A stretch of DNA of 64,000 nt from Streptomyces sp. NBC_01478 (GTDB taxonomy: Bacteria > Actinomycetota > Actinomycetes > Streptomycetales > Streptomycetaceae), in contig NZ_CP109444.1 of the NCBI RefSeq assembly GCF_036227225.1, positions 4,817,501 through 4,881,500 on the forward strand, in the 5' to 3' direction. Made by a program: the position numbers and the translations under genes. Shown one piece after another: positions 1-64,000 of this stretch (positions within the stretch are counted from its first letter, which is position 1; each line of letters begins with the position of its first letter). The notes under the pieces were generated by a model. It made no database searches, was not told the DNA's origin, and worked only from the letters and a program-made list of their open reading frames with translations.

Positions 1-130
1 CGACCTGCGCCGCGGAATCCTGCGGGGTGTCACTCAGAAGCTTGAATTTGATGCCGAGCGGGACGCCCGCCTCGTGTGTCATACGAGCGAGCTGCCCCCC
101 GCCGACCATGCCGACTACCGGGAACGTCAC
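1..130 (-). CDS. purK: PurK N-terminus (partial)
   Basis: This is the first 43 codons of 5-(carboxyamino)imidazole ribonucleotide synthase, the ATP-grasp enzyme that carboxylates AIR in de novo purine synthesis. Read on the minus strand from the GTG at 130, it gives VTFPVVGMVGGGQLARM followed by THEAGVPLGIKFKLL. The GGGQLARM stretch is the nucleotide-binding start typical of PurK. The remaining 330 or so residues lie before base 1. It is divergent from the GtrA-like gene. The family is recognised from the N-terminal motif only, which is characteristic. Confidence 0.85.
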   Translation of the reverse strand, partial: MTFPVVGMVGGGQLARMTHEAGVPLGIKFKLLSDTPQDSAAQV

Positions 131-272
131 TCCCCCAGGGTATCGGTCACGCCGGGGCGCCCGATTTCCGTGCCTCTTACCGTCCTTTTCCGGGTCTCTT
201 CCCAACCTGTGAGCGGCTTCACGGGCGGCGGGGGAAAGCGGTGGTTAGCATGGCTGGGTCGACGAATCCGAG

Positions 273-824
273 ATGACAGGGGCCTGCACACCGATGGAAC
301 GTGGTTCCGAAGGGCCTTTCAAACGGCTCGCGCGCGAGATCGCCAAGTTCGGCGCGGTGGGCGTGGTGGGCACCGTGGTGAACTTCGCGGTCTCCAACCT
401 GCTGTGGCATCTGACCAGCCTGCAGGCCGTGCGCGCCAATGTGATCGCGACGATCGTCGCCATCGGGTGCAACTACGTCGGCTTCCGCTACTTCACCTAC
501 CGTGACCGCGACAAGAGCGCCCGCACCAAGGAACTCAGCCTGTTCCTGGCGTTCAGCCTGGTCGGCCTGGTGATCGAGAACGGCGTCCTGTTCGCGGCGA
601 TCTACGGCTTCGGCTGGGACAGCTCGCTGCAGCGCAACGTCTTCAAGGTGCTCGGCATCGGCATCGCGACGCTGTTCCGCTTCTGGTCGTACCGGAGCTG
701 GGTCTTCAAGGCGCTGCCTGCCGAGGACGAGGATCTCCCGGAGGCCGGGGCTGCCCCGATCGCGGGCCCCTTCCCTGAGCCCACGCCGGAGCCGCAGCCC
801 CGCCCCAAGCAGCACGTGAGCTGA
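273..824 (+). CDS. GtrA family membrane protein
   Basis: This 183-residue integral membrane protein is of the GtrA/DPMS type, small four-helix proteins thought to help flip or present polyprenyl-linked sugars during cell-surface glycan synthesis. The sequence shows AKFGAVGVVGTVVNFAVSN as the first helix, then conserved NYVGFRYFTYRDR and a final FRFWSYRSWVF, all typical of GtrA. A Pro/Glu-rich cytoplasmic tail follows from about residue 148. An ATG at 294 could be the true start and would remove seven residues. No glycosyltransferase partner is adjacent; the neighbours are purK and a sensor kinase. Fold confidence is high, but the substrate is unknown. Confidence 0.85.
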   Translation: MTGACTPMERGSEGPFKRLAREIAKFGAVGVVGTVVNFAVSNLLWHLTSLQAVRANVIATIVAIGCNYVGFRYFTYRDRDKSARTKELSLFLAFSLVGLVIENGVLFAAIYGFGWDSSLQRNVFKVLGIGIATLFRFWSYRSWVFKALPAEDEDLPEAGAAPIAGPFPEPTPEPQPRPKQHVS

Positions 825-841
825 ATCGCCCCCCTTGGGGC

Positions 842-2119
842 TCAGCGGACCGTGGGCTCCTCGTCGTCCACCAGCGCCCGCTTCGCAGGCGGCGTCCGCG
901 ACAGGAACAGCCCGAACACCGGCGGCTGCAGTTGCAGCATCTCCAGCCGGCCGCCGTCCGCCTCCGCGAGGTCACGGGCGACCGCGAGACCGATCCCCGT
1001 GGAGTTACGACCGCTGATCGTGCGCTCGAAGATCCGGGCGCCGAGGTCGGTCGGCACCCCCGGACCCTCGTCCGTGACTTCTACGACGGCCTGGTTGCCG
1101 GTGACGCGGGTGCGCAGGGCGACCGTGCCGCCGCCGTGCATGAGCGAGTTCTCGATCAACGCGGCCAGCACCTGCGCCACCGCCCCCGGCGTACCGACGG
1201 CCTGGAGATGCCGCTTGCCCGAGCTGACGATCGCGCGGCCTGAGCTGCGGTAGGCGGGGCGCCACTCGGCGAGCTGCTGCTGGATGACCTCGTCGAGGTC
1301 GAAGGCGACGGCGGAGCCGGTACGGGGGTCACGCGCGTTCGTCAGCAGCCGCTCCACGACGTCCGTGAGCCGCTCGACCTGCGTCAGCGCGATCGTCGCC
1401 TCCTCCTTCACCGTGTCCGGGTCGTCGGTGAGGGTGATCTCCTCCAGCCGCATGGACAGCGCGGTCAGCGGCGTACGCAACTGATGCGATGCGTCGGCGG
1501 CGAGCCTGCGTTCGGCGGTGAGCATGCGGGCGATGCGCTCGGCGGAGGAGTCGAGGACATCGGCGACCCGGTCCAGCTCCGGGACGCTGTACCGCTTGTG
1601 CCGGGGGCGCGGGTCACCGGAACCGAGCCGCTCGGCGGTTTCCGCGAGGTCGGTGAGCGGCGAGGCGAGCCGGTTGGCCTGCCGTACGGCGAGCAGGACG
1701 GCGGCGACCACGGCGAGCAGCGCGACGGCACCGATGATGAGCAGCGTCCGCCCGACCTCACGGGTGACGGTCGAGCGCGGCTCCATCACGGTGACCGTCT
1801 CGCCCTCCTCGCCCTTGGCGGTGGAGCGGATGACGTCACCCGCCGGCTTGGTGCCGACCGCGATCACCGGGTCGCCCGGGATCCGGATCACGGCGTACCG
1901 GTCCTCCGTGACCTGCGTGCGCAGCACCTCGGAGTCGACGATCTCCGCCCCGAGAATCCGGCTGTCCACGATGCTGGCCAGCCGGAGCGCCTCGGAATCC
2001 ACGCGTTCCTGGGCGCTGTTGCTGATCGTGCGCGTCTCGACGATGACGAGGGACACACCGAACACGGCGATGACGACGAGCACCACGGCAAGCGTGGACT
2101 GAATAAGACGACGACGCAC
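842..2119 (-). CDS. HAMP-domain sensor histidine kinase
   Basis: This 425-residue membrane sensor kinase autophosphorylates and passes phosphate to the response regulator encoded just upstream on the same strand. TM1 spans about residues 5-27, an extracytoplasmic sensor about 28-122 and TM2 about 124-145, followed by HAMP. The dimerisation box SHQLRTPLTAL has His212 as the phospho-acceptor. The N-box is ENSLMHG and the G1 box DEGPGVP, and a G2-like GIGLAVARDLAE follows. The small external domain has no recognised ligand fold. The kinase and regulator genes are separated by 134 bases holding a dispersed repeat, so they may not be strictly translationally coupled. Confidence 0.92.
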   Translation of the reverse strand: MRRRLIQSTLAVVLVVIAVFGVSLVIVETRTISNSAQERVDSEALRLASIVDSRILGAEIVDSEVLRTQVTEDRYAVIRIPGDPVIAVGTKPAGDVIRSTAKGEEGETVTVMEPRSTVTREVGRTLLIIGAVALLAVVAAVLLAVRQANRLASPLTDLAETAERLGSGDPRPRHKRYSVPELDRVADVLDSSAERIARMLTAERRLAADASHQLRTPLTALSMRLEEITLTDDPDTVKEEATIALTQVERLTDVVERLLTNARDPRTGSAVAFDLDEVIQQQLAEWRPAYRSSGRAIVSSGKRHLQAVGTPGAVAQVLAALIENSLMHGGGTVALRTRVTGNQAVVEVTDEGPGVPTDLGARIFERTISGRNSTGIGLAVARDLAEADGGRLEMLQLQPPVFGLFLSRTPPAKRALVDDEEPTVR

Positions 2120-2147
2120 GGCACTCTCCGAGAAACGGCGACTGTCA

Positions 2148-2206
2148 GCGCCCCGAAAGGGGCGCGGGGAACGGCGCGACCAGCCCTACACAACGGCCGG
2201 TCGCGC
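2148..2206. repeat. REP-like intergenic palindrome
   Basis: This is a GCGCCCC-gaaa-GGGGCGC hairpin (2148-2165) followed by GGGGAACGGCGCGACC, with GGTCGCGC in inverse orientation at 2199-2206. The same core (GCGCGGGGAACTGCGCGACC in related form) recurs at 46.7 kb in this window. It is therefore a dispersed intergenic element rather than a unique regulatory site. It lies between the response-regulator stop and the kinase start and could attenuate the second gene. Confidence 0.6.
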
Positions 2207-2253
2207 ACACCACACGAGCCACCCACGGCGCAGGCGCAACGCGCGTAGCCGAC

Positions 2254-2931
2254 CTAGCTCTTTTCGAACCGGAACCCGACACCCCGCACCGTGGCGATGT
2301 ACCGAGGGTTCGCCGCATCGTCACCGAGCTTCTTCCGCAGCCAGGAGATGTGCATGTCGAGCGTCTTGGTCGACGACCACCACGTCGTGTCCCAGACCTC
2401 GCGCATCAACTGGTCGCGCGTGACGACCCGCCCGGCGTCCCGCACGAGAACGCGCAGCAGGTCGAACTCCTTGGCGGTGAGCTGGAGTTCCTCGTCACCC
2501 ATCCACGCACGGTGTGACTCGACGTCGATCCGCACCCCGTGCGTGGCCGGCGGCTGCGCCGGCTCCGCGGCGCCGCGCCGGAGCAGGGCCCGGACACGGG
2601 CGAGCAGTTCGGCGAGCCGGAAGGGTTTGGTGACGTAGTCGTCGGCGCCCGCGTCGAGGCCGACGACGGTGTCCACCTCGTCGGCGCGCGCGGTCAGGAT
2701 GAGGATCGGGACGGTGTGGCCCTCGGCGCGCAGTCGGCGGGCCACTTCCAGGCCGTCCATGCCGGGCAGGCCCAGGTCCAGGACACACAGGTCGATGCCG
2801 CCCTGGATGCCGGCATCGAGGGCGGTAGGTCCGTCCTCGCGCACCTCGACCTCGTAACCTTCCCGTCGCAAAGCGCGGGCCAGCGGCTCCGAGATGGACG
2901 CGTCGTCCTCGGCGAGCAGTACACGGGTCAT
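2254..2931 (-). CDS. OmpR/PhoB family response regulator
   Basis: This 225-residue transcriptional regulator is the partner of the kinase at 842-2119. The N-terminal receiver domain has the acidic pocket LAEDD (Glu8, Asp9, Asp10), the phosphorylated Asp52 in LCVLDLGLPG, Thr in LILTARA and Lys in YVTKPF. The C-terminal winged helix (about 130-225) has LTAKEFDLLRVLV, TRDQLMREVWD and RYIATVRGVGFRF, all typical of the family. It is the first gene of a two-gene operon divergent from the POT peptide transporter. That arrangement makes the shared 334-base intergenic region a plausible target, though this is inferred. Confidence 0.93.
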   Translation of the reverse strand: MTRVLLAEDDASISEPLARALRREGYEVEVREDGPTALDAGIQGGIDLCVLDLGLPGMDGLEVARRLRAEGHTVPILILTARADEVDTVVGLDAGADDYVTKPFRLAELLARVRALLRRGAAEPAQPPATHGVRIDVESHRAWMGDEELQLTAKEFDLLRVLVRDAGRVVTRDQLMREVWDTTWWSSTKTLDMHISWLRKKLGDDAANPRYIATVRGVGFRFEKS

Positions 2932-3265
2932 GAGGTGATGGTAGTCCGCCTCGGACAGCGGTCGAGGTGTGATCGCCGCGAGTGATTCTTACCTTTGGGC
3001 AAGTCGGATTCGCGGCCGTGAAGAATCTGGTCCGAACCTGTGCCTGTGGGATGTGATCCTTGTATTCACCTTAGAAAAGTCGGCCGCGGTTCCACTTCTT
3101 CCTGTGATCGATGTCTCAAGTCCTTCCATATCCGGCAGTGTCCTGCCGTATGGTGACTGGACCGCCCGTAGTGACACTGGGGACCTTTGGCGAGCATTCA
3201 TAGCTGAAGGTCTCTTTTGTGTGCGGCCCTGCCGACCAGTACGGCCCGACCAGCAAGGAACGACC
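2932..3265. promoter_or_regulatory. Divergent promoter region, regulator/POT gene
   Basis: These 334 bases separate the minus-strand regulator start from the plus-strand transporter start. The composition is less GC-rich than in the neighbouring genes. An imperfect palindrome at 3125-3152 pairs CCATA-CGGCAG with CTGCCG-TATGG and could be an operator or hairpin. One frame stays open from 2969 through this region into the transporter, but nothing upstream of 3266 resembles a POT N-terminus. Confidence 0.4.
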
Positions 3266-4762
3266 ATGGCGTCCAGCCTGACGAAGGACTCGGTGACTCC
3301 GGGCACCCCCGGTTCCGAGAAGACCTTCTTCGGCCACCCCCGCGGACTGGCCACTCTCTTCATGACCGAGATGTGGGAGCGATTCTCCTACTACGGCATG
3401 AAGGCTCTGCTCCCGCTGTACCTGGTGGCACCGGGCGGCCTGCACATGAGTGCGGCCACCGCGACCGCGATCTACTCGGTGTACCTGTCGCTCGTGTACC
3501 TGCTCGCCCTGCCCGGCGGCTGGTTCGCGGACCGTGTCCTCGGCCCCCGCAAGACGGTCGCCGTCGCGGGCGTGATCATCATGCTCGGCCACCTGACGCT
3601 CGCCCTCCCCTCCTCGGGCACGTTCTTCGCGGGCCTCGGCCTGGTGGCGGTGGGCTCGGGTCTCCTCAAGGCCAACATCTCCACGATGGTCGGCCACCTC
3701 TACGAGGGCCCGGACGACCCGCGCCGTGACGGCGGCTTCACGCTCTTCTACATCGGCATCAACATCGGAGCCTTCGCCGCACCGCTGATGATCGGCACCG
3801 TCGGCGAGAACTACAACTGGCACCTCGGCTTCGCGCTCGCCGCGGTCGGCATGGCCATCGGCCTCGCCCAGTACCTGATCGGCACGCGCCACCTCAGCTC
3901 CCGCTCGGACATCATCCCCACGCCGCTGTCCGCCGAGGAGAAGGCGGCCACGCTGCGCAAGTCGGGCCTGTGGGCGGCCGTCGCCGTCGTCTTCTACGCG
4001 ATCGTCGGCTTCTCCGGCCACTACACGCTGAACTGGCTGCTGGTCCCGATCACCATCGCCGGCCTGCTCATCCCCGTCCTGGTCATCGCCCGCATCAAGC
4101 GCGACAAGGACCTCGACCGGGCCGAGCAGTCGAAGATGTCCGCGTACATCTGGTTCTTCGTCGCGGCGGCCGTCTTCTGGATGATCTACGACCAGGGCGG
4201 CTCGACGGTGTCCCTGTTCGCCGACTCCTCCGCGAAGAACACCGTCTTCGGCTGGAACTTCCCGATCTCCTGGTACCAGTCGGTCAACCCGGTCCTCATC
4301 ATGGCCCTGGCCCCGGTCTTCGCCTGGGCCTGGCTGGCGCTGGCCCGCCGCGGCAAGGAGCCGAGCACGGCGACGAAGTTCGCGATGGGCCTGGTCCTGA
4401 TCGGCGCGTCCTTCTTCCTCTTCCTGGCCCCGCTCGCGATCGCCGACGGCGGTCACAAGGCGGCGGCGATGTGGCTGGTGGCGATCTACTTCGTCCAGAC
4501 GGTCGGCGAGTTGACCCTCTCCCCCGTCGGCCTGTCCGTCACCACGAAGATGGCTCCCGCGAAGTACGCCTCCCAGATGATGGGCGTCTGGTTCCTCGCG
4601 GTCACGGCGGGCGACGCCACGACGGGCCTCCTGTCCATCGCCGGCGTCGACCTCAACAAGACGGGCATCGTCGCCCTACAGGCCGCCCTCGCGGTCCTCG
4701 CGGGCGCGGCGGTATGGATGTACCGCAAGAAGGTCAAGGAACTGATGGGCGACGTGCACTGA
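3266..4762 (+). CDS. POT/PTR2 family oligopeptide:H+ symporter
   Basis: This 498-residue proton-dependent di-/tripeptide transporter belongs to the major facilitator superfamily. The hallmark TEMWERFSYYGM (Glu35, Glu38, Arg39, Phe40, Tyr43) is the ExxERFxYYG proton/peptide-coupling motif. FTLFYIGINIGAF matches the second PTR2 signature. About 14 hydrophobic segments run through the protein. The ATG at 3266 was chosen because the protein alignment starts there (MASSLTK...); the open frame extends 99 codons upstream without homology. The gene is followed by a clear hairpin terminator at 4787-4823. It lies divergent from the two-component system, a possible regulatory link. Confidence 0.93.
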   Translation: MASSLTKDSVTPGTPGSEKTFFGHPRGLATLFMTEMWERFSYYGMKALLPLYLVAPGGLHMSAATATAIYSVYLSLVYLLALPGGWFADRVLGPRKTVAVAGVIIMLGHLTLALPSSGTFFAGLGLVAVGSGLLKANISTMVGHLYEGPDDPRRDGGFTLFYIGINIGAFAAPLMIGTVGENYNWHLGFALAAVGMAIGLAQYLIGTRHLSSRSDIIPTPLSAEEKAATLRKSGLWAAVAVVFYAIVGFSGHYTLNWLLVPITIAGLLIPVLVIARIKRDKDLDRAEQSKMSAYIWFFVAAAVFWMIYDQGGSTVSLFADSSAKNTVFGWNFPISWYQSVNPVLIMALAPVFAWAWLALARRGKEPSTATKFAMGLVLIGASFFLFLAPLAIADGGHKAAAMWLVAIYFVQTVGELTLSPVGLSVTTKMAPAKYASQMMGVWFLAVTAGDATTGLLSIAGVDLNKTGIVALQAALAVLAGAAVWMYRKKVKELMGDVH

Positions 4763-4786
4763 CGTTCGTCTACGACGGTTTGGCGG

Positions 4787-4823
4787 AGGGCCGCCGCATC
4801 CTTCTCCGGGGTGTGGCGGCCCT
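4787..4823 (+). terminator. Hairpin terminator after POT gene
   Basis: AGGGCCGCC (4787-4795) pairs with GGCGGCCCT (4815-4823) and is followed by TTCGTGT. It starts 24 bases after the transporter stop. The stem is strong and lies just before the long inverted-repeat block. Confidence 0.7.
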
Positions 4824-5064
4824 TTCGTGTTCCCGGCGTTTTTCAGTGAACGTTGGGCCACTCGCTTCTTTGCCAGTGTCGGGCTTCCACGACCCGAGTA
4901 AAGGGCGCTCCCTACGGTCGCGTCGGCTACGCCGATTCCGCTCCGCTCCACCCTTGACTCGGTCCGCTCCAGCCCGTTTCAGAAGCGAGCGAGCGGCCCG
5001 GAGGAATGGGTGGCCGACGCACTAGTTCCCTTGGGTGAGCTGCGTTCCCGGCCGGGATGGAGGG

Positions 5065-5630
5065 GGCGCGCTGGCGTCTCGCCTGCACGCCGGGCAGGCT
5101 TAGCGGCCAACGGCGAGTGGGGACTTCCGTACGAGACCCCGGGCCTGCGTGCGCAGGGGCGCGTTCACGCCTCGCCGGCACGCCGGGTCGGCTCAGCGGC
5201 CAACGGCGGGCAGGAACTTCCGTACCAGACCCCAGGCCTGCGCGCGCAGGGACGTGTTCGCGTCTCGCCTGCACACCGGGCAGGCTCAGCGGCCAACCCC
5301 CGGTGGGGACTTCCGGAGCAAGACTCCGGACCTGCGCCCGCAGGGGCGCGCTGGCGTCTCGCCTGCACGCCGCGTCGGCTCAGCGACCAACGCCCGGTGG
5401 GGACTTCGGTACGAGCACTCCGGGGCCTGCGGACGCAGAGGCGCGATCACGCCTCGCCAGCACTCCGGGCAGGCTCAGCGGCCAACCCCGGTGGGGCTTC
5501 CGCACGAGACCCCGAACCCGCCCGCGATTCCGTATGAAGCCCCCGGGCCTGCGCGAGCAGGGGCGCGGTCGCGCCTCGCCGGCACACCGGATCGGTCGAC
5601 TCAGCGGCCAACGGCTGGTGGGCGTCGGAT
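5065..5630. repeat. Six tandem ~92-base repeats
   Basis: Units start near 5067, 5157, 5249, 5343, 5437 and 5561. Each contains GCAGGGGCGCG, CTCGCCTGCAC (or CTCGCCGGCAC) GCCGGG, GGCTCAGCGGCCAAC and GGTGGGGACTTCCG. Spacing is 90-95 bases except for the last interval, which carries an extra insertion. Two more units occur in reverse orientation at about 5997-6160. Confidence 0.85.
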
Positions 5631-5639
5631 GGGTGGGTG

Positions 5640-5708
5640 CTGGAGGCTGGGGGTAAAACTAACCACCGTCACAGGCTTTGACCGGTTAGGAAAGACCCCA
5701 GCTTCCAG
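5640..5708. other. Compound hairpin at centre of repeat element
   Basis: CTGGAGGCTGGGGGT (5640-5654) pairs with ACCCCAGCTTCCAG (5695-5708). Inside it CTAACC (5659-5664) pairs with GGTTAG (5684-5689), and an inner GTCA/TGAC pair closes the loop. The A-rich internal loops AAAA and GAAAG stand out against the GC-rich surroundings. It could be a structured RNA, a bidirectional terminator for the convergent genes, or a cruciform site. Confidence 0.5.
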
Positions 5709-6375
5709 ACAGGACACCGTCGGCGGCGGGAAGGAAGCCCCGGGAGCGAAGGCTGCCGGGGCCGGGAAATGCCACACCTCAACCCCCGACCCTCACATTT
5801 CCGCGAACCGGCACCCCGGGCGAGAGACCCGATCGACGGACGGGGCCCACCGCCCGCACCCCCACCCAGCCCAGGACAGCCCAGGACGGCCGAGCCCAGC
5901 TCAGCGCAGGACCGACCGACTGCCACAGGCCCACCCTCCCGCCCCGGAACCTCCCTGCCGACCCGGAGCCCTCCTGCCGACCCGCCGTCTTCTTGCAGAA
6001 GTCCCCACCAGGGGCTGGCCGCCGAGCCGACCCGGCGTGCAGGCGAGACGCAAACGCGCCCCTGCGCCCGCAGGCCCGGAGTCTTGTACCGAAGTCCCCA
6101 CCCGCCGTTGGCCGCTGAGCCAGCCCGGCGTGCAGGCGAGACGCCAGCGCGCCCCTCTACCCCGGCCCACAACGCAGTACAGGCAAGGGAACTCATGCCT
6201 CGGCCACCCATTCCTCCGGGCCGCTCGCTCGCTTCTCAAACGGGCTGGAGCGGACCGAGTCAAGGGTGGAGCGCAGCGGAATCGGCGCAGCCGACGCGAC
6301 CGCAGGGAGCGCCCTTTACTCGGGCCGAGGAAGCCCGACACTGACAAAGAAGCGAGTGGCCCAACCCGCACTTGT

Positions 6376-7698
6376 CTACCGCACCCGCCTCCGCCCCGGC
6401 ATGAACGTAAACACCGCCACACCAAGCAGGATCGCCGTACCGGAGACCAGGCCGAGCGCCTTCAGGCCGCCGTGGCTGTCGGAGCCGGTCTCCGCCAAGC
6501 CCCCCGAGGTCGATGAAGAGGTCGACGTACCGCCCGATGTGGAGGAACCGCCGGCCGCGCCGCTCGCCTGTTCCGTGGTGTCGAGGGTCAGTGAGACCTT
6601 CGACTCCGTGGGCGTGCAAGTCGTCGTCGTGCCAAGGGCGTTGACCGTGAGGACGCCGGGCGCCAGTGTCGACGTACCGCTCGCGCCGGGTTTGTATGTG
6701 CCGGTCAGGTCCGGGATCTCGATCGGGTCGCCGGACTTGATGGCGGCGGAGTTGGTCGGGCCTTCGACGTGGACCGTGCCCGTGTCGGCGCCGCCCAGGA
6801 CCACCTCCATCGACGGCTTCACCGAGTCCGCCGGGATGTCGGCGGGGCTGTCCATCACCGACCCCTTGAACTGCACGGTGAGGTCGTAACTCCCGCCGTC
6901 CTTCTTGGCGTTGATCTGGACGGCCGAGGTCGCGTTCTTGTCACCGATAGGCGTCTTGCACGCGTAGGGGACGGAGACCTCCTTGCCGGTGAAGTCGGTC
7001 TGACCGGTGCCGTCGCTGGGGCTCGCAGAAGCGGACTCGGACGCGGACTCCGAGTCACTGGGCGATGCCGACGCGGAGGCCGACGTAGAGCCCGACGGGG
7101 ACGGGGACGTGCTGGACGAACTGCCGTCCCCCGCCGTCACGTTGATCGTCGCCGAAGGCGAGACCGTCTGCGTCGGCGCGCACTTCGTGTCCGTCGAGAA
7201 CGCGTTGACCGTGTACGCGTCCGGAGTCAGCGTGACCGCCCCCGCCGTCGTCAGTTTCAGCGTGCCCTTCATGTCGGACAGGGTCATGACCGCGCCCTTG
7301 GGAATCGCCGGGTTCTCGCGCGGGCCCACCATCGCGATGTCGGCGGTCTGCGCGCCGGCCGCCTTCAACGTCCCGGACGGCTGTACCGAGTTGGCGGGGA
7401 GGTCGATGATGTCGGGGTTCTTGGACGCGGCCTGGGTGAACTTCCAGACGACGTCGACCGTGTCACCCACCTTCGCCGAAGCCGGCGCGGTGATCTCGAC
7501 CTTGGTGGTGCCGTCGACCGGGTCGATGCCGGCGGGCGGCACGCAGTGGGTGGCGTAGGACACCTCCGCGGCCTGCGCGGCCTGGGCGCTCAGCCCGAGC
7601 GCGAGGCCCGCGCCGCCGAGGACCAGCGCGAACGTGGCCGCGCCCGCTCTCCGTACACCGCCTCCGCCGGCCGGTATGACTCTCCTTGGCTTGCTCAC
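6376..7698 (-). CDS. LAxTG-anchored surface protein, two DUF6801-like domains
   Basis: This is a 440-residue exported protein. The start is the GTG at 7698, which overlaps the previous stop in GTGA. A signal peptide ends near the AQAAQAAE segment at about residues 33-40. Two related beta-rich domains follow (about 40-185 and 225-375). Each begins with a Tyr-x-(Thr/Ala)-x-Cys motif and ends in a T(K/T)C(A/T)PT segment, suggesting one disulfide per domain. A Ser-rich linker containing SASASASPS separates them. The C-terminus has LAETG, a hydrophobic helix and RRRVR, a sortase sorting signal of the class E type usual in Streptomyces. It is likely wall-anchored; the function is unknown. It is coupled to the membrane protein upstream. 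Confidence 0.82.
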   Translation of the reverse strand: MSKPRRVIPAGGGGVRRAGAATFALVLGGAGLALGLSAQAAQAAEVSYATHCVPPAGIDPVDGTTKVEITAPASAKVGDTVDVVWKFTQAASKNPDIIDLPANSVQPSGTLKAAGAQTADIAMVGPRENPAIPKGAVMTLSDMKGTLKLTTAGAVTLTPDAYTVNAFSTDTKCAPTQTVSPSATINVTAGDGSSSSTSPSPSGSTSASASASPSDSESASESASASPSDGTGQTDFTGKEVSVPYACKTPIGDKNATSAVQINAKKDGGSYDLTVQFKGSVMDSPADIPADSVKPSMEVVLGGADTGTVHVEGPTNSAAIKSGDPIEIPDLTGTYKPGASGTSTLAPGVLTVNALGTTTTCTPTESKVSLTLDTTEQASGAAGGSSTSGGTSTSSSTSGGLAETGSDSHGGLKALGLVSGTAILLGVAVFTFMPGRRRVR

Positions 7699-8801
7699 GT
7701 AAGTCCCTTCCTGGTGGGAGTCGTCGGACTCGTCGGACTGTCGTCGTGCGGTGCGGAGAGCCGACCGGCCGTGCCCGGATCGGAGTCCGGGGTGAACCAC
7801 GGCAGGGTCGAGGTCACAGGGGCGGCTTCCTGCGGGGCAGCCGCCGTGCCGAACCTCGGCATGTGCAGGGTGAGTTGAGTGGGCATGCGCAGGGCCCGGT
7901 GCCGGGGCGGGCCCGTGCTGCGGCCCGCTCGTCGTGGCCGTATCCGGTCCACCACGGCCATGCCGACGCGGAACACCGCCGCCGGTACGACCACGCAGAG
8001 CAGGATCCAGAACAGGGTCACGCCCCAGGGGCGGCCCACGCCCCACGGCTGTTCGGCGAGCACCCGGCCGCCGTACTTCATCGAGACGACGTAGTCGCCG
8101 TGCGCGCCGGCCGACAGCTCGACCGGGAGTCTGATCTCCGCCTTCCCGCCGGGCGCGATCGTGCCGCTGAACTGCTGGTCGTCCCACTGCGGTGCGAACA
8201 CCCCGTGGGAGGTGCCGACTTGGAACACGGGGTTCTTGACGGCTGACGAGCCCGCGTTGCCGACGGTGAAGACCAGCGTGCGGGACGGTGGTGCCCCGAA
8301 CCAGGTCAACAGCCCGCTCGAACCGTCCAGTCGGGGGTCGGACAGGACCGAGAGGCGTCCGGCCGACGGTTCGGCGGGGAGCGGTTCGATCGCGTGACCC
8401 GCGACCTGGAAGACCGCGTCCGCCGACGCACTCGCCCCCGTCACCGTCGCCACATGCACCACGCACGGGCACGGCACCGGCGGCTCGGACACCGGCAGCT
8501 TCTTGCTGAAGACCCCTTTGGCGTCCGTCGTGACGGCTCTGCCGTCCGCGTTCGCACAGGAGTTGGTCCCGCCGATCACCCCGCGCGCCGGCGTCGCCTG
8601 CCCGCAGATCAGCACCATCAGCAGGGCGTGCGCCCGCCAACCGCTCCCGGAGACGGTGATCGAACCGCCCGCCCCCGCCTGCGACTTGGAGAGTTTCACG
8701 TCCGGACCGCCCGCAGCGGAGGCAGGCATCGTCCCCGTCAACGGCAGCAGGAGCAGAGCGAGCACCGCCACCAGCGCCGGGATCCGTACCTTGCCGCTCA
8801 C
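7695..8801 (-). CDS. Exported single-pass membrane protein
   Basis: This is a 368-residue protein with an N-terminal signal peptide (cleavage near PASAAGG, about residue 30). The first extracellular domain has the pattern of neocarzinostatin/macromomycin-like Ig folds (SITVSGSGWRAHALL, VICGQ..., CPCVVHV). A second beta-rich domain covers about 150-265. One transmembrane helix (GVTLFWILLCVVVPAAVF) lies near 275-295, followed by a basic cytoplasmic tail of about 70 residues. Its stop overlaps the start of the LAETG protein by four bases, so the two are co-translated and may form a surface complex. The neocarzinostatin-like reading is tentative. Confidence 0.7.
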   Translation of the reverse strand: MSGKVRIPALVAVLALLLLPLTGTMPASAAGGPDVKLSKSQAGAGGSITVSGSGWRAHALLMVLICGQATPARGVIGGTNSCANADGRAVTTDAKGVFSKKLPVSEPPVPCPCVVHVATVTGASASADAVFQVAGHAIEPLPAEPSAGRLSVLSDPRLDGSSGLLTWFGAPPSRTLVFTVGNAGSSAVKNPVFQVGTSHGVFAPQWDDQQFSGTIAPGGKAEIRLPVELSAGAHGDYVVSMKYGGRVLAEQPWGVGRPWGVTLFWILLCVVVPAAVFRVGMAVVDRIRPRRAGRSTGPPRHRALRMPTQLTLHMPRFGTAAAPQEAAPVTSTLPWFTPDSDPGTAGRLSAPHDDSPTSPTTPTRKGLT

Positions 8802-8878
8802 GTCACCGCTCCCGTCATCCCATCAACTCGACTTCCGTGTGCGGGCGTTCGGCCACCGCAGCGGGCTCGCCGGGGCTG

Positions 8879-9607
8879 TCAGCGGCGGGCGCGGGCCGTC
8901 TGGTTGCGCCGGGTCAGCCACAGGGTGCCCGCCGCGCCCGCGAGCAGCACCGTGCCGCCGAGCGTGCCGAGGGCGACGACCGAGTCGTCGGGGCCGGTCT
9001 TCGGGAGGGTGCCGCCGGAGTCCGTACCGGTGTCGGAGCCCGTGGAGCCCGAGGAACTCGTGGAGCCCGAGGAGCCCGTGGAACCGGATGACCCGCCTGC
9101 CGCCGTGACGTCCAGCGTGAGGGACGGGCCGGGGCTGTTGGTGGGGGTGCACGTCGTCGTCGTACCGAGGGCCTTGATGGTGAGGACGGCCGCCGTGAAG
9201 GTGACTTTGCCGCTCGCCTTCGGGGTGTACGTGCCCGTCAAGTCGTTGATCTTGATGGGGGTGTTGGCGGGGATCGCGGCCGCGTTGGCGGGGCCCGAGA
9301 CCGAGACCGTGCCGCTGTCCGCGCCGCCCAGTTTGATGGTGGCGCTCGGGCTCATCGCGCCCTTGCCGAGTTCGACGGGGCTGGAGGAGACGCCCTTCTG
9401 CCAGGACATGGTGAGCTGGTAGCCGCTGCCGCTCTTGACGCCCTTGATGTCGATCGGCGAGACGGCGGTCTTGACGCCGATGGGCGTCTGGCACTTGTAG
9501 TTGACGTCGACCACGTCGGCCCGGGCTGCGGGGGCGGCCATGAATACCGCCGAGCCGGCCAGGGCCGCGACGGACGCGAGCGCTGCGGTTCGTTTCTGGT
9601 ACGACAC
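8879..9607 (-). CDS. LPxTG-anchored surface protein, one DUF6801-like domain
   Basis: This 242-residue exported protein is homologous to the second domain of the protein at 6376-7698. Shared segments include CQTPIGVK against CKTPIGDK, LGGADSGTV against LGGADTGTV, and LGTTTTCTPT in both. The signal peptide ends near ARADVV (about 31). A Gly/Ser/Thr linker with GSTGSSGSTSSSG repeats leads to LPKTG, a hydrophobic helix and RRNQTARARR. The sorting motif differs from the LAETG of its paralogue and suggests a different sortase class. It is the first gene of the three-gene surface group, transcribed leftwards. Confidence 0.8.
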   Translation of the reverse strand: MSYQKRTAALASVAALAGSAVFMAAPAARADVVDVNYKCQTPIGVKTAVSPIDIKGVKSGSGYQLTMSWQKGVSSSPVELGKGAMSPSATIKLGGADSGTVSVSGPANAAAIPANTPIKINDLTGTYTPKASGKVTFTAAVLTIKALGTTTTCTPTNSPGPSLTLDVTAAGGSSGSTGSSGSTSSSGSTGSDTGTDSGGTLPKTGPDDSVVALGTLGGTVLLAGAAGTLWLTRRNQTARARR

Positions 9608-9758
9608 GGTCCCCTCATTCCTGACGGCACATCAGATCGGCCGTCAAGGTACGCCGGGGGCCGTGAGGAAGGAAGACAAGTCGCACGTCGGAGTTGTGAC
9701 GATCCGGCGTGCGTGAAGAGGTTGCGTGAAGAGGTCGGGCGAGCAGCCCGGGCGGCGC

Positions 9759-10262
9759 CTAGGCCGGCGCGCCCAGCTCCGCCCATACCGTCTTGCCCGT
9801 GACTCCGGGGGTGCGGACGACACCCCAGTCCAGGCACAGTCGCTGCACGATGAACATGCCGTGGCCGCCGGGGCGGCCCGCGCGGTGCGGGGTTCTGGGG
9901 GCGGGCTGGCCCGCGCCGCGGTCGGAGACCTCGACCCGGATCACCTTCTTGTCGCAGGTGATCCACATCTCGTCCGGGCCCTCGGCGTGCAGGCAGGCGT
10001 TGGTGACCAGTTCGGAGACGACGAGGAGCACGTCCTCGGCGGCGGCGCGTCGGTCGGCACCCTCGGCGGGCAGCCAGCCCCAGGCGTACAGGGCCTGGCG
10101 GGCGAAGTCGCGGGCCAGCGGTACGACCCCGCTCTCACCCGCGAAACTGAGCCTGCGGGTGTCGCGGCCCGTGGCGGGCTCGGCGTCTCCCCCGGCGGGC
10201 GGCGCGGAATCGCCACCGGGCTCCGGGCGGTCGCCCGGCGGGTAGGGCCGGGTGGTGCTCAT
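9759..10262 (-). CDS. prsI: HATPase anti-sigma factor, PrsI-like
   Basis: This 167-residue GHKL-fold protein is of the RsbW/SpoIIAB class, a kinase that sequesters a sigma factor and phosphorylates its antagonist. The N-box is VVSELVTNACLHA (Asn in ELVTNA binds ATP-Mg) and the G1 box is VSDRGAGQP, followed by GGHGMFIVQRL. The first 45 residues are a Pro/Gly-rich extension. It lies downstream of the anti-anti-sigma gene on the same strand and next to the divergent SigB-type sigma gene. That order matches the sigI-prsI-arsI module of S. coelicolor, which is why the symbol is used. The assignment to SigI is by context rather than by alignment. Confidence 0.8.
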   Translation of the reverse strand: MSTTRPYPPGDRPEPGGDSAPPAGGDAEPATGRDTRRLSFAGESGVVPLARDFARQALYAWGWLPAEGADRRAAAEDVLLVVSELVTNACLHAEGPDEMWITCDKKVIRVEVSDRGAGQPAPRTPHRAGRPGGHGMFIVQRLCLDWGVVRTPGVTGKTVWAELGAPA

Positions 10263-10296
10263 CAGCGCTTCACCTCACCGATTCACCGGTTCACGA

Positions 10297-10330
10297 TTCA
10301 AGAGTCGGTACGCGTTCAAGAGTCAGTACG
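10297..10330. repeat. Two 16-base direct repeats before prsI
   Basis: TTCAAGAGTCGGTACG (10297-10312) and TTCAAGAGTCAGTACG (10315-10330) differ at one base and have an 18-base period. They lie in the 148 bases between arsI and prsI, followed toward prsI by repeated GTGAA-type elements. They could be a regulator site giving prsI its own promoter. Confidence 0.5.
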
Positions 10331-10410
10331 TGGATCAGATGCATTTTCGTCGCTCCGGTTCCCGACAGGTTCAGATGTTCTCCTGCCCTGGCGAACCGGC
10401 AAAACACCCC

Positions 10411-10782
10411 TTATTCGTCGGCGAGAGCGGCCTCAAGGGTGTCGTGGACGGTGAAGACCGCATCCGCCCCGGTGATCTCGAACACGCGTGCCACCGCGGG
10501 CTTCATCCCCGCGAGGTGCACCCCGCCGTCCGCGGCTTCCGCCTTCAGGCGCGCGCCGAGCAGTACGTTCAGGCCCGTGGAGTCGCAGAACTCCAGCCGT
10601 GAGCAGTCCACGACGAGCCGTGCGTACCCATGGGCGAGCAGGTCCTCCAGCGGCTCCCGCAACAGATCGGCGGTGTGGTGATCCAACTCACCCGCCGGTG
10701 TCACGACGGCGCTGAGGCCCTCTTTCCGCACCTCGACCAGAAGCCGGCCAGACTGTGCGCTGCCGACCGTCCCGCGGTCCAT
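10411..10782 (-). CDS. arsI: STAS-domain anti-anti-sigma factor, ArsI-like
   Basis: This 123-residue STAS protein is of the SpoIIAA/RsbV class. Unphosphorylated, it binds the anti-sigma kinase and frees the sigma factor. The conserved phosphorylation site lies in LEFCDSTGLNVLLGAR, with the Ser after Asp as the expected target. TPAGELDHHTADLL forms the first STAS strand and helix. The start codon is the ATG at 10782. It is divergent from the sigma gene and upstream of the anti-sigma gene, completing a partner-switching set. Confidence 0.83.
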   Translation of the reverse strand: MDRGTVGSAQSGRLLVEVRKEGLSAVVTPAGELDHHTADLLREPLEDLLAHGYARLVVDCSRLEFCDSTGLNVLLGARLKAEAADGGVHLAGMKPAVARVFEITGADAVFTVHDTLEAALADE

Positions 10783-11050
10783 GCCGTCTCTCTCTCCCGA
10801 GGTCGTGGCTGTTGACGTTCGCCCTGGAACACTACGCCTTCCTCACACTCTCCAACACCCGAACAACCGCCCACAAATGGACATATGGCCACATAACGCA
10901 CTTGCGGCGGGCTCCGGAAAGCGGGTAGGGCTAGTAGAGACAAGTATTTGGACATTCGACACCACCGACAAGACCGGCTTTGGAGGCGCCGCACTCCGCA
11001 GTGCACGCACCGGCTTCGGCAGCCATATGCCGACAACGATGGAGGACGCC
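10783..11050. promoter_or_regulatory. Divergent arsI/sigI promoter region
   Basis: The region has 268 bases and is AT-richer than its surroundings. TGGACAT occurs twice, at about 10877 and 10951, a possible repeated element. In-frame ATGs at 11027 and 11039 precede the chosen sigI start. No promoter hexamers could be assigned with confidence. Confidence 0.35.
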
Positions 11051-11932
11051 ATGTCACCCCGGCTCGACGCATCGCCTACCCCGGCAGCGACGTCGACACC
11101 CCCACCGGCACAACTGGATCCCAATCCCATCGAGGGGCTCCCCGAGATCCCCCCGTACGACGAGATCGGCGCCGTCGACGCACGCGCCCTCTCGAAGACC
11201 CTCTTCGCGCGGCTGGAGTCGCTCGAGGAAGGGACGTACGAGTACTCGTACGTCCGCAACACGCTCGTCGAACTCAACCTCGCGCTGGTCAAGTTCGCCG
11301 CCTCCCGCTTCCGCTCGCGCAGCGAGCCGATGGAGGACATCATCCAGGTCGGCACCATCGGCCTGATCAAGGCGATCGACCGCTTCGAGCTCAGCCGCGG
11401 CGTCGAGTTCCCCACCTTCGCGATGCCTACCATCGTCGGTGAGATCAAGCGCTTCTTCCGCGACACCTCATGGTCCGTGCGCGTACCGCGCCGGCTGCAG
11501 GAACTCCGGCTCGACCTGGCCAAGGCCGGCGACGAACTGGCCCAGCAACTCGACCGCGCCCCCACCGTGGACGAGTTGGCCCGGCGCCTGAAGCTCTCCC
11601 GTGACGAGGTCGTCGAGGGCATGACGGCGTCGAACGCCTACACGGCCAGCTCACTCGACGCCCAGCCCGAGGAGGACGACTCCGAGGGCGCGCTCGCGGA
11701 CCGTATCGGCTACGAGGACCACGGACTCGAAGGCATCGAGTACGTCGAGTCGTTGAAGCCGCTGATCGCCGAACTCCCCTTCCGGGACCGGCAGATCCTC
11801 TCGCTGCGCTTCGTCGCCAACATGACGCAGTCGGAGATCGGCGACGAACTGGGCATCTCGCAGATGCATGTGTCGCGGCTGCTGTCGCGGACCCTGGTAC
11901 GGCTGCGGAGGGGACTGACGGTCGAGGAGTAG
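11051..11932 (+). CDS. sigI: SigB/SigF-family RNA polymerase sigma factor
   Basis: This is a 293-residue alternative sigma factor of the stress/sporulation SigB-F-G group. Region 2 contains NLALVKFAASRFRSR, EDIIQVGTIGLIKAIDRF and the region 2.4 stretch EFPTFAMPTIVGEIKRFFRD. Region 3 spans about 140-190. Region 4 has LPFRDRQILSLRFVANMTQSEIGDELGISQMHVSRLL, with its HTH near the end. The ATG at 11051 is preceded by GGAGG five bases upstream; the overlapping ATG at 11039 is the alternative. The first 35 residues are Pro/Thr-rich. The divergent STAS and HATPase genes indicate post-translational control by partner switching. A hairpin terminator follows. Confidence 0.85.
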   Translation: MSPRLDASPTPAATSTPPPAQLDPNPIEGLPEIPPYDEIGAVDARALSKTLFARLESLEEGTYEYSYVRNTLVELNLALVKFAASRFRSRSEPMEDIIQVGTIGLIKAIDRFELSRGVEFPTFAMPTIVGEIKRFFRDTSWSVRVPRRLQELRLDLAKAGDELAQQLDRAPTVDELARRLKLSRDEVVEGMTASNAYTASSLDAQPEEDDSEGALADRIGYEDHGLEGIEYVESLKPLIAELPFRDRQILSLRFVANMTQSEIGDELGISQMHVSRLLSRTLVRLRRGLTVEE

Positions 11933-11980
11933 TCCCCTGACCTGGTACCGGGTGCCGACATCCGGTCCGTCCTGCCTGTG

Positions 11981-12014
11981 CTGAGCGCGGCGCGCGTGTG
12001 TGCGCCGCGCTCAG
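11981..12014 (+). terminator. Terminator hairpin after sigI
   Basis: CTGAGCGCGGCGC (11981-11993) pairs perfectly with GCGCCGCGCTCAG (12002-12014), leaving an eight-base loop. It begins 49 bases after the sigma-factor stop. Confidence 0.75.
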
Positions 12015-12145
12015 GCGTTCCCGGACTCCCCGTACCGTTCCCGGGGTTACCCACAGAAACCTCTTTCCCCACCGGTCGCCTTCCACCACTATGGTCACCC
12101 GACAAACTGGCTGGTCCGTCAGGACGGGCGCGAGGAGACGGGTGA

Positions 12146-13642
12146 ATGGTTCACTCCGACGAGTACGGCGACACGCCCGCCGGCGCTTCCGACGCACGGC
12201 TCACGGAACTGCTGCGCGCCGACACCTCCACGCTCTACCCGGCCCTCCAGGAACTCCGCACCCGGCACCAGCCGTCCGTGCTGTCCTACGCCCGTCTGTG
12301 CACCACGAGCGAGTCGGCGGCACGGCAGTTGGCGGCGCAGGCGTTCACCCTCGCGGCCCGCGAGACGGCACGCGGCGCGGACCCGGGAGTCCCCTGGCGG
12401 CACCAACTCCTGCTGCTGACCGTGCGGGTGGCCGCGTCGTGGTCCCTGGACGACCGCTCGGCCGGCCTGGATTCCGGCCTCCTCCTGCTCCTGAACACGA
12501 CGGACCCGGCACCGTCGATGCTCCCGGCGTTCCTCTCGCTCCCGTCCCGCGCCCAGGGCCTGGTCTGGTACGGCGTCGTCGAGCAGGAGCCGGAAGCCGT
12601 GACCGCCGCCTTCCTCGGCCTCACCCACGAAGACGTCGTCCACGGCGCCGAACCGGCCCTCCAGGCCATGGCCCAGGCCTGCCTGAAGTCCCGCCTGGCC
12701 GCCTCCGACGACCCGCGCTGCGGTGACTTCCGGCGCCTGATCGAGCAGTCGGTACGCCCCGACCATCCCCGCGACAGCGCCGACCTGCACGCGCACATGG
12801 CGCACTGCGCCCACTGCACGGGCGGGTACGAGGAACTGACGGCGCTGCGGGACGCTCCGCGGGCGACGCTGGCGGAGGGGCTGCTGCCGTGGGCGGGGAC
12901 GTCGTACGCGATGAGTGGTCGCGCGGAGGTGAAGGGCAACTCTCCGGGAAATCGGGCGAGTTGGACACCCTCGCGTCGGCTGGTGCTGACTTCGGCGGCG
13001 CTCGGGGTGGCGTTGGTGCCACTGCTGTTCTTCCTGCTGCGGCCGGGTGGGTCGACGCCGCGTCCGGGAACGGCGGCGGGCACGGCGGCGATCCCGTCGA
13101 CCCCGTCCGAGGTGACGGTGACGGCGACGGTCCCGGTGACACCGTCGGCATCCCCTTCCAAGTCACCGTCCCCGACGGGGAGTTCGAAGAAGCCGACGCG
13201 CTCGGCGAGCCCCACCCCCTCCCCGACTCCGCCGGCTCACGCGCCGAACGGCACGTACGCCCAGGTCGTGAACGTCTCCACGGGCCGGTGCCTGGACATC
13301 CGGGACGGCGACCTGACGGAGGGCACGGATGTGATCACGGCCGCCTGCACCTCGTCCGACACCCAGTTGTGGCGGGTGGATTCGGCCCGCGGGGTGGTGC
13401 AGTCGTCCGCCGACTCCGACCTGTGCCTGGACAGCCGGGGGTCCGTGGACAAGGGGGTCGGCATCTGGGAGTGCGACTCGGTGGACGGGAATCACGGCGA
13501 CAACCTGAGGTTCACGGTGGACGCCGACGGGGTGATCCGCCCGGCGATCGCGATCCTGACGGGGATGGCGCCGGCGGACGGGGACGGGGTGTCGCTGGTG
13601 CCGTTGAGCGGGGGCGCGGAGCAGCGGTGGCGGGCGGGGTGA
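12146..13642 (+). CDS. Sigma-like/zinc-finger membrane protein with ricin-type lectin domain
   Basis: This 498-residue protein has an unusual architecture. Residues about 15-210 look like a degenerate sigma-70 region 2/4 module (LTELLRADTSTLYPALQEL, QLAAQAFTLAARE). Next is an anti-sigma-like zinc-binding motif, HAHMAHCAHC (about 212-221). One membrane helix (SRRLVLTSAALGVALVPLLFFLL) lies near 272-295. A Pro/Ser/Thr-rich stalk leads to an extracellular ricin B-type beta-trefoil (about 365-498) with TGRCLDI, TQLWRVD and QRWRAG QxW-type motifs. It may sense a surface glycan and signal across the membrane, but the signalling direction is inferred. It sits directly downstream of sigI after a terminator. 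Confidence 0.75.
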   Translation: MVHSDEYGDTPAGASDARLTELLRADTSTLYPALQELRTRHQPSVLSYARLCTTSESAARQLAAQAFTLAARETARGADPGVPWRHQLLLLTVRVAASWSLDDRSAGLDSGLLLLLNTTDPAPSMLPAFLSLPSRAQGLVWYGVVEQEPEAVTAAFLGLTHEDVVHGAEPALQAMAQACLKSRLAASDDPRCGDFRRLIEQSVRPDHPRDSADLHAHMAHCAHCTGGYEELTALRDAPRATLAEGLLPWAGTSYAMSGRAEVKGNSPGNRASWTPSRRLVLTSAALGVALVPLLFFLLRPGGSTPRPGTAAGTAAIPSTPSEVTVTATVPVTPSASPSKSPSPTGSSKKPTRSASPTPSPTPPAHAPNGTYAQVVNVSTGRCLDIRDGDLTEGTDVITAACTSSDTQLWRVDSARGVVQSSADSDLCLDSRGSVDKGVGIWECDSVDGNHGDNLRFTVDADGVIRPAIAILTGMAPADGDGVSLVPLSGGAEQRWRAG

Positions 13643-13725
13643 GGCGGAGTGCCGTACCGGAGCGGGCGTTGTCGGTGAGACTGGGCAGCAGTCCGAACTG
13701 AGGCTCCGGCAAAAGGGAGTTGGGC

Positions 13726-14484
13726 ATGGCGGCACAGAACATCGACGAGGTCGTGGACGGGCTCGCGGAGATCGTGCGGGAGGCGACCCGGGCCGGTGAC
13801 CGGATCGGATATTTCGCGGCCCTGTACCGGCAGGTGACCGTCGAGATCCGTAAGGCCATCCACGAGGGACAGTTCGAGGACGGCCCGCGGATGGACCGCT
13901 TCGACACGCTCTTCGGGAACCGCTACTTCGCCGCGCACGACGCGTGGCTCCGCGACGGCAGTGGACCACGTTGCTGGCGCGAGACCTTCGGCCTGCTCGA
14001 CGACTCCGACACGGTCATCGTCCAGCACCTGATCCTCGGCGTGAACGCGCACATCAACCTCGACCTGGCCGTCGCCGCCGCGGGGACCGACCCCGGCACG
14101 GACATCCAGGCGCTGCGACACGACTTCCTGCTGATCAACGACATCCTGGCGCGGGTGGTGCTGGCGGTGCAGGACTCGGTCGACGCGGTGTCACCACTCC
14201 TGTCCCTGCTGGACCGGGTCGGCGGCCGCACCGACGAACGGATCCTCGACTTCAGCATCGTCCAGTCCCGCGCGGAGGCGTGGCACAACGCGGTGCTGCT
14301 GGCGGGACAGAGCGAGGCGGAACGCGCGGAGACCATCGAACGCCTCGACATCCGCGCCGCCGTACTCGCCCGGCTGATCGCCCGGCCGGGGGCGCTGGTC
14401 CGCCCGGCGCTGGAACTGATCCGGCACACCGAGAGCGACGACGTGCCTGCTGTCATCGCTCATCTGGACAGCGCGGTGCGGTGA
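13726..14484 (+). CDS. DUF5995 family protein
   Basis: This 252-residue soluble alpha-helical protein has no assigned function. Features consistent with DUF5995 are the start IDEVVDGLAEIVREA, FAALYRQVTVEIRKAI, the RFDTLFGNRYFAAHDAW segment and the LGVNAHINLDLAVA segment, which holds a conserved Asn-Ala-His-x-Asn-x-Asp motif that could bind a metal. The ATG at 13726 has GGGAG six bases upstream and is preferred over the TTG at 13720. Its 3' end overlaps the convergent nuclease-tail fragment by 32 bases. Confidence 0.7.
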   Translation: MAAQNIDEVVDGLAEIVREATRAGDRIGYFAALYRQVTVEIRKAIHEGQFEDGPRMDRFDTLFGNRYFAAHDAWLRDGSGPRCWRETFGLLDDSDTVIVQHLILGVNAHINLDLAVAAAGTDPGTDIQALRHDFLLINDILARVVLAVQDSVDAVSPLLSLLDRVGGRTDERILDFSIVQSRAEAWHNAVLLAGQSEAERAETIERLDIRAAVLARLIARPGALVRPALELIRHTESDDVPAVIAHLDSAVR

Positions 14485-14740
14485 ACAACTCCCTTGCGTG
14501 GGTGATGTCGTGGGAGCGGTCGAGCCAGGTGGCGAGTTCGTCGGGGTTGGTGGAGGTGAGGATGCGGGTGCGGACGCCGTCGGGGACGTCGATCTGACGT
14601 GCGCGGAGGATTCGCAGAACGATCTCCGCGCGTGCCTGAGCGAGTCCCTCCCGTCGGCCTTGCTCGCGTCCCTCCCGTCGGCCTTGCTCGCGTCCCTGTT
14701 CTGCCAGCGGGTGCCGCCAGAAATACTGGATGTTCCGCAC
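14453..14740 (-). pseudogene. Duplicated C-terminal tail of Rpn-like gene
   Basis: Ninety-five codons duplicate the last 80 or so residues of the neighbouring gene at 14744-15619. The shared blocks are IQYFWRHPLAEQ, RQID(V/I)PDGVR and DEL(A/G)TWLDRS. It starts one codon after the neighbour's TGA stop and is in the same reading frame, so a single read-through would fuse the two. Between the conserved blocks is a 24-base tandem duplication (about 14644-14693) encoding repeated EQGRREGR. The fragment has no nuclease core. It could be a decayed tandem duplication or an independently translated small protein. Confidence 0.65.
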
Positions 14741-14743
14741 GGC

Positions 14744-15619
14744 TCAGGAGTCGTCGCGGAATAGATCCATCGCGTCGGTCACCTGTTGGGAACGGTCGAG
14801 CCAGGTGCCGAGTTCGTCGAGGTCGGTGGAGGCGAGGATGCGGGCGCGGACGCCGTCGGGGATATCGATCTGACGCCGTTGGAGGGTACGCAGAATGGCT
14901 GCCGACCACCCCTCTGCCCGCCCTTCGTCCCGCACCTGCTCCGCCAGCGGGTGCCGCCAGAAGTACTGGATCGCCGTCATCAGGTCCCTCCACATCTGCT
15001 GGGCCTGGCGGTCTGCCAGGCATGAGTCGACGAACTGCACGAAGACCGCGGCACTGTCCGGGTCAATGGTCCGCAGCGCGTTTGCCAGGGATTCCAGTAT
15101 GACGGCGGCCTGCGGACCCTTGCCATGTGTCATCGCCGAAAGCACCGCAAGGGGTACGTCCCGTTCGGCCTCCCGGTCGTCCACGATCACCGGCACGTTG
15201 TCCGGTCCCAGGACGAACGGTCGCACCGTCAGCGAGGGGCATCCGCGTACCCCGAGATGGATGGGCTCCGCCGCCCAGCGGGCCGTGGCATGGCTCTGGG
15301 TGATGACGATGAGTACGGGTTCGCAGCGGTACTTCTCGTGCAGACAGCTGAGGTAGTACGGCCAGCTACCGCGCTTCCGCTTGTCGATGTCGCTCTGCGA
15401 CTCGACGACCAGGAGGTAGGCCCCGTCGTCGGTCTCCGCGCGGAGCAACGTGTCCACGCGCCTCTCGACCGGTTCGATCTCGGTGAGGTCCACGTTCATG
15501 GCGGCGAACTCACGTGGTTCGGGGAAGGGGATCCCTAAGACGCCCTGCAGAGCACGGGTCAGAAGCGCGGGATCCTTCTGGAAGATCCGGTGCAGCGCCT
15601 CGTGCGACGAGGCGACCAT
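14744..15619 (-). CDS. Rpn-like PD-(D/E)xK nuclease family protein
   Basis: This 291-residue protein resembles the Rpn/YhgA-type recombination-promoting nuclease and transposase-like family. The candidate catalytic core is VDTLLRAET (Asp) followed by YLLVVESQSDI (Glu-x-Gln), matching the D-ExQ pattern of this PD-(D/E)xK branch, with WPYYLSCLHEKY after it. The C-terminal half is helical and ends in the HPLAEQ...TWLDRS module that is duplicated next door. The ATG at 15619 follows AGGAG at a normal distance. Codon 28 is a TTA (15536-15538), so full expression should need the bldA tRNA. A role as a mobile or self-selfish element is possible. Confidence 0.6.
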   Translation of the reverse strand: MVASSHEALHRIFQKDPALLTRALQGVLGIPFPEPREFAAMNVDLTEIEPVERRVDTLLRAETDDGAYLLVVESQSDIDKRKRGSWPYYLSCLHEKYRCEPVLIVITQSHATARWAAEPIHLGVRGCPSLTVRPFVLGPDNVPVIVDDREAERDVPLAVLSAMTHGKGPQAAVILESLANALRTIDPDSAAVFVQFVDSCLADRQAQQMWRDLMTAIQYFWRHPLAEQVRDEGRAEGWSAAILRTLQRRQIDIPDGVRARILASTDLDELGTWLDRSQQVTDAMDLFRDDS

Positions 15620-15661
15620 CAACTCTCCTTTCTGTCCGATCAATTCGACGTGATCAACGAT

Positions 15662-16087
15662 CTAGGCGGCGTCCAGGTCACACCACACGTACTTGCCGCG
15701 CCGCCCGTTCCTCGACAACGGCTGCGAGCCCCAGAGATCGGCGCAGGCCCGCACCAGAGCGAGACCTCGGCCTGCCTCGGCGTCCAACAGGTCCGCCAAC
15801 TGGCCCGGCGGCTCAGGGGGTTCGGGATCCGCGTCCCACGCGCCGACCCGCAGCACCCCCGCCGACCAGCTCACGCGGAGCATCACCGGCCCCTTCGTAT
15901 GGAGTACGGCGTTGGCGACCAGCTCCGTCGCGACGAGTTCGGCGGTGTCCGCGACCCGGATGAGGCCGTGCACGGTGAGGACCAGGCGGAGGGTGCGGCG
16001 GCAGACGGTGACGGCACGGCGGTCGTGCGGGACGGAGAGGGAGTACTCCCAGGGCTCGGTTTCGGATTCGGGCTCGGTTTCGGGCAT
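15662..16087 (-). CDS. ATP-binding anti-sigma-like protein (HATPase_c)
   Basis: This 141-residue RsbW-type GHKL protein has an N-box in VATELVANAVLH and a degenerate G1 region, GAWDADPEPP, that lacks the usual D-x-G-x-G spacing. EAGRGLALVRACAD forms the G2 part. The ATG at 16087 was chosen because GGAG lies about eight bases upstream; the reading frame continues 17 codons further without conservation. It is divergent from the XRE/DUF5753 regulator, the standard arrangement of WhiJ-like loci. In those loci such proteins are thought to interact with the DNA-binding partner, but the exact partner is unknown. Confidence 0.8.
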   Translation of the reverse strand: MPETEPESETEPWEYSLSVPHDRRAVTVCRRTLRLVLTVHGLIRVADTAELVATELVANAVLHTKGPVMLRVSWSAGVLRVGAWDADPEPPEPPGQLADLLDAEAGRGLALVRACADLWGSQPLSRNGRRGKYVWCDLDAA

Positions 16088-16277
16088 GCGGCAGCTCCGG
16101 GCGGTGGGTGCTGGGTGCGCGCGGTGGCAGTGCCGCATCCGCCATGGCAGGACGAAGCGGTGCGCTTCCGCAGCGTGTGCGTGGCATCACCGACAGTGGG
16201 GTGTAAATTCGTACCCTCGCAACCGCCTCGCGTAATCTGACCCCCGAACGAGGAGTCCCAGAGAGGCAGTTACTCGG

Positions 16278-17129
16278 ATGACCATGCGCAACCAGCCCAC
16301 CGCCCGACATGTGCGTCTGGGTTCCGAGCTGCGCAAATTGCGGGAGGCCGCAGGCAAGCCGGCCAAAGAGATCGCCGGGCTCCTTGGGTCGAGTTCGGCA
16401 CACATGAGCCAGATCGAAGCCGGCAGTTCAGCGATCAGCGAGGAGCGGCTACGCAGGCTCGCGGCCCACTGCGCCTGCACGGACGAGGAGTTGATCGAGG
16501 CCCTCGTGGCGATGGCGACCGAGCGCACACGCGGGTGGTGGGACGAGTACAAGGGAGTCCTGCCCCAGGTGAACCTGGACGTGGCCGAGGCAGAGCACCA
16601 CGCGCAGTTCCTGCGGGAAGTCGTCATCACACACGTCCCGGGGCTGCTCCAGACACCGGACTACGCGCGGGCGGTCTTCGGGTACATGCGTCCGGAACTG
16701 CCCGAGAGCGAGCTGGCACCCCGGGTGGACCACCGGATGAAACGGCGAGCCGTCATCGAGGGCGACAACCCGACGCCGTACGAGACGATCATTCACGAGT
16801 TCGCGCTGCGCATCCGCGTGGCCGACCGCCAGGCATCCATCGCTCAACTCCGCCGCATCCTGGCCGAGATCGAGGAGGGGCACGCCACCGTGCGCGTCAT
16901 CCCGACCGACCAGGACGGCTTTGGCGGTGCCGACGCCTCGATGATGCACATGGGTGGCCCACTGCCCCGACTCGACACAGGGCTGCTCGACGCTCCCACC
17001 GGGACGATGTTCATCGATGCACAGGCGGAGTTGAATCGACTCCGAACGCTCTTCCGTAGGGTACAAACGGCGTCGCTGGACCCCACGGCGTCACGAGACC
17101 TCATCCACCGTTTGGTGAAGGAGCTGTGA
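16278..17129 (+). CDS. XRE-family regulator with DUF5753 (WhiJ-like)
   Basis: This 283-residue protein has an N-terminal helix-turn-helix (about 14-68; LGSELRKLREAAGKPAKEIAGLLGSSSAHMSQIEAG). A DUF5753 domain fills about 90-275, with FLREVVITHVPGLLQTPDYARAV and the VRVIP segment typical of the family. Its stop overlaps the next gene in GTGA. XRE-DUF5753 proteins paired with DUF397 peptides occur in many Streptomyces copies, of which whiJ is the best known; they repress development and antibiotic genes until relieved by the small partner. Assignment to this class is secure, but the targets are unknown. Confidence 0.88.
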   Translation: MTMRNQPTARHVRLGSELRKLREAAGKPAKEIAGLLGSSSAHMSQIEAGSSAISEERLRRLAAHCACTDEELIEALVAMATERTRGWWDEYKGVLPQVNLDVAEAEHHAQFLREVVITHVPGLLQTPDYARAVFGYMRPELPESELAPRVDHRMKRRAVIEGDNPTPYETIIHEFALRIRVADRQASIAQLRRILAEIEEGHATVRVIPTDQDGFGGADASMMHMGGPLPRLDTGLLDAPTGTMFIDAQAELNRLRTLFRRVQTASLDPTASRDLIHRLVKEL

Positions 17130-17335
17130 GGCACGCCATGACCCATGCCCTGCACTGGCAGAAGTCCACCTTCTCGGGCGGCGGCGAAGGCAACACCTGC
17201 GTCGAAGTCGCCGCCACCCCCAACACCCTCCACCTCCGCGAGAGTGACACCCCCACCACCCAACTCACCACCAGCACCGCCCCTTTGACTCACCTCATAC
17301 GTGGCATCAAAGCCGGCCGATTCACACTTAGCTGA
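17126..17335 (+). CDS. DUF397 small protein 1
   Basis: This 69-residue protein (65 if the ATG at 17138 is used) has the DUF397 signature WQKSTFSGGGEGNTCVEVA, then a LHLRESD segment. The GTG start overlaps the upstream regulator stop by four bases, so the pair is translationally coupled. DUF397 proteins are the small antagonists or co-factors of XRE-DUF5753 regulators. The second half is Thr-rich and near-identical to that of the following paralogue. Confidence 0.87.
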   Translation: MRHAMTHALHWQKSTFSGGGEGNTCVEVAATPNTLHLRESDTPTTQLTTSTAPLTHLIRGIKAGRFTLS

Positions 17336-17373
17336 CCAAGGGCACCCCGGCAGAAGGAATCGCGAGGACCTAC

Positions 17374-17574
17374 ATGCCCCAGAACAAGCACTGGCAAAAG
17401 TCCACCTTCTCCGACGGCAGCGATGGGGACACCTGCGTCGAACTCGCCGCCACGCCCAACACCCTCCACCTCCGTGAAAGCGACACCCCGAACACCGAAC
17501 TCACCACCACCGCCACCCCGTTGACCCACCTCATACACGGCGTGAAGTCGGGCCTGTTCGTCAGCGAAGAATGA
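17374..17574 (+). CDS. DUF397 small protein 2
   Basis: This 66-residue tandem paralogue of the preceding gene carries WQKSTFSDGSDGDTCVELA, LHLRESDTPNTELT and a similar PLTHLIHGVKSG end. The DNA of the two genes is also alike, indicating recent duplication. It overlaps the convergent PHP-hydrolase gene by 14 bases at the stop codons. The acidic change GGGEGN to DGSDGD near the conserved Cys is the main difference, so the copies may have begun to diverge. Confidence 0.85.
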   Translation: MPQNKHWQKSTFSDGSDGDTCVELAATPNTLHLRESDTPNTELTTTATPLTHLIHGVKSGLFVSEE

Positions 17575-18526
17575 TCGGGTTGCTCAGCGCCGCCATGCTC
17601 CCGCCAGGATGACGCACCTCGACCCGGACGAACGCCGACTCCCGCGCGCTAGTACGCCACTCCACCGCGCCCCCTCCCGCAGCAGACAGCGAAGCAACGT
17701 GGGTCCTCCCCCGCTCGGTGTGAAAACTGACCACCCCCGAAGGCACCCCACACACACCCGCCCGAGCCACCACCGGTCCGTCAAAGCGCTCCAACTGCTC
17801 ACCGATACCAACTCGTTGAGCACCCGCAGAAACCTCGAACGACAACTCGACGTCGACAGACCCGGCGATCCAACTCCGCCCGGCGCGAATGCCCGCGAGC
17901 ACCGCGGCCGTACTCAGCTCACCGGCCCGCACGACGGTGTGGGGAACGCCGATCTGCCCCGACAGGTGCGCGTCGCTGTTGCCCATCGCCGGCCGCCAAG
18001 CGCCGCGCCTGACATCCGCTTCAAGACACCGCCCCCACTCCGCCAACGCCGCCTCGTTGTCCGCCTGCCAGGGCAGGTCCGAACTCCACGCCCCGTTCCA
18101 GACCTCCACCGCGTCGAACCCCTCGTGGGGGTACAGGAACGTCCCCGAGTCGTACGGCGCGTGCGGATGGGCCACCACACACAGCCCACCGCCGCGACGG
18201 ACCTCGTCGAGATGCCGGTCGATCACCTCGTCCCGCACGCCGTACCGCCAGTCGACCACCTGCCCGTACCGGACACCGAGCGCGAGCCAGTGCCCGGTAC
18301 GGGTGGTGACCTCCTGCCCCAGGATCACCAGCAGGTCGTCACCGCCGTAGCGACCCCACGTGCCATGCGTATCCGCGCTGTTGTGCTCGGTGGCGGCCAG
18401 GAAGTCCAGCCCGGCCGCCCGTGCCTCGGCGGCAAGACTCTCCGGCGTCAGCTCACCGCCGTGCGAACACACCGAGTGCACGTGACAGTCGCCCCGGTAC
18501 CAGCGACCTTCTCGACCGGCGGTCAC
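17561..18526 (-). CDS. CehA/McbA-type PHP metallohydrolase
   Basis: This 321-residue metal-dependent hydrolase has the PHP fold. Metal-binding motifs are GDCHVHSVCSHG (HxH), FLAATEHNS (the Glu-His pair), LGQEVTT, VVAHPHAP and GNSDAHLS near the end. CehA/McbA members include carbaryl hydrolases and hydrolases of phosphoester or amide bonds. The substrate here is not predictable, but the complete metal-ligand set suggests an active enzyme. There is no signal peptide. It converges on the second DUF397 gene and is followed on the same strand by a small protein of unknown function. Confidence 0.83.
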   Translation of the reverse strand: MTAGREGRWYRGDCHVHSVCSHGGELTPESLAAEARAAGLDFLAATEHNSADTHGTWGRYGGDDLLVILGQEVTTRTGHWLALGVRYGQVVDWRYGVRDEVIDRHLDEVRRGGGLCVVAHPHAPYDSGTFLYPHEGFDAVEVWNGAWSSDLPWQADNEAALAEWGRCLEADVRRGAWRPAMGNSDAHLSGQIGVPHTVVRAGELSTAAVLAGIRAGRSWIAGSVDVELSFEVSAGAQRVGIGEQLERFDGPVVARAGVCGVPSGVVSFHTERGRTHVASLSAAGGGAVEWRTSARESAFVRVEVRHPGGSMAALSNPIILR

Positions 18527-18530
18527 CCGA

Positions 18531-18941
18531 TCACGCGGCGTCGAGGGCAGCGGTGATCTTGCGGACCATCTCCGCCATGACCGGGCTCGGCTCGCCCTTC
18601 TTGGGTCGGACCGCCGCTTCGACGGCGACCAGGACGGTGCTGCGGAAGTTGTCGGCCTCCGCCGGATCCTGCTTCGTGAGCAGGCTCATCGCGCTGGTCA
18701 GGGCCGGCAGCACGTGGTCGGCGATCTCGGCCACGGACTTGCCGTCCAGGTGAGCGATCTTGGAGTTCTCGGCGAGGACGTGGCCGACCTGGCCGGTCGC
18801 CGAGCTCAGCGCGAGGCTGCCCTGGGTGGCGATCCGGTGCGGCGAACCGGCGACGGCACCGGCGGCCGACAGGAGGGTGACGGCGCCGTACGCGGCGGTA
18901 CGCAGGGTGTTCTTGTCCTGGTCGGTAAGGGTGATGGCCAT
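18531..18941 (-). CDS. Conserved hypothetical helical protein
   Basis: I do not recognise a named family for this 136-residue protein. It starts MAITLTDQDKNTLRTAAYGAVTLLSAAGAV, continues with alternating small-residue helices (SPHRIATQGSLALSSATGQVGHVLAENS) and ends with VMAEMVRKITAALDAA. A weakly hydrophobic helix lies near 15-32, but there is no clear membrane anchor. Codon usage is typical of the genome and the start has AGGAG nearby, supporting a real gene. The stop is four bases before the PHP gene start, so the two are probably co-transcribed. Confidence 0.65.
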   Translation of the reverse strand: MAITLTDQDKNTLRTAAYGAVTLLSAAGAVAGSPHRIATQGSLALSSATGQVGHVLAENSKIAHLDGKSVAEIADHVLPALTSAMSLLTKQDPAEADNFRSTVLVAVEAAVRPKKGEPSPVMAEMVRKITAALDAA

Positions 18942-19207
18942 GATGGTCTACTCCTTGGGATCGGGCGCGGCCCCGGTCGGGACTCGGTTCGCCTTCCTTC
19001 TGGAACAGAGCCTGCGCCCACCCGGTTTCACGACGCCCTCACCGCGCTTTCAGCGCACAAGCGGCCCATGAAAATCGGCCCTCCCCGGCACGGGGCCCCC
19101 GACGGTGAAGTCGATGCGCGCCCTCGGCGACCAGCCGTACGAGAGTTCGCGGAAGCACGGCCACAACCAACTCAGACACCAAAAAGGGGGCCCAAAGCTT
19201 GCGCCTC
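18942..19207. other. Intergenic region without evident feature
   Basis: These 266 bases lie between the hypothetical gene and the small protein at 19208. No convincing gene, tRNA, terminator or repeat was seen. A run AAAAAGGGGGCCC occurs near 19180. Confidence 0.4.
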
Positions 19208-19423
19208 TCAGCCTTCCGTCGGGCGCGGTGACGCCGACGAGTGCAGGAGCCGTAGACCTGCCTCTACCAGTAGCCAGCCGAGGCGGGCCCGGACCGGGGT
19301 ACCGGTCCGGACCGGACGGTCGGCGCGGGCGGTTCGGCACAGCTCCCAAGCTCGGGCCTGTGCGCGCAGATCGGCGGCGCGGGCGGCGTGGAGGCGGAGG
19401 TGCAAGCCCGGATGGTGGTTCAT
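19208..19423 (-). CDS. Small basic helical protein coupled to regulator
   Basis: This 71-residue protein begins MNHHPGLHLRLHAARAADLRA and contains RARLGWLLVEAGLRLL. It is Arg/Ala/Leu-rich and amphipathic. The start codon overlaps the stop of the ArsR-like gene in ATGA, strong evidence of co-translation. Short proteins of this pattern are common in Streptomyces as companions of small regulators. No function is known. Confidence 0.6.
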   Translation of the reverse strand: MNHHPGLHLRLHAARAADLRAQARAWELCRTARADRPVRTGTPVRARLGWLLVEAGLRLLHSSASPRPTEG

Positions 19424-19998
19424 GATGCGGCTTCCCCCCGGCGGTTGCGGAACGCTACGCGCAACACGGTCACCGGCTCGGCCCCTTCCGGGCGTCGTGA
19501 CGGGTCGTCGAACCGCTCACCGTAGGACTCCAGCAGCACCGAGATCCGTTCCCTTACCTCGGCGAGTTCGGCGGCCGTCAGGTAGACGATGTCGTCGCCG
19601 AACTGCTCCGCCTCGCGCCACTCGCGCGGCAGTTGGTGCCGGGTCTCGACCGCGTGGGTCATCCACTCGAAGTACCGCTCCGCCACGGCAGTGTTGAGCG
19701 TCTCGGCCGCCTCGCTGTCGACGCCCCGCCAGTCGGTGTAGCGGGCCGTGGCCCGCCAGGGCTTCTCCCGGCCCTGGCCGCCCTCGGCTTCCTCGACCAG
19801 GCCGTACTTGGCGAGTATCCGCAGGTGGTATGAGCAGCTCGCCACGGACTCGCCGGTGAGCTCCGCGGCACGGGTCGCAGTGAATGGCCCTTCAACACGC
19901 AGCAGCCCGACGAGTTTCATCCGGGTGGGGTGGGCGTAGGCCCGCAGGGCGTGAGGGTCCGCAAGATGGACGGTGCGCTTGGGCGTAAGCTCGGGCAT
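19420..19998 (-). CDS. ArsR-type winged-helix transcriptional regulator
   Basis: This 192-residue regulator has an N-terminal winged helix (about 8-95): HALRAYAHPTRMKLVGLLRVEGPFTATRAAELTG, then SVASCSYHLRILAKYGLVEEA as the recognition segment. The C-terminal half is helical with YLTAAELAEVRERISVLLESY and has no metal-binding Cys/His cluster, so arsenic or metal sensing is unlikely. In other actinomycetes such HTH_20 proteins often sit beside an efflux permease, but here only the small coupled protein follows. The target is unknown. Confidence 0.82.
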   Translation of the reverse strand: MPELTPKRTVHLADPHALRAYAHPTRMKLVGLLRVEGPFTATRAAELTGESVASCSYHLRILAKYGLVEEAEGGQGREKPWRATARYTDWRGVDSEAAETLNTAVAERYFEWMTHAVETRHQLPREWREAEQFGDDIVYLTAAELAEVRERISVLLESYGERFDDPSRRPEGAEPVTVLRVAFRNRRGEAAS

Positions 19999-20088
19999 GC
20001 ATCTAAAGCTATCTTTCTAAAGACTCCTTTACAAGCAGTCCAAGGAATCACGCCCCGCCCTCTTGGACGACGTGTGCAGCGACATCAG

Positions 20089-21276
20089 TCAGACCACCCG
20101 CACCCCCCGCCGCCACACCCCCCTCACCAACGGCACCCCCGGCCGATAAGCGAGATGCACATGGCTCGGCGCATCCAGCAGAGTCAGGTCGGCGCGCGCC
20201 CCTACCGCGATCCGGCCCACGTCGTCGCGTCGCAACGCCGCCGCCCCGCCCGCCGTGGCCGCCCACACCGCCTCGTCCGGAGTCATCCCCATGTCCCGTA
20301 CCGCCAGCGCGATGCAGAAGGGGACGGAGGACGTGAAGGACGAGCCCGGGTTGCAGTCCGTCGACAGGGCGACCGTGACGCCCGCGTCCAGCAGGCGGCG
20401 CGCGTCCGGCCACTCCGCCCGCGTCGAGAACTCGGCGCCGGGGAGGAGAGTCGCGACCGTCCGGCCGGCCGCCAGCGCGTCCACGTCCGCGTCCGTCAGA
20501 TGCGTGCAGTGGTCCGCGCTCGCCGCGTCCAGTTCCACGGCGAGTTGGACGCCCGGGCCGTAGGAGAGCTGGTTGGCGTGGATGCGTGGGTGCAGGCCCT
20601 TCGCCTTGCCCGCCGTGAGGATCGCGCGCGCCTGGTCGCCGTCGAACGCGCCCTTCTCGCAGAACACGTCGATCCAACGGGCGTGCGGTGCGCAGGCGTT
20701 GAGCATCTCGCCGGTGACCAGCGCCACGTACGCGGCGGGGTCGTCGGCGTAGTCGGGCGAGACGATGTGCGCGCCGAGGTACGTCACCTCGTCCGTGTGC
20801 GCGGCGGCGATGCGCAGGGCGCGCGACTCGTCGGCGACCGTCAGGCCGTAGCCGGACTTCGTCTCGAAGGTGGTGGTGCCCTGGCGGAGGGCCTCGTCCA
20901 GGTAACGGGTGAGGTTCGCCTCCAGTTCCGCGTCGCTCGCCGCGCGCGTCGCCGCGACCGTCGTACGGATGCCGCCCGCGCTGTACGCCCGCCCGGACAT
21001 GCGGGCGTTGAACTCCTGGGTGCGGTCGCCCGCGAAGACGAGGTGCGAGTGGGAGTCCACGAAGCCCGGCAGGACCGCCCTCCCACCGGCGTCGACCCGA
21101 TTGTCAGTGGCGGGTGCTTTGCTTGTTTCACCGGTCCACGCGATGCGGTCGCCGTCGATGACGACGGCCGCGTCCTGGATCAGACCGAGGGGAGAGCCGC
21201 CGCCGAGGGAGAGGGAGGGGTCGTTGGTGACCAGCGTGGCGATGTTGGTGATGACAGTGCTGACTGTGCTGCTCAT
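20089..21276 (-). CDS. hutI: Imidazolonepropionase (HutI)
   Basis: This 395-residue amidohydrolase opens 4-imidazolone-5-propionate to N-formimino-L-glutamate, the third step of histidine degradation. Metal ligands appear in [13 protein letters not shown] (HxH), HANQLSYG and [10 protein letters not shown] (the Asp). [14 protein letters not shown] and [11 protein letters not shown] are characteristic of HutI. The ATG at 21276 is preceded by GAGGA. It is the last gene of the four-gene hut operon, 35 bases after hutF. The open frame extends 170 codons upstream into hutF but shows no homology there. Confidence 0.95.
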
Positions 21277-21311
21277 CGTGTCCTCGTGGGTGCGGGGGTC
21301 GGCGATCGTCT

Positions 21312-22670
21312 CTACGCGCGCAGGGCTTCCACGGCCTGCGCCAAGGCCTGCGGCACATCCGGTACGAGCGCGTGCGCCCCGTCGCGTACGACGTGCCGGC
21401 CGCCCACGACCGTGTGCCGTACGTCCGCTGCCGTCGCCGCGAATACGGCCGTCTCGGCGCCGAGCCTGGGCAGCGGGCCCGCTGTCCTGACCGAGTCGAG
21501 CGCGATCGTCGTGAAGTCGGCGAGGGCGCCTGCCGTCAGGCTGCCCGCTTCGTCCCAGCCGAGTGCCGCGTGGCCGTCCGCCGAGGCGGCGCGGAGCAGG
21601 GCCGCCGCCGTCCAGTGACCCCGGGTGCGGGTGCGCAGGCGCTCGTTCAGCTCCATCGCGCGGGCCTCTTCGAGCAGGTCGATGACGGCGTGACTGTCCG
21701 AGCCGAGGGAGAGGGGTGAGCCGGCTCGCTGGAGGGCGACCGCCGGGCCGATGCCGTCGGCCAGGTCCCGTTCCGTCGTCGGGCACATGCAGGTGCCCGT
21801 CCCGGTGGAGCCCAGCAGCGCGATGTCCCCGTCCGTGAGGTGCGTGTTGTGGACGCCCGTGGTGCGCGGGCCCAACACCCCGTGGTCGGCGAGGAGTTGG
21901 GTCGGGGTGCAGTCGTGGGCCGTGCGGCAGGCGTCGTTCTCCGCCGTCTGCTCGGACAGGTGGACGTGGAGCGGGGCCCGCCGCTCCTCGGCCCAGCGGG
22001 CCACCGTCGCCAACTCACCGGCGGGCACGGCCCGTACGGAGTGGATGGCGGCACCGATCCTCGCGTGATCCCGTTCCTTGAGAAGTGAACAGCGTTCCGC
22101 CCAGGCGTCCGCGCTCCCGTCGGAGAAGCGCAACTGGTGGCGGTTGGGGGGCTGTCCGAAGCCAGAGGAGAGGTAGGCGGTGTCGAGGAGGGTAATGCGG
22201 ATACCGGCTTCGGAGGCGGCGGCGACGAGCGCCTCGCCCATGGCGTTGGGGTCGGCGTACGGGGTGCCGCCGTGGGCGTGGTGCACGTAGTGGAACTCGC
22301 CGACCGCCGTGATCCCGGCCAGCGCCATCTCGGCGTACACCGCGCGGGCCAGTGCGTGGTAGGTGTCCGGGGTGAGCTGGTCGGCGAAGGAGTACATCAC
22401 CTCGCGCCAGGTCCAGAAGGTGCCGGAGCCGACCTGGACGGTGCCGCGCAGGGCGCGGTGGAAGGCGTGGCTGTGGGCGTTGGCGAGGCCGGGGAGGGTG
22501 AGTCCGCGGAGGATCTCGGCGCCGGGGGGCGGGGTGTCGATCTCGGTGCGGACGGCCGCGATCCGTCCGTCGCTCACCTCCAGGGCGACGCCCGGCTCGA
22601 CGTTGGTGTCGAGCCAGGCGTGTTCCAGCCAGTACGTCCGCGTGGTGGGATGCGTGGTGGGGTGCGTCAC
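21312..22670 (-). CDS. hutF: Formimidoylglutamate deiminase (HutF)
   Basis: This 452-residue amidohydrolase deiminates N-formimino-L-glutamate to N-formyl-L-glutamate and ammonia. It defines the five-step histidine pathway, in contrast to direct HutG cleavage. Motifs seen are [15 protein letters not shown] (HxH), [11 protein letters not shown], the His in GVHNTHLTD, and [17 protein letters not shown] (the catalytic Asp). The start overlaps the stop of the M20 gene by four bases. An N-formylglutamate-processing step is therefore expected in the same operon. Confidence 0.92.
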
Positions 22671-23974
22671 CTGCAGGCCAGCCCTTCCAGTACGTCGGCG
22701 AGTGCGGTCACCCCGGCCACGCAGTCGTCCTCGGCCGCGAACTCGGCCGGGGAGTGCGAGACGCCCGTGGGGTTGCGCACGAACAGCATGGCGGTCGGGA
22801 TGCTCCCGGAGAGGATTCCGGCGTCGTGTCCGGCACCGGTGCCGAGGACGGGGACGGTCAGGTGCGTGTCCTGGCCGTCGGTCCTGCCCAGGACCCGGGC
22901 GAGTTCGTCGCGCAGGGCGTGGTCGAACTCGACGACGGGGGTGAAGGACTCCCGGACGACGTCCAGGTCGACGCCATGGGCTTCGGCGTACTCGCGGGCC
23001 GCCTTCTCGACGCCGGTGACCACGGTGTCGAGGGTCTGCTGATCGGCGGCGCGGGAGTCGAGCCAGCCGCGCACCAGGGAGGGGATGGCGTTGACGCCGT
23101 TCGGCTCGACGGCGATCTTCCCGAACGTGGCGACGGCACCGGCGAGTTGGGCCTCGCGCCGGGCGGCGAGCACGGTCTCGGCGTACGACAGCATCGGGTC
23201 ACGGCGGTCCACCAGCCTCGTCGTGCCGGCGTGGTTGGCCTCGCCCCGGAAGTCGAACCGCCACCGCCCGTGCGGCCAGATGGCGCTGGCGATGCCGACC
23301 CGGTCGCCGGACAGGTCGAGCGCGCGGCCCTGTTCGACGTGGAGTTCGACGAACGCGCCGATGCGGGCGAGCCGTTCGGGGTCGGGACCGATGGCGTCGG
23401 CGTCGTAACCGGCCGCCGCCATGGCCTGCGGCAGCGTGACCCCGTCGCCGTCGGTCAGCCGGTGCGCCTGCTCGACGGTGAGCTGCCCGGCGGTCAGGCG
23501 TGACCCGACACAGGCGAGCCCGAAGCGGGCGCCCTCCTCGTCACCGAAGTTCACGATGGCGAGCGGCCTGGTGAACTCCACGCCCCTGCCGCGCAGTTCG
23601 TCCAGCGCGGCGAAGGACGAGACGACTCCGAGGGGCCCGTCGAAGGCGCCACCGTCGGGTACCGAGTCGAGGTGCGACCCGGTGACCACGGCGTCCCCGG
23701 CGGTGGGGTCACCGAGCCAGGCCCACTGGTTGCCGTTGCGGTCGAGTTCGTAGGTCAGGCCGCGGGTCTCGGCTTGCGCCTTGAACCAGGCCCGGCACTC
23801 GGCGTCGGCACCGGTCCAGGCGTAGCGGCGGTAGCCGCCGGAGTCGGGGTGCCTTCCGATGGGAAGCAGCTCGCGCCACATCGAGTGGAAGGAATCACCG
23901 GTCGGCAAAGCCAAGGCCCGACCTCCTGTCCCCACCGAAGACTCCCCGCCCCGCTCGTCTCCCGGAAGGGTCAC
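22667..23974 (-). CDS. M20 amidohydrolase (allantoate amidohydrolase type)
   Basis: This 435-residue zinc peptidase-family amidohydrolase belongs to the AllC/N-carbamoyl-amino-acid hydrolase group. Motifs are [19 protein letters not shown] (metal His and Asp), [17 protein letters not shown] (catalytic Glu-Glu) and [11 protein letters not shown] (His). GHDAGIL carries the conserved His near the C-terminus, and NEXP-type AEFAAEDD follows. It is coupled by 4-base overlaps to both hutU and hutF. That position suggests it hydrolyses N-formylglutamate, replacing HutG-type deformylases, rather than acting in purine breakdown. The substrate is inferred from context. Confidence 0.85.
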
Positions 23975-25653
23975 GCGTCGTCACCCTCGCGCATGGGCAC
24001 CCGCACACCCCGCTCGTTCGCGACCCGCTCCGCGATGTCGTAGCCGGCGTCCACGTGGCGGATGACGCCCATGCCGGGGTCGTTGGTCAGGACACGGCGG
24101 ATCTTCTCGCCGGCGAGAGCCGTGCCGTCAGCGACCGTCACCTGGCCCGCGTGGATGGAGCGGCCCATGCCGACGCCGCCGCCGTGGTGGATGGAGACCC
24201 AGGAGGCGCCGGAGGCGACGTTGACCATCGCGTTCAGCAGGGGCCAGTCGGCGATCGCGTCGGAGCCGTCGAGCATGGCCTCGGTCTCGCGGTACGGGGA
24301 GGCGACGGAGCCGGAGTCCAGGTGGTCGCGGCCGATGACCAGCGGGGCGGCCAGCTCGCCGGAGGCCACCATGTCGTTGAAGCGCTCGCCGGCCTTGTCG
24401 CGCTCGCCGTAGCCGAGCCAGCAGATGCGGGCGGGCAGGCCCTGGAAGTGGACGCGTTCGCCCGCCATCTTGATCCAGCGGTGCAGGGACTCGTTCTCGG
24501 GGAAGAGGTCGAGGATCGCCTTGTCCGTCTTGTGGATGTCGGAGGCCTCGCCGGACAGGGCGGCCCAGCGGAAGGGGCCCTTGCCCTCGGAGAACAGGGG
24601 GCGGATGTAGGCGGGGACGAAGCCGGGGAAGGCGAACGCCCGCTCGTACCCGGCGAGTTGGGCCTCGCCGCGGATCGAGTTGCCGTAGTCGAAGACCTCG
24701 GCGCCGGCGTCCATGAAGCCGACCATCGCCTCGACGTGCTTGGCCATGGACTCGCGGGCGCGGGCGGTGAAGCCCGCCGGGTCCTTGGCGGCGGCGTCGG
24801 CCATGTCCTCGAAGGCGATGCCGATCGGCAGGTAGGCCAGCGGGTCGTGGGCCGAGGTCTGGTCGGTCACGATGTCGATGGGGGCGCCCTCGGCGAGCAT
24901 CTGCGGGAACAGTTCGGCGGCGTTGCCGAGGAGGCCGATGGAGAGCGGGCGGCGGGCGTCGCGGGCCTCGACGGCGAGCTGGAGGGCGTGCGCGAGGGAG
25001 TCGGCGCGGACGTCGAGGTAGCGGTGCTCGATGCGGCGCTCGATGGCGCGCGGGTCGACGTCGATACAGATCGCGACGCCGTCGTTCATCGTGACCGCGA
25101 GGGGCTGGGCGCCGCCCATGCCGCCGAGGCCGGCGGTGAGGGTGATGGTCCCGGCGAGGGTGCCGTTGACCCCTTTACCAATTGAATGCAGCTTCGCGGC
25201 GACGGCGGCGAAGGTCTCGTAGGTGCCCTGGAGGATGCCCTGGGTGCCGATGTAGATCCACGAACCGGCGGTCATCTGGCCGTACATGGTGAGGCCGAGG
25301 GCCTCCAGGCGGCGGAACTCCTCCCAGTTGGCCCAGTCGCCGACCAGGTTGGAGTTGGCGATGAGGACGCGCGGCGCCCACTCGTGGGTCTGCATCACGC
25401 CGACGGGGCGGCCGGACTGGACGAGCATCGTCTCGTCCTGCTTGAGGGTGCGCAGGGTGCGGACCATGGCGTCGAAGGAGCGCCAGTCGCGGGCGGCCTT
25501 GCCGGTGCCGCCGTAGACGACGAGCTTGTCGGGGTGCTCGGCGACCTCGGGGTCCAGGTTGTTCTGCAGCATCCGCAGGGCGGCTTCCTGCTGCCATCCC
25601 AGGGCGCTCAGTTCCGTACCGCGCGGTGCTCGTACGGGGCGGGGTCCTGACAT
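23971..25653 (-). CDS. hutU: Urocanate hydratase (HutU)
   Basis: This 560-residue NAD-dependent enzyme converts urocanate to 4-imidazolone-5-propionate. Recognisable regions are [17 protein letters not shown] at the N-terminus, [46 protein letters not shown] (NAD contact) and the catalytic-site segment [26 protein letters not shown] near the end is also diagnostic. The length is normal for the family. It is the first gene of the operon, with a candidate operator upstream at 25699-25725. No hutH is adjacent; the lyase-like gene at 31159 is anomalous. Confidence 0.96.
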
Positions 25654-25698
25654 GGTCTGCCTCCTAGCGGACTGCTCTCAGCGGATTTCCTACTACAG

Positions 25699-25725
25699 CT
25701 ATTCACATCCTGACTTCGTGAATAG
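25699..25725. promoter_or_regulatory. Candidate operator, hut/decarboxylase intergenic
   Basis: This is a perfect inverted repeat: CTATTCAC (25699-25706), an 11-base spacer, then GTGAATAG (25718-25725). It lies 46 bases upstream of hutU and 93 bases upstream of the divergent gene, in a locally AT-rich stretch. The geometry suits a dimeric repressor or activator that controls one or both genes. Confidence 0.6.
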
Positions 25726-25817
25726 AACTAGTCAATACGTGGGGGCGTCTCTGTGGGCAGTCTCTGGATGTTTGGCTGGATGTACCGACCACCGACAACG
25801 ACACGACGGGGGACGCA

Positions 25818-27197
25818 GTGAACGACGTACACCAGGGTCACACGGACGGCGCCGAGCGGACCGCGCGCCGGGACCAGGCGGTCCGGGCCGCCGTGGAGCA
25901 GGGGCTGCTGGGGCCGGGCTCGCCCATCGTCGCACTGCTGGACGTGACCGGTATCCGGGAGTCCGCGGCGGCGCTGCGCGCGGCGTTCGACGCGGTGGTG
26001 GCGCCCGGGACGCCCGTGCTGCACGCGTTCGCCGTGAAGGCGAGCCCGCTGGTACCGGTGCTGCGGCTGCTGCACGAGGAGGGGATCGGCGCGGAGGTGG
26101 CGAGCCCGGGCGAGTTGGCGCTGGCGCGGGCGGCGGGCGTACGGCCGGAGCGGACCGTGCTCGACGCGCCCGCGAAGACGCCCGCGGAGCTGCGGGAGGC
26201 GCTGGCGCTGGGGATCGCGGTGAACGTCGACAATCCGCAGGAGTTGGAGCGGGTGGACGGGCTGATGCGGTCGGCGAGCAGTCGTTCGCCGCTCGGGATC
26301 CGGGTCAATCCGCAGATCGGTGGAGGGTCGATCGCCGCGTTGTCCACCGCCACGGCGACCTCGAAGTTCGGGGTGGCGCTGCGGGACGAGGGGGCGCGCG
26401 AGTGGGTGGTGCGGGCGTTCGCCGAGCGGCCGTGGCTGACCCGGCTGCACGCGCACACCGGGTCGCAGGGGATTCCGCTGGCGCTGCTCGCGCGGGGTGT
26501 CGCCGAGACGTACGAGCTGGCGGAGGAGATCAACGCGCGGCTCGGGCGGCGGCAGATCGACACGCTCGACATCGGCGGCGGGCTCGGGGTGAACTTCGGC
26601 TCGGACGCGACGAGTCCGACGTACGCCCAGTACGCGCGGCTGTTGAAGGAGGCGGTGCCGGGGCTGTTCGACGGGCGGTACGGGCTGGTGACCGAGTTCG
26701 GGCGGTCGATGCTGGCCAAGGAGGGCACGGTGGTGGCCCGGGTCGAGTACGCGAAGAGCGCCGGCGGGCGGGCGATCGCGATCACGCACGCGGGGGTGCA
26801 GGTCGCGACGCGGACGGTGTACGCGCCGCAGTCGTGGCCGCTGCGGATCGCCGCCTACGACGGGAAGGGGCGGCCCAAGTCGGGGGCGGACGTGGTGCAG
26901 GACGTCGCCGGGCCTGCCTGTTTCGCGGGGGATCTGCTCGCCGAGGGACAGGCGTTGCCCTTGCTGGAGCAGGGTGACCACGCGGCGGCGCTGGACACCG
27001 GGGCGTACTACTTCGCGGCGCACTACGCCTACAACTCCCTTGCCCGGCCCGGCATTTACGGGTTCGTCCAGGACGGTGCCGGGGGTGTGGCGTTCGCGAC
27101 CGTGCGGGAGCCGCAGACGTCGGCGGAGATCGTGGCCGAATCCGGCGGGGCGCACTCCGCCTCGCTCACCACCCTGCGCGCGTCCGGGCGCCGTTGA
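25818..27197 (+). CDS. PLP fold-III decarboxylase, DAP-decarboxylase-like
   Basis: This 459-residue protein of the Orn/DAP/Arg decarboxylase 2 family has an alanine-racemase-like barrel plus a beta domain. The PLP lysine is in HAFAVKASPLVPV (Lys of FAVKA). HAHTGSQG supplies the conserved His, LDIGGGLGVNF the phosphate-binding glycines, and VTEFGRSMLAKEG the Glu/Arg of the E-P-G-R site, here EFGR. CFAGDLL replaces the usual CESSD, so the active-site Cys is kept but its surroundings differ. That difference makes LysA activity doubtful and a catabolic or racemase-like role possible. The GTG start is divergent from hutU. Confidence 0.78.
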   Translation: MNDVHQGHTDGAERTARRDQAVRAAVEQGLLGPGSPIVALLDVTGIRESAAALRAAFDAVVAPGTPVLHAFAVKASPLVPVLRLLHEEGIGAEVASPGELALARAAGVRPERTVLDAPAKTPAELREALALGIAVNVDNPQELERVDGLMRSASSRSPLGIRVNPQIGGGSIAALSTATATSKFGVALRDEGAREWVVRAFAERPWLTRLHAHTGSQGIPLALLARGVAETYELAEEINARLGRRQIDTLDIGGGLGVNFGSDATSPTYAQYARLLKEAVPGLFDGRYGLVTEFGRSMLAKEGTVVARVEYAKSAGGRAIAITHAGVQVATRTVYAPQSWPLRIAAYDGKGRPKSGADVVQDVAGPACFAGDLLAEGQALPLLEQGDHAAALDTGAYYFAAHYAYNSLARPGIYGFVQDGAGGVAFATVREPQTSAEIVAESGGAHSASLTTLRASGRR

Positions 27198-27379
27198 CGC
27201 GCGCCGGTGGGCGCGCGGTTCAACTGGCTCACGCAACTGGTGTGAAAACGGGGTCAGTTGACCCACCTTAGTCACTCGGGGCATGTCCCACTGGAAAATG
27301 CCAGATCCCTCACCCGTCGGCCACACGGTGCGTAGCTTCGTCGTCACTCAGCCGAACCGCAGGCGGGAGGGGAGCCACG
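27198..27379. promoter_or_regulatory. Leader of roadblock operon with two palindromes
   Basis: GGGTCA-gt-TGACCC (27251-27264) is a tight palindrome. GGCAT and ATGCC (about 27279-27301) form a second inverted repeat with a 13-base spacer. Both lie upstream of the GTG at 27380, which has GGGAGGGGAG just before it. No promoter hexamers were assigned. Confidence 0.45.
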
Positions 27380-27778
27380 GTGCCCGGAATCGACGAGTGC
27401 TTACTGGAGGCCATGCGACTGCCCGGTGCCCGGGGCGCCGCGCTGGTCGACTGGACGAGTGGGCTGGCCCTGGGCGTCGTAGGAGAGTCGCCCGGGGGTG
27501 ACCAGGAGGCCAGTGCGGCCGAGGCCGCGGAGTTGGCCCGGCTGGCGGCCGAGCACCGGGCGTTCGCGTCCGACGCGTCCGAGGGGGAGGAGGCCGACGA
27601 TCCTCCGCTGGAGGATCTGATCGTCAGCAACCGGGACAGCTATCACGTGCTGCGGTTCGTGCGGACGTCGTTCGACAGCAGCGTGTTCCTGCATCTGTGG
27701 CTGGCCCGTGCGGAGGGCAATCTCGCGCTGGCCCGGATCAGGCTCGGCGAGATGGCCGGACGGCTGGTGCTCGGATGA
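27380..27778 (+). CDS. Roadblock/LC7-like protein A
   Basis: This 132-residue protein is paralogous to that at 29157-29531. Shared patterns include GARGAALVDWTSGLALGVVG against GATGVALVDYTSGMALGTMG, and LEDLIVSNRDSYHVLRFV against IEDILITLSSQYHLIRLI. The fold matches MglB/roadblock dimers that bind small GTPases or act as scaffolds. An acidic insertion (about residues 60-78) distinguishes it from the partner. The stop overlaps the next start in ATGA. No GTPase gene lies nearby. Confidence 0.7.
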   Translation: MPGIDECLLEAMRLPGARGAALVDWTSGLALGVVGESPGGDQEASAAEAAELARLAAEHRAFASDASEGEEADDPPLEDLIVSNRDSYHVLRFVRTSFDSSVFLHLWLARAEGNLALARIRLGEMAGRLVLG

Positions 27779-28593
27779 CCGCCGTCAGGACCACCCCGGC
27801 CACCCCGCCGCCGCGGCTGCCCGTACGGGCCAAGGCCGACGCCGGTGAGCGGGGCTGGGGCGGGGTCTCGCCGATGCTGACCAGGCTCGCCACCGAGGAG
27901 GCGACCGGGGTGCTCGTGCGCGAGCGCGGCAGCCTGCATCTCGTCGACGGCGAGGTCGTGCACGCCGAGAGCCCGTCCGCCCCCGGTCTCGACCTGCTCC
28001 TCACCGCGCACGGCACCCTGCGCGCCGGGGCCTGGGAGGCCGCCGCCAAGGCGACCGACGACCGGCACGCCACGACCCGACTGCTGCTGGACGGCGGCCA
28101 GTTGAGCACGGGCGCGCTGGAGCTGTGCCATCTGGGGGCGCTGTACGACGCGGCGTACTTCGTGCTCGCGCCGAGCAGCACCCCGGGGCGGTTCCGGTAC
28201 GGCGTGACGCATCCGCTCGGTGGTGTGCGGCCGGTTCCGGTGGCCGCACTGGAGCGGGAGACGCTGCGCCGCCGCGATCTGCTGCACCGCGTCTGGCCGG
28301 ACGCGGCGACGGACGGCGCGCCATTGGTGCGGGCCGACCCCGTCGCGCCCCCGCCGATCACCGCCCGGCAGGCGGCGGTGCTGGCCCGGGTGGACGGCGT
28401 ACGGACGGCGCCGGACATCGCACGGCTGCTGGGCCGGCGGGCGTACCCCACGCTGCTGGACGTCCGGCGGCTGGTGTCGGCGGGGCTCGTCTCGCCCCGC
28501 CCGCCCGCACCCGTCGCCGCGACGCTGCCCGACGTCACCGATCCCGACATCACATTGCTGAAGAGGCTCAGGGATGCGCTGGAGGCCCTTTGA
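27775..28593 (+). CDS. PATAN/DUF4388-like protein with winged helix
   Basis: In this 272-residue protein the first two thirds resemble PATAN domains (DUF4388): LTRLATEEATGVLVRERGSLHLVDGEVVHAESPSAPGLDLLL is the typical ATG-x-L...G-x-h-x-x-A pattern. The C-terminal part (about 195-260) looks like a winged helix (TARQAAVLARVDGVRTAPDIARLLG). PATAN proteins accompany roadblock and Mgl-type GTPase systems in several phyla. It is coupled to the upstream gene by ATGA. The domain calls are by pattern only. Confidence 0.6.
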   Translation: MTAVRTTPATPPPRLPVRAKADAGERGWGGVSPMLTRLATEEATGVLVRERGSLHLVDGEVVHAESPSAPGLDLLLTAHGTLRAGAWEAAAKATDDRHATTRLLLDGGQLSTGALELCHLGALYDAAYFVLAPSSTPGRFRYGVTHPLGGVRPVPVAALERETLRRRDLLHRVWPDAATDGAPLVRADPVAPPPITARQAAVLARVDGVRTAPDIARLLGRRAYPTLLDVRRLVSAGLVSPRPPAPVAATLPDVTDPDITLLKRLRDALEAL

Positions 28594-28627
28594 GTGGCAG
28601 CGAGCACGCGCCGAGAGGAGAGAGCCG

Positions 28628-29134
28628 ATGGCCGCCGAGGCCGAGATCCTCGACGAGCTGCGCCGGTTGAGAGCCCGGGTGCCCCAGTTGACCGGGGCGC
28701 TGGCGGCGGGCGTCGACGGTCTCGTACTGGCGCAGGACACCCCGGGCGTCGAGCCGGAGCGGGTGGCCGCGCTGACCGTGACGGCGCTGGGCGTGGCCGT
28801 ACGGATGGCGGACGCGACCGGGCAGGGCGACTTCCGCGAGCTGATCGTGCGCGGGGTCTACGGCTATGTCGCGACCTACGCGGCCGGCACGGGCGCCGTG
28901 CTGACCGTGCTCGCCCAGGACCGGGTGAACGTCGGCCGGCTGCTGCTGGAGGGCCGCCGCGCGGGGGCCCGGATCGGAGAACTGGTCGACGCCGAGGCGG
29001 CGGCCGAAGCCCGGGCCGAGGCCGAGGAGAAGGCCAGAGCGGCGCCCCCCAAGACCACCACCGCACGAACGAGAACAGCGCGCGCACCACGCACCACCAC
29101 AGGCACCAACGCGCGCACCACCACGGAAAGTTGA
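28628..29134 (+). CDS. Roadblock/LC7 domain protein B
   Basis: This 168-residue protein has a roadblock core at residues 5-120: LDELRRLRARVPQLTGALAAGVDGLVLAQD, then ALTVTALGVAVRMADATG and GTGAVLTVLAQDRVNVGRLLLEGRRA. This is the roadblock type found in conservons. The C-terminal 45 residues are Ala/Glu-rich, then Thr/Arg-rich and probably disordered. The ATG at 28628 was chosen because of the AGGAG upstream; the frame is open earlier but overlaps the previous gene. It is the third gene of the four-gene operon. Confidence 0.72.
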   Translation: MAAEAEILDELRRLRARVPQLTGALAAGVDGLVLAQDTPGVEPERVAALTVTALGVAVRMADATGQGDFRELIVRGVYGYVATYAAGTGAVLTVLAQDRVNVGRLLLEGRRAGARIGELVDAEAAAEARAEAEEKARAAPPKTTTARTRTARAPRTTTGTNARTTTES

Positions 29135-29156
29135 ACGGACCCAAAGGAGCACAGTC

Positions 29157-29531
29157 ATGGCCAACACCGAAACCTCCCTCAAAGAGGCGCTGACCTCCAT
29201 CGAGGGCGCGACCGGGGTCGCGCTCGTCGACTACACGAGCGGAATGGCGCTCGGCACGATGGGCGGCAGCAAGACCTTCGACCTCGGCGTCGCCGCCGCC
29301 GGGAACACCGACGTCGTGCGCTCCAAGCTGCGCACGATGGAGCACCTCGGGCTGAAGGGCGAGATCGAGGACATCCTGATCACCCTGTCGAGCCAGTACC
29401 ACCTGATCCGGCTGATCAAGGGCCGGGGCGGCAACGGCCTGTTCCTCTACCTGGTGCTGGACTCCACCCGCGCCAACCTGGCGATGGCCCGGCACCAGTT
29501 GAAGAGGATCGAGGCGGACCTGGAGGTGTAG
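29157..29531 (+). CDS. Roadblock/LC7-like protein C
   Basis: This 124-residue protein is related to the protein at 27380. It carries GATGVALVDYTSGMALGTMG, IEDILITLSSQYHLIRLIKG and NGLFLYLVLDSTRANLAMARHQLKRIE, the strand-helix end of roadblock folds. It is compact, with no extensions, and is the cleanest family member of the cluster. It lies 22 bases after protein B with a good ribosome site (AAAGGAG). Three roadblock proteins of two subtypes could form mixed dimers. Confidence 0.75.
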   Translation: MANTETSLKEALTSIEGATGVALVDYTSGMALGTMGGSKTFDLGVAAAGNTDVVRSKLRTMEHLGLKGEIEDILITLSSQYHLIRLIKGRGGNGLFLYLVLDSTRANLAMARHQLKRIEADLEV

Positions 29532-29539
29532 CCAGGCGC

Positions 29540-29586
29540 CGACTGCGCGTAGATCCGGCTGCGCGTAGTTCCGACTACGCGTAGAC
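29540..29586. repeat. Three short GCGCGTAG-type repeats
   Basis: CTGCGCGTAGATCCGG, CTGCGCGTAGTTCCGA and CTACGCGTAGACG run in tandem (period about 16) in the gap between convergent genes. The last copy includes the stop region of the membrane-protein gene. Confidence 0.5.
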
Positions 29587-30168
29587 GTCGCTGCGGCGGC
29601 GCGCCCCGCCCGGGGTCGCGTCGCCCGCGGCGATGCCGGTGGAGCGGTAGCCCTTGACCGGCTTGCCGACGGGGCCGCCGTGCCGCTTGTTCAGCCAGTC
29701 CACGCGGATCCACAGCAGTGCGTCGTCGGCCCGCTCGCGGCGGCCCAGCCAGGCGGCCTTGAGGCGCAGCCCGGTACCGGCGCCGGCGAGCAGCATGCCG
29801 CCGGCCGCCGGCACGGCGAAGGCGCTGCCCAGCGCGAGCAAGAAGGCGAGGACGAGCCACCAGCGGTGGGCTCGGCGCCAGTTCCGTACGGTGACCGCGC
29901 GGTCCTGGAGCACATCGTGTTTTCCGGCCCGGGCCGCGGCACGGGCGAGGGTGGTGTAGCGCTTGCGGCGCGCGTACGACACCACGAGCGCCGCGATGAT
30001 GAACAGGGCGGCCCCGGCCATCACCCCGATCCGGCGCCCGGTGATGCCGGACGGCAGGACGCCGACACCCGCCGCCAGCACCCCGAACCACCACGTCGGG
30101 GCGGCTCCGGCCCGTATGACGACTGCCACTCGGGCCAGCCCCTGGACTCTGCGATCTCCGCGTGCCAC
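29575..30168 (-). CDS. Hypothetical membrane protein
   Basis: This is a 197-residue protein with two or three predicted membrane helices: WWFGVLAAGVGVLPSG (about 26-42), IGVMAGAALFIIAALVVSY (about 47-65) and WWLVLAFLLALGSAFAVPAAGGMLL (about 102-126). A basic cytoplasmic segment RRKRYTTLARAAARAGKH lies between, and the C-terminus is basic. I do not recognise the family. It is convergent with the roadblock operon. Confidence 0.6.
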   Translation of the reverse strand: MARGDRRVQGLARVAVVIRAGAAPTWWFGVLAAGVGVLPSGITGRRIGVMAGAALFIIAALVVSYARRKRYTTLARAAARAGKHDVLQDRAVTVRNWRRAHRWWLVLAFLLALGSAFAVPAAGGMLLAGAGTGLRLKAAWLGRRERADDALLWIRVDWLNKRHGGPVGKPVKGYRSTGIAAGDATPGGARRRSDVYA

Positions 30169-30268
30169 GTCCCGCCTCCTGGTCGTCCCGGCACAGTTCC
30201 GTAAGGCCGCGAGACTAGTGAGGGAACGTGAGACGAGTCTGAGAAGACAGCAGACGGGACAGCGTGTC

Positions 30269-31162
30269 TCACTCCACGAACAGCCCCCGCGCCGCCGCCC
30301 GCGCGTCGAACTGCTCGAGGCGGGCCTGCGCGTCCGGCAGGTCGTCGCACATCGCCTCCAGCAGGACCCGGCCGAGCAGCATCGGCGCGCAGGCCGTGTC
30401 GAAGGCGAGGCCGGTGCCGACCGCGGCCGGGATCAGCAGGTCGGAGACCTTGGCGACGGGGGCGAACGCCGAGTCCGCGACGGTGACGACGGTCAGGCCC
30501 GCCTCCCTCGCGTACGCCAGCGTGTCGACGACCTCGCGCGGGTGCCGGGGCAGCGCGAAGCACAGCAGGGCGGTGGCGCCGGCCCGGACGGCCGCGTCGA
30601 TCCGGTCGTGGATCATCGTGCCGCCCTCGTTGAGCAGCCGTACGTCCGGATGGACCTTGGCGGCGAAGTACGCGAAGCCGTACGCCTGGGAGGCCGCCGC
30701 GCGCAGCCCGAGCACGGGCAGCGGGCGGGAGGCGGCCAGCAGCCGGCCGGCCTTCGCGACGGGGCGGGGGTCGGCCAGTATCTCGGCGAGGTGCTTGAGG
30801 TTCTCGATCTCGGCCTCTACGGCCTGCTGGTACTCGTTGTACGACGCCGTGTCGGTGACGGACTCGGCGGGCGCGACCTCGCGGAGGTGTTTGCGCAGCG
30901 CCGGGTAGCCGTCGAAGCCGAGGGCGACCGCGAAGCGGGTCACGGAGGGCTGGCTGACGCCGGCGAGTTCGGCGAGTTCGACGCTGGAGAGGAACGGCAC
31001 GTCGGCGGCGCGCCGCACCATGCTGTGCGCGATGCGCCGCTGGGTCGGCGTGAGCCGGTGCCCCTCGAAGAGTGCCTGCAGCCGTCCGGCCGGGCTGTCG
31101 GTCACATCCGTACTCCTGTCCGTCACACCCGTACTCCCGTCCACAGTCCCGTCCACGCTCAT
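30269..31162 (-). CDS. MurR/RpiR family transcriptional regulator
   Basis: This 297-residue regulator has an N-terminal HTH (about 25-100; RLTPTQRRIAHSMVRRA, VELAELAGVSQPSVTRFAVALGFDGYPALRKHLRE). A C-terminal SIS domain (about 130-280) normally binds a phosphosugar; here GLRAAASQAYGFAYFAAKVH and FALPRHPREVVDTLAYARE are seen. The ATG at 31162 has GGAGGGGGAG upstream and overlaps the stop of the lyase-like gene in ATGA. This coupling suggests that it regulates that gene and perhaps senses its ligand. The DNA target is unknown. Confidence 0.88.
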   Translation of the reverse strand: MSVDGTVDGSTGVTDRSTDVTDSPAGRLQALFEGHRLTPTQRRIAHSMVRRAADVPFLSSVELAELAGVSQPSVTRFAVALGFDGYPALRKHLREVAPAESVTDTASYNEYQQAVEAEIENLKHLAEILADPRPVAKAGRLLAASRPLPVLGLRAAASQAYGFAYFAAKVHPDVRLLNEGGTMIHDRIDAAVRAGATALLCFALPRHPREVVDTLAYAREAGLTVVTVADSAFAPVAKVSDLLIPAAVGTGLAFDTACAPMLLGRVLLEAMCDDLPDAQARLEQFDARAAARGLFVE

Positions 31163-33090
31163 GCCGTGCTCCCCCTCCAGATGTCCGTGAACCGGTCGAG
31201 CAGTCCCGCCGCCGCCGTCACATCGTCCGTGAGCGGCCGGTCCGCCGTCTCGTCGGCGAGCACGGACTCGGCCAGCTCCAGCGCGCGGCCGACCGGGAGT
31301 TCCGGGTCGGGCCGCAGGCCCCGCTGGCGCAACGCCCGTACGGCGGCGACGAGTTCGCAGCCGACGACGAGACGGTACGCGCGGCAGGCGCGCAGTGTCT
31401 GACGTGCGGCGAGCGAGGCGAAGCTGGCCTGTTCCTCGACGCCCCGGGAGAGTACAGCGTGTCCGAGCGAGGCGGGAGCCGAGAACGCGCGCAGGTCGCC
31501 GAGGGCGGCAGCGGCGGCGTACTCCAGGATCATCACGCCGGAGGAGGCGGCCTCGTTGTCGGCGAGGAAGGGCTTGAGGCGGGTGAACGCGGGCTCGTTG
31601 AGCGAGGAGAGCCGGGAGGTCGACAGACGGGCGACCTGGGTGATCGCGAGCCTGAAGTGGTCCAGGGCGAGGGCGAGTTGGGCCTGGTAGAAGCCGCCGT
31701 GGTGGTAGGCGGTCATGTCCTCGGCGGAGATGAAGGGGTTCTCGGCGGCCGCGTTGATCTCGATCGCGAGCACCTCCTCCAGCGCGTCCGCCGCGTCGTG
31801 CGCGGGCCCGTGGATCTGCGGCAGACACCGGAAGCCGTACGGGTCCTGGATCCGCCCGAGGGGAGGTGTGGGCCGGTCGGCGGCCCCGATCAACTCCCGC
31901 ATCCGGCGCGCCACTTCACTCGACCCCCGATGCGGCCGAGCGGCATGCACCGGCGCGGCGAACGGCTCGTGCGACCCGTCGACGGCGAGCAGCGAGAGCG
32001 CCCCGACGACCTGCGTCGCCCCGATGAGCCCCCGCAACTCGTGCAGCGCGAGCGCGGATTGGCCAAGAGTGAGCGCGTTGCTGCTGATCAGAGCGAGGGC
32101 GTCGTTGTTGTCGAGGGGCTGGGGTTCGGGGACACCCGCGAGGGGGCGCGGCTCGGAGACACCGGCGAGGGTGCCGTCGCCGCCGAGGGAGCGCGGCTCT
32201 GAGACGCCCGCGAGGACGTCGTCGCCGTCGAGGAACTGCGGCTCGGGAACTCCAGCGAGGGCATCGCTGCCGCCGAGGGGCCGCGACTCGGAAACTCCAG
32301 GGAGGGCACGGGCATGGGAGGCCGCCGCGCCACGGCTACGGGCGCCCTCGGCAGCTCCGCGACCGAAGCCCTCGGTGCCGGAACCACCGGCTCCCCCGGC
32401 ATCCCGGCTCCCGGCTCCCCCGGCGTCACCGTCTCCGGCGCCACGGCCGCCGGAAGCCCCCGCGCCACCCCCGCCGGAAATCCCCGCACTCCGCCACCCG
32501 AAAGCCACCCCACCGGGCCCACCGGCCCCACCCGGCCCACCGGCCCCCTCCGCGCCCCGCCACGGATGCTCCCCCACCAACGCCAGCCCCACCTGAGCCA
32601 GCGCCGCGATGTCCCCCGTCCCCACCGACCCGAACTCGTTGACGACCGGGTACACGCCGCTCTCCAGCGCCTCGCACAGCGCCGTGACGACCGTCGGCCG
32701 TAGGCCGGCGCCCCCCGCCAGCAACTGGTTCGCGCGGACCGCGAGCATCGCCCGCACCTCCCGGGCCGGGAGTTCGTCGCCGATCGCGCCGGCGTGGCTG
32801 CGGAGCAGGCGCAGGCCGTGTTCGGCGGCCGCCTCCGTGGGCACGTCCTCGTTCCGGTTGGCGCCGACGCCCGTCGAGCGGCCGTAGACGCGGCCGGTCG
32901 CGGCGATCTGGCGGGCCGCGTCCCAGGACTCGGTCGCGCGCTTCATCGCGTCGGTGCCGGGGACCGGGCGGGCGTCCCCGTCGGCGAGCCGGACCACATC
33001 GGCGACCCCGAAGCCGACCCCGTCGAGGACGACCAGATCGGTGCCCCCGGACAGCGCCACATCAGAGGCGTCCACGATCTGAGACGACAT
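31159..33090 (-). CDS. Aromatic amino acid lyase homologue lacking MIO triad, with repeat insert
   Basis: This 643-residue protein of the HAL/PAL superfamily is about 130 longer than a normal HutH. Family regions are present: VYGRSTGVGANRNED (Tyr loop), AVRANQLLAGGAGLRP, EINAAAENPFI and QIHGPAHDAADALEE. Where active lyases have G-S-x-G-A-S-G-D, forming the MIO electrophile, this protein reads FGSVGTGDIAALA (residues 153-165), one residue shorter and without Ala-Ser-Gly. Residues about 180-320 are an insert of Gly-rich sequence followed by 15-residue tandem repeats. The ATG at 33090 is preferred. It is coupled to the RpiR regulator. Ammonia-lyase activity is doubtful; mutase, binding or regulatory roles are possible. 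Confidence 0.8.
   Translation of the reverse strand: MSSQIVDASDVALSGGTDLVVLDGVGFGVADVVRLADGDARPVPGTDAMKRATESWDAARQIAATGRVYGRSTGVGANRNEDVPTEAAAEHGLRLLRSHAGAIGDELPAREVRAMLAVRANQLLAGGAGLRPTVVTALCEALESGVYPVVNEFGSVGTGDIAALAQVGLALVGEHPWRGAEGAGGPGGAGGPGGVAFGWRSAGISGGGGAGASGGRGAGDGDAGGAGSRDAGGAGGSGTEGFGRGAAEGARSRGAAASHARALPGVSESRPLGGSDALAGVPEPQFLDGDDVLAGVSEPRSLGGDGTLAGVSEPRPLAGVPEPQPLDNNDALALISSNALTLGQSALALHELRGLIGATQVVGALSLLAVDGSHEPFAAPVHAARPHRGSSEVARRMRELIGAADRPTPPLGRIQDPYGFRCLPQIHGPAHDAADALEEVLAIEINAAAENPFISAEDMTAYHHGGFYQAQLALALDHFRLAITQVARLSTSRLSSLNEPAFTRLKPFLADNEAASSGVMILEYAAAAALGDLRAFSAPASLGHAVLSRGVEEQASFASLAARQTLRACRAYRLVVGCELVAAVRALRQRGLRPDPELPVGRALELAESVLADETADRPLTDDVTAAAGLLDRFTDIWRGSTA
32092..32298 (-). 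repeat. 45-base tandem repeats inside lyase-like gene
   Basis: These encode residues 265-333 as GV(S/P)E(S/P)(R/Q)xLxxxDxLA, with four full 15-residue units and one 9-residue partial unit. The final unit (GVPEPQPLDNNDALA) runs into the conserved ALALISSNAL core. The repeats therefore look like expansion of the native loop. Confidence 0.8.
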
Positions 33091-33232
33091 AAGGCGACGA
33101 ACTCCCCTCAATCAGGACACTCGATCTTGCCTGCCGGTCATCCGTTACCTCGGATTAACGCGGAGACATTGACAAACTATTCAGACACCGAGAACTCTGC
33201 ATGACGTTATACAGCCGGGCAAGGGACAACTC
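33091..33232. promoter_or_regulatory. Divergent promoter, lyase homologue/ABC operon
   Basis: A TTGACA hexamer at 33169-33174 and a TTATAC hexamer at 33207-33212 are candidate promoter elements, although their 32-base separation means they belong to different promoters or are chance matches. The region is notably AT-richer than the genes. Both divergent starts have purine-rich ribosome sites. Confidence 0.35.
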
Positions 33233-34267
33233 ATGATCCAGTTCGACGCGGTCCACAAACGCTTCCCCAACGGCACGACAGCAGTTCACGACCTCTCCCT
33301 GGAGATGCCGGAAGGCGGGGTCACCGTACTGGTCGGTTCCTCCGGTTGCGGCAAGACGACCACCCTTCGGATGATCAACCGGATGATCGAACCGACCTCG
33401 GGCGTCATCAAGGTCGGCGGCAAGGACGTCACCCAGCAGGACGCCGCCGAACTGCGCCGTTCCATCGGATACGTCATCCAGCAGTCGGGGCTCTTCCCGC
33501 ACCGCACCGTCCTCGACAACATCGCCACCGTGCCGCTGCTCCTGGGCCACGGCCGGAAGAAGGCCAGGGCCCGCGCGGCCGAGCTCCTGGAGACCGTCGG
33601 CCTCGCCGCCGACGCCGGCAAGCGGTACCCGCACCAGCTCTCCGGCGGCCAGCAGCAGCGCGTCGGCGTGGCCCGCGCGCTCGCCGCCGACCCGCCGGTC
33701 CTGCTGATGGACGAGCCCTTCGGCGCCGTAGACCCTGTCGTGCGCACCCAGCTCCAGGACGAACTGCTGCGCCTCCAGAAGGAGTTGAACAAGACCATCG
33801 TCTTCGTCACGCACGACATCGACGAGGCCGTACGGCTCGGCGACCGCATCGCGATCTTCCGCACCGGCGGCCACCTCGTCCAGTGCGCGGCCCCCGCCGA
33901 ACTCCTCGCCCGCCCGGCCGACGACTTCGTCGCCGACTTCCTCGGCGCCGAGCGCGGCCTCAAGCTGCTGTCGCTGACGACCCTCGCGGACGTCCCGCAG
34001 GGTCCGGCCCCCGAGGGCGGCACCTGGACGCTCGTGCTCGACGAGGCGCGCAAGCCCCTGCACTGGGCCGCCGAGGACGCCGAACTCCCCGTACGGCCGC
34101 TGCACGACGGCGACTCCCTGCTCGCCGCCCTCAACGAGTCCGTCGCCTCCCCGAACGGCCTGATCGCCCGCGTCGACGCCGACGGCGTCCTCACCGGCGT
34201 CTCCTCCCGCGACGACATCCACACCCACGCGGGCCGGGCGCACGCCGAAGCACGGGTCGCGGCATGA
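33233..34267 (+). CDS. Osmoprotectant ABC transporter ATPase (OpuCA/ProV type)
   Basis: This 344-residue nucleotide-binding subunit belongs to a glycine-betaine/choline/carnitine importer. Walker A is VGSSGCGKTTT, the Q-loop lies in YVIQQSGLFPHRTV, the signature is LSGGQQQRVGVARAL, Walker B is VLLMDEPFGAVDP and the H-loop is FVTHDIDEA. Residues about 250-344 form a reduced CBS-like regulatory tail (NGLIARVDADGVLTGVSSR) that may gate transport by ionic strength. The stop overlaps the permease start in ATGA. It is the first gene of a four-gene operon. Confidence 0.9.
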   Translation: MIQFDAVHKRFPNGTTAVHDLSLEMPEGGVTVLVGSSGCGKTTTLRMINRMIEPTSGVIKVGGKDVTQQDAAELRRSIGYVIQQSGLFPHRTVLDNIATVPLLLGHGRKKARARAAELLETVGLAADAGKRYPHQLSGGQQQRVGVARALAADPPVLLMDEPFGAVDPVVRTQLQDELLRLQKELNKTIVFVTHDIDEAVRLGDRIAIFRTGGHLVQCAAPAELLARPADDFVADFLGAERGLKLLSLTTLADVPQGPAPEGGTWTLVLDEARKPLHWAAEDAELPVRPLHDGDSLLAALNESVASPNGLIARVDADGVLTGVSSRDDIHTHAGRAHAEARVAA

Positions 34268-34905
34268 CCGTCGACTGGTCGTGGATAGGCGACCACACCG
34301 ACGACCTCACCAGCCTCACGTTCTCGCATCTCCAGGCCGCGATGACCGCCGTCTTCTTCGGCCTGCTGATCTCGCTCCCGCTGGCCGTGGTCGCCCACCG
34401 GGTCCGACCACTCCGAGGCTTCCTGCTCGGCCTGTCGAACGTGCTGTTCACGATCCCGTCGATCGCGATCTTCGTTCTTCTCCTCCCGATCAGCGGCCTC
34501 ACCCGCACCACCACCGTGATCGGCCTGACGGTCTACACGCTGGTCGTGCTGCTGCGGAACACGGTCGAGGGCCTCGACTCGGTCCCCGCGAAGACGAAGG
34601 AGGCCGCGAAGGCGATGGGCACGCGCCCCCTGCGCACGCTCCTCACCGTCGAACTCCCCCTCGCGCTCCCGGTGATCATGGCCGGCGTCCGCATCGCCAC
34701 CGTCATGTCCATCTCGCTGGTCTCGGTCGCGACCTACATCGGCGACGGCGGCCTCGGCCAGCTCTTCACCGACGGCTTCCAGCGCGACTTCCCGACCCCG
34801 GTGATCGTGGGCGTGGTCCTCACCCTGCTGCTGGCCGTGGTCGCGGACGCGGCCCTGGTCGCCCTCCAGTACGTACTCACCCCGTGGACGAGGCGGCGAG
34901 CCTGA
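34264..34905 (+). CDS. Osmoprotectant ABC transporter permease 1
   Basis: This 213-residue inner-membrane subunit has about five helices. The EAA loop TKEAAKAMGTRPLRTLLTVELPLALPVIMAGVR contacts the ATPase. SNVLFTIPSIAIFVLLLPI and TYIGDGGLGQLFTDGF are typical of OpuCB/ProW-type permeases. ATG overlaps the ATPase stop, and the TGA stop shares one base with the next ATG, so the three genes are tightly coupled. Confidence 0.88.
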   Translation: MTVDWSWIGDHTDDLTSLTFSHLQAAMTAVFFGLLISLPLAVVAHRVRPLRGFLLGLSNVLFTIPSIAIFVLLLPISGLTRTTTVIGLTVYTLVVLLRNTVEGLDSVPAKTKEAAKAMGTRPLRTLLTVELPLALPVIMAGVRIATVMSISLVSVATYIGDGGLGQLFTDGFQRDFPTPVIVGVVLTLLLAVVADAALVALQYVLTPWTRRRA

Positions 34906-35567
34906 TGTTCGAACTCTTCAAGAACCTCGCCAAGTGGCTGACCAGCGGCTCCCAGTGGGCCGGCACGGACGGCATCGCGCACCGCCTCGCCGAGCACCTC
35001 CAGTACTCGCTGCTGGCGACCCTCATCGCGGCCGCGATCGGCCTCCCGCTCGGCCTGCTGATCGGGCACACCGGCAAGGGCGCGTTCCTCGCGATCAACC
35101 TCGCCTCCTTCGGCCGCGCGCTGCCGACCGTCGGCCTGGTCGTCCTGGTCTTCCTGGCCAGCGGCCTGTCCATGTGGCCGGTCTACATCGCGCTGGTCGC
35201 CCTCGCGGTCCCGTCGATCGTGACGAACACCTACGCCGGCATGACGGCCGTGGACCCGGACGTGAAGGACGCGGCCCGCGGGCAGGGCATGCGCGGCCAC
35301 CAGGTCCTGTTCCAGGTCGAGTTGCCCCTCGCGCTCCCCCTGATCATGACCGGCCTGCGGCTCGCCCTCATCCAGGTGGTGGCCACCGCCACGATCGCCG
35401 CCTACGTCTCCTTCGGGGGCCTGGGCCGCTACGTCTTCGACGGACTCGCCCAGCGCGACCTCGTGCAGGTGCTCGGCGGTGCGGTGCTCGTCGCCCTCGT
35501 CGCGATCGTCCTCGACCTCGGCCTCTCCGCCCTCCAGCGCTACCTCTTCCGCCACCGCACCGCCTAG
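34905..35567 (+). CDS. Osmoprotectant ABC transporter permease 2
   Basis: This 220-residue second permease forms a heterodimer with the preceding one. It has about five helices, the EAA loop VKDAARGQGMRGHQVLFQVELPLALPLIMTGLR and SFGRALPTVGLVVLVFLAS. A periplasmic-side N-terminal segment of about 30 residues precedes the first helix. It is followed after 19 bases by the binding-protein gene. Confidence 0.88.
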   Translation: MFELFKNLAKWLTSGSQWAGTDGIAHRLAEHLQYSLLATLIAAAIGLPLGLLIGHTGKGAFLAINLASFGRALPTVGLVVLVFLASGLSMWPVYIALVALAVPSIVTNTYAGMTAVDPDVKDAARGQGMRGHQVLFQVELPLALPLIMTGLRLALIQVVATATIAAYVSFGGLGRYVFDGLAQRDLVQVLGGAVLVALVAIVLDLGLSALQRYLFRHRTA

Positions 35568-35586
35568 GGAAACCGGGAACTCCGAA

Positions 35587-36522
35587 ATGAACCGTCGCAC
35601 CCTCCTCGGCGCCCTCGCCGGAACGGCCGTCGCCGTTCCCGTCCTGTCCGCCTGCTCCAGCGGTGTCACCTCGCTCGACGGCGGTGGCTCGGCCGGCGGT
35701 GGCAACGCCTCCAGCAAGAACGGCGTCACCATCGGCACCGCCAACTTCACCGAGAACCAGGTCCTCGGCTACCTCTACGCCGCCGCCCTCGAAGCGGCCG
35801 GCGTGAAGGTCAAGGTCCGCCCCAACCTCGGCACCCGCGAGATCGTCTTCCCCGCCCTGAAGAGCGGCGACATCGACCTCCTCCCCGAGTACCAGGGCTC
35901 CCTGCTCACCTACCTCCAGCCCAAGTCCAAGGTCGCGGAGGCGGGCGAGATGCAGAACGCCCTCACCCTCGCCCTCCCCTCCGGCCTCCAGGTCCTGCCC
36001 TACGGCATCGCCGAGGACGCGGACTGCTTCGTCGTCACCCGCGAGACCGCCGGCAAGTACGGCCTCACCTCGCTGGCCGACCTCGCGAAGCACAACGGCA
36101 AGCTCGTCATCGGCGCCTCCGCCGAGGTGAAGACCCGTCAGGTGGGCGTCGTAGGACTGAAGGACGTCTACGGCGTGGAGTTCAAGGAGTTCAAGTCCCT
36201 TGATTCCGACGGGCCGTTGGTGAAGGGCGCGCTGAAGAAGGGCGATGTGGACGTGGCGAACCTGTTCACCACGGACACCGACATCAAGGCCAACGACTGG
36301 GTCGTCCTGACCGACCCCAAGACCCTGATCCCCAGTCAGCACATAGTGCCGCTCATCGCCGACCGCGTGGCCGACTCCACGGTCCGCAAGGCCCTCGCCC
36401 GCGTCGGCAACCTCCTCACCACGGCCCAACTCACCGAGCTCAACCGCCAGGTGGACAAGGACAAGAAGGACCCGGAGGACGTGGCGAACACGTACGCGAA
36501 GCAGCACGGCATCACGAAGTAA
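35587..36522 (+). CDS. Glycine-betaine type substrate-binding lipoprotein
   Basis: This 311-residue OpuAC/OsmF-like binding protein delivers osmoprotectants to the permeases. A twin-Arg-like start (MNRRTLLGALAG) and lipobox LSAC (Cys23) show export and lipidation. The OpuAC pattern follows: VTIGTANFTENQVLGYLYAAALEAAG, FPALKSGDIDLLPEYQGSLLTYL, and VVLTDPKTLIPSQHIVPLIADRV. The ligand-binding aromatics appear sparse, with a Tyr in PEYQG, so the preferred quaternary amine is uncertain. The operon probably ends here; no strong hairpin was seen. Confidence 0.9.
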   Translation: MNRRTLLGALAGTAVAVPVLSACSSGVTSLDGGGSAGGGNASSKNGVTIGTANFTENQVLGYLYAAALEAAGVKVKVRPNLGTREIVFPALKSGDIDLLPEYQGSLLTYLQPKSKVAEAGEMQNALTLALPSGLQVLPYGIAEDADCFVVTRETAGKYGLTSLADLAKHNGKLVIGASAEVKTRQVGVVGLKDVYGVEFKEFKSLDSDGPLVKGALKKGDVDVANLFTTDTDIKANDWVVLTDPKTLIPSQHIVPLIADRVADSTVRKALARVGNLLTTAQLTELNRQVDKDKKDPEDVANTYAKQHGITK

Positions 36523-36666
36523 TGGCCCGTCGATGACCGATCGATGATCTGACGAGGGATCAGTCAAGTGTCGTTAAATCTGCACTCTCGGTAACTGATT
36601 GCATGCGTAGGGTGATTGAGCGCTACAGCTCAACGTGCTGATCAAGCACACCACCTGAGGAACCGC

Positions 36667-37335
36667 ATGGCCTCGAACCGCAGGGCCTTTCTGACGGCCA
36701 CCGCCGTCGGCGCGCTGGCCACCACCCCCACGACCGCCACCGCCACCGTCGGCCCACGGCCCCGCCCGACCACCGCCACCGCCGCGCTCGCCGAACTCCT
36801 GGACGGCAACCGCCGCTACGCCACCGACCACCCCCGCCACCCGGACGAGAGCCGTCGGCTGCGCCGGCAACTGGCCACCGCACAGCACCCGTTCGCGGTG
36901 ATCGTCGGCTGCGTCGACTCCCGGGTGCCGCCGGAGCTGGTCTTCGACCAGGGCCTCGGCGACCTGCTCTGCATAAGGACGGCCGGCGAGGTCCTGGACG
37001 AGGCGGTGCTCGCGTCCATCCAGTACGGCGTCGAGGAACTCCACATCCCCCTGGTGCTGGTGCTCGGCCACGAACGCTGCGGGGCGGTGGCGGCGACCCT
37101 CGCGCACCTGGAGACCGGCGCCCCCGTCCCCGGCCATCTCGCGCTCCTGGTGGACGAGATCAGCCCGGCCGCGCGCCGCACCCGCGCCCTGCCCGGCGAC
37201 TGGGCCGAGCACACGATGACGGCCCACACGGCCTGGGTCAGAGACGCGATCCGCGCCGACCCCGCCTTCACCGCCGCGCATGTCGTCGCGGCGCGCTTCG
37301 ACCTCGACACGGGGCTCGTGTCCCTGCTGCCGTAG
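36667..37335 (+). CDS. Beta-carbonic anhydrase with export signal
   Basis: This 222-residue enzyme interconverts CO2 and bicarbonate. Zinc ligands are seen in VIVGCVDSRVPPE (Cys and the Asp-Arg dyad) and VLGHERCGAVAA (His, Cys). The N-terminus MASNRRAFLTATAVGALATTPTTATA resembles a Tat signal, so the enzyme is probably exported or lipid-associated. The ATG at 36667 with GAGGA upstream is preferred over the ATG at 36616, which would bury the signal. It lies 72 bases before a SulP transporter, a pairing that suggests bicarbonate supply to the carrier. Confidence 0.88.
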   Translation: MASNRRAFLTATAVGALATTPTTATATVGPRPRPTTATAALAELLDGNRRYATDHPRHPDESRRLRRQLATAQHPFAVIVGCVDSRVPPELVFDQGLGDLLCIRTAGEVLDEAVLASIQYGVEELHIPLVLVLGHERCGAVAATLAHLETGAPVPGHLALLVDEISPAARRTRALPGDWAEHTMTAHTAWVRDAIRADPAFTAAHVVAARFDLDTGLVSLLP

Positions 37336-37407
37336 GCCCAACTCCCGGCTCCCGTAAGCCGATCCCCCCACTCCCCCCTCCCCCACGCTCCTCACGCGAA
37401 GAAGCCC

Positions 37408-39006
37408 ATGACCATGAACGGCGTGCTCTCCGTCCTGCCCTCCACCGCCGACCTCCGCACCATGACCCGCGCCCCGCGCCGCGACCTCCTCTGCGGCCTC
37501 ACAGTCGCCGTCGTAGCACTCCCCCTCGCCCTCGGTTTCGGCGTCACGTCCGGTCTCGGCGCGGCCTCCGGCCTGATCACCGCGATCGTCGCGGGCTCGC
37601 TCGCCGCGCTGTTCGGCGGCTCCGCGCGCCAGGTCAGCGGTCCGACCGGCGCGATGACCGTCGTCCTCGTCCCGATCGTCCACGCGTACGGCGCGAACGG
37701 CGTCCTGACGGTCGGGCTGATCTCCGGCGTCATGCTCCTCGTACTCGCCTTCGCCCGCGCGGGAACGGCGATGGCGTACGTTCCCGCACCCGTGATCGCC
37801 GGTTTCACCATCGGCATCGCCTGCGTGATCGGACTCCAGCAGGTGCCGTCGGCGCTGGGCGTGCCCACCCCGAGCGGTGACCAGGTCGCGGTGGTCGCGG
37901 CCCGCGCGGCGGAGGAGTTCGACGCGACCCCGCACTGGGCCGCCCTCCTCCTCGCCCTCGGCTCGGCCGCGCTGATGCTGGCCGGGGCGCGCTGGAAGCC
38001 GACGGTTCCCTTCTCCCTGGCGGCAGTTGGCGTGGCGACGGTCGTCTCGGAGGCCCTGCACCTGCACGTCATCCGCCTCGGCACACTCCCGTCCTCGCTC
38101 CCCGCCCCCTCCCTCGCCTTCCTGGACGTCTCCCGCGTCCCCACCCTCCTCCTCCCGGCCGCAGCGGTGGCCGCACTGGCCGCCCTGGAGTCCCTGCTGT
38201 CCGCCTCCGTCGCGGACGCGATGCGCCCCGGCGAACGCCACGACCCCGGCAAGGAACTCTTCGGCCAGGGCATCGCCAACCTCGCGGCCCCCCTCTTCGG
38301 CGGCGTCCCGGCGACGGGTGCCATCGCCCGCACCGCCGTCAACGTCCGCACCGGCGCCACCTCCCGCCTGGCCGCGCTCGCGCACGCGGTGATCCTCGCC
38401 GGGATCGTGGCGGTCGCGGCCCCGCTGGTGGGCCGTATCCCGCTGGCCGCGCTGGCCGGAGTGCTGCTGGCGACGGCGATCCGCATGGTGGAGGCGGACG
38501 CGGTGCGGGCCATGGCCCGCGCCACCCGTGGGGACGCCCTGGTGATGGCCCTCACCGCCGCCTCGACGCTCGCCCTGGACCTGGTACGCGCGGTCCTGAT
38601 CGGCCTCGGCGTCTCGGTCCTGCTGGCCCTGCGCGCGGCGATGCGCGGCACGCGCCTGACCCCGGCCCCGACCGACGAACTCCCCGGCACCTCCGGCACG
38701 GTGACCTACCGCTTCGACGGCCCCCTCCTGTTCGCCGCCGCCCACCGCTTCCGCCGCGGCCTGGCCGACGTACGGGACGTGACGACCGTGGACCTACGGC
38801 TGTCAGGTCTCACGGCGGTCGACGCGACGGGCGCGCTCGCGCTGAAGGAGGCGGTGGGCGAGCTGCGCGACCGGGGTATCGAGGTCAGCATCACGGGCGT
38901 CGAGCACGGTCATCGCAGGGTGCTGGAGTCGCTGGGGGTGCTCCCGGTGAACCCGACTTCCGACAGGGGGGCTATCCCCAGTGCAGCGGGCGCGACGGCT
39001 CCCTAA
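37408..39006 (+). CDS. SulP family anion transporter
   Basis: This 532-residue SLC26/SulP carrier has about 12-14 helices followed by a C-terminal STAS domain. GLTVAVVALPLALGFGVTSGLGAASGLITAIVAGSLAALFGGSARQVSGPTGAMTV is the typical SulP N-terminal region. The STAS part (about 430-520) contains VDLRLSGLTAVDATGALALKEAV. SulP members move sulfate, bicarbonate or other anions. The adjacent carbonic anhydrase favours bicarbonate (BicA-like), but this is inferred. An ATG at 37414 is an alternative start. Confidence 0.88.
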   Translation: MTMNGVLSVLPSTADLRTMTRAPRRDLLCGLTVAVVALPLALGFGVTSGLGAASGLITAIVAGSLAALFGGSARQVSGPTGAMTVVLVPIVHAYGANGVLTVGLISGVMLLVLAFARAGTAMAYVPAPVIAGFTIGIACVIGLQQVPSALGVPTPSGDQVAVVAARAAEEFDATPHWAALLLALGSAALMLAGARWKPTVPFSLAAVGVATVVSEALHLHVIRLGTLPSSLPAPSLAFLDVSRVPTLLLPAAAVAALAALESLLSASVADAMRPGERHDPGKELFGQGIANLAAPLFGGVPATGAIARTAVNVRTGATSRLAALAHAVILAGIVAVAAPLVGRIPLAALAGVLLATAIRMVEADAVRAMARATRGDALVMALTAASTLALDLVRAVLIGLGVSVLLALRAAMRGTRLTPAPTDELPGTSGTVTYRFDGPLLFAAAHRFRRGLADVRDVTTVDLRLSGLTAVDATGALALKEAVGELRDRGIEVSITGVEHGHRRVLESLGVLPVNPTSDRGAIPSAAGATAP

Positions 39007-39016
39007 TCTGAAGCGC

Positions 39017-39457
39017 ATGACGGGAATCGACTCGCACGACGCCGAACTCAAGAAGGAACTCAACGCCACCCTGCAGGCGCGCAGGGAGCTGGGCGACGAG
39101 TACGAGTCGGCGCTGGTCGACTCGTTCCTGGAGAAGGTCGACCAGCGCATCGACGGCGCGGTGGAGCGCCGGGTGCGCCGGCAGATGGCCGAGCAGCAGA
39201 TGGTGGTCGCGCGCGGTTCCCGCGGGCCGAAGGCCGCCACCGACACCTGGGGCGAGCGCTTCGGCTTCGGCATCGTCTCCATGGTCCTGGCGATCCCGCT
39301 GTCCGCGATCGGCGGCGGCATCGCCCACCTCCCCGGCCTGTTGGTGGCCTGGGCCGGCATCGTCGGCGTCAACGCGGTGCAGGCCGCGCGCACGAATCCG
39401 GGGCTGTTCGGGGGGCGACGCGGCAGGTCCTCCCAGGGCAGCGACTGGGAGGACTGA
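39017..39457 (+). CDS. Small integral membrane protein
   Basis: This 146-residue protein has a highly charged helical N-terminal half (HDAELKKELNATLQARRELGDEYESALVDSFLEKVDQRIDGAVERRVRRQM). Two hydrophobic segments follow (FGFGIVSMVLAIPLSAIGGGIAHL and GLLVAWAGIVGVNAVQAA), with a basic tail. It matches conserved Streptomyces integral membrane proteins of unknown function. The ATG at 39017, ten bases after the SulP stop, was chosen because the region upstream lies inside SulP. It may be part of the same transcript. Confidence 0.7.
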   Translation: MTGIDSHDAELKKELNATLQARRELGDEYESALVDSFLEKVDQRIDGAVERRVRRQMAEQQMVVARGSRGPKAATDTWGERFGFGIVSMVLAIPLSAIGGGIAHLPGLLVAWAGIVGVNAVQAARTNPGLFGGRRGRSSQGSDWED

Positions 39458-39466
39458 GCGTCCCGG

Positions 39467-40228
39467 TCACGCCTGGCGGGTGGGCAGCACCATGATCTGC
39501 CGCAGGTTGACGTGCCGGGCGCGGCTCGCCGCGTAGGCCACCACATCGGCGACCTCCTCGGCGGACAGTCCGTCCAACGCCCCGAACAACTGGTCCAGTT
39601 GGGCGGTCATCTCGGCGCTGTCGATGTGCGTCCCCAGCTCGGTGGCGGTCAGCCCCGGCTCGATGTTGGTGACCCGCACGTCACGGGGTCCGAACTCGGA
39701 GCGCAGCGACTGGGAGATGTAGGTGACGGCGGCCTTGGTGGCGCCGTAGACGGCGTAGGCGGGGAACGTGATGTGCGCGCCGATGGACGAGATGTTGACC
39801 AGGTCGGCCGTACGGCCCTCCGCAGCCGCGGCCACCAGGTCCCCGGTGAAAGCGCGGATGACACGCAGCACCCCGGTCACGTTGGTGTCGAGCATCCGCT
39901 GCCACTCGTCGATCCGGCCGTCGTCGACGGGGTTCGGCAGCATGACACCGGCGGCGTTGACAACCAGGTCGACGGCTCCGAACGTGTCGTGGATGCGCGC
40001 GGCAGCCGCCTCCACGGACGCGTCGTCGGTGACATCGGCGACGACGGCGAGAGCCTGTCCGCCCTCGGCCCGGATCTTCCCGGCGACCGCCTCCAGCCGT
40101 TCCCCGCGCCGGGCCAACAGCGCCACCCGCGCCCCGTTCGCGGCGAGTTGAACGGCGACGGCCTGGCCGATCCCGCTGGCGGCCCCGGTGACGACGGCGG
40201 TACGGCCGGCCAGATTCTCGTACGACAT
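39467..40228 (-). CDS. SDR family oxidoreductase
   Basis: This 253-residue classical short-chain dehydrogenase has the cofactor motif TGAASGIGQAVA, then VVADVTDD, NAAGVM (NAG-like), a catalytic Ser in LVNISSIGAH, and Tyr/Lys in YAVYGATKAA. The sequence near the N-terminus (LLARRGERLEA) with a basic pair suggests NADP(H). The ATG at 40228 has AGGAG six bases upstream. It is divergent from an MmyB-like regulator that probably controls it, since such pairs are common. The substrate is unknown. Confidence 0.9.
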   Translation of the reverse strand: MSYENLAGRTAVVTGAASGIGQAVAVQLAANGARVALLARRGERLEAVAGKIRAEGGQALAVVADVTDDASVEAAAARIHDTFGAVDLVVNAAGVMLPNPVDDGRIDEWQRMLDTNVTGVLRVIRAFTGDLVAAAAEGRTADLVNISSIGAHITFPAYAVYGATKAAVTYISQSLRSEFGPRDVRVTNIEPGLTATELGTHIDSAEMTAQLDQLFGALDGLSAEEVADVVAYAASRARHVNLRQIMVLPTRQA

Positions 40229-40377
40229 GAGGTGCTCCTCGGTGAGGTGGCCGCCGGGGCGATTCCCCGGCGGCACTCACCACACTGGTCCGGCGCGGCG
40301 GGGCTACCCAGGGATGCGTTTTTCCTGGGTCTGCCAGTACCAGGTTGGAAAACGGCGACCGGCCTACCATCGAACCC

Positions 40378-41223
40378 ATGGACGGGGACATCGGAGACTT
40401 CCTGCGCTCGCGCCGTGCTCGTATCCAGCCCGAGGAGGTGGGGCTGGCCTCGTACGGACGCCGTCGTGTCCCCGGGCTGCGCCGCGAGGAGGTCGCGCAG
40501 CTCGCCGGAGTGAGCGTCGACTACTACATCCGGCTGGAGCAGGGGCGCGGGACGAGCGTGTCGGACGCGATCCTCGACGCGATCGCGCGGGTGCTGCGCC
40601 TGGACGAGACGGAACACGCGTATCTGCGTACGGTGGCCCGCCCCCACCGCGCGAAGAAGGACCGGACGCCCGCGCCCCGGGTCCGCCCCGGCGTCCAGGT
40701 GCTGCTGGACGGCATGGACCGCATGCCGGCCTTCGTGCTCGGCCCCCGGATGGACGTCCTGGCCTGGAACACGCTCGCCGACGCGCTGAGCGGCTTCAGC
40801 CGGATGCCCGCCGCGACCCGCAACATCCCGCGCCATGTCTTCCTCGACCCGGCCTCGCGCGACCTCTACCCGGACTGGGCCGCCGTCGCCGCACAGGCCG
40901 TCGCGAATCTGCGGGTGGACTCCAGCCACGACGGGGACGACCCGAGGCTGAGTGCCCTCGTCGGTGAACTCTCCCTCAGGAGCGAGGACTTCCGCCGCCT
41001 GTGGGCCGACCACGAGGTCAAGGAGTGCGCCTACGGGGTGAAGCGCATCCGGCATCCGGTCGCGGGCCTGCTGACCCTGCCGTACGAAACACTCGCGGTA
41101 CCGGGGGAGTTGGCGCAGACGATGGTCGTCTACACACCGGAGCCGGGTTCGGAGACGGCGGAGCGCCTTGCGCTGCTGGGGAGTTGGGCCACCACCGGGC
41201 CCACGAGGCCTGCGCGGCCGTAG
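40378..41223 (+). CDS. MmyB-like helix-turn-helix regulator
   Basis: This 281-residue regulator has an N-terminal XRE HTH (about 5-75; RVPGLRREEVAQLAGVSVDYYIRLEQGRG) and a C-terminal PAS-like MmyB domain (about 95-270). The domain is recognised by VLDGMDRMPAFVLGPRMDVLAWNTLADAL and RHPVAGLLTLPYETLAVPG. MmyB-type proteins in Streptomyces bind fatty-acid-like ligands and regulate the divergent SDR gene. An imperfect CCTGG/CCAGG inverted repeat (about 40325-40345) sits in the shared promoter. Two hairpins follow the gene. Confidence 0.88.
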   Translation: MDGDIGDFLRSRRARIQPEEVGLASYGRRRVPGLRREEVAQLAGVSVDYYIRLEQGRGTSVSDAILDAIARVLRLDETEHAYLRTVARPHRAKKDRTPAPRVRPGVQVLLDGMDRMPAFVLGPRMDVLAWNTLADALSGFSRMPAATRNIPRHVFLDPASRDLYPDWAAVAAQAVANLRVDSSHDGDDPRLSALVGELSLRSEDFRRLWADHEVKECAYGVKRIRHPVAGLLTLPYETLAVPGELAQTMVVYTPEPGSETAERLALLGSWATTGPTRPARP

Positions 41224-41247
41224 CGAAAAGCGGGTGAAAAAGCTATG

Positions 41248-41304
41248 CGCGGGGACCGCCGCACCCCCCGTTGCCGGGAGGGCGGGACGACGGCGGTCCC
41301 CGCG
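41248..41304 (+). terminator. Long-stem terminator
   Basis: CGCGGGGACCGCCG (41248-41261) pairs perfectly with CGGCGGTCCCCGCG (41291-41304). The 29-base loop contains its own CCC/GGG hairpin. It lies 25 bases after the regulator stop. Confidence 0.7.
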
Positions 41305-41396
41305 AGGGACGCGTGCCGGGTCAGGGCCGGGCGTGCGCGTCCTAGGCGTCGGTGGAGGTCCGGGAGCCGCTCCGGAGGTCCGTGACGCCGTTTTTG

Positions 41397-41434
41397 TGTC
41401 GGCGAGGCGGGGAGCCGCTCCCGCCCTGCCGACA
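41397..41434. terminator. Second hairpin between convergent genes
   Basis: TGTCGGC-GA-GGCGGG (41397-41411) pairs with CCCGCC-CT-GCCGACA (41420-41434), with one symmetric internal mismatch. It is preceded by TTTTT, so it fits termination of the leftward CBS gene. A small ACGCTT-gtt-AAGCGT repeat lies at 41451-41465. The rest of 41224-41568 shows nothing else. Confidence 0.6.
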
Positions 41435-41568
41435 TCCACTAATCTGCCCGACGCTTGTTAAGCGTGTGCTGCGTGGACGTGACGCCCTCGTACCACTTCC
41501 ACGAAGTCCGCCGATTTGGTGGGCCACCGCAAAGTCGCCGTCGGCACGGGCCGTTCACCGGACGTTCG

Positions 41569-42960
<1,392 letters not shown>

Positions 42961-43077
42961 CGTTGTCTCCGGTTGCTGCAAAGAAGTGGTCGTTATGGGT
43001 CACGCCAGCCTAAGGCCCGGAAATGACGTTCACCGCCCGTTGAGATTGGGTGACGTGCTGTTCGGGGCAAGGAGTGG

Positions 43078-44178
43078 ATGACGGCTACGAGGAGGTGGCG
43101 GCGACGTATGACGAGGATGTCGAGGGCGCGGGTGGCCCGGCGGATCGCGGCCGGTGCGGCGTACGGCGGTGGCGGGGTCGGGCTGGTGGGCGCGGCGGCC
43201 GTCGGTCTGGTGCTGGCCGAGGTCCGCTTCGTGAAGCGCCATGTGGGCAACGGCCATGGGGCGGGCAGCAATCATGTGCCGAGCGCCGACGGCCGCTACG
43301 GCCATGTCTACGACACTCCGGGTGAACCCCCGATCCGGCTGACCATGCTCGGCGACTCCACGGCCGCCGGGCAGGGGGTCCACCGGGCGGCGCAGACCCC
43401 GGGCGCGCTGCTGGCCTCGGGGCTGGCGGCGGTCTCCGAACGCCCGGTCGAGCTGCGGAACGTGGCCCTTCCGGGCGCCCAGTCCGACGACCTGGACCGC
43501 CAGGTGGCGCTGGCCCTCGCGGACACCACCCGGGTGCCCGACGTCTGCGTGATCATGATCGGCGCGAACGACGTCACCCACCGCATGCACCCGACCCGCT
43601 CGGTCCGGCACCTCTCGGCGACGGTACGACGGCTGCGCACGGCCGGCGCGGAAGTGGTCGTCGGCACGTGTCCCGACCTGGGGACGGTGGAGCAGGTCCA
43701 GCAACCGCTGCGCTGGCTGGCCCGCCGGGCGTCCAGACAGTTGGCGGCGGCGCAGACGATCGGCACGGTCGAGCAGGGCGGGCGCACGGTGTCGCTGGGC
43801 GACCTGCTGGGCCCCGAGTTCGCGGCGAACCCGCGCGAGCTGTTCGGCCCGGACAACTTCCATCCCTCGACGGAGGGCTACGCGACCGCGGCGATGGCGA
43901 TACTCCCGACCGTCTGCGCCGCGCTGGGCCTCTGGCCGGCCGACGAGGACCGCCCGGACGCGTCCCGCCGCGAGGGCTTCCTGCCGGTGGCCCGGGCCGC
44001 GGCGGAGGCGGCCTCGGAGGCGGGCACGGAGGTCACGGCGGCGATGCCGACGGGGCCACGGGGGCCGTGGGCTCTGCTGAAGCGCCGGAAGAGGCGGCGG
44101 GTGCCGGAGGCGTCGCCGGTTCACTCGGCTGTTTCGTCACCTTCTCGACCCACCGAGTCGGGTGGTGGGTGGGCATAG
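43078..44178 (+). CDS. SGNH/GDSL hydrolase with N-terminal membrane anchor
   Basis: This 366-residue lipase/esterase-type hydrolase has block I in LTMLGDSTAAGQGV (nucleophile Ser), block III in MIGANDVT (Asn) and block V in PDNFHPSTEGYATAA (Asp-x-x-His). An N-terminal helix (about 20-46, AAGAAYGGGGVGLVGAAAVGLVLA) anchors or exports it. The C-terminal 60 residues are Ala/Pro/Arg-rich and non-conserved. ATGs at 43108 and 43117 are alternative starts. It is divergent from CBS. The substrate is unknown; lipid or acyl-sugar esters are typical. Confidence 0.87.
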   Translation: MTATRRWRRRMTRMSRARVARRIAAGAAYGGGGVGLVGAAAVGLVLAEVRFVKRHVGNGHGAGSNHVPSADGRYGHVYDTPGEPPIRLTMLGDSTAAGQGVHRAAQTPGALLASGLAAVSERPVELRNVALPGAQSDDLDRQVALALADTTRVPDVCVIMIGANDVTHRMHPTRSVRHLSATVRRLRTAGAEVVVGTCPDLGTVEQVQQPLRWLARRASRQLAAAQTIGTVEQGGRTVSLGDLLGPEFAANPRELFGPDNFHPSTEGYATAAMAILPTVCAALGLWPADEDRPDASRREGFLPVARAAAEAASEAGTEVTAAMPTGPRGPWALLKRRKRRRVPEASPVHSAVSSPSRPTESGGGWA

Positions 44179-44262
44179 GTCCGGGGTCCGGGGGGCGGAG
44201 CCCCCTGGGACGGCCACCGCTGCCGAGCCGCACCACGTAGCCCGCCTGACCGCCGGCGGCCC

Positions 44263-44366
44263 AAGCAAGCGCTTAGACAATTGCGGTCAGGGTCACACAG
44301 TGATCCCCGTGACCTGTGCCATACGTACGGGTAACTTCCCAAGAAGCCCCGCACATCACCGTACGT
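44263..44366. promoter_or_regulatory. Candidate operators upstream of thiolase gene
   Basis: Three elements were seen. AAGCAAGCGCTTAG (44263-44276) is a TetR-like palindrome. GGTCAC and GTGACC (about 44291-44312) form an inverted repeat with a 12-base spacer. ACGTACGG (44323-44330) and CCGTACGT (44359-44366) form a second inverted pair. All lie in the 205 bases before the acetyltransferase start. The AAGCGCTT core resembles sites described for acyl-CoA metabolism regulators. Confidence 0.45.
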
Positions 44367-44383
44367 ACGCCAATGGAGCCGTG

Positions 44384-45604
44384 ATGCCCGAAGCCGTCAT
44401 CGTGTCGACCGCCCGCTCCCCCATCGGCCGCGCCTTCAAGGGCTCGCTCAAGGACCTGCGCCCCGACGACCTCACCGCCACGATCATCGAGGCCGCCCTC
44501 GCCAAGGTCCCCGAGCTGGACCCGAAGCTCATCGAGGACCTGATGCTCGGCTGCGGCCTCCCCGGCGGCGAGCAGGGCAGCAACCTCGGCCGGATCGTCG
44601 CCGTACAGATGGGCATGGACCACCTGCCGGGCTGCACGATCACCCGTTACTGTTCGTCGTCGCTCCAGACCAGCCGCATGGCGCTGCACGCCATCAAGGC
44701 CGGCGAGGGCGACGTCTTCATCTCGGCCGGTGTCGAGATGGTGTCCCGGTTCGTGAAGGGCAACTCCGACAGCCTCCCGGACACGCACAACCCGGCCTTC
44801 GCCGAGGCCGAGGCCCGCACCGCCGAGGTCGCCGCGAGCGAGGGTGCGAGCTGGCACGACCCGCGCGAGGACGGCCAGCTCCCCGACCCGTACATCGCGA
44901 TGGGCCAGACCGCGGAGAACCTCGCCCGGATCAAGGGCGTCACCCGCCAGGACATGGACGAGTTCGGCGTCCGCTCGCAGAACCTCGCCGAGGAAGCCAT
45001 CAAGAACGGCTTCTGGGAGCGCGAGATCACCCCGGTCACGCTGCCCGACGGCACGGTCGTCAGCAAGGACGACGGCCCGCGCGCCGGCGTCACCCTGGAG
45101 GGCGTCTCCAGCCTCAAGCCGGTCTTCCGCCCCGACGGCCTGGTCACGGCCGGCAACTGCTGCCCGCTGAACGACGGCGCCGCCGCGGTCGTCATCATGA
45201 GCGACACGAAGGCCCGCGAGCTGGGCCTGACCCCGCTGGCCCGGATCGTGTCGACCGGCGTCTCCGGGCTCTCCCCCGAGATCATGGGCCTCGGCCCGGT
45301 CGAGGCGTCCAAGCAGGCGCTGGGCCGCGCCGGTCTCACCGTCGACGACATCGACCTGTTCGAGATCAACGAGGCGTTCGCCGCCCAGGTGATCCCGTCC
45401 TACCGCGACCTGAACATCCCGCTGGAGAAGCTGAACGTGAACGGCGGCGCGATCGCCGTCGGCCACCCCTTCGGCATGACCGGCGCCCGCATCACCGGCA
45501 CGTTGATCAACTCCCTCCAGTTCCACGACAAGCAGTTCGGTCTGGAGACGATGTGCGTCGGCGGCGGCCAGGGCATGGCGATGGTCATCGAGCGCCTCAG
45601 TTGA
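44384..45604 (+). CDS. Acetyl-CoA acetyltransferase (thiolase)
   Basis: This 406-residue thiolase exchanges acetyl/acyl groups between CoA thioesters in beta-oxidation or acetoacetyl-CoA formation. The acylated Cys is in [26 protein letters not shown] contains the conserved NEAFA, and [13 protein letters not shown] provides the catalytic His. The second Cys is in [11 protein letters not shown]. The length fits the family. The ATG at 44384 or the adjoining GTG at 44381 could start translation. Upstream palindromes suggest regulation by an acyl-CoA-responsive repressor, and a strong terminator follows. Confidence 0.94.
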
Positions 45605-45643
45605 CCAACTCCCCGTAGCCGTACGGGAACCCACCGTCACCAT

Positions 45644-45682
45644 TCGGCCCGGAACCCAGTAACCACCTGGGTTCTGGGCCGA
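45644..45682 (+). terminator. Terminator after thiolase
   Basis: TCGGCCCGGAACCCAG (45644-45659) pairs with CTGGGTTCTGGGCCGA (45667-45682), with one mismatch and a 7-base loop. It is followed by TTTGTGAT. Confidence 0.8.
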
Positions 45683-45878
45683 TTTGTGATCCAATCTCCC
45701 CCAGGATGTGACCTATCTCCCTTCGAAGAGGGATTTCCGCAGGTCAGCACCGTTTCACCACCAAACATCGGGCCCAAAGTCCTGCCCGTTTCGTGACGTT
45801 ACGCACTGACAGTTGGTTAGTCCGCCCTTCAAGCTGATGTAGGAAGTCGGGGGTCGACTTTGAACCGGGAGTACGTCA

Positions 45879-46667
45879 GTGAGCGCCATGCCGATCGCTT
45901 TGCTGCTCACCACGGCCGCCACAGGCGCCGTGGGCGTCGCCGTCCTGCGCACCCTGTTGGTGCTCCGTCGACAGGTGGCAGACCTGCACACCGAACTGGC
46001 CGAGGGCCGGGCCGCCGCCGTACGGCCGCTCGTGCCCGCCGCCCGCACCCACACCGACGCGGATGAGATACGCGCCGCCGTGGCCGAGGCGCTGGCCGAG
46101 GAGCGGGAGCGGGAGCTGGCCGAGGCGCGGGCCTTCTGGGCCGCGCAGGAAGCCCGCGACACCGAGGTGCCGACCCTGCTGGGTCTGCCCGACAGCGAGC
46201 TGTTCCTGCCCCGCCAGAGCGACTTCGTGGGCCTCGAACCGCTGGAGCCGGTCACCGAGCCGTCCGCCGACGCCGACGAGTTCGCCGGCGACTCCCCCGA
46301 GCTGGCCGCGGCCCGCCGCCGCCACCCGTCCCACCCGGACTTCGTACCGGCCCAGTCACCGGTCGCGAACGACCACGAACGCACGGTGGCGACGCTGGAG
46401 GAGCTGGCCGAGTCCGCCGTGGAGCTGGCCGACGTCCGCCCCGGCCCTCTGGGCACCCTCGACGTCTACGTCTTCGTCGACGGCACCACCCTCTGCATGA
46501 CCCCGGGCCACCGCGAAACCGCCGAACGCCTGGCCGCGGCCCTCCGCGCCGGCGAAACCCCGTTCCTGTTGGGCGGCTCGGGTGTCTCCGGCGCCTACAC
46601 GCTGACGTTCGCGTGCGGCCAGGAGAACGTGTACATCCTGGCGGACAGGGTCATAGCGTCACTCTGA
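45879..46667 (+). CDS. Membrane-anchored protein of unknown function
   Basis: This 262-residue protein has an N-terminal membrane helix (IALLLTTAATGAVGVAVLRTLLVL, about 5-28). A coiled-coil stretch rich in Ala/Glu/Arg follows (about 30-92; AAVAEALAEERERELAEARAFWAAQEARD). A compact C-terminal domain (about 180-262) reads GTLDVYVFVDGTTLCMTPGHRETAERL and GAYTLTFACGQENVYILADRVIASL. The family is not recognised. The GTG at 45879 was chosen from GGGAG upstream. It stands alone between a terminator and a dispersed repeat. Confidence 0.6.
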   Translation: MSAMPIALLLTTAATGAVGVAVLRTLLVLRRQVADLHTELAEGRAAAVRPLVPAARTHTDADEIRAAVAEALAEERERELAEARAFWAAQEARDTEVPTLLGLPDSELFLPRQSDFVGLEPLEPVTEPSADADEFAGDSPELAAARRRHPSHPDFVPAQSPVANDHERTVATLEELAESAVELADVRPGPLGTLDVYVFVDGTTLCMTPGHRETAERLAAALRAGETPFLLGGSGVSGAYTLTFACGQENVYILADRVIASL

Positions 46668-46891
46668 ATCCGGGGGCGTCACGGTGCTTCGTCGGGTGCG
46701 GGTGCGTGGGGGCTGGTCGCGCAGTTCCCCGCGCCCCTGGAAACGCAGGTGTCTTCCAAGGGTGCGGGGAACTGCGCGACCCCAAAGAGACACGGTGAGC
46801 CTGCGTCTTCAGGGGCGCGGGGCTGTGTCCATTTGCGGCTCCGCCGCGCGGGCGCGACCAGCCACAACGAACCGCAAGCCGCCAACGAACG
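46668..46891. repeat. REP-like palindrome region
   Basis: GGTCGCGCAGTTCCCCGCGCCCC (about 46713-46735) is matched by an inverted GGGTGCGGGGAACTGCGCGACC (about 46758-46780), forming a stem of about 21 bp. A related half-copy, CAGGGGCGCGGGGCTG, follows near 46810. It is the same family as the element at 2148-2206. No gene lies in the region. Confidence 0.65.
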
Positions 46892-47203
46892 TCAGACGCC
46901 CGCCCTCTTCTGCGCCTCCGCCACCAGCCCGAGCGCCTCGTCGACCTCGGCGTCATTCACCAGCACGACCGCCAAGTCATGCACAGCCACGGTGATTTGA
47001 TCGGCGGCCGCGAACATCCCCGCGTCCGGCATCTCCCGAGGCACCCCCAAGGGATCCTCAACCCGCTGCGCCCACAGGGCAAACTCCCTGGCCAGCCCCA
47101 AAGCCTCAGCGGCAGCGCCCCGCTGCAGACGGCTCTGCGGAGCAGCCCGCAGCCGGTCCGCGAAGTGATCCACCGCTTGAGTCAACCGCGTCGTATCCAC
47201 CAC
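46892..47203 (-). CDS. Small conserved hypothetical protein
   Basis: This 103-residue all-helical soluble protein (LTQAVDHFADRLRAAPQSRLQRGAAAEALGLAREFALWAQ; then AAADQITVAVHDLAVVLV) has no signal or membrane segment. The pattern resembles small Streptomyces proteins found beside DUF4287 genes, but no function is known. The start is clear from the intergenic boundary, and codon use is normal. It is divergent from the DUF4287 gene. Confidence 0.6.
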   Translation of the reverse strand: MVDTTRLTQAVDHFADRLRAAPQSRLQRGAAAEALGLAREFALWAQRVEDPLGVPREMPDAGMFAAADQITVAVHDLAVVLVNDAEVDEALGLVAEAQKRAGV

Positions 47204-47305
47204 GCCGCGAGACTACGCGCCGTACCGGGACTGTTGCCAACGGGCGAACGCTCAGGCACGGTGACCTGAAGGACCGGCTTACACCCCATGCGTCCGGAGG
47301 CGCCG

Positions 47306-47536
47306 ATGTCCCAAGTGTTCTCCCAGGAGACCCATCGCAACATGCTCGCCCGCATCCCTCACTGCACCGGTCGTGAAGTGTCCGACTGGCTGCGCACCGT
47401 CGACGAAGGCCCCGCCCTCTTCCGCTTCGAAGAGAAGGTCAGTTGGCTCCGCGCCGAACACGACCTCGCGTACGGCCACGCCAAGGCGATCATTCACGAG
47501 TACGACCTGAGGAGGGCCGCGCGCAAACTGCTCTAG
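47306..47536 (+). CDS. DUF4287 domain protein
   Basis: This 76-residue protein contains VSDWLRTVDEGPALFRFEEKVSWLRAEHDLAYGHAKAIIHEYDLRRAARKLL, which matches DUF4287: a helix, a conserved F-EK-WL-EH-L--GHA core and a basic end. The ATG at 47306 follows GGAGG. Single-domain members of this family are common in actinomycetes and have no known function. Confidence 0.75.
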   Translation: MSQVFSQETHRNMLARIPHCTGREVSDWLRTVDEGPALFRFEEKVSWLRAEHDLAYGHAKAIIHEYDLRRAARKLL

Positions 47537-47581
47537 GCGCGCACCAGAGACCGACCCACCACTGAACTTACGGACATGACG

Positions 47582-47611
47582 AAGGGCCCCGGGAACGAAC
47601 CCGGGGCCCTT
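47582..47611. terminator. Bidirectional terminator
   Basis: AAGGGCCCCGGG (47582-47593) pairs perfectly with CCCGGGGCCCTT (47600-47611) around AACGAA. It is followed by T-rich sequence on the plus strand and serves two convergent genes. Confidence 0.85.
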
Positions 47612-47633
47612 TCGCGGATCAGCCTGCTGTCGG

Positions 47634-48521
47634 CTAGTCGTTGCTGTTGAGGATCGCGATGATCCGCAGGAACTCCATGTAGATCCACACCAGCGTCAGC
47701 GTGAGCCCGAAGGCCGCCAGCCACGCCTCTTCCTTCGGGGCGCCGTACGCGATGCCGTCCTCGACCTGCTTGAAGTCCAGGGCCAGGAAGCAGGCACCGA
47801 GGATGATGCCGACGACACCGAAGAAGATGCCGAGCGGGCCGCTGCGGAAGCCGAGGCCGTCACCGCCGCCGAACACCGCGAACAGCAGGTTCACGGCCAT
47901 CAGCAGGATGAAGCCGAGCGCGGCCGCCATCACGAAGCCGTAGAAACGGCGGTTCACGCGGATCCAGCCCGCGCGGTACGCGATGAGCACGCCGGCGAAG
48001 ACCGCCATCGTGCCGATCACGGCCTGCATGGCCGCGCCGCTCGCGATGCGGTTGTCGACGACGCTGGAGACGACGCCGAGGAAGACGCCTTCCAGGGCAG
48101 CGTACGACAGGATCAGCGCCGGGACGGGCTTGCGCTTGAAGGACTGGACGAACGCCAGGACCATCGCCACCAGCGCGGCGCCGATCCCGATGCCGTACGA
48201 ACGGTTGATGTGGGCGTCGTCGACCGGGAGCAGCGCCCAGGCGAGCGCGGCCGTGACGATCAGCGTGCCGAGGGTGGCGCCGGTGCGCTGGACGACGTCG
48301 TCCATGGTCATCCGGCCGGTGGTGGCCGGGGCCTGGGGCGGTGCGCCCTGCTGCAGGTCCTGCTGGGCGTAAGGGTTCTGCGCGTACGGGTTGCCCCCCG
48401 CGTAGGGGTTGCCCTGCGTGCCCACGGCGGGGCCCCCGGCCTGCGGCGCGGTGTTGAAGCCCGCGTAGCCGTTGTCGCGGCTGAACCCCCGTCGCGAGAA
48501 GACCGGGTTTCTGCTCCTCAT
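47634..48521 (-). CDS. Bax inhibitor-1/YccA family protein
   Basis: This 295-residue membrane protein has seven helices from about residue 75 onward. A Gly/Asn/Pro/Gln-rich N-terminal tail (about 15-65, including NPYAGGNPYAQNPYAQ) is probably disordered. The YccA core has MTMDDVVQRTGATLGTLIVTAALAWAL at the start of the membrane part and AALEGVFLGVVSSV typical of BI-1 helix 3, ending FGLTLTLVWIYMEFLRIIAIL. BI-1 proteins affect ion leak or membrane protease activity; the exact role here is unknown. It stands alone, with a terminator at its 3' end. Confidence 0.9.
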   Translation of the reverse strand: MRSRNPVFSRRGFSRDNGYAGFNTAPQAGGPAVGTQGNPYAGGNPYAQNPYAQQDLQQGAPPQAPATTGRMTMDDVVQRTGATLGTLIVTAALAWALLPVDDAHINRSYGIGIGAALVAMVLAFVQSFKRKPVPALILSYAALEGVFLGVVSSVVDNRIASGAAMQAVIGTMAVFAGVLIAYRAGWIRVNRRFYGFVMAAALGFILLMAVNLLFAVFGGGDGLGFRSGPLGIFFGVVGIILGACFLALDFKQVEDGIAYGAPKEEAWLAAFGLTLTLVWIYMEFLRIIAILNSND

Positions 48522-48568
48522 TTCACTCCTCCATGGCCGCCTCGCGCGGCCTTGGGCTCAAGAGTAAT

Positions 48569-48594
48569 AGGTAGGCAAAAGATTGACCCTACCT
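48569..48594. promoter_or_regulatory. Inverted repeat upstream of YccA-like gene
   Basis: AGGTAGG (48569-48575) and CCTACCT (48588-48594) flank a 12-base AT-rich spacer, 48 bases upstream of the start. It is a candidate operator for the leftward gene. The remainder of 48522-48691 shows nothing further. Confidence 0.45.
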
Positions 48595-48691
48595 CTTGGG
48601 GAGGATCTTCCCCTCGTCCTGCCACGGTACGCGGTGGACCGCACCCCCTGTGAACACTGGTACCAACCCGTGACGCCCCCTTGGAAGCGCC

Positions 48692-49876
48692 TTATTCCTG
48701 TTCATCCAGGGGGAACCCGGTGTACGCCTCCGCGAGGTCCGTCTCGGCCGCCCTCGAGGACGCGATCCGCTCCAGCCCGGCCGACTGGAGCCGCCCCTCG
48801 AAGGCCGTCGCGTCGGGCGCGCGATGCAGCAGGCTCGTCATGTCGTAGGAGAACCGCTCGGCCTGCCAGACCCGCCGCAGACAGGTGGCGGAGTAGGCGT
48901 CGAGCCGCTCCTCGCTCCCCGTCTCCTTCTTGTACGTCAGTGCCCGCGCGAAGGTGACGACGTCGCCGACGGCGAGGTTGAGGCCCTTGGCCCCGGTCGG
49001 CGGGACGATGTGCGCGGCGTCGCCGGCGAGGAAGAGGCGGCCGTACCGCATGGGCTCGTGGACGTACGAACGCATCGGGGTGACCGACTTCTGGGTGATG
49101 GGCCCACGCTCCAGCCGCCACTCGTCGTCGGTCTCGAACCGGCGCTCCAGTTCGTCCCAGACGGCGTCGTCGCTCCAGCTCTCGGGGTCCGCGTCCTCCG
49201 CCACCTGGAGGTAGAGCCGGGAGACGGACGGGGAGCGCATGGAGAGGAGGGCGAAGCCGCGGTCGTGGCGGGCGTAGACGAGCTCGTCGTGCGAGGGCGC
49301 GACATCGGCGAGGATGCCGAGCCAGGCGTAGGGGTACGACCGTTCGAAGACGCGGGTGAGTTCGGCGGGGATCGCGTTGCGGGCGACGCCCCAGAAGCCG
49401 TCGCAGCCGACGACGTAGTCGCAGTCGAGGACGTCCTCGCGGCCGTGGTGCCGGAACCGGACGCGCGGGCCGTCACCGTCCGCGCCCTCGACCTCCAGCG
49501 CCTCGGCCTCGAACAACAGCGGCCCGCCCGCCTTGAGTTGAAGGGCGATCAGGTCCTTGCAGACCTCGGTCTGCGCGTACACCATGACGCTGCGACCGCC
49601 GGTGAGGCCCGGAAAGTCCACGCGGTGCCGCTTCCGGTCGAACCGCAGCTCGATCCCGTCGTGCCGCAGCCCCTCCCGGTCCATCCGCTCCCCGGCACCG
49701 GCCGCCCGCAGCACGTCGACCGTGCCCTGCTCCAGGATCCCGGCCCGCTGGCGGTGCTCGACGTACTCGCGGTCCCGGCTCTCCAGTACGACCGAGTCGA
49801 TCCCGGCGTTGTGCAGCAGCCGGGCGAGGAGGAGCCCGGCGGGGCCGGCTCCGATGATGCCGACGGTGGTACGCAT
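48692..49876 (-). CDS. pobA: 4-hydroxybenzoate 3-monooxygenase (PobA)
   Basis: This 394-residue FAD aromatic hydroxylase converts 4-hydroxybenzoate to protocatechuate. The FAD-binding motif is TVGIIGAGPAGLLLARLLH. SRDREYVEHRQRAGILEQGTVD, MVYAQTEVCKDLI and the second FAD motif GRLFLAGDAAHIVPPTGAKGLNLA are diagnostic of PobA. The ATG at 49876 is the family start. The frame remains open 38 codons upstream because of 18-base repeats, but those codons lack homology. No pca genes are adjacent. Confidence 0.93.
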   Translation of the reverse strand: MRTTVGIIGAGPAGLLLARLLHNAGIDSVVLESRDREYVEHRQRAGILEQGTVDVLRAAGAGERMDREGLRHDGIELRFDRKRHRVDFPGLTGGRSVMVYAQTEVCKDLIALQLKAGGPLLFEAEALEVEGADGDGPRVRFRHHGREDVLDCDYVVGCDGFWGVARNAIPAELTRVFERSYPYAWLGILADVAPSHDELVYARHDRGFALLSMRSPSVSRLYLQVAEDADPESWSDDAVWDELERRFETDDEWRLERGPITQKSVTPMRSYVHEPMRYGRLFLAGDAAHIVPPTGAKGLNLAVGDVVTFARALTYKKETGSEERLDAYSATCLRRVWQAERFSYDMTSLLHRAPDATAFEGRLQSAGLERIASSRAAETDLAEAYTGFPLDEQE

Positions 49877-49908
49877 CGGGGGTTCCCTTTCGAGCGGGAG
49901 CTGTTCGG

Positions 49909-49995
49909 CTGGTTTCACTTGGCCGTCTGGTTCTACTTGGTCGTCCGGTTTCACTTGGCCATTTCGTTCGCCTGGTGAAATTCTCTTCACTTGGC
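49909..49995. promoter_or_regulatory. 18-base iterons upstream of pobA
   Basis: Three contiguous 18-base units with the core GGTTTCACTTGGCC (49909-49926, 49927-49944, 49945-49962) are followed by a fourth TCACTTGGC at about 49987-49995. On the coding strand the core reads CCAAGTGAAACC. They lie immediately upstream of the pobA start and could bind a multimeric regulator such as an IclR-type PobR. Confidence 0.6.
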
Positions 49996-50032
49996 TGCCA
50001 TGCCGTAAGTTTCCGACCGCGTAGGCCGCCTG

Positions 50033-50956
50033 TCAACGGTCCGAGGGCGAGCCCTTCCGCGCGGCGTCGAGCTGGAAATGCCAGACGACCGCGACCGGGG
50101 AGTCGTCCAGAGCCGCGGCCGACGCTTCCGGGTACCAGTGGAGCAGGTCCCAGGACATATGAGTGGGGAGCGTGTCGGGGGCGGTCTCGGGGGTGAGGGA
50201 GCCGCGCGGGCGGCGGGGTTCCTCGCAGTGCCGGACCTGGAAGCCCAGCGGGAGGGCCGCGGCGAGGTAGGCGCTGAGCGGTCGGTGGTACTCGGTGAGG
50301 AGGGACGCGCGGCCGTCCGGGCCGGGGCGACGGGGCAGGGTCGGCCGGACGTAGGACGAGAGCAGGTGGGCGTCCGAGAGGACGAGGTGTCCGCCGGGGC
50401 GCAGGACGCGCGCGAACTCCCGTAGCACCGGGGCCAGTTCGGGGACGTGGCTCACGGCTAGCGCGCACACGACGGTGTCGACCGCGTTGTCGGGAAGCGG
50501 GAGCCGGTGCAGGTCGGCCTCGTGGAAGTCGACGTCCGGCAGGCGCTCGCGGGCCCGGGCGAGCATGTCCGGCGAGGCGTCGACGCCGGTCACATGGTGG
50601 CCGAGTCCGTGCAGGTAGGCGGTGTGGCGGCCGGTGCCGCAGGCCGCGTCCAGTGCCGCGCCGAGGGGCAGGCCGTCCAGGATGCGCCGGACGACGGGCT
50701 GCTCGAGGTCGATCATCCCGTTGCCGGGGGCGTCGTAGTGCGGGGCCCAGTCCTGGTAGACGTCGGCCGTGCTGATCGTGCCCGGTTCCGCCGTGACCCC
50801 CTCGGCGTGCGCGAGGGCGGGCGTGTCCAGCAGGGTGCGGATCTCGGCGATCCGGGCCTCGACGAAGGCCCGGTCGGCACTTCCCTCCTTGAAGCCGCGC
50901 AGCAGGGCGGCGCCCTCGACGCCCAGCAGATATCCCAGGGGGCTCAGATAGGTCAC
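50033..50956 (-). CDS. Class I SAM-dependent methyltransferase
   Basis: This 307-residue methyltransferase has motif I in ALDAACGTGRHTAYL (SAM-binding glycines), motif II in GVDASPDMLARAR (acidic residue) and the post-motif region VVCALAVSHVPELAPVLREFARVLRPGGHLVLSD. The first 75 residues are helical and may contact substrate. The GTG at 50956 was chosen because the upstream open frame runs through the tRNA gene. The acceptor is unknown; the ubiE/menaquinone-like pattern is only superficial. Confidence 0.87.
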   Translation of the reverse strand: MTYLSPLGYLLGVEGAALLRGFKEGSADRAFVEARIAEIRTLLDTPALAHAEGVTAEPGTISTADVYQDWAPHYDAPGNGMIDLEQPVVRRILDGLPLGAALDAACGTGRHTAYLHGLGHHVTGVDASPDMLARARERLPDVDFHEADLHRLPLPDNAVDTVVCALAVSHVPELAPVLREFARVLRPGGHLVLSDAHLLSSYVRPTLPRRPGPDGRASLLTEYHRPLSAYLAAALPLGFQVRHCEEPRRPRGSLTPETAPDTLPTHMSWDLLHWYPEASAAALDDSPVAVVWHFQLDAARKGSPSDR

Positions 50957-51085
50957 CCGCGCACGGTACGGATCCGCTCGCCGGCCGCTCCACGGGTTTT
51001 CCCGCGCCGCGCCCCTTCGGAGAGAGGCCGGCGCACGCACGAAAAGCGACACACCGTTCCCGCAGGTCACACTCCGTAACCGCGA

Positions 51086-51172
51086 TGGTGCCCGGAGCCG
51101 GACTTGAACCGGCACGCCCGCGAAGGGGCAGCGAGGTTTAAGCTCGCCGTGTCTGCATTCCACCATCCGGGC
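51086..51172 (-). tRNA. bldA: tRNA-Leu(UAA), bldA
   Basis: This is an 87-base gene on the minus strand. The acceptor stem GCCCGGA pairs with TCCGGGC, followed by A and an encoded CCA. The anticodon stem-loop is GCGAG-CTTAAAC-CTCGC, giving anticodon TAA, which reads UUA. The long variable arm (CTGCCCC...GGGCG) is typical of leucine tRNA, and the T-loop has GGTTCAAGTCC. In Streptomyces this is the only tRNA for UUA and is the developmental regulator bldA. It explains why TTA codons, seen here in two genes only, mark bldA-dependent expression. Confidence 0.95.
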
Positions 51173-51586
51173 AGGCCGTGGGCTCCGCATCGAGGTCACG
51201 AGCCTATCGGGACGCGCGTCCCCAACAGCGGGCAGGCGGACCGATGTTGTCTTATTTTATTGATGTCTGAGGGTGCATCAGACCATGGAAAGAGCCATCA
51301 GCACTTGCCAATAGCCTTGCGTGCGATCTGGGGCCTCGTATGCGGAATGACGGAATTTCACCGCCCGAACGAGGGTGCTCCACCGGTTCTTGACGTGGTG
51401 GGTCACGGGGGCGGACCCAGGGATCGTCTCGGGGGTGGTCCTCATCCCCAGGTATGACACCGCTGAGCGCAGTCCGACTGAAGGCTGCCCCCGGAACCGG
51501 AACAGCGGCTGACTCCACGGCGCCGCGGGGCCGACAGGATGGGAGACGTCCCCAGCAGTACCGTCGTCCCGACAGGAGCGCCCTCC
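51173..51586. promoter_or_regulatory. Intergenic region between bldA and ABC exporter
   Basis: The 414 bases include a strongly AT-rich stretch (TTATTTTATTGATG, about 51252-51265). A hairpin or operator pairs GTCTGA (51265-51270) with TCAGAC (51278-51283) over a 7-base loop. The AT-rich part lies about 80-90 bases upstream of the leftward tRNA and may hold its promoter. No gene is supported. Confidence 0.4.
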
Positions 51587-52357
51587 GTGACCACCACCCC
51601 CATCGCCGACCGGACCACCTCCGTGGCCGCGCGTGCCACGGATCTTTCCAAGATCTACGGACAGGGCGAGACCCAGGTGGTCGCCCTCGACCGGGTCTCG
51701 ATCGCCTTCCGGCAGGCCGAGTTCACCGCGATCATGGGCCCCTCGGGATCCGGCAAGTCCACGCTGATGCACTGCGTGGCCGGCCTGGACTCCTTCTCGT
51801 CCGGTTCCGTGCGCATCGGCGACACCGAGCTGGGCTCCCTGAAGGACAAGAAGCTCACGAAGTTGCGCCGGGACAAGATCGGGTTCATCTTCCAGGCGTT
51901 CAACCTGCTGCCGACGCTGACGGCCCTGGAGAACATCACGCTCCCCATGGACATCGCGGGCCGCAAGCCGGACAAGGAGTGGCTGGACTCGGTGATCACC
52001 ATGATCGGTCTCGCCGACCGGCTCAAGCACCGGCCCTCCCAGCTCTCCGGCGGTCAGCAGCAACGCGTCGCCGTGGCACGGGCGTTGGCCTCCCGCCCCG
52101 ACATCATCTTCGGCGACGAGCCGACCGGAAACCTCGACTCGCGTTCCGGCGCGGAGGTGCTGGGCTTTCTCCGCAACTCCGTACGGGAGCTGGGGCAGAC
52201 GGTGGTCATGGTGACCCACGACCCGGTGGCGGCTGCGTACGCGGACCGGGTGGTGTTCCTCGCGGACGGACGCATCGTCGACGAGGTCTACGAGCCGACG
52301 GCCGACTCCGTCCTTGACCGTATGAAGCAGTTCGACGCCAAGGGTCGTACCAGCTAA
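51587..52357 (+). CDS. MacB-type ABC transporter ATPase
   Basis: This 256-residue nucleotide-binding subunit is of the LolD/MacB/FtsE group, which drives mechanotransmission exporters rather than classic importers. Walker A is MGPSGSGKSTL, the Q-loop lies in FIFQAFNLLPTL, the signature is LSGGQQQRVAVARAL, Walker B is IIFGDEPTGNLD and the H-loop is VMVTHDPVAA. The GTG at 51587 has AGGAG upstream; an ATG at 51539 would add 16 residues. It partners the permease 87 bases downstream. Confidence 0.9.
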   Translation: MTTTPIADRTTSVAARATDLSKIYGQGETQVVALDRVSIAFRQAEFTAIMGPSGSGKSTLMHCVAGLDSFSSGSVRIGDTELGSLKDKKLTKLRRDKIGFIFQAFNLLPTLTALENITLPMDIAGRKPDKEWLDSVITMIGLADRLKHRPSQLSGGQQQRVAVARALASRPDIIFGDEPTGNLDSRSGAEVLGFLRNSVRELGQTVVMVTHDPVAAAYADRVVFLADGRIVDEVYEPTADSVLDRMKQFDAKGRTS

Positions 52358-52444
52358 GCCTCCTGACGACTCGTCACCTCGTCGTCCCGGCACCCGACCT
52401 CGCCGCCCGGCTCAACCCCTCGTAGACCTGGACTGAGTAGACCC

Positions 52445-54973
52445 ATGTTCCGTACCGCCTTGCGCAACGTACTCGCGCACAAGGCCCGGCTCCTCATGAC
52501 CGTGCTCGCCGTGATGCTCGGCGTCGCGTTCGTGTCGGGGACCCTGGTCTTCACCAACACCATCTCGAACGCCTTCCAGAACAGCTCGGCCAAGGGCTTC
52601 GACCAGGTCGACGTCGCCGTCCAGGCCAAGTTCCAGGACGACGAGGGCGACACGGTCGGCAAGACGCCCGAGCTGACCCAGGCGATGCTCGACACCAGCG
52701 CGAAGGTGCCGGGGGCCGCGTCCGCGACCGGGGTCGTCAACGGCTTCACCGCCATAGCCGACAAGAAGGGCAAGCTCATCGGCGGCGGCTTCCAGTCGGA
52801 GGGCGGCAACTACTGGGGGGACAAGGACGCCCGCTATCCCCTCAAGTCCGGTACGGCACCGCACGGTTCGGGTGAGGTCGCGATCGACTCCGAGACCGCG
52901 AAGCGCGCCGGGTACAAGGTCGGCGACACCGTGCGCATCTCGGTCGACGGCCCCGTGCTGACGCCGAGGATCACCGGCATCTTCACCACCGACGACGGCA
53001 ATGTCGCCGCCGGCGGCAGCCTCGCCCTCTTCGACACGGCGACCGCGCAGAAGCTGTTCGGCAAGGCGGGGACGTACGACGAGATCGATGTGAAGGCCGC
53101 GGCCGGGACGAGTCAGGCGGCGCTGAAGTCGCAACTGGACCTGGCCCTGCCGAAGGGGCAGACGGAGACCACCACCGCCCAGAAACTCGCCGACGACCAG
53201 GCCGAGACGATCGCCTCCTCGATGAGCGGGCTGAAGTCGGGGCTGCTGGTCTTCGCGGGGATCGCGCTCTTCGTCGGCACGTTCATCATCGCCAACACCT
53301 TCACCATGCTGGTCGCCCAGCGCACCAAGGAGCTGGCGCTGCTGCGCGCGGTCGGTGCCTCGCGCCGGCAGGTCACGCGGTCGGTGCTGCTGGAGGCGTT
53401 CGTGGTCGGCGCGGTCGCCGCGGTGGCCGGTCTGGTCGCCGGTATCGGGATCGGCGCCGGGCTGCGCGCCCTGATGGGCACGATCGGCGCGACCGTCCCG
53501 GACGGCCCGCTCGTCATCACGTCGGGCACGGTGCTCAGCGCCCTCGCGGTCGGCATCCTCATCACCATGCTCGCCGCCTGGCTGCCCGGCCGCCGGGCCG
53601 CGAAGATCCCGCCGGTCGCCGCGATGAGCAGCGTGCACGCGACGGCCACCACCAAGTCGCTGGTGCTGCGCAACACGCTGGGCGCGCTGTTCTCCGGCGT
53701 GGGCATCGCGGTCGTCATCGCGGCCACCTCGATGAACGGTTCGGACGGCCAGGCGCCCATGGGGATCGGCGCCGTGCTGCTGATCATCGGCGTGTTCATC
53801 CTGACCCCGCTGCTGTCCCGCCCGCTGATCGCGGCGGCGGCCCCGGTGCTGCGGATCTTCGGGATCTCCGGCAAGCTGGCCCGCCAGAACTCGGTGCGCA
53901 ACCCGCGCCGTACGGCCGCCACCGCGTCCGCGCTGATGATCGGCCTCACCCTCATCACCGGCATGACGGTGATGGCGGGCAGCCTCCAGCAGGCGATCGA
54001 CAAGATGGCCTCGTCCGCGATCAGCGCCGACTACATCGTCTCGATGGCGAACGGCAACCAGCTCTCCCCGGACGTCGACAAGACGCTCACCACCACCTCC
54101 GGCGTCACCGCGAGCAGCCCGCTGCGCAACGCCCCGTCGCGCATCGACGGCGAGACCGAGTTCCTGACCGGGGTCAACGGCTCCGCGATCGGCAAGCTCA
54201 CCGACCTCAAGGTGGACAGCGGCACCTTCAAGGTTGCCGGCACGCAGGTCGTCGTGGACGACGACACGGCCAAGTCCCATGACTGGAAGGCCGGTTCGAC
54301 CTTCACCACGCACTACGAGGACGGCAAGGCGCAGCAGTTGACCGTCTCCGCGGTCTACGAGGGCAACGCGCTGATCCGCGGCATCATGCTCGACAACGCG
54401 ACGCTCGCCCCGCACCAGACCGACCCGGCCGACATGCAGATCCTGGTCAAGACCGCGGACGGCGCGTCGAGTTCGACGAAGGACAGGCTGGAGAAGGCCC
54501 TCGGCTCCAACCCGGCCGTCAAGGTCCAGGACAAGAAGGACCTCTCCGACAGCATCGCGCAGGTCTTCACCCTGATCCTCAACATGGTCTACGGCCTGCT
54601 CGCCATGGCGGTGATCGTCGCGGTCCTCGGTGTCATCAACACCCTCGCGATGTCGGTCTTCGAGCGCTCGCAGGAGATCGGGATGCTGCGCGCGATCGGC
54701 CTGGACCGCAAGGGCATCAAGCGGATGGTCCGCCTGGAGTCCCTGGTGATCTCGCTGTTCGGCGGGGTGCTCGGCATCGGTCTGGGCGTGTTCTTCGGCT
54801 GGGCGGCCGGTGAGCTGATCGGCTCGAAGATGGCGACGTACGAACTGGTCATTCCCTGGGCTCGGATGGCGCTCTTCCTCCTCCTGGCGGGCACGGTCGG
54901 CGTCCTGGCGGCGCTGTGGCCGGCCCGGCGCGCGGCGAAGCTGAACATGCTGTCGGCCATCAAGTCCGAGTAG
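52445..54973 (+). CDS. FtsX/MacB-like ABC transporter permease
   Basis: This 842-residue permease has two FtsX-like halves. An N-terminal helix (LLMTVLAVMLGVAFVSGTLVF) is followed by an extracellular MacB periplasmic domain. Four central helices come next (GLLVFAGIALFVGTFIIANTFTMLV and following), then a second extracellular domain (about 500-690) and the final three helices (YGLLAMAVIVAVLGVINTLAMSVFERSQEIGMLRAIGLDRKGI...). The QRTKELALLRAVGASRRQV motif is the coupling element. It likely exports or extracts a lipid, peptide or drug with the preceding ATPase. A perfect terminator follows. Confidence 0.9.
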   Translation: MFRTALRNVLAHKARLLMTVLAVMLGVAFVSGTLVFTNTISNAFQNSSAKGFDQVDVAVQAKFQDDEGDTVGKTPELTQAMLDTSAKVPGAASATGVVNGFTAIADKKGKLIGGGFQSEGGNYWGDKDARYPLKSGTAPHGSGEVAIDSETAKRAGYKVGDTVRISVDGPVLTPRITGIFTTDDGNVAAGGSLALFDTATAQKLFGKAGTYDEIDVKAAAGTSQAALKSQLDLALPKGQTETTTAQKLADDQAETIASSMSGLKSGLLVFAGIALFVGTFIIANTFTMLVAQRTKELALLRAVGASRRQVTRSVLLEAFVVGAVAAVAGLVAGIGIGAGLRALMGTIGATVPDGPLVITSGTVLSALAVGILITMLAAWLPGRRAAKIPPVAAMSSVHATATTKSLVLRNTLGALFSGVGIAVVIAATSMNGSDGQAPMGIGAVLLIIGVFILTPLLSRPLIAAAAPVLRIFGISGKLARQNSVRNPRRTAATASALMIGLTLITGMTVMAGSLQQAIDKMASSAISADYIVSMANGNQLSPDVDKTLTTTSGVTASSPLRNAPSRIDGETEFLTGVNGSAIGKLTDLKVDSGTFKVAGTQVVVDDDTAKSHDWKAGSTFTTHYEDGKAQQLTVSAVYEGNALIRGIMLDNATLAPHQTDPADMQILVKTADGASSSTKDRLEKALGSNPAVKVQDKKDLSDSIAQVFTLILNMVYGLLAMAVIVAVLGVINTLAMSVFERSQEIGMLRAIGLDRKGIKRMVRLESLVISLFGGVLGIGLGVFFGWAAGELIGSKMATYELVIPWARMALFLLLAGTVGVLAALWPARRAAKLNMLSAIKSE

Positions 54974-54999
54974 CCGCAGCGGAGTCGGCCGAAAGAGGG

Positions 55000-55034
55000 C
55001 AGGGGCCCCGTTCCGGATCGGAACGGGGCCCCTG
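55000..55034. terminator. Strong convergent terminator
   Basis: CAGGGGCCCCGTTCCG (55000-55015) pairs perfectly with CGGAACGGGGCCCCTG (55019-55034) around GAT. It lies between convergent genes and could stop both. Confidence 0.9.
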
Positions 55035-55055
55035 GCTGTCGCCCTGAGGGTTCGG

Positions 55056-56348
55056 TCAGTTCCAGGTGCGGGCGCGCAACGGCATCCCGGAGCCGCCCGG
55101 TTCGGGGGTGCGGACGGCCAGCACCTGGTTGACTCCTATGCGGTTGCGCTCGAAGCCGAGCACGGACGCCGCCATGTAGAGGCGCCACACGCGGGCCCGC
55201 CCGGCGCCGACGAGGCCGACCGCGCGCCGCCACTCGGACTCCAGGTTGGCGACCCAGCGGCGCAGGGTGAGCGCGTAGTGCTCGCGGATCGCCTCGACGT
55301 CCCGCACCTCGAAGCCGGCGCTCTCCAGGTGGGTCACGGTGGCGCCGACGGGGGCGAGTTCACCGTCGGGGAAGACGTAGGCGTCGATGAACTCGTCGAT
55401 GTCGTACGCCGATTCGTCCTGCCAGGGGCGGCGGGCGATCTGGTGGTTGAGGAGCCGCCCGCCGGGCTTGAGCAGCGCGAAGAGGTCCCGCGCGTACTCC
55501 AAGTACCGTGCGGAGCCCACGTGTTCGGCCATGCCGACGGAGGAGACGGCGTCGTAGGGCCCGTCGGTGACGTCGCGGTAGTCCTGCACCCGGATCTCGA
55601 TCCTGTCGGTGAGGCCCTCCCCGGCGACGCGCTTGCGGGCGTACGCCGCCTGTTCCTGCGAGAGGGTCACGCCGACCACGCTCACGCCGAACTCGCGGGC
55701 CGCGTGGATCGCCATCGAACCCCAGCCGCAGCCGACGTCGAGGAGTCGCTGCCCCGGCGTCAACTCCAGCTTGCGGCAGATGAGTTCGAGCTTGTCGCGC
55801 TGGGCGTCCTCCAGCGTGCCGTCCGGGGACTCCCAGTAGGCGCACGAGTAGACCATGGAGGGGCCGAGGACGAGTTCGTAGAAGTCGTTGCCGACGTCGT
55901 AGTGGTGGCTGATGGCGCGTTTGTCGGTGCGTCTGGTGTGGAGGTGGGCGCGGCTGCGGCGGACCTCCTCCGGGGGCGGGGCGGGCGGCAGCGGGAGTCC
56001 GCCGAGCTTCACCAGTCCGCGTACGGCGGAGCGCACCCCGGGGTCGCGCAGGGCCTCGGTGCGGGTGCGGGCGCCGTCACCGCGCTCCCAGACCAGCGCG
56101 GACATGGCGTCGAGGGCCGCGTAGAAGTCGCCCTCGATGTCCAGGTCCCCGGCGACCCAGGCGCGCGCCATGCCGAGTTCGCCGGGCTTCCACAGAAGGC
56201 GGCGCAGGGCACGGCGATTGCGTACGACCAAGGTCGGCGCATCGGGCGGCCCTGCCTCGGAGCCGTCCCAGGCGCGGATGCGCACCGGGACGGGGGTCCC
56301 CAGTAGCTGTTCGAAGAGGGATTTGAGCCGCAGCGCGGCATCAGCCAT
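55056..56348 (-). CDS. Cyclopropane-fatty-acid-synthase-like methyltransferase
   Basis: This 430-residue SAM-dependent enzyme of the CFA synthase/mycolic acid methyltransferase group acts on unsaturated acyl chains of phospholipids. The N-terminal lipid-binding part (about 1-140) precedes ISHHYDVGNDFYELVLGPSMVYSCAYW, the substrate-site hallmark. SAM motif I is LLDVGCGWGSMAIHAA. The catalytic region includes MAEHVGSARYLEYARDL, where the Glu-His of the family's EHxG motif is kept. The ATG at 56348 follows GGAGG. It is convergent with the ABC permease and divergent from the conflict-like operon. Confidence 0.9.
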   Translation of the reverse strand: MADAALRLKSLFEQLLGTPVPVRIRAWDGSEAGPPDAPTLVVRNRRALRRLLWKPGELGMARAWVAGDLDIEGDFYAALDAMSALVWERGDGARTRTEALRDPGVRSAVRGLVKLGGLPLPPAPPPEEVRRSRAHLHTRRTDKRAISHHYDVGNDFYELVLGPSMVYSCAYWESPDGTLEDAQRDKLELICRKLELTPGQRLLDVGCGWGSMAIHAAREFGVSVVGVTLSQEQAAYARKRVAGEGLTDRIEIRVQDYRDVTDGPYDAVSSVGMAEHVGSARYLEYARDLFALLKPGGRLLNHQIARRPWQDESAYDIDEFIDAYVFPDGELAPVGATVTHLESAGFEVRDVEAIREHYALTLRRWVANLESEWRRAVGLVGAGRARVWRLYMAASVLGFERNRIGVNQVLAVRTPEPGGSGMPLRARTWN

Positions 56349-56532
56349 GGCGCACACCTCCGTGACGCGGATCCCGGAATTGTCCATCTCCACGTAAACA
56401 CCGGTCCGGCCTCGGCGCAGTCCCCCGGAAACGTTACGAGTGGGTAAAATAGCTGTAGGCGCCATGCATATAGGTCCGTTCCGTCGCGTCGGCCCTCTGC
56501 CCCGGCGGTGGCCGAACCGTCACACTGACGGC
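56349..56532. promoter_or_regulatory. Promoter region of hydrolase-caspase operon
   Basis: A perfect palindrome CCGTCA-cac-TGACGG (56517-56531) ends one base before the ATG at 56533, where a ribosome site would be expected. No Shine-Dalgarno sequence is visible. TAAAAT at 56445-56450 is a candidate -10 element. A repressor on the palindrome would block translation or transcription start directly. Confidence 0.5.
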
Positions 56533-57735
56533 ATGTCGACGCTGCTCTTCGTGCACGGGACGGGTGTTCGCGACGAAGGAGTGCGTGCGGTCGTGTCCCT
56601 CCTGCGGCGGAAGCTGGCACCGCTGCGGCCGGACGTGACGGTCACCGCCTGCTCCTGGGGGACCGAGGAGGGCGCCCGGCTGCACGCCGGCGGCGCCTCG
56701 GTGCCCGGATACGACCGGACCCGCACGACACAGGAGGCGGAGCCGGATCCGGTCGACTCCTGGCTGCTGCTGTACGCCGACCCGCTCCACGAACTGCGCC
56801 TCGCGGGCGTCGGCGAGGGGACGGATCCGCCGCCGGGCGCGGTGCTCCCCGGGGAGCACGCCGAGGAGACCGTACGGGCGCTGCTGGCCCGGGACGACTC
56901 CGGGCGATTACGCGAACGCGCCGACGCGGCGGACCTGACCGGCCGCCTGCCGGACGCCCTGGCCGCGGTCCTGGACACGGACGCGTGGGCCGACGCCCGC
57001 ACCGCGCTCGCCAACGATCCCGGACTGCCGCTGCTGCTGGCCCGCGCGGCCGTGGCGGAGGCCGTCCGCAGCCCGTCGGCGGGGCCCGCCGCCGTCGAGG
57101 GCGACGGCGGGGCACGGGACGGACTCGTCGAGGCGCTCGCCGAGGTGCTGGGCGGTTCGCCGCCGGGCGCCGACCCGCGCTCCGTCGCCTCCCGCGTCGG
57201 CCTCCTGACGGCCCGCACGGCACTGCGCCTGGGGGCTGCCCGAGCCGTCGAACGCCGCCGGGGCGCACTGACCGACGCCGCCCATCCCGCGGCCGGTGAC
57301 GTCCTGCGCTATCTGACCCGCGGCGACGGCATCCGTGCCGTGCTCGCCCGGCGCATCGCGGAGTGCGCCGCCGAGGAGGGCGGGCCGGTGACGGTCCTCG
57401 GCCACAGCCTGGGCGGCATCGCGGCCGTCGATCTGCTGGCCGGCCGGCCCCGGCCGGACGTCGCCCGCCTGATCACGGTGGGCTCGCAGGCCCCCTTCCT
57501 CTACGAGATCGACGCCCTGCCCTCGCTCCCCTTCGGCAGCGGCCTGCCGCCGGGCTTCCCGCCGTGGACCAACGTCTACGACCCCCGCGACCTGCTCGCG
57601 TTCGTCGCCGCGCCGCTCTTCCCCGGCCGGGCCCGGGACGTCCGGCTCGACAGTCGGCAGCCGTTCCCCTACGCGCACAGCGCCTACTGGTCGCGTCCCG
57701 AGCTCTACCCGCTGCTGGCCCGGGAGCTGCCGTGA
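56533..57735 (+). CDS. Alpha/beta hydrolase, TTA-containing, first gene of caspase operon
   Basis: This is a 400-residue hydrolase-fold protein. LLFVHGTGVRDEGV opens the fold, and the nucleophile elbow VLGHSLGGIAAVDLL has Ser292 as the likely catalytic residue. SQAPFLYEIDALPS and the Asp-containing NVYDPRDLLAFVAAP follow. The central region (about 110-250) is Ala/Asp/Arg-rich and variable. Codon 126 is TTA (56908-56910), predicting bldA-dependent translation. The stop overlaps the caspase start in GTGA. Lipase-like effectors occur in bacterial conflict systems, so an effector or deacylase role is plausible but unproven. Confidence 0.72.
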   Translation: MSTLLFVHGTGVRDEGVRAVVSLLRRKLAPLRPDVTVTACSWGTEEGARLHAGGASVPGYDRTRTTQEAEPDPVDSWLLLYADPLHELRLAGVGEGTDPPPGAVLPGEHAEETVRALLARDDSGRLRERADAADLTGRLPDALAAVLDTDAWADARTALANDPGLPLLLARAAVAEAVRSPSAGPAAVEGDGGARDGLVEALAEVLGGSPPGADPRSVASRVGLLTARTALRLGAARAVERRRGALTDAAHPAAGDVLRYLTRGDGIRAVLARRIAECAAEEGGPVTVLGHSLGGIAAVDLLAGRPRPDVARLITVGSQAPFLYEIDALPSLPFGSGLPPGFPPWTNVYDPRDLLAFVAAPLFPGRARDVRLDSRQPFPYAHSAYWSRPELYPLLARELP

Positions 57736-58871
57736 CGACGCGCTCCGCCGCGCCCGCCCGTACCAGCGCCGTCGTCGTCGGCGTCGAGTCCTACGAGGCC
57801 GGGCCCGACTGGGACCTCGACGGGCCGGCCGAGGACGCGCACCGCTTCGCCGAATGGTTTCTGGCCCGCGGTGTACCGCCCGAACGGGTGAGGGTCCTCG
57901 TCTCCCCGCTCGACCGCGGCCCGGCGGCCGGGGAACAGCGGCCGTACCCCGTCCACCACGCCGATCAGGCCACCGTCCACCGTGAGCTGCTGCGCCGGAT
58001 CCCGGGCGAGGAGGGTGATCTGCTCTGGGTGGTGTGGGGCGGTCACGGTGTGGTGGACGCCGAGGGCCACCGCCGGGTCTTCTGCGCAGACGCGACCGCG
58101 GACGACCGGGTCAACGTCGATCTTGACGAAGCCCTGGCATTCTTCCGTTCGAATGCCGTCCCTTCGTTCCGCAGCCAGATCTGGCTGACCGACGCGTGCC
58201 AGAGTCTCCACGATGTCCGGCGTGCCCGCCGCCGGCTCCCCCGGTACACGTTCGCCGCGGGATCGCCCGCCGCCGGACACGACCAGGCCGCGCTGTTCGC
58301 CGTCCGGGCGGGCGAGCGGGCCCTCAATCTCTCGGCGGAACGCACGGGCCTGTTCAGCCGGGAGGTGCTGCGTCTGCTCGCCGCCGCCGATCCCGCCCGC
58401 TGGCCCCCCGACGTGGACGCCCTGCACTCGGGTCTGAGCGGCACCTTCGCCACCCTGCGGGCCCAGGGGCTCGCCCGGCAGACTCCGATCCATCTCTGGT
58501 CGCGCTCCTTCGACGGCGGTGAAGGGCAGTTGCTGGCCTCCGGCGCGGTCGCGGCGTCCGGTCCCGGCGCGCGGCAGGCCCGGCCACCGGTCGCGGTCGT
58601 GGGCGCCCTCGTCGATGCCCTGCTCGCCCTGCCGGAGTTCCGGTCCCGCAGCGCCCGTCAGGAGATGCTCGCGCTGGTCAGAGGGGACGTGGGCCTCTGG
58701 GCTTCGGTCCCCGAGCAGGACACTCCCCGGTTGGCGGCGCTCTCGGTCGTGCGTACCTGTCTGCGCTTCGACGGAGCCCTCGAAGAACTCGTCGAGGCGG
58801 CGCGTCTGTGCGCCGGGGACGCACCGGAGGTCCAGGCCCTCCAGCGTGCCGCGGCGGCCGCCGTCGGCTGA
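57732..58871 (+). CDS. Caspase-like protease with EAD-like C-terminal domain
   Basis: This 379-residue protein has a peptidase C14-like domain (about 12-270). The catalytic dyad is His105 in VVWGGHGVVD and Cys156 in IWLTDACQSLH. SAVVVGVESYEAGPDWDLDGPAEDAHRF is the usual start of bacterial caspases, with the small-residue Asp. The C-terminal 85 residues (VVGALVDALLALPEFRSRSARQEMLALV ... LAALSVVRTCLRFDGALEELVEAARL) resemble effector-associated domains that tether effectors to STAND or peptidase partners. It is translationally coupled to the hydrolase gene and precedes a small peptide gene. It probably cleaves a protein target once activated. Confidence 0.78.
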   Translation: MTTRSAAPARTSAVVVGVESYEAGPDWDLDGPAEDAHRFAEWFLARGVPPERVRVLVSPLDRGPAAGEQRPYPVHHADQATVHRELLRRIPGEEGDLLWVVWGGHGVVDAEGHRRVFCADATADDRVNVDLDEALAFFRSNAVPSFRSQIWLTDACQSLHDVRRARRRLPRYTFAAGSPAAGHDQAALFAVRAGERALNLSAERTGLFSREVLRLLAAADPARWPPDVDALHSGLSGTFATLRAQGLARQTPIHLWSRSFDGGEGQLLASGAVAASGPGARQARPPVAVVGALVDALLALPEFRSRSARQEMLALVRGDVGLWASVPEQDTPRLAALSVVRTCLRFDGALEELVEAARLCAGDAPEVQALQRAAAAAVG

Positions 58872-58941
58872 CGGAAAACCCTGGCCCACGCTTATGACCT
58901 TCCCGGGGTCTTCGCTCCTCTGTGTGACTACGATTTCCGCC

Positions 58942-59127
58942 ATGACGAGACACCACGCAGCCGCACGGGCGGACGTCGGCTCGGAGCAAGGGCTCCCCGA
59001 CCTCAACGACATGGCCTTCGACCAGCTCCCGCCCTTGGACGACCCGGCGGTGGAGCCCGCCGTGCAGGCTCTGTTGGACGACGTGGAACGTCCCGTGAGT
59101 ACCGTTGCGGGCAGCCAGGGAAGCTGA
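58942..59127 (+). CDS. Candidate modified-peptide (RiPP-like) precursor
   Basis: This 61-residue peptide starts with MTRHHAAARADVGSEQGLPDL, followed by NDMAFDQLPPLDDP, AVQALLDDVERPV and the C-terminus STVAGSQGS. The Pro-Asp-Leu...Leu...Leu...Asp-Pro leader pattern resembles FxSxx-COOH precursor peptides, which lie beside HExxH and TPR genes. The end here lacks the Phe and the FxSxx arrangement. It ends seven bases before the HExxH gene start. No ribosome site is visible, and TACGAT at about 58929-58934 could be a -10 for a leaderless message. Confidence 0.6.
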   Translation: MTRHHAAARADVGSEQGLPDLNDMAFDQLPPLDDPAVEPAVQALLDDVERPVSTVAGSQGS

Positions 59128-59134
59128 AACCGAC

Positions 59135-60979
59135 GTGACGAAGCAGCACCGGCTGTCCGAAACCTGCCGCACAGCGCTGGGTTCGGCCGGAGACAGTGCG
59201 TCGGCAGTGGAGGAACTGCTGTCGGCGGAGTACAGCAGGCGCTTGTTGATGGTCCGGGTGCTGCTGGAGCGGGGTGCCGCCGTGGCCGACTCCGCCGGCC
59301 GCCTGCCGATCGGCAAGGCGGCCTGGGAGCTGCTGGCCCGGGCACAGCGGCGGGCGCCCGACCGGGTGCGCGAGGTGTTGCTCGATCCGCAGACCGGGGT
59401 CTGGCTCGCCCGTACCCTGCGCGCCCTGAGGCGGACGGAAGACCGTTCTCCCGCGGAGACGGAAGAGAAGGAGACAACGGACCAGGAACCCTTCTGGACC
59501 GGGTTCGGCGGACTGCACCGCCTCGCCGCCTCGGCCGCGGCGCTGGCCGGTCTGCCCTTCCGCATCGAGGTGCCGGTGGTGGACGGGGAGGTGCTGCTGC
59601 CGTGCCTGGGCCGGGCGGAGCCGACGACCGCCGAGCCGTACGCGACCGTCGAGGTGCGCGGAGGTCCTGGCGGCATCGAGGTGGGGAACGTCCGCGTACC
59701 CGACCTGCCGGAGACGTCCGTGCCCGGGTGGTCGGGGCTGCGGCGGCTGCGCGCCGAGTGCGACGGGCGGGTGCTGGAGGTCGTCCTGGACGATCTGGGG
59801 CAGCCGCCCGCCGGGGGCACGGGCCGTCCGGCGCGCCTCTCCGACGAGGAGTACGCGGGCTGGCGACGGCGGGTCGGGGCGGCCTGGACGACGCTGGTGC
59901 GCGACCACCCCGAGAGTGCCGCCGCCCTCTCGGCCGGGCTGCTCTCTCTGGCGCCGCTCGCGCACCGGGAACGGCTGAGACCGCACAGCGCGACCTCCTC
60001 CGACGCGTTCGGCTGCGTGGTGCTGTCGGCTCCGCACCCGGACGACGAGGACGCGGCCGCCGCCGAGTTGGCGGTGACACTGATCCACGAGTTCCGGCAC
60101 TCCGTGCTGAACGGGCTGATGAGGCTCGCCCCGCTGCACGACGGCACGGACGAGGGGCTTTACCACGCTCCCTGGCGTGACGATCCGCGCCCGCTGGTCG
60201 GGCTCCTGCACGGGGCGTACGCCTTCGCGGGGGTGACGGCGTTCTGGCGGACCCGGCGGCTGCTGGACGAGGGGCCGGCCGGTCAGCTCGCCCACTTCGA
60301 GTTCGCGCTGTGGCGGCGCCAGACCCGGGCCGTCCTGGACACGCTGAGCGGCAGGCCCGGGCTGACGGCGGCGGGCCGGCTGCTGGTCGACGGTCTCACG
60401 GCGGAACTCGGCCCCTGGCCGGCCGAGGCGGTACCGGAGCCCGCGGCCACGCTGGCCGACTTCGCGGCAGTGCACCATCGCACCTCCTGGCGTGCGCACC
60501 ACGTGCGTCCGGCGCCGCCCTCCGTGCTCGCGGCGGCGGCAGCCTCGGTCCTGACCGGCGCCACGGCCACCGGTGCCGCGGACCCGGCCGGCCACACGGT
60601 GCGGACGGATCCCGAGGGCTGCCGGCTGGACGTCCTCGCCCTGCTGGCCCGCCTGCGGCTCACCGATCCGGCGGCCTTCGCGCGCCTCCGGAACGGCTCG
60701 GACGACGTCCCCGGCTCCTCCCCGGCCGATCTCGCCCTGGTCGCGGGCGACCTGGCCCGGGCGGAGACCCTCTACGCCGCCGAACTCGACCGCTCCGACC
60801 GCTCACCCCGCCCCAGCGCCTGGGCCGGCCTCGGTCTGACCCTGCGAGCGAGAGGCACGCGGCCGTCCCCACTGCTTCTCGACCGACCGGAGTTCGTCCG
60901 CGCGCTCTCCGCCGAACTGGACGGCAAGGTCACCTCCCTGACGCTCGCGTCACTGATGGCCGACGCGGGGAGGGACTGA
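59135..60979 (+). CDS. HExxH protein, aKG-type peptide beta-hydroxylase family
   Basis: This is a 614-residue protein. The metal motif is TLIHEFRHSVLNGL (His318, Glu319, His322), followed about 30 residues later by DDPRPLVGLLHGAYAFAG with the third conserved His. This pair of motifs defines the FxSxx-linked HExxH family. The family was first taken for peptidases and later named aKG-HExxH-type peptide beta-hydroxylases (from memory). The N-terminal 110 residues are helical (RRLLMVRVLLERG). The GTG at 59135 is the best start. It probably modifies the adjacent peptide; no radical SAM gene is in view. It is convergent with the NB-ARC gene. Confidence 0.78.
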   Translation: MTKQHRLSETCRTALGSAGDSASAVEELLSAEYSRRLLMVRVLLERGAAVADSAGRLPIGKAAWELLARAQRRAPDRVREVLLDPQTGVWLARTLRALRRTEDRSPAETEEKETTDQEPFWTGFGGLHRLAASAAALAGLPFRIEVPVVDGEVLLPCLGRAEPTTAEPYATVEVRGGPGGIEVGNVRVPDLPETSVPGWSGLRRLRAECDGRVLEVVLDDLGQPPAGGTGRPARLSDEEYAGWRRRVGAAWTTLVRDHPESAAALSAGLLSLAPLAHRERLRPHSATSSDAFGCVVLSAPHPDDEDAAAAELAVTLIHEFRHSVLNGLMRLAPLHDGTDEGLYHAPWRDDPRPLVGLLHGAYAFAGVTAFWRTRRLLDEGPAGQLAHFEFALWRRQTRAVLDTLSGRPGLTAAGRLLVDGLTAELGPWPAEAVPEPAATLADFAAVHHRTSWRAHHVRPAPPSVLAAAAASVLTGATATGAADPAGHTVRTDPEGCRLDVLALLARLRLTDPAAFARLRNGSDDVPGSSPADLALVAGDLARAETLYAAELDRSDRSPRPSAWAGLGLTLRARGTRPSPLLLDRPEFVRALSAELDGKVTSLTLASLMADAGRD

Positions 60980-60997
60980 CCGGGGACGGGGACAGCG

Positions 60998-61137
60998 TCC
61001 GGCCGCGGCGGCTCGCCGGGAACCCGCGTTCACAAGGGACTGACCGGAAACGGAGACAGCAAGACCACAACCGCCGCGGCCGGACGGATGCCGAGCAACC
61101 CTTCCGGCCGCGGCGGCTCGCCGGGAACCCGCGTTCA
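60998..61137. repeat. 35-base direct repeats in convergent gap
   Basis: TCCGGCCGCGGCGGCTCGCC and the following 15 bases occur at 60998-61032 and again at 61103-61137. A partial inverted copy (CCGCCGCGGCCGGA) lies between. The same 305-base gap contains a decayed copy of the end of the NB-ARC gene at about 61160-61275. Confidence 0.75.
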
Positions 61138-61159
61138 TAGCGGATGCCGAACATCCCAC

Positions 61160-61275
61160 CCGGCCACGGCAGTTGGCCGAACGCGGCCCGTGTTCACCAG
61201 GGTGGCCCCCCAGCCGCGTGGCGGTCCCGGCGTGCAGGGTCTCCGCCTCGCGCACCGCGCCGGGCAGGCGCCAAG
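61160..61275 (-). pseudogene. Decayed duplicate of NB-ARC gene 3' end
   Basis: In one minus-strand frame GAVREAETLHAGTATRLG is read, matching GAVREAEALHAETAARLA near the C-terminus of the gene at 61285. The DNA match covers CAGGGTGGC...GTGCAGGG(T/C)CTC(C/G)GCCTCGCGCAC. It is frameshifted and without a start, so it is a remnant. Confidence 0.7.
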
Positions 61276-61284
61276 GCCACACGT

Positions 61285-64000
61285 TCACAGCGGCATCGGG
61301 TCGATGTCGCAGTTCGCGCGGCGGTCCCAGTCCTGGGCCTGCTGTGCCGCGGGGTGCTCCGGTCCCAGGGTGGCTGCCAGCCGGGCGGCGGTCTCGGCGT
61401 GCAGGGCCTCGGCCTCGCGCACGGCGCCGGTCGCCCGCAGGTCGAGCGCCAGGTTGGCCGCGCAGACGAGCGCCGAGGGGTGGTCCGCGTCGAACACGTC
61501 GACCGTACGGGCCAGGGTCTCGGTGTCCAGTTCGCGGGCGGCCTCCATGTCGCCCAGCGCGTAGCGGTCGCTCGCCAGATTGGCCGCGCACACCAGGGTC
61601 AGCGGATGGAGGTCGCCGAGCCGTGCGCTCAGCAGGCGCAGCGCCTCCTCGTCGATCTCGCGGGCCTTCGCCGGTTCGCTGTTGAGCCGCAGGGTCACCG
61701 CCAGGTTCACCCAGGAGGCGACCGTGTGCGGATGCGTCGGACCGAAGGTGACCGCGTACTGGTCGTGGATCCGGCTGCCCAGTTCGTAGGCCTGGTCGAG
61801 GTCGCCGGAGTGACGCATGTTCACCGTCACCTCCAGGTTCGCGGCGAGCGACTCGGGGTCGTGCTCGCCGTAGCGCTCGATCAGCCGGCCCAGCGCGCCG
61901 TCCGCCGCCCGCCGGGCCTGGTCGTGGTGGCCGGCCTTGCGGCGGGCGACCGCGAGGTGGCGCAGGCAGGACATGGTGAGCGGGTTGCCGTTGCCGAGCG
62001 CGATACGGCACTGGGAGGTGATCTCCTCCTGGTAGGTGAGCGCCTGGTGGTAGTCGCCGAGTTCCCTCATGTCCACGATCAGCCCGAGCCAGGTGACCAG
62101 GCTCGCCGCGTGGTCGAGGCCGAACATGTGGACCTTGCGGTTCCAGGTGTCCTCGTCGAGCTGCCGGGCCCGGCCGAACAGACCGGCCAGCCTGAGGCTC
62201 ACGCCCACGTTGTGCGCCGCCCGCAGCGTGTCCGGATCGTCCTCGCCGTTGAGCCGCAGCAGCCGCTCGTGGACGGACTCCGAGAGTTCCAGGGCGGCGC
62301 CGAACTCGCCCTCCACCCGCCGGTCGATGGCCACGTTGCCCAGGGCGTCGAGCGTCTCCGGATGGTCCTCGCCGAGCGTGGCCCGGTACGACTCCAGCAC
62401 CGAGGCGTTGAGACGTGCGGCGTCCTGGTAGCGGCCCCGGCTGAAGTGCAGCACGCCCAGCCACTTCGCCAGGCCGAGTGTCTGCTCGTCGGAGCCGAAC
62501 GCGTTCTCCCAGATCTCGAACGCCTCGTCGGCCAGCTCGCTGCCGGTGTCGTAATCCCCCCACCGGCAGAGGTACTTGACCTCGTTGATGATCAGCGCCC
62601 GTACCCACCGGTCCTCGGAGTGCACCGCGTCGGAGGCCATCACGTGCGGGGTCAACTCACCGTACCGGTCCCAGTGGTTGGCGTTCTCCGGGTCGAACGG
62701 GTCGTTGGCGACGAGGAGTTGATGCGCGCCGCTGCGCATCCGGTCCTGTTCCTCCTCGGTCATCCGGGCCTGCAACGCCATCTGGACCAGTCGGTGCAAC
62801 TGGATGGCGTTGGCCCGGTGGTCCATCCGCGCCAGGGAGAAGCGGCCGATCTCCCGGATGGTCTGCGCCTGCCGGATCGGGTCGCGCAGCGCCACGTCCA
62901 GTTCGGGCGCGATGGAGCGGTCCCGCAGACTGTTGAAGAGGTTGCGCGGGATGGGCTCGGGAGCGCAGAACGAACACACCTGGAGCAGTTGGAGCGCCGC
63001 CGGGTTCTTCGCCTCCAGTTGGTCCAGGGAGACGTTCCAGGCGGCGATCACCGGCGACTCGTAGTCCGGTGACTCCGTCTCGTCGAGCAGCTCCAGCCGC
63101 TTCTCCTCGAACAGCCGGAGGTACTCACCGGCCGACATGCCGGTCTCGGCCAGCCAGGCGGCCGCCTGCTCGACCGCCAGCGGCAGGTCGCCCAGGGCCT
63201 CCGCGAGCTGGTCGGCCTCGTCGTCGGCGAGCTCCCGGGTGCGGCGGCGCAGCAACTGGGTGCTCTCCGCACGGGCGAACACATCGACCTCCAGCGGCCG
63301 GGCCACGTTCGACCACTGCGGATTGCGCGAGGTGACCAGGATGTTGCCGGTGCCGCCGGCCGGGAAGTAGCCGCGGACGTTCTCCGGGCTCTCGGCGTTG
63401 TCGAAGACCAGCAGCCAGTCCTCGTACGGCTCGCCCCTGCGCAGTGCCTCCAGCACCGCGGGCACCGCCGTGCCCGCCTCGCCACTGGTCTTCAGGCCCA
63501 GGCGCAGGGCGAGTTCGGCCAGCGAGCGGACGATCTGGCTGGTGCGCTCGGCGGGGATCCACCAGACGACGTCGTAGTCACTGAGCCTGCGGTACAGGTA
63601 CTCGATGACGAGGGCCGACTTCCCGACACCGCCCATACCGTGCAGGGCGTTGGGCAGCACGGCCGTGGCACGCTCGCGCTGGAGTCTGCGGTGCAGGTTG
63701 TCCAACAGGGCCTCACGGCCGATGAAGTTCGCGTTCTGCGGCGGTACGTTGCCCCATACCGCCGGGGTGCTCCCGGACCGCGTACCGCTCTGCGGCCGGC
63801 TGGCCTCGACCATCTCCAGGCCCCTTTCCTGAGTGACCGCGTGTGTCGGTGACGGTGGTTCCTTGTACGACGACAGGTGTTCGGCGGACTGCCGGGCCCG
63901 CGCCCGACCCAGGCGGCGGACGACCATGTGGTCGGCCAGCGCCTGGCCCATCCGGCGCGCGGGTTCCAGACCCGGGCCGGACAGCGCGCCCAGGACGGCC
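61285..64000 (-). CDS. NB-ARC/TPR (STAND) protein, FxsT-like (5' end outside window)
   Basis: At least 888 residues are visible. The frame stays open to the window edge with coding-like sequence (AVLGALSGPGLEPARRMGQ), so the N-terminal part is probably missing. The NTPase core starts after FIGREALLDNLHRRL. The P-loop is GMGGVGKSALVIEYLYR, Walker B is DWLLVFDNAES, and ILVTSRNPQW is the sensor R-S/T region, with LGDLPLAVEQAAAWL as the GLPLA motif. From about residue 430 to the end are TPR repeats of the kinesin-light-chain type (FSRGRYQDAARLNASVLESYRATLGEDHPETLDALGN). Such proteins accompany FxSxx-COOH systems. It is convergent with the HExxH gene. Confidence 0.8.
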   Translation of the reverse strand, partial: AVLGALSGPGLEPARRMGQALADHMVVRRLGRARARQSAEHLSSYKEPPSPTHAVTQERGLEMVEASRPQSGTRSGSTPAVWGNVPPQNANFIGREALLDNLHRRLQRERATAVLPNALHGMGGVGKSALVIEYLYRRLSDYDVVWWIPAERTSQIVRSLAELALRLGLKTSGEAGTAVPAVLEALRRGEPYEDWLLVFDNAESPENVRGYFPAGGTGNILVTSRNPQWSNVARPLEVDVFARAESTQLLRRRTRELADDEADQLAEALGDLPLAVEQAAAWLAETGMSAGEYLRLFEEKRLELLDETESPDYESPVIAAWNVSLDQLEAKNPAALQLLQVCSFCAPEPIPRNLFNSLRDRSIAPELDVALRDPIRQAQTIREIGRFSLARMDHRANAIQLHRLVQMALQARMTEEEQDRMRSGAHQLLVANDPFDPENANHWDRYGELTPHVMASDAVHSEDRWVRALIINEVKYLCRWGDYDTGSELADEAFEIWENAFGSDEQTLGLAKWLGVLHFSRGRYQDAARLNASVLESYRATLGEDHPETLDALGNVAIDRRVEGEFGAALELSESVHERLLRLNGEDDPDTLRAAHNVGVSLRLAGLFGRARQLDEDTWNRKVHMFGLDHAASLVTWLGLIVDMRELGDYHQALTYQEEITSQCRIALGNGNPLTMSCLRHLAVARRKAGHHDQARRAADGALGRLIERYGEHDPESLAANLEVTVNMRHSGDLDQAYELGSRIHDQYAVTFGPTHPHTVASWVNLAVTLRLNSEPAKAREIDEEALRLLSARLGDLHPLTLVCAANLASDRYALGDMEAARELDTETLARTVDVFDADHPSALVCAANLALDLRATGAVREAEALHAETAARLAATLGPEHPAAQQAQDWDRRANCDIDPMPL

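Follow-up and report, generated by a model that had tools for sequence, protein, structure and literature searches.

Gene content of the locus and its continuation beyond the window

The locus lies at the end of the window, that is, the whole stretch of 64,000 nucleotides analysed here (G000:C1:4817501-4881500 in a single-contig, 12.1-Mb genome). Genes encoding an alpha/beta-hydrolase, a caspase-like peptidase, a short peptide and an HExxH protein follow one another in one orientation and converge on a gene for a NB-ARC/TPR protein (Table 1). The hydrolase and caspase genes share a 4-base overlap, gaps of 70 and 7 bases separate caspase from peptide and peptide from HExxH gene, respectively, and 305 bases lie between the convergent HExxH and NB-ARC genes. 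Closer inspection bore out four products as named by the first-pass annotation: the hydrolase with Ser292, the caspase with His105/Cys156 and an effector-associated-like tail, the 61-residue peptide, and the HExxH protein. The fifth, a NB-ARC/TPR protein, was correct as to its domains (profile NF040586, FxSxx_TPR; 890 bits on the window frame, cut-off 300) but not as a gene of its own. Its frame is still open at the window end and, extended in an overlapping stretch (L012; 4873001-4893000), runs into a vWA-NB-ARC-TPR protein of 1,269 aa; a separate NB-ARC/TPR gene was therefore rejected.

Table 1. Features of the locus; positions refer to the window unless prefixed by L012.
Feature	Position	Strand	Properties
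Alpha/beta-hydrolase	56533..57735	+	400 aa; lipase-type core with helical insertion; GHSLGG with Ser292
Caspase-like peptidase with C-terminal EAD2	57732..58871	+	379 aa; His105/Cys156
Precursor peptide	58942..59127	+	61 aa; C-terminus RPVSTVAGSQGS
Stand-alone HExxH protein, alpha-ketoglutarate peptide hydroxylase family	59135..60979	+	614 aa; HEFRH at 318-322
vWA-NB-ARC-TPR gene	61285..64000	-	C-terminal 2,716 of 3,810 nt; continues to L012:9594 (genome 4882594)
MoxR-type AAA gene	L012:9591-10607	-	AAA_5 33.5 bits, cut-off 22; upstream of vWA gene
EAD2-VMAP gene	L012:10621-12144	-	EAD2, VMAP-M0, VMAP-C

In the complete protein, a SAV_2336-type vWA component is joined to the NB-ARC and TPR regions. 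NF040586 scores 888 bits on it, and NF041121 scores 206.2 bits (cut-off 200), in keeping with a vWA component carrying a variable C-terminal effector; a Pfam vWA match was absent among the matches listed. Beyond the window edge, the gene order VMAP (vWA-MoxR-associated protein), MoxR, vWA was found. The N-terminal MoxR motifs WxhapG/PsWRxa were recognized by eye as WWMYRG and PPWRSF, the former only if translation begins at the TTG of L012:10607 or farther upstream. VMAP carries the VMAP-C domain (PF20028; 136.2 bits, cut-off 27), one of four matches above cut-off in the genome.

The caspase C-terminus was identified as EAD2 (8.6e-18; 64.8 bits, cut-off 23.8). Genome-wide, just two EAD2 matches were found when 150 of 204 candidates were scored; the caspase carries the first and VMAP, about 8 kb away, the second, such that VMAP and its neighbouring effector share the same EAD type. 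Among 38 aligned caspases, Cys156 was retained in all 34 rows with a letter at that position and His105 in 34 of 35, the exception (L064) having Pro and also being gapped at Cys156. Assignment to the EACC1 caspase class was rejected, profile NF047832 scoring 35.4 bits against a cut-off of 140. A PADLOC search of the five proteins gave a single match, to a caspase model (36.6 bits, E 7.4e-10), and returned no named defence system. For the hydrolase, Ser292, Asp350, Asp353 and His382 were invariant across 46 aligned relatives; 1,396 relatives were identified at E <= 1e-10 among 7,993 candidates scored, the closest named ones being of Streptomyces origin.

The locus is thus almost certainly a member of the VMAP ternary conflict systems. 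The five window genes are the accessory half of this predicted system, whose core genes lie just beyond the window edge, and what looked like a five-gene hybrid consists of two exchangeable modules, a hydrolase-caspase pair and a peptide module, joined by the VMAP-MoxR-vWA core. What had seemed a new hybrid turns out to be a known predicted system, the impression having been produced by the window edge. The earlier suggestion of a caspase/STAND conflict-type locus with a FxSxx-like peptide system, its genes belonging to one larger system, was correct.

The HExxH protein and its peptide

The HExxH protein matches TIGR04267, named aKG-HExxH-type peptide beta-hydroxylase (153.3 bits, cut-off 40), and possesses C-terminal helices resembling TPRs. 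Both sequence and fold match ChlBH, titled as an alpha-ketoglutarate dependent oxygenase, and SjiH, for which the PDB title is the source; further, a W[RK]x[DE]xR motif following HExxH is conserved, as in ChlH/ChlBH and SjiH. We therefore predict with considerable confidence that the protein is an oxygenase rather than a plain metallopeptidase. The published reading of such proteins as metallopeptidases that cut the peptide (in the accessible text of PMC7159879), in which a zinc enzyme would free a C-terminal toxin or signal, is favoured by the presence of the HExxH motif and by the proteolysis that PflC, a member of the same family, shows without its leader peptide; given the match to ChlBH and SjiH and the shared downstream motif, it appears unlikely here. 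An oxygenase in place of a metallopeptidase represents a testable correction to that reading.

The 61-aa peptide ends in VSTVAGSQGS, with neither a FxSxx C-terminus nor a terminus of the RxD or acidic type. Of 101 HExxH-centred loci, 85 have a related small ORF no more than 1.8 kb upstream of the match to HExxH, as detected by a profile seeded by motif and position; this recurrence, together with the 1,396 hydrolase relatives, exceeds a chance association of genes. An F.S sequence within the last 25 residues was found in 16/19 peptides from radical-SAM loci and in 2/69 from other loci. The class to which the window's peptide belongs (L012, L046-L050) corresponds to one six-member HExxH clade (support 100/99) including both caspase and TIR modules, and the peptide therefore persists where another module replaces the caspase.

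A database search seeded with the six class members identified 38 proteins at E <= 0.001 (2,309 candidates). The terminus [RK]PxSTx[AG]GSx[GP][SG] was present in 36 of them, a count biased upward because the search profile derived from the same peptide class. The last 12 residues were 70-74% identical in pairwise comparison vs 33-52% in the preceding 30 (36 of the 38 proteins, with at least 50 residues and P0156 excluded), which, as judged from the sequences, would be expected of a core peptide behind a leader. No evident target residue was found in this core. A Pfam search with the peptides gave no match, while PF27839 was pre-assigned to many of the 38 proteins; two of the 38 bear the UniRef name 'FXSXX-COOH protein'.

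Since the peptide class, with its strongly conserved C-terminal core, travels with the STAND protein while EAD2-linked effectors are swapped, these findings point to the NB-ARC-TPR part, and not the caspase, as the peptide's probable partner in VMAP systems. The peptide's C-terminal motif and the probably oxygen-using enzyme likely to modify it are the least familiar parts of the locus. The peptide class and the oxygenase role assigned to an HExxH enzyme in a conflict setting are what is new here, and both advances are modest.

Recurrence and exchange of modules in other genomes

We compared the HExxH protein with 246 genomes of the same genus, 159 of which gave a match at E <= 1e-10, and assembled a first set of 61 loci comprising the window's locus and 60 same-genus neighbourhoods around HExxH matches. 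This set covers 64 of the best 72 HExxH matches listed, down to E 4.3e-39; the eight omitted lie mostly near contig ends (G149, G001, G141, G075, G119, G017, G210 and G138), and in one of these, G075, a hydrolase match sits beside the HExxH match. Among the 61 loci we detected HExxH in 61, NB-ARC-TPR in 59, vWA in 53, VMAP in 51, EAD2 in 51 or 49 (depending on which of two profiles was used), MoxR in 40, caspase in 18, hydrolase in 16, trypsin in 12, PNP in 6, and TIR and radical SAM in 4 each. These counts lean on the profiles used, which were grown from the same loci (E <= 1e-4), and presences are lower bounds, since several of the stretches are cut off by the end of a contig or at a distance of about 10 kb from HExxH.

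Hydrolase, caspase, HExxH and NB-ARC-TPR occurred in one stretch in 16 of the 61 loci, 14 of which also held VMAP; in the remaining two (L065 and L093) the stretch breaks off about 10 kb away from HExxH. Two of the 18 caspase loci (L046 and L064) yielded no hydrolase. To identify the EAD2 partner in loci without caspase, 10 of the 31 EAD2 frames belonging to neither VMAP nor caspase were searched with Pfam, which identified trypsin in five, TIR in two and nucleoside phosphorylase in two, the tenth giving a weak TCAD9 match (27.3 bits, cut-off 40). Phylogenetic reconstruction from 53 HExxH rows indicated that module labels are not of single origin, with 5 changes for caspase, 3 for TIR, 2 for PNP, 1 for trypsin and 8 for 'other'. 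For tree and distances alike, L053, L054, L062, L076, L082, L086 and L095 (loci with a second HExxH gene or in which no core was detected) and rows below half the median length were dropped.

Searches centred on the hydrolase gave 49 matches in 45 of the 246 genomes; by hand comparison of listed coordinates, 22 of the 49 have an HExxH match within about 8 kb. A second set was drawn from the other 27, without an HExxH match nearby among the matches listed, of which 20 were retrieved and 7 left out. All 20 contained hydrolase, caspase and VMAP, 19 MoxR, 18 vWA, and 3 NB-ARC-TPR (all partial); HExxH was found in 0/20, as befits loci chosen for having no listed HExxH nearby. For the third set, 394 genomes were searched class-wide and 40 stretches chosen among the best matches, 38 from other genera and two (L140 and L162) from the same genus. 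HExxH accompanied NB-ARC-TPR in 39 of these, VMAP in 19 and radical SAM in 23, and neither caspase nor hydrolase was detected alongside HExxH in any of the 40. A contig scan with the HExxH protein confirmed a single locus, of the radical-SAM type, in Acrocarpospora (L015). Gene content, order, domains and recurrence of the locus are shown by these data.

These patterns bear on the idea that the five genes form a self-contained RiPP/caspase hybrid whose modified peptide is ligand, inhibitor or substrate of caspase and hydrolase. The tight spacing in one orientation, the presence of hydrolase, caspase, HExxH and NB-ARC-TPR within a single stretch in 16/61 loci, and pair distances that track HExxH where the pair is present (Spearman rho 0.77 for the caspase in 16 loci and 0.90 for the hydrolase in 15) are consistent with it, but few clades underlie the rho values, the same peptide class also occurs with TIR replacing the caspase, a caspase went undetected in 43 of the 61 HExxH-centred loci, and all 20 hydrolase-caspase pairs fetched without HExxH retain VMAP. 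A self-contained system was rejected; the hybrid is improbable, and the supposed peptide link from STAND protein to caspase and hydrolase is unsupported. The pair was absent from all sampled loci outside the genus (0/40 class-wide HExxH loci had it), and the independent occurrence of modules that the first-pass annotation had named as a counter-sign was seen in part (43/61 and the 20 selected pairs). That pair and peptide system are merely adjacent is highly improbable: each is found without the other, but the only two EAD2 matches found in the genome lie about 8 kb apart on caspase and VMAP, and convergent (window-like) and collinear layouts both keep pair, HExxH and core together.

Proposed action and comparison with known systems

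An actinobacterial-type VMAP ternary conflict system, acting along the lines proposed below, is probably the best explanation of the whole, and all that concerns its action we infer. VMAP would sense an intracellular invader, and the complex would be remodelled by the MoxR ATPase. The caspase could then dock on VMAP through EAD2-EAD2 contact, become active, and cleave the vWA-NB-ARC-TPR protein or other targets, upon which the NB-ARC-TPR part would assemble and, with the lipase-type hydrolase, cause the infected compartment to stop growing or die. The HExxH protein, as an Fe/alpha-ketoglutarate oxygenase, would hydroxylate (or oxidatively trim) the conserved C-terminal core of the peptide, which would tune the activation threshold of its NB-ARC-TPR partner, the caspase not being a partner. 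In its details this chain is put forward tentatively, as one possible course of events. A more specific version, in which the hydroxylated core (RPxSTIAGSxGS class) sets the NB-ARC-TPR threshold and the STAND protein guards the oxygenase product, is doubtful. If true, infection-altered hydroxylation, in loss or excess, whether it came about by way of iron, oxygen, alpha-ketoglutarate or an inhibitor from a phage, would set off the ternary system independently of the EAD2 effector plugged in, be it caspase, TIR, trypsin or phosphorylase.

Kaur, Burroughs, Iyer and Aravind (2020; PMC7159879) described VMAP ternary systems in which the genes run VMAP-MoxR-vWA; their accessible text offers both the role in conflict and the cascade of peptidases as predictions. 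There, EADs are adaptors, EAD2 bringing signalling peptidases and nucleotide-using enzymes; the caspase is always paired with an adjacent alpha/beta-hydrolase gene, and some peptidases come from stand-alone genes. About 20% of actinobacterial VMAP systems are reported to carry a zincin-like protein, a diverging small peptide and a TPR-bearing AP-ATPase; where the peptide belongs to the RxD or acidic type, this ATPase is fused to the vWA component. The legend to Figure 4C speaks, in ambiguous wording, of 'mutual exclusivity' between the peptide accessories and those with peptidases; here, peptide/HExxH and caspase accessories are both present in 14 loci. A later paper (PMC10907252; 2024) restates the predicted cascade and proposes a second, its own sensor idea still awaiting experiment according to the part available. 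No experimental paper on this locus type was noticed in the literature searched, within which few subscription papers were in reach.

Judged by the accessible text of PMC7159879, its description covers all component kinds of the present locus, contrary to the earlier view that the combination was likely undescribed. Both have the same core genes in the same order, EAD2 on the adjacent peptidase as well as on VMAP, the hydrolase partner, the peptide and HExxH gene, and the AP-ATPase-TPR region fused to the vWA component. The locus departs from that description in its peptide, which is neither RxD, acidic nor FxSxx and so breaks the published peptide-type rule, and in its HExxH protein, which we place in the alpha-ketoglutarate oxygenase family. 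With fxs RiPP systems it shares a FxSxx_TPR-type NB-ARC/TPR part, the HExxH domain and a related precursor leader, whereas its HExxH protein is stand-alone; the fxs class proper was rejected, the FxSxx end being absent and a local profile finding no radical-SAM/SPASM partner in the 20-kb L012. Finally, the HExxH protein belongs with ChlH/ChlBH, BpmH and PflC/PosC to the TIGR04267 family, as described in the parts of PMC12636437 and PMC12707348 available. It differs from the alpha-ketoglutarate HExxH hydroxylases described there in its extra C-terminal TPR-like helices and its conflict-system setting, and its peptide core is unlike the substrates they report.

Repeats in the convergent gap

The gap between the HExxH and NB-ARC-TPR genes contains direct repeats of 67 nt (two copies) and 39 nt (three copies), together with a 54-nt sequence that copies, at 89%, part of the NB-ARC-TPR gene close to its 3' end, perhaps a decayed partial duplication.

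Repeat-bearing gap and second locus
Feature	Coordinates	Context
Direct repeats and partial copy	window 60973-61430	convergent gap 3' of HExxH gene
Two TIR-NB-ARC-TPR genes, FxSxx_TPR type	G000:C1:8948001-8968000	L014, same genome

The second locus (L014) yielded no HExxH match, the sole TIGR04267 match of the genome being that inside the window. Radical-SAM-like frames accompany the two TIR-NB-ARC-TPR genes.

Doubled components in other neighbourhoods

In three compared stretches (L053, L054, L062), one ternary core is adjoined by two divergent, back-to-back HExxH genes, each with its own peptide. Profile matches in two others (L133, L135) show signs of two tandem ternary cores, each apparent core having a separate NB-ARC-TPR part.

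Caspase-hydrolase pairing

No hydrolase was found at the EAD2-caspase loci L046 and L064, and the L064 caspase lacks both His105 and Cys156 in the alignment. As described in PMC7159879, caspase and alpha/beta-hydrolase genes are always paired in VMAP systems, a rule to which both loci run counter.
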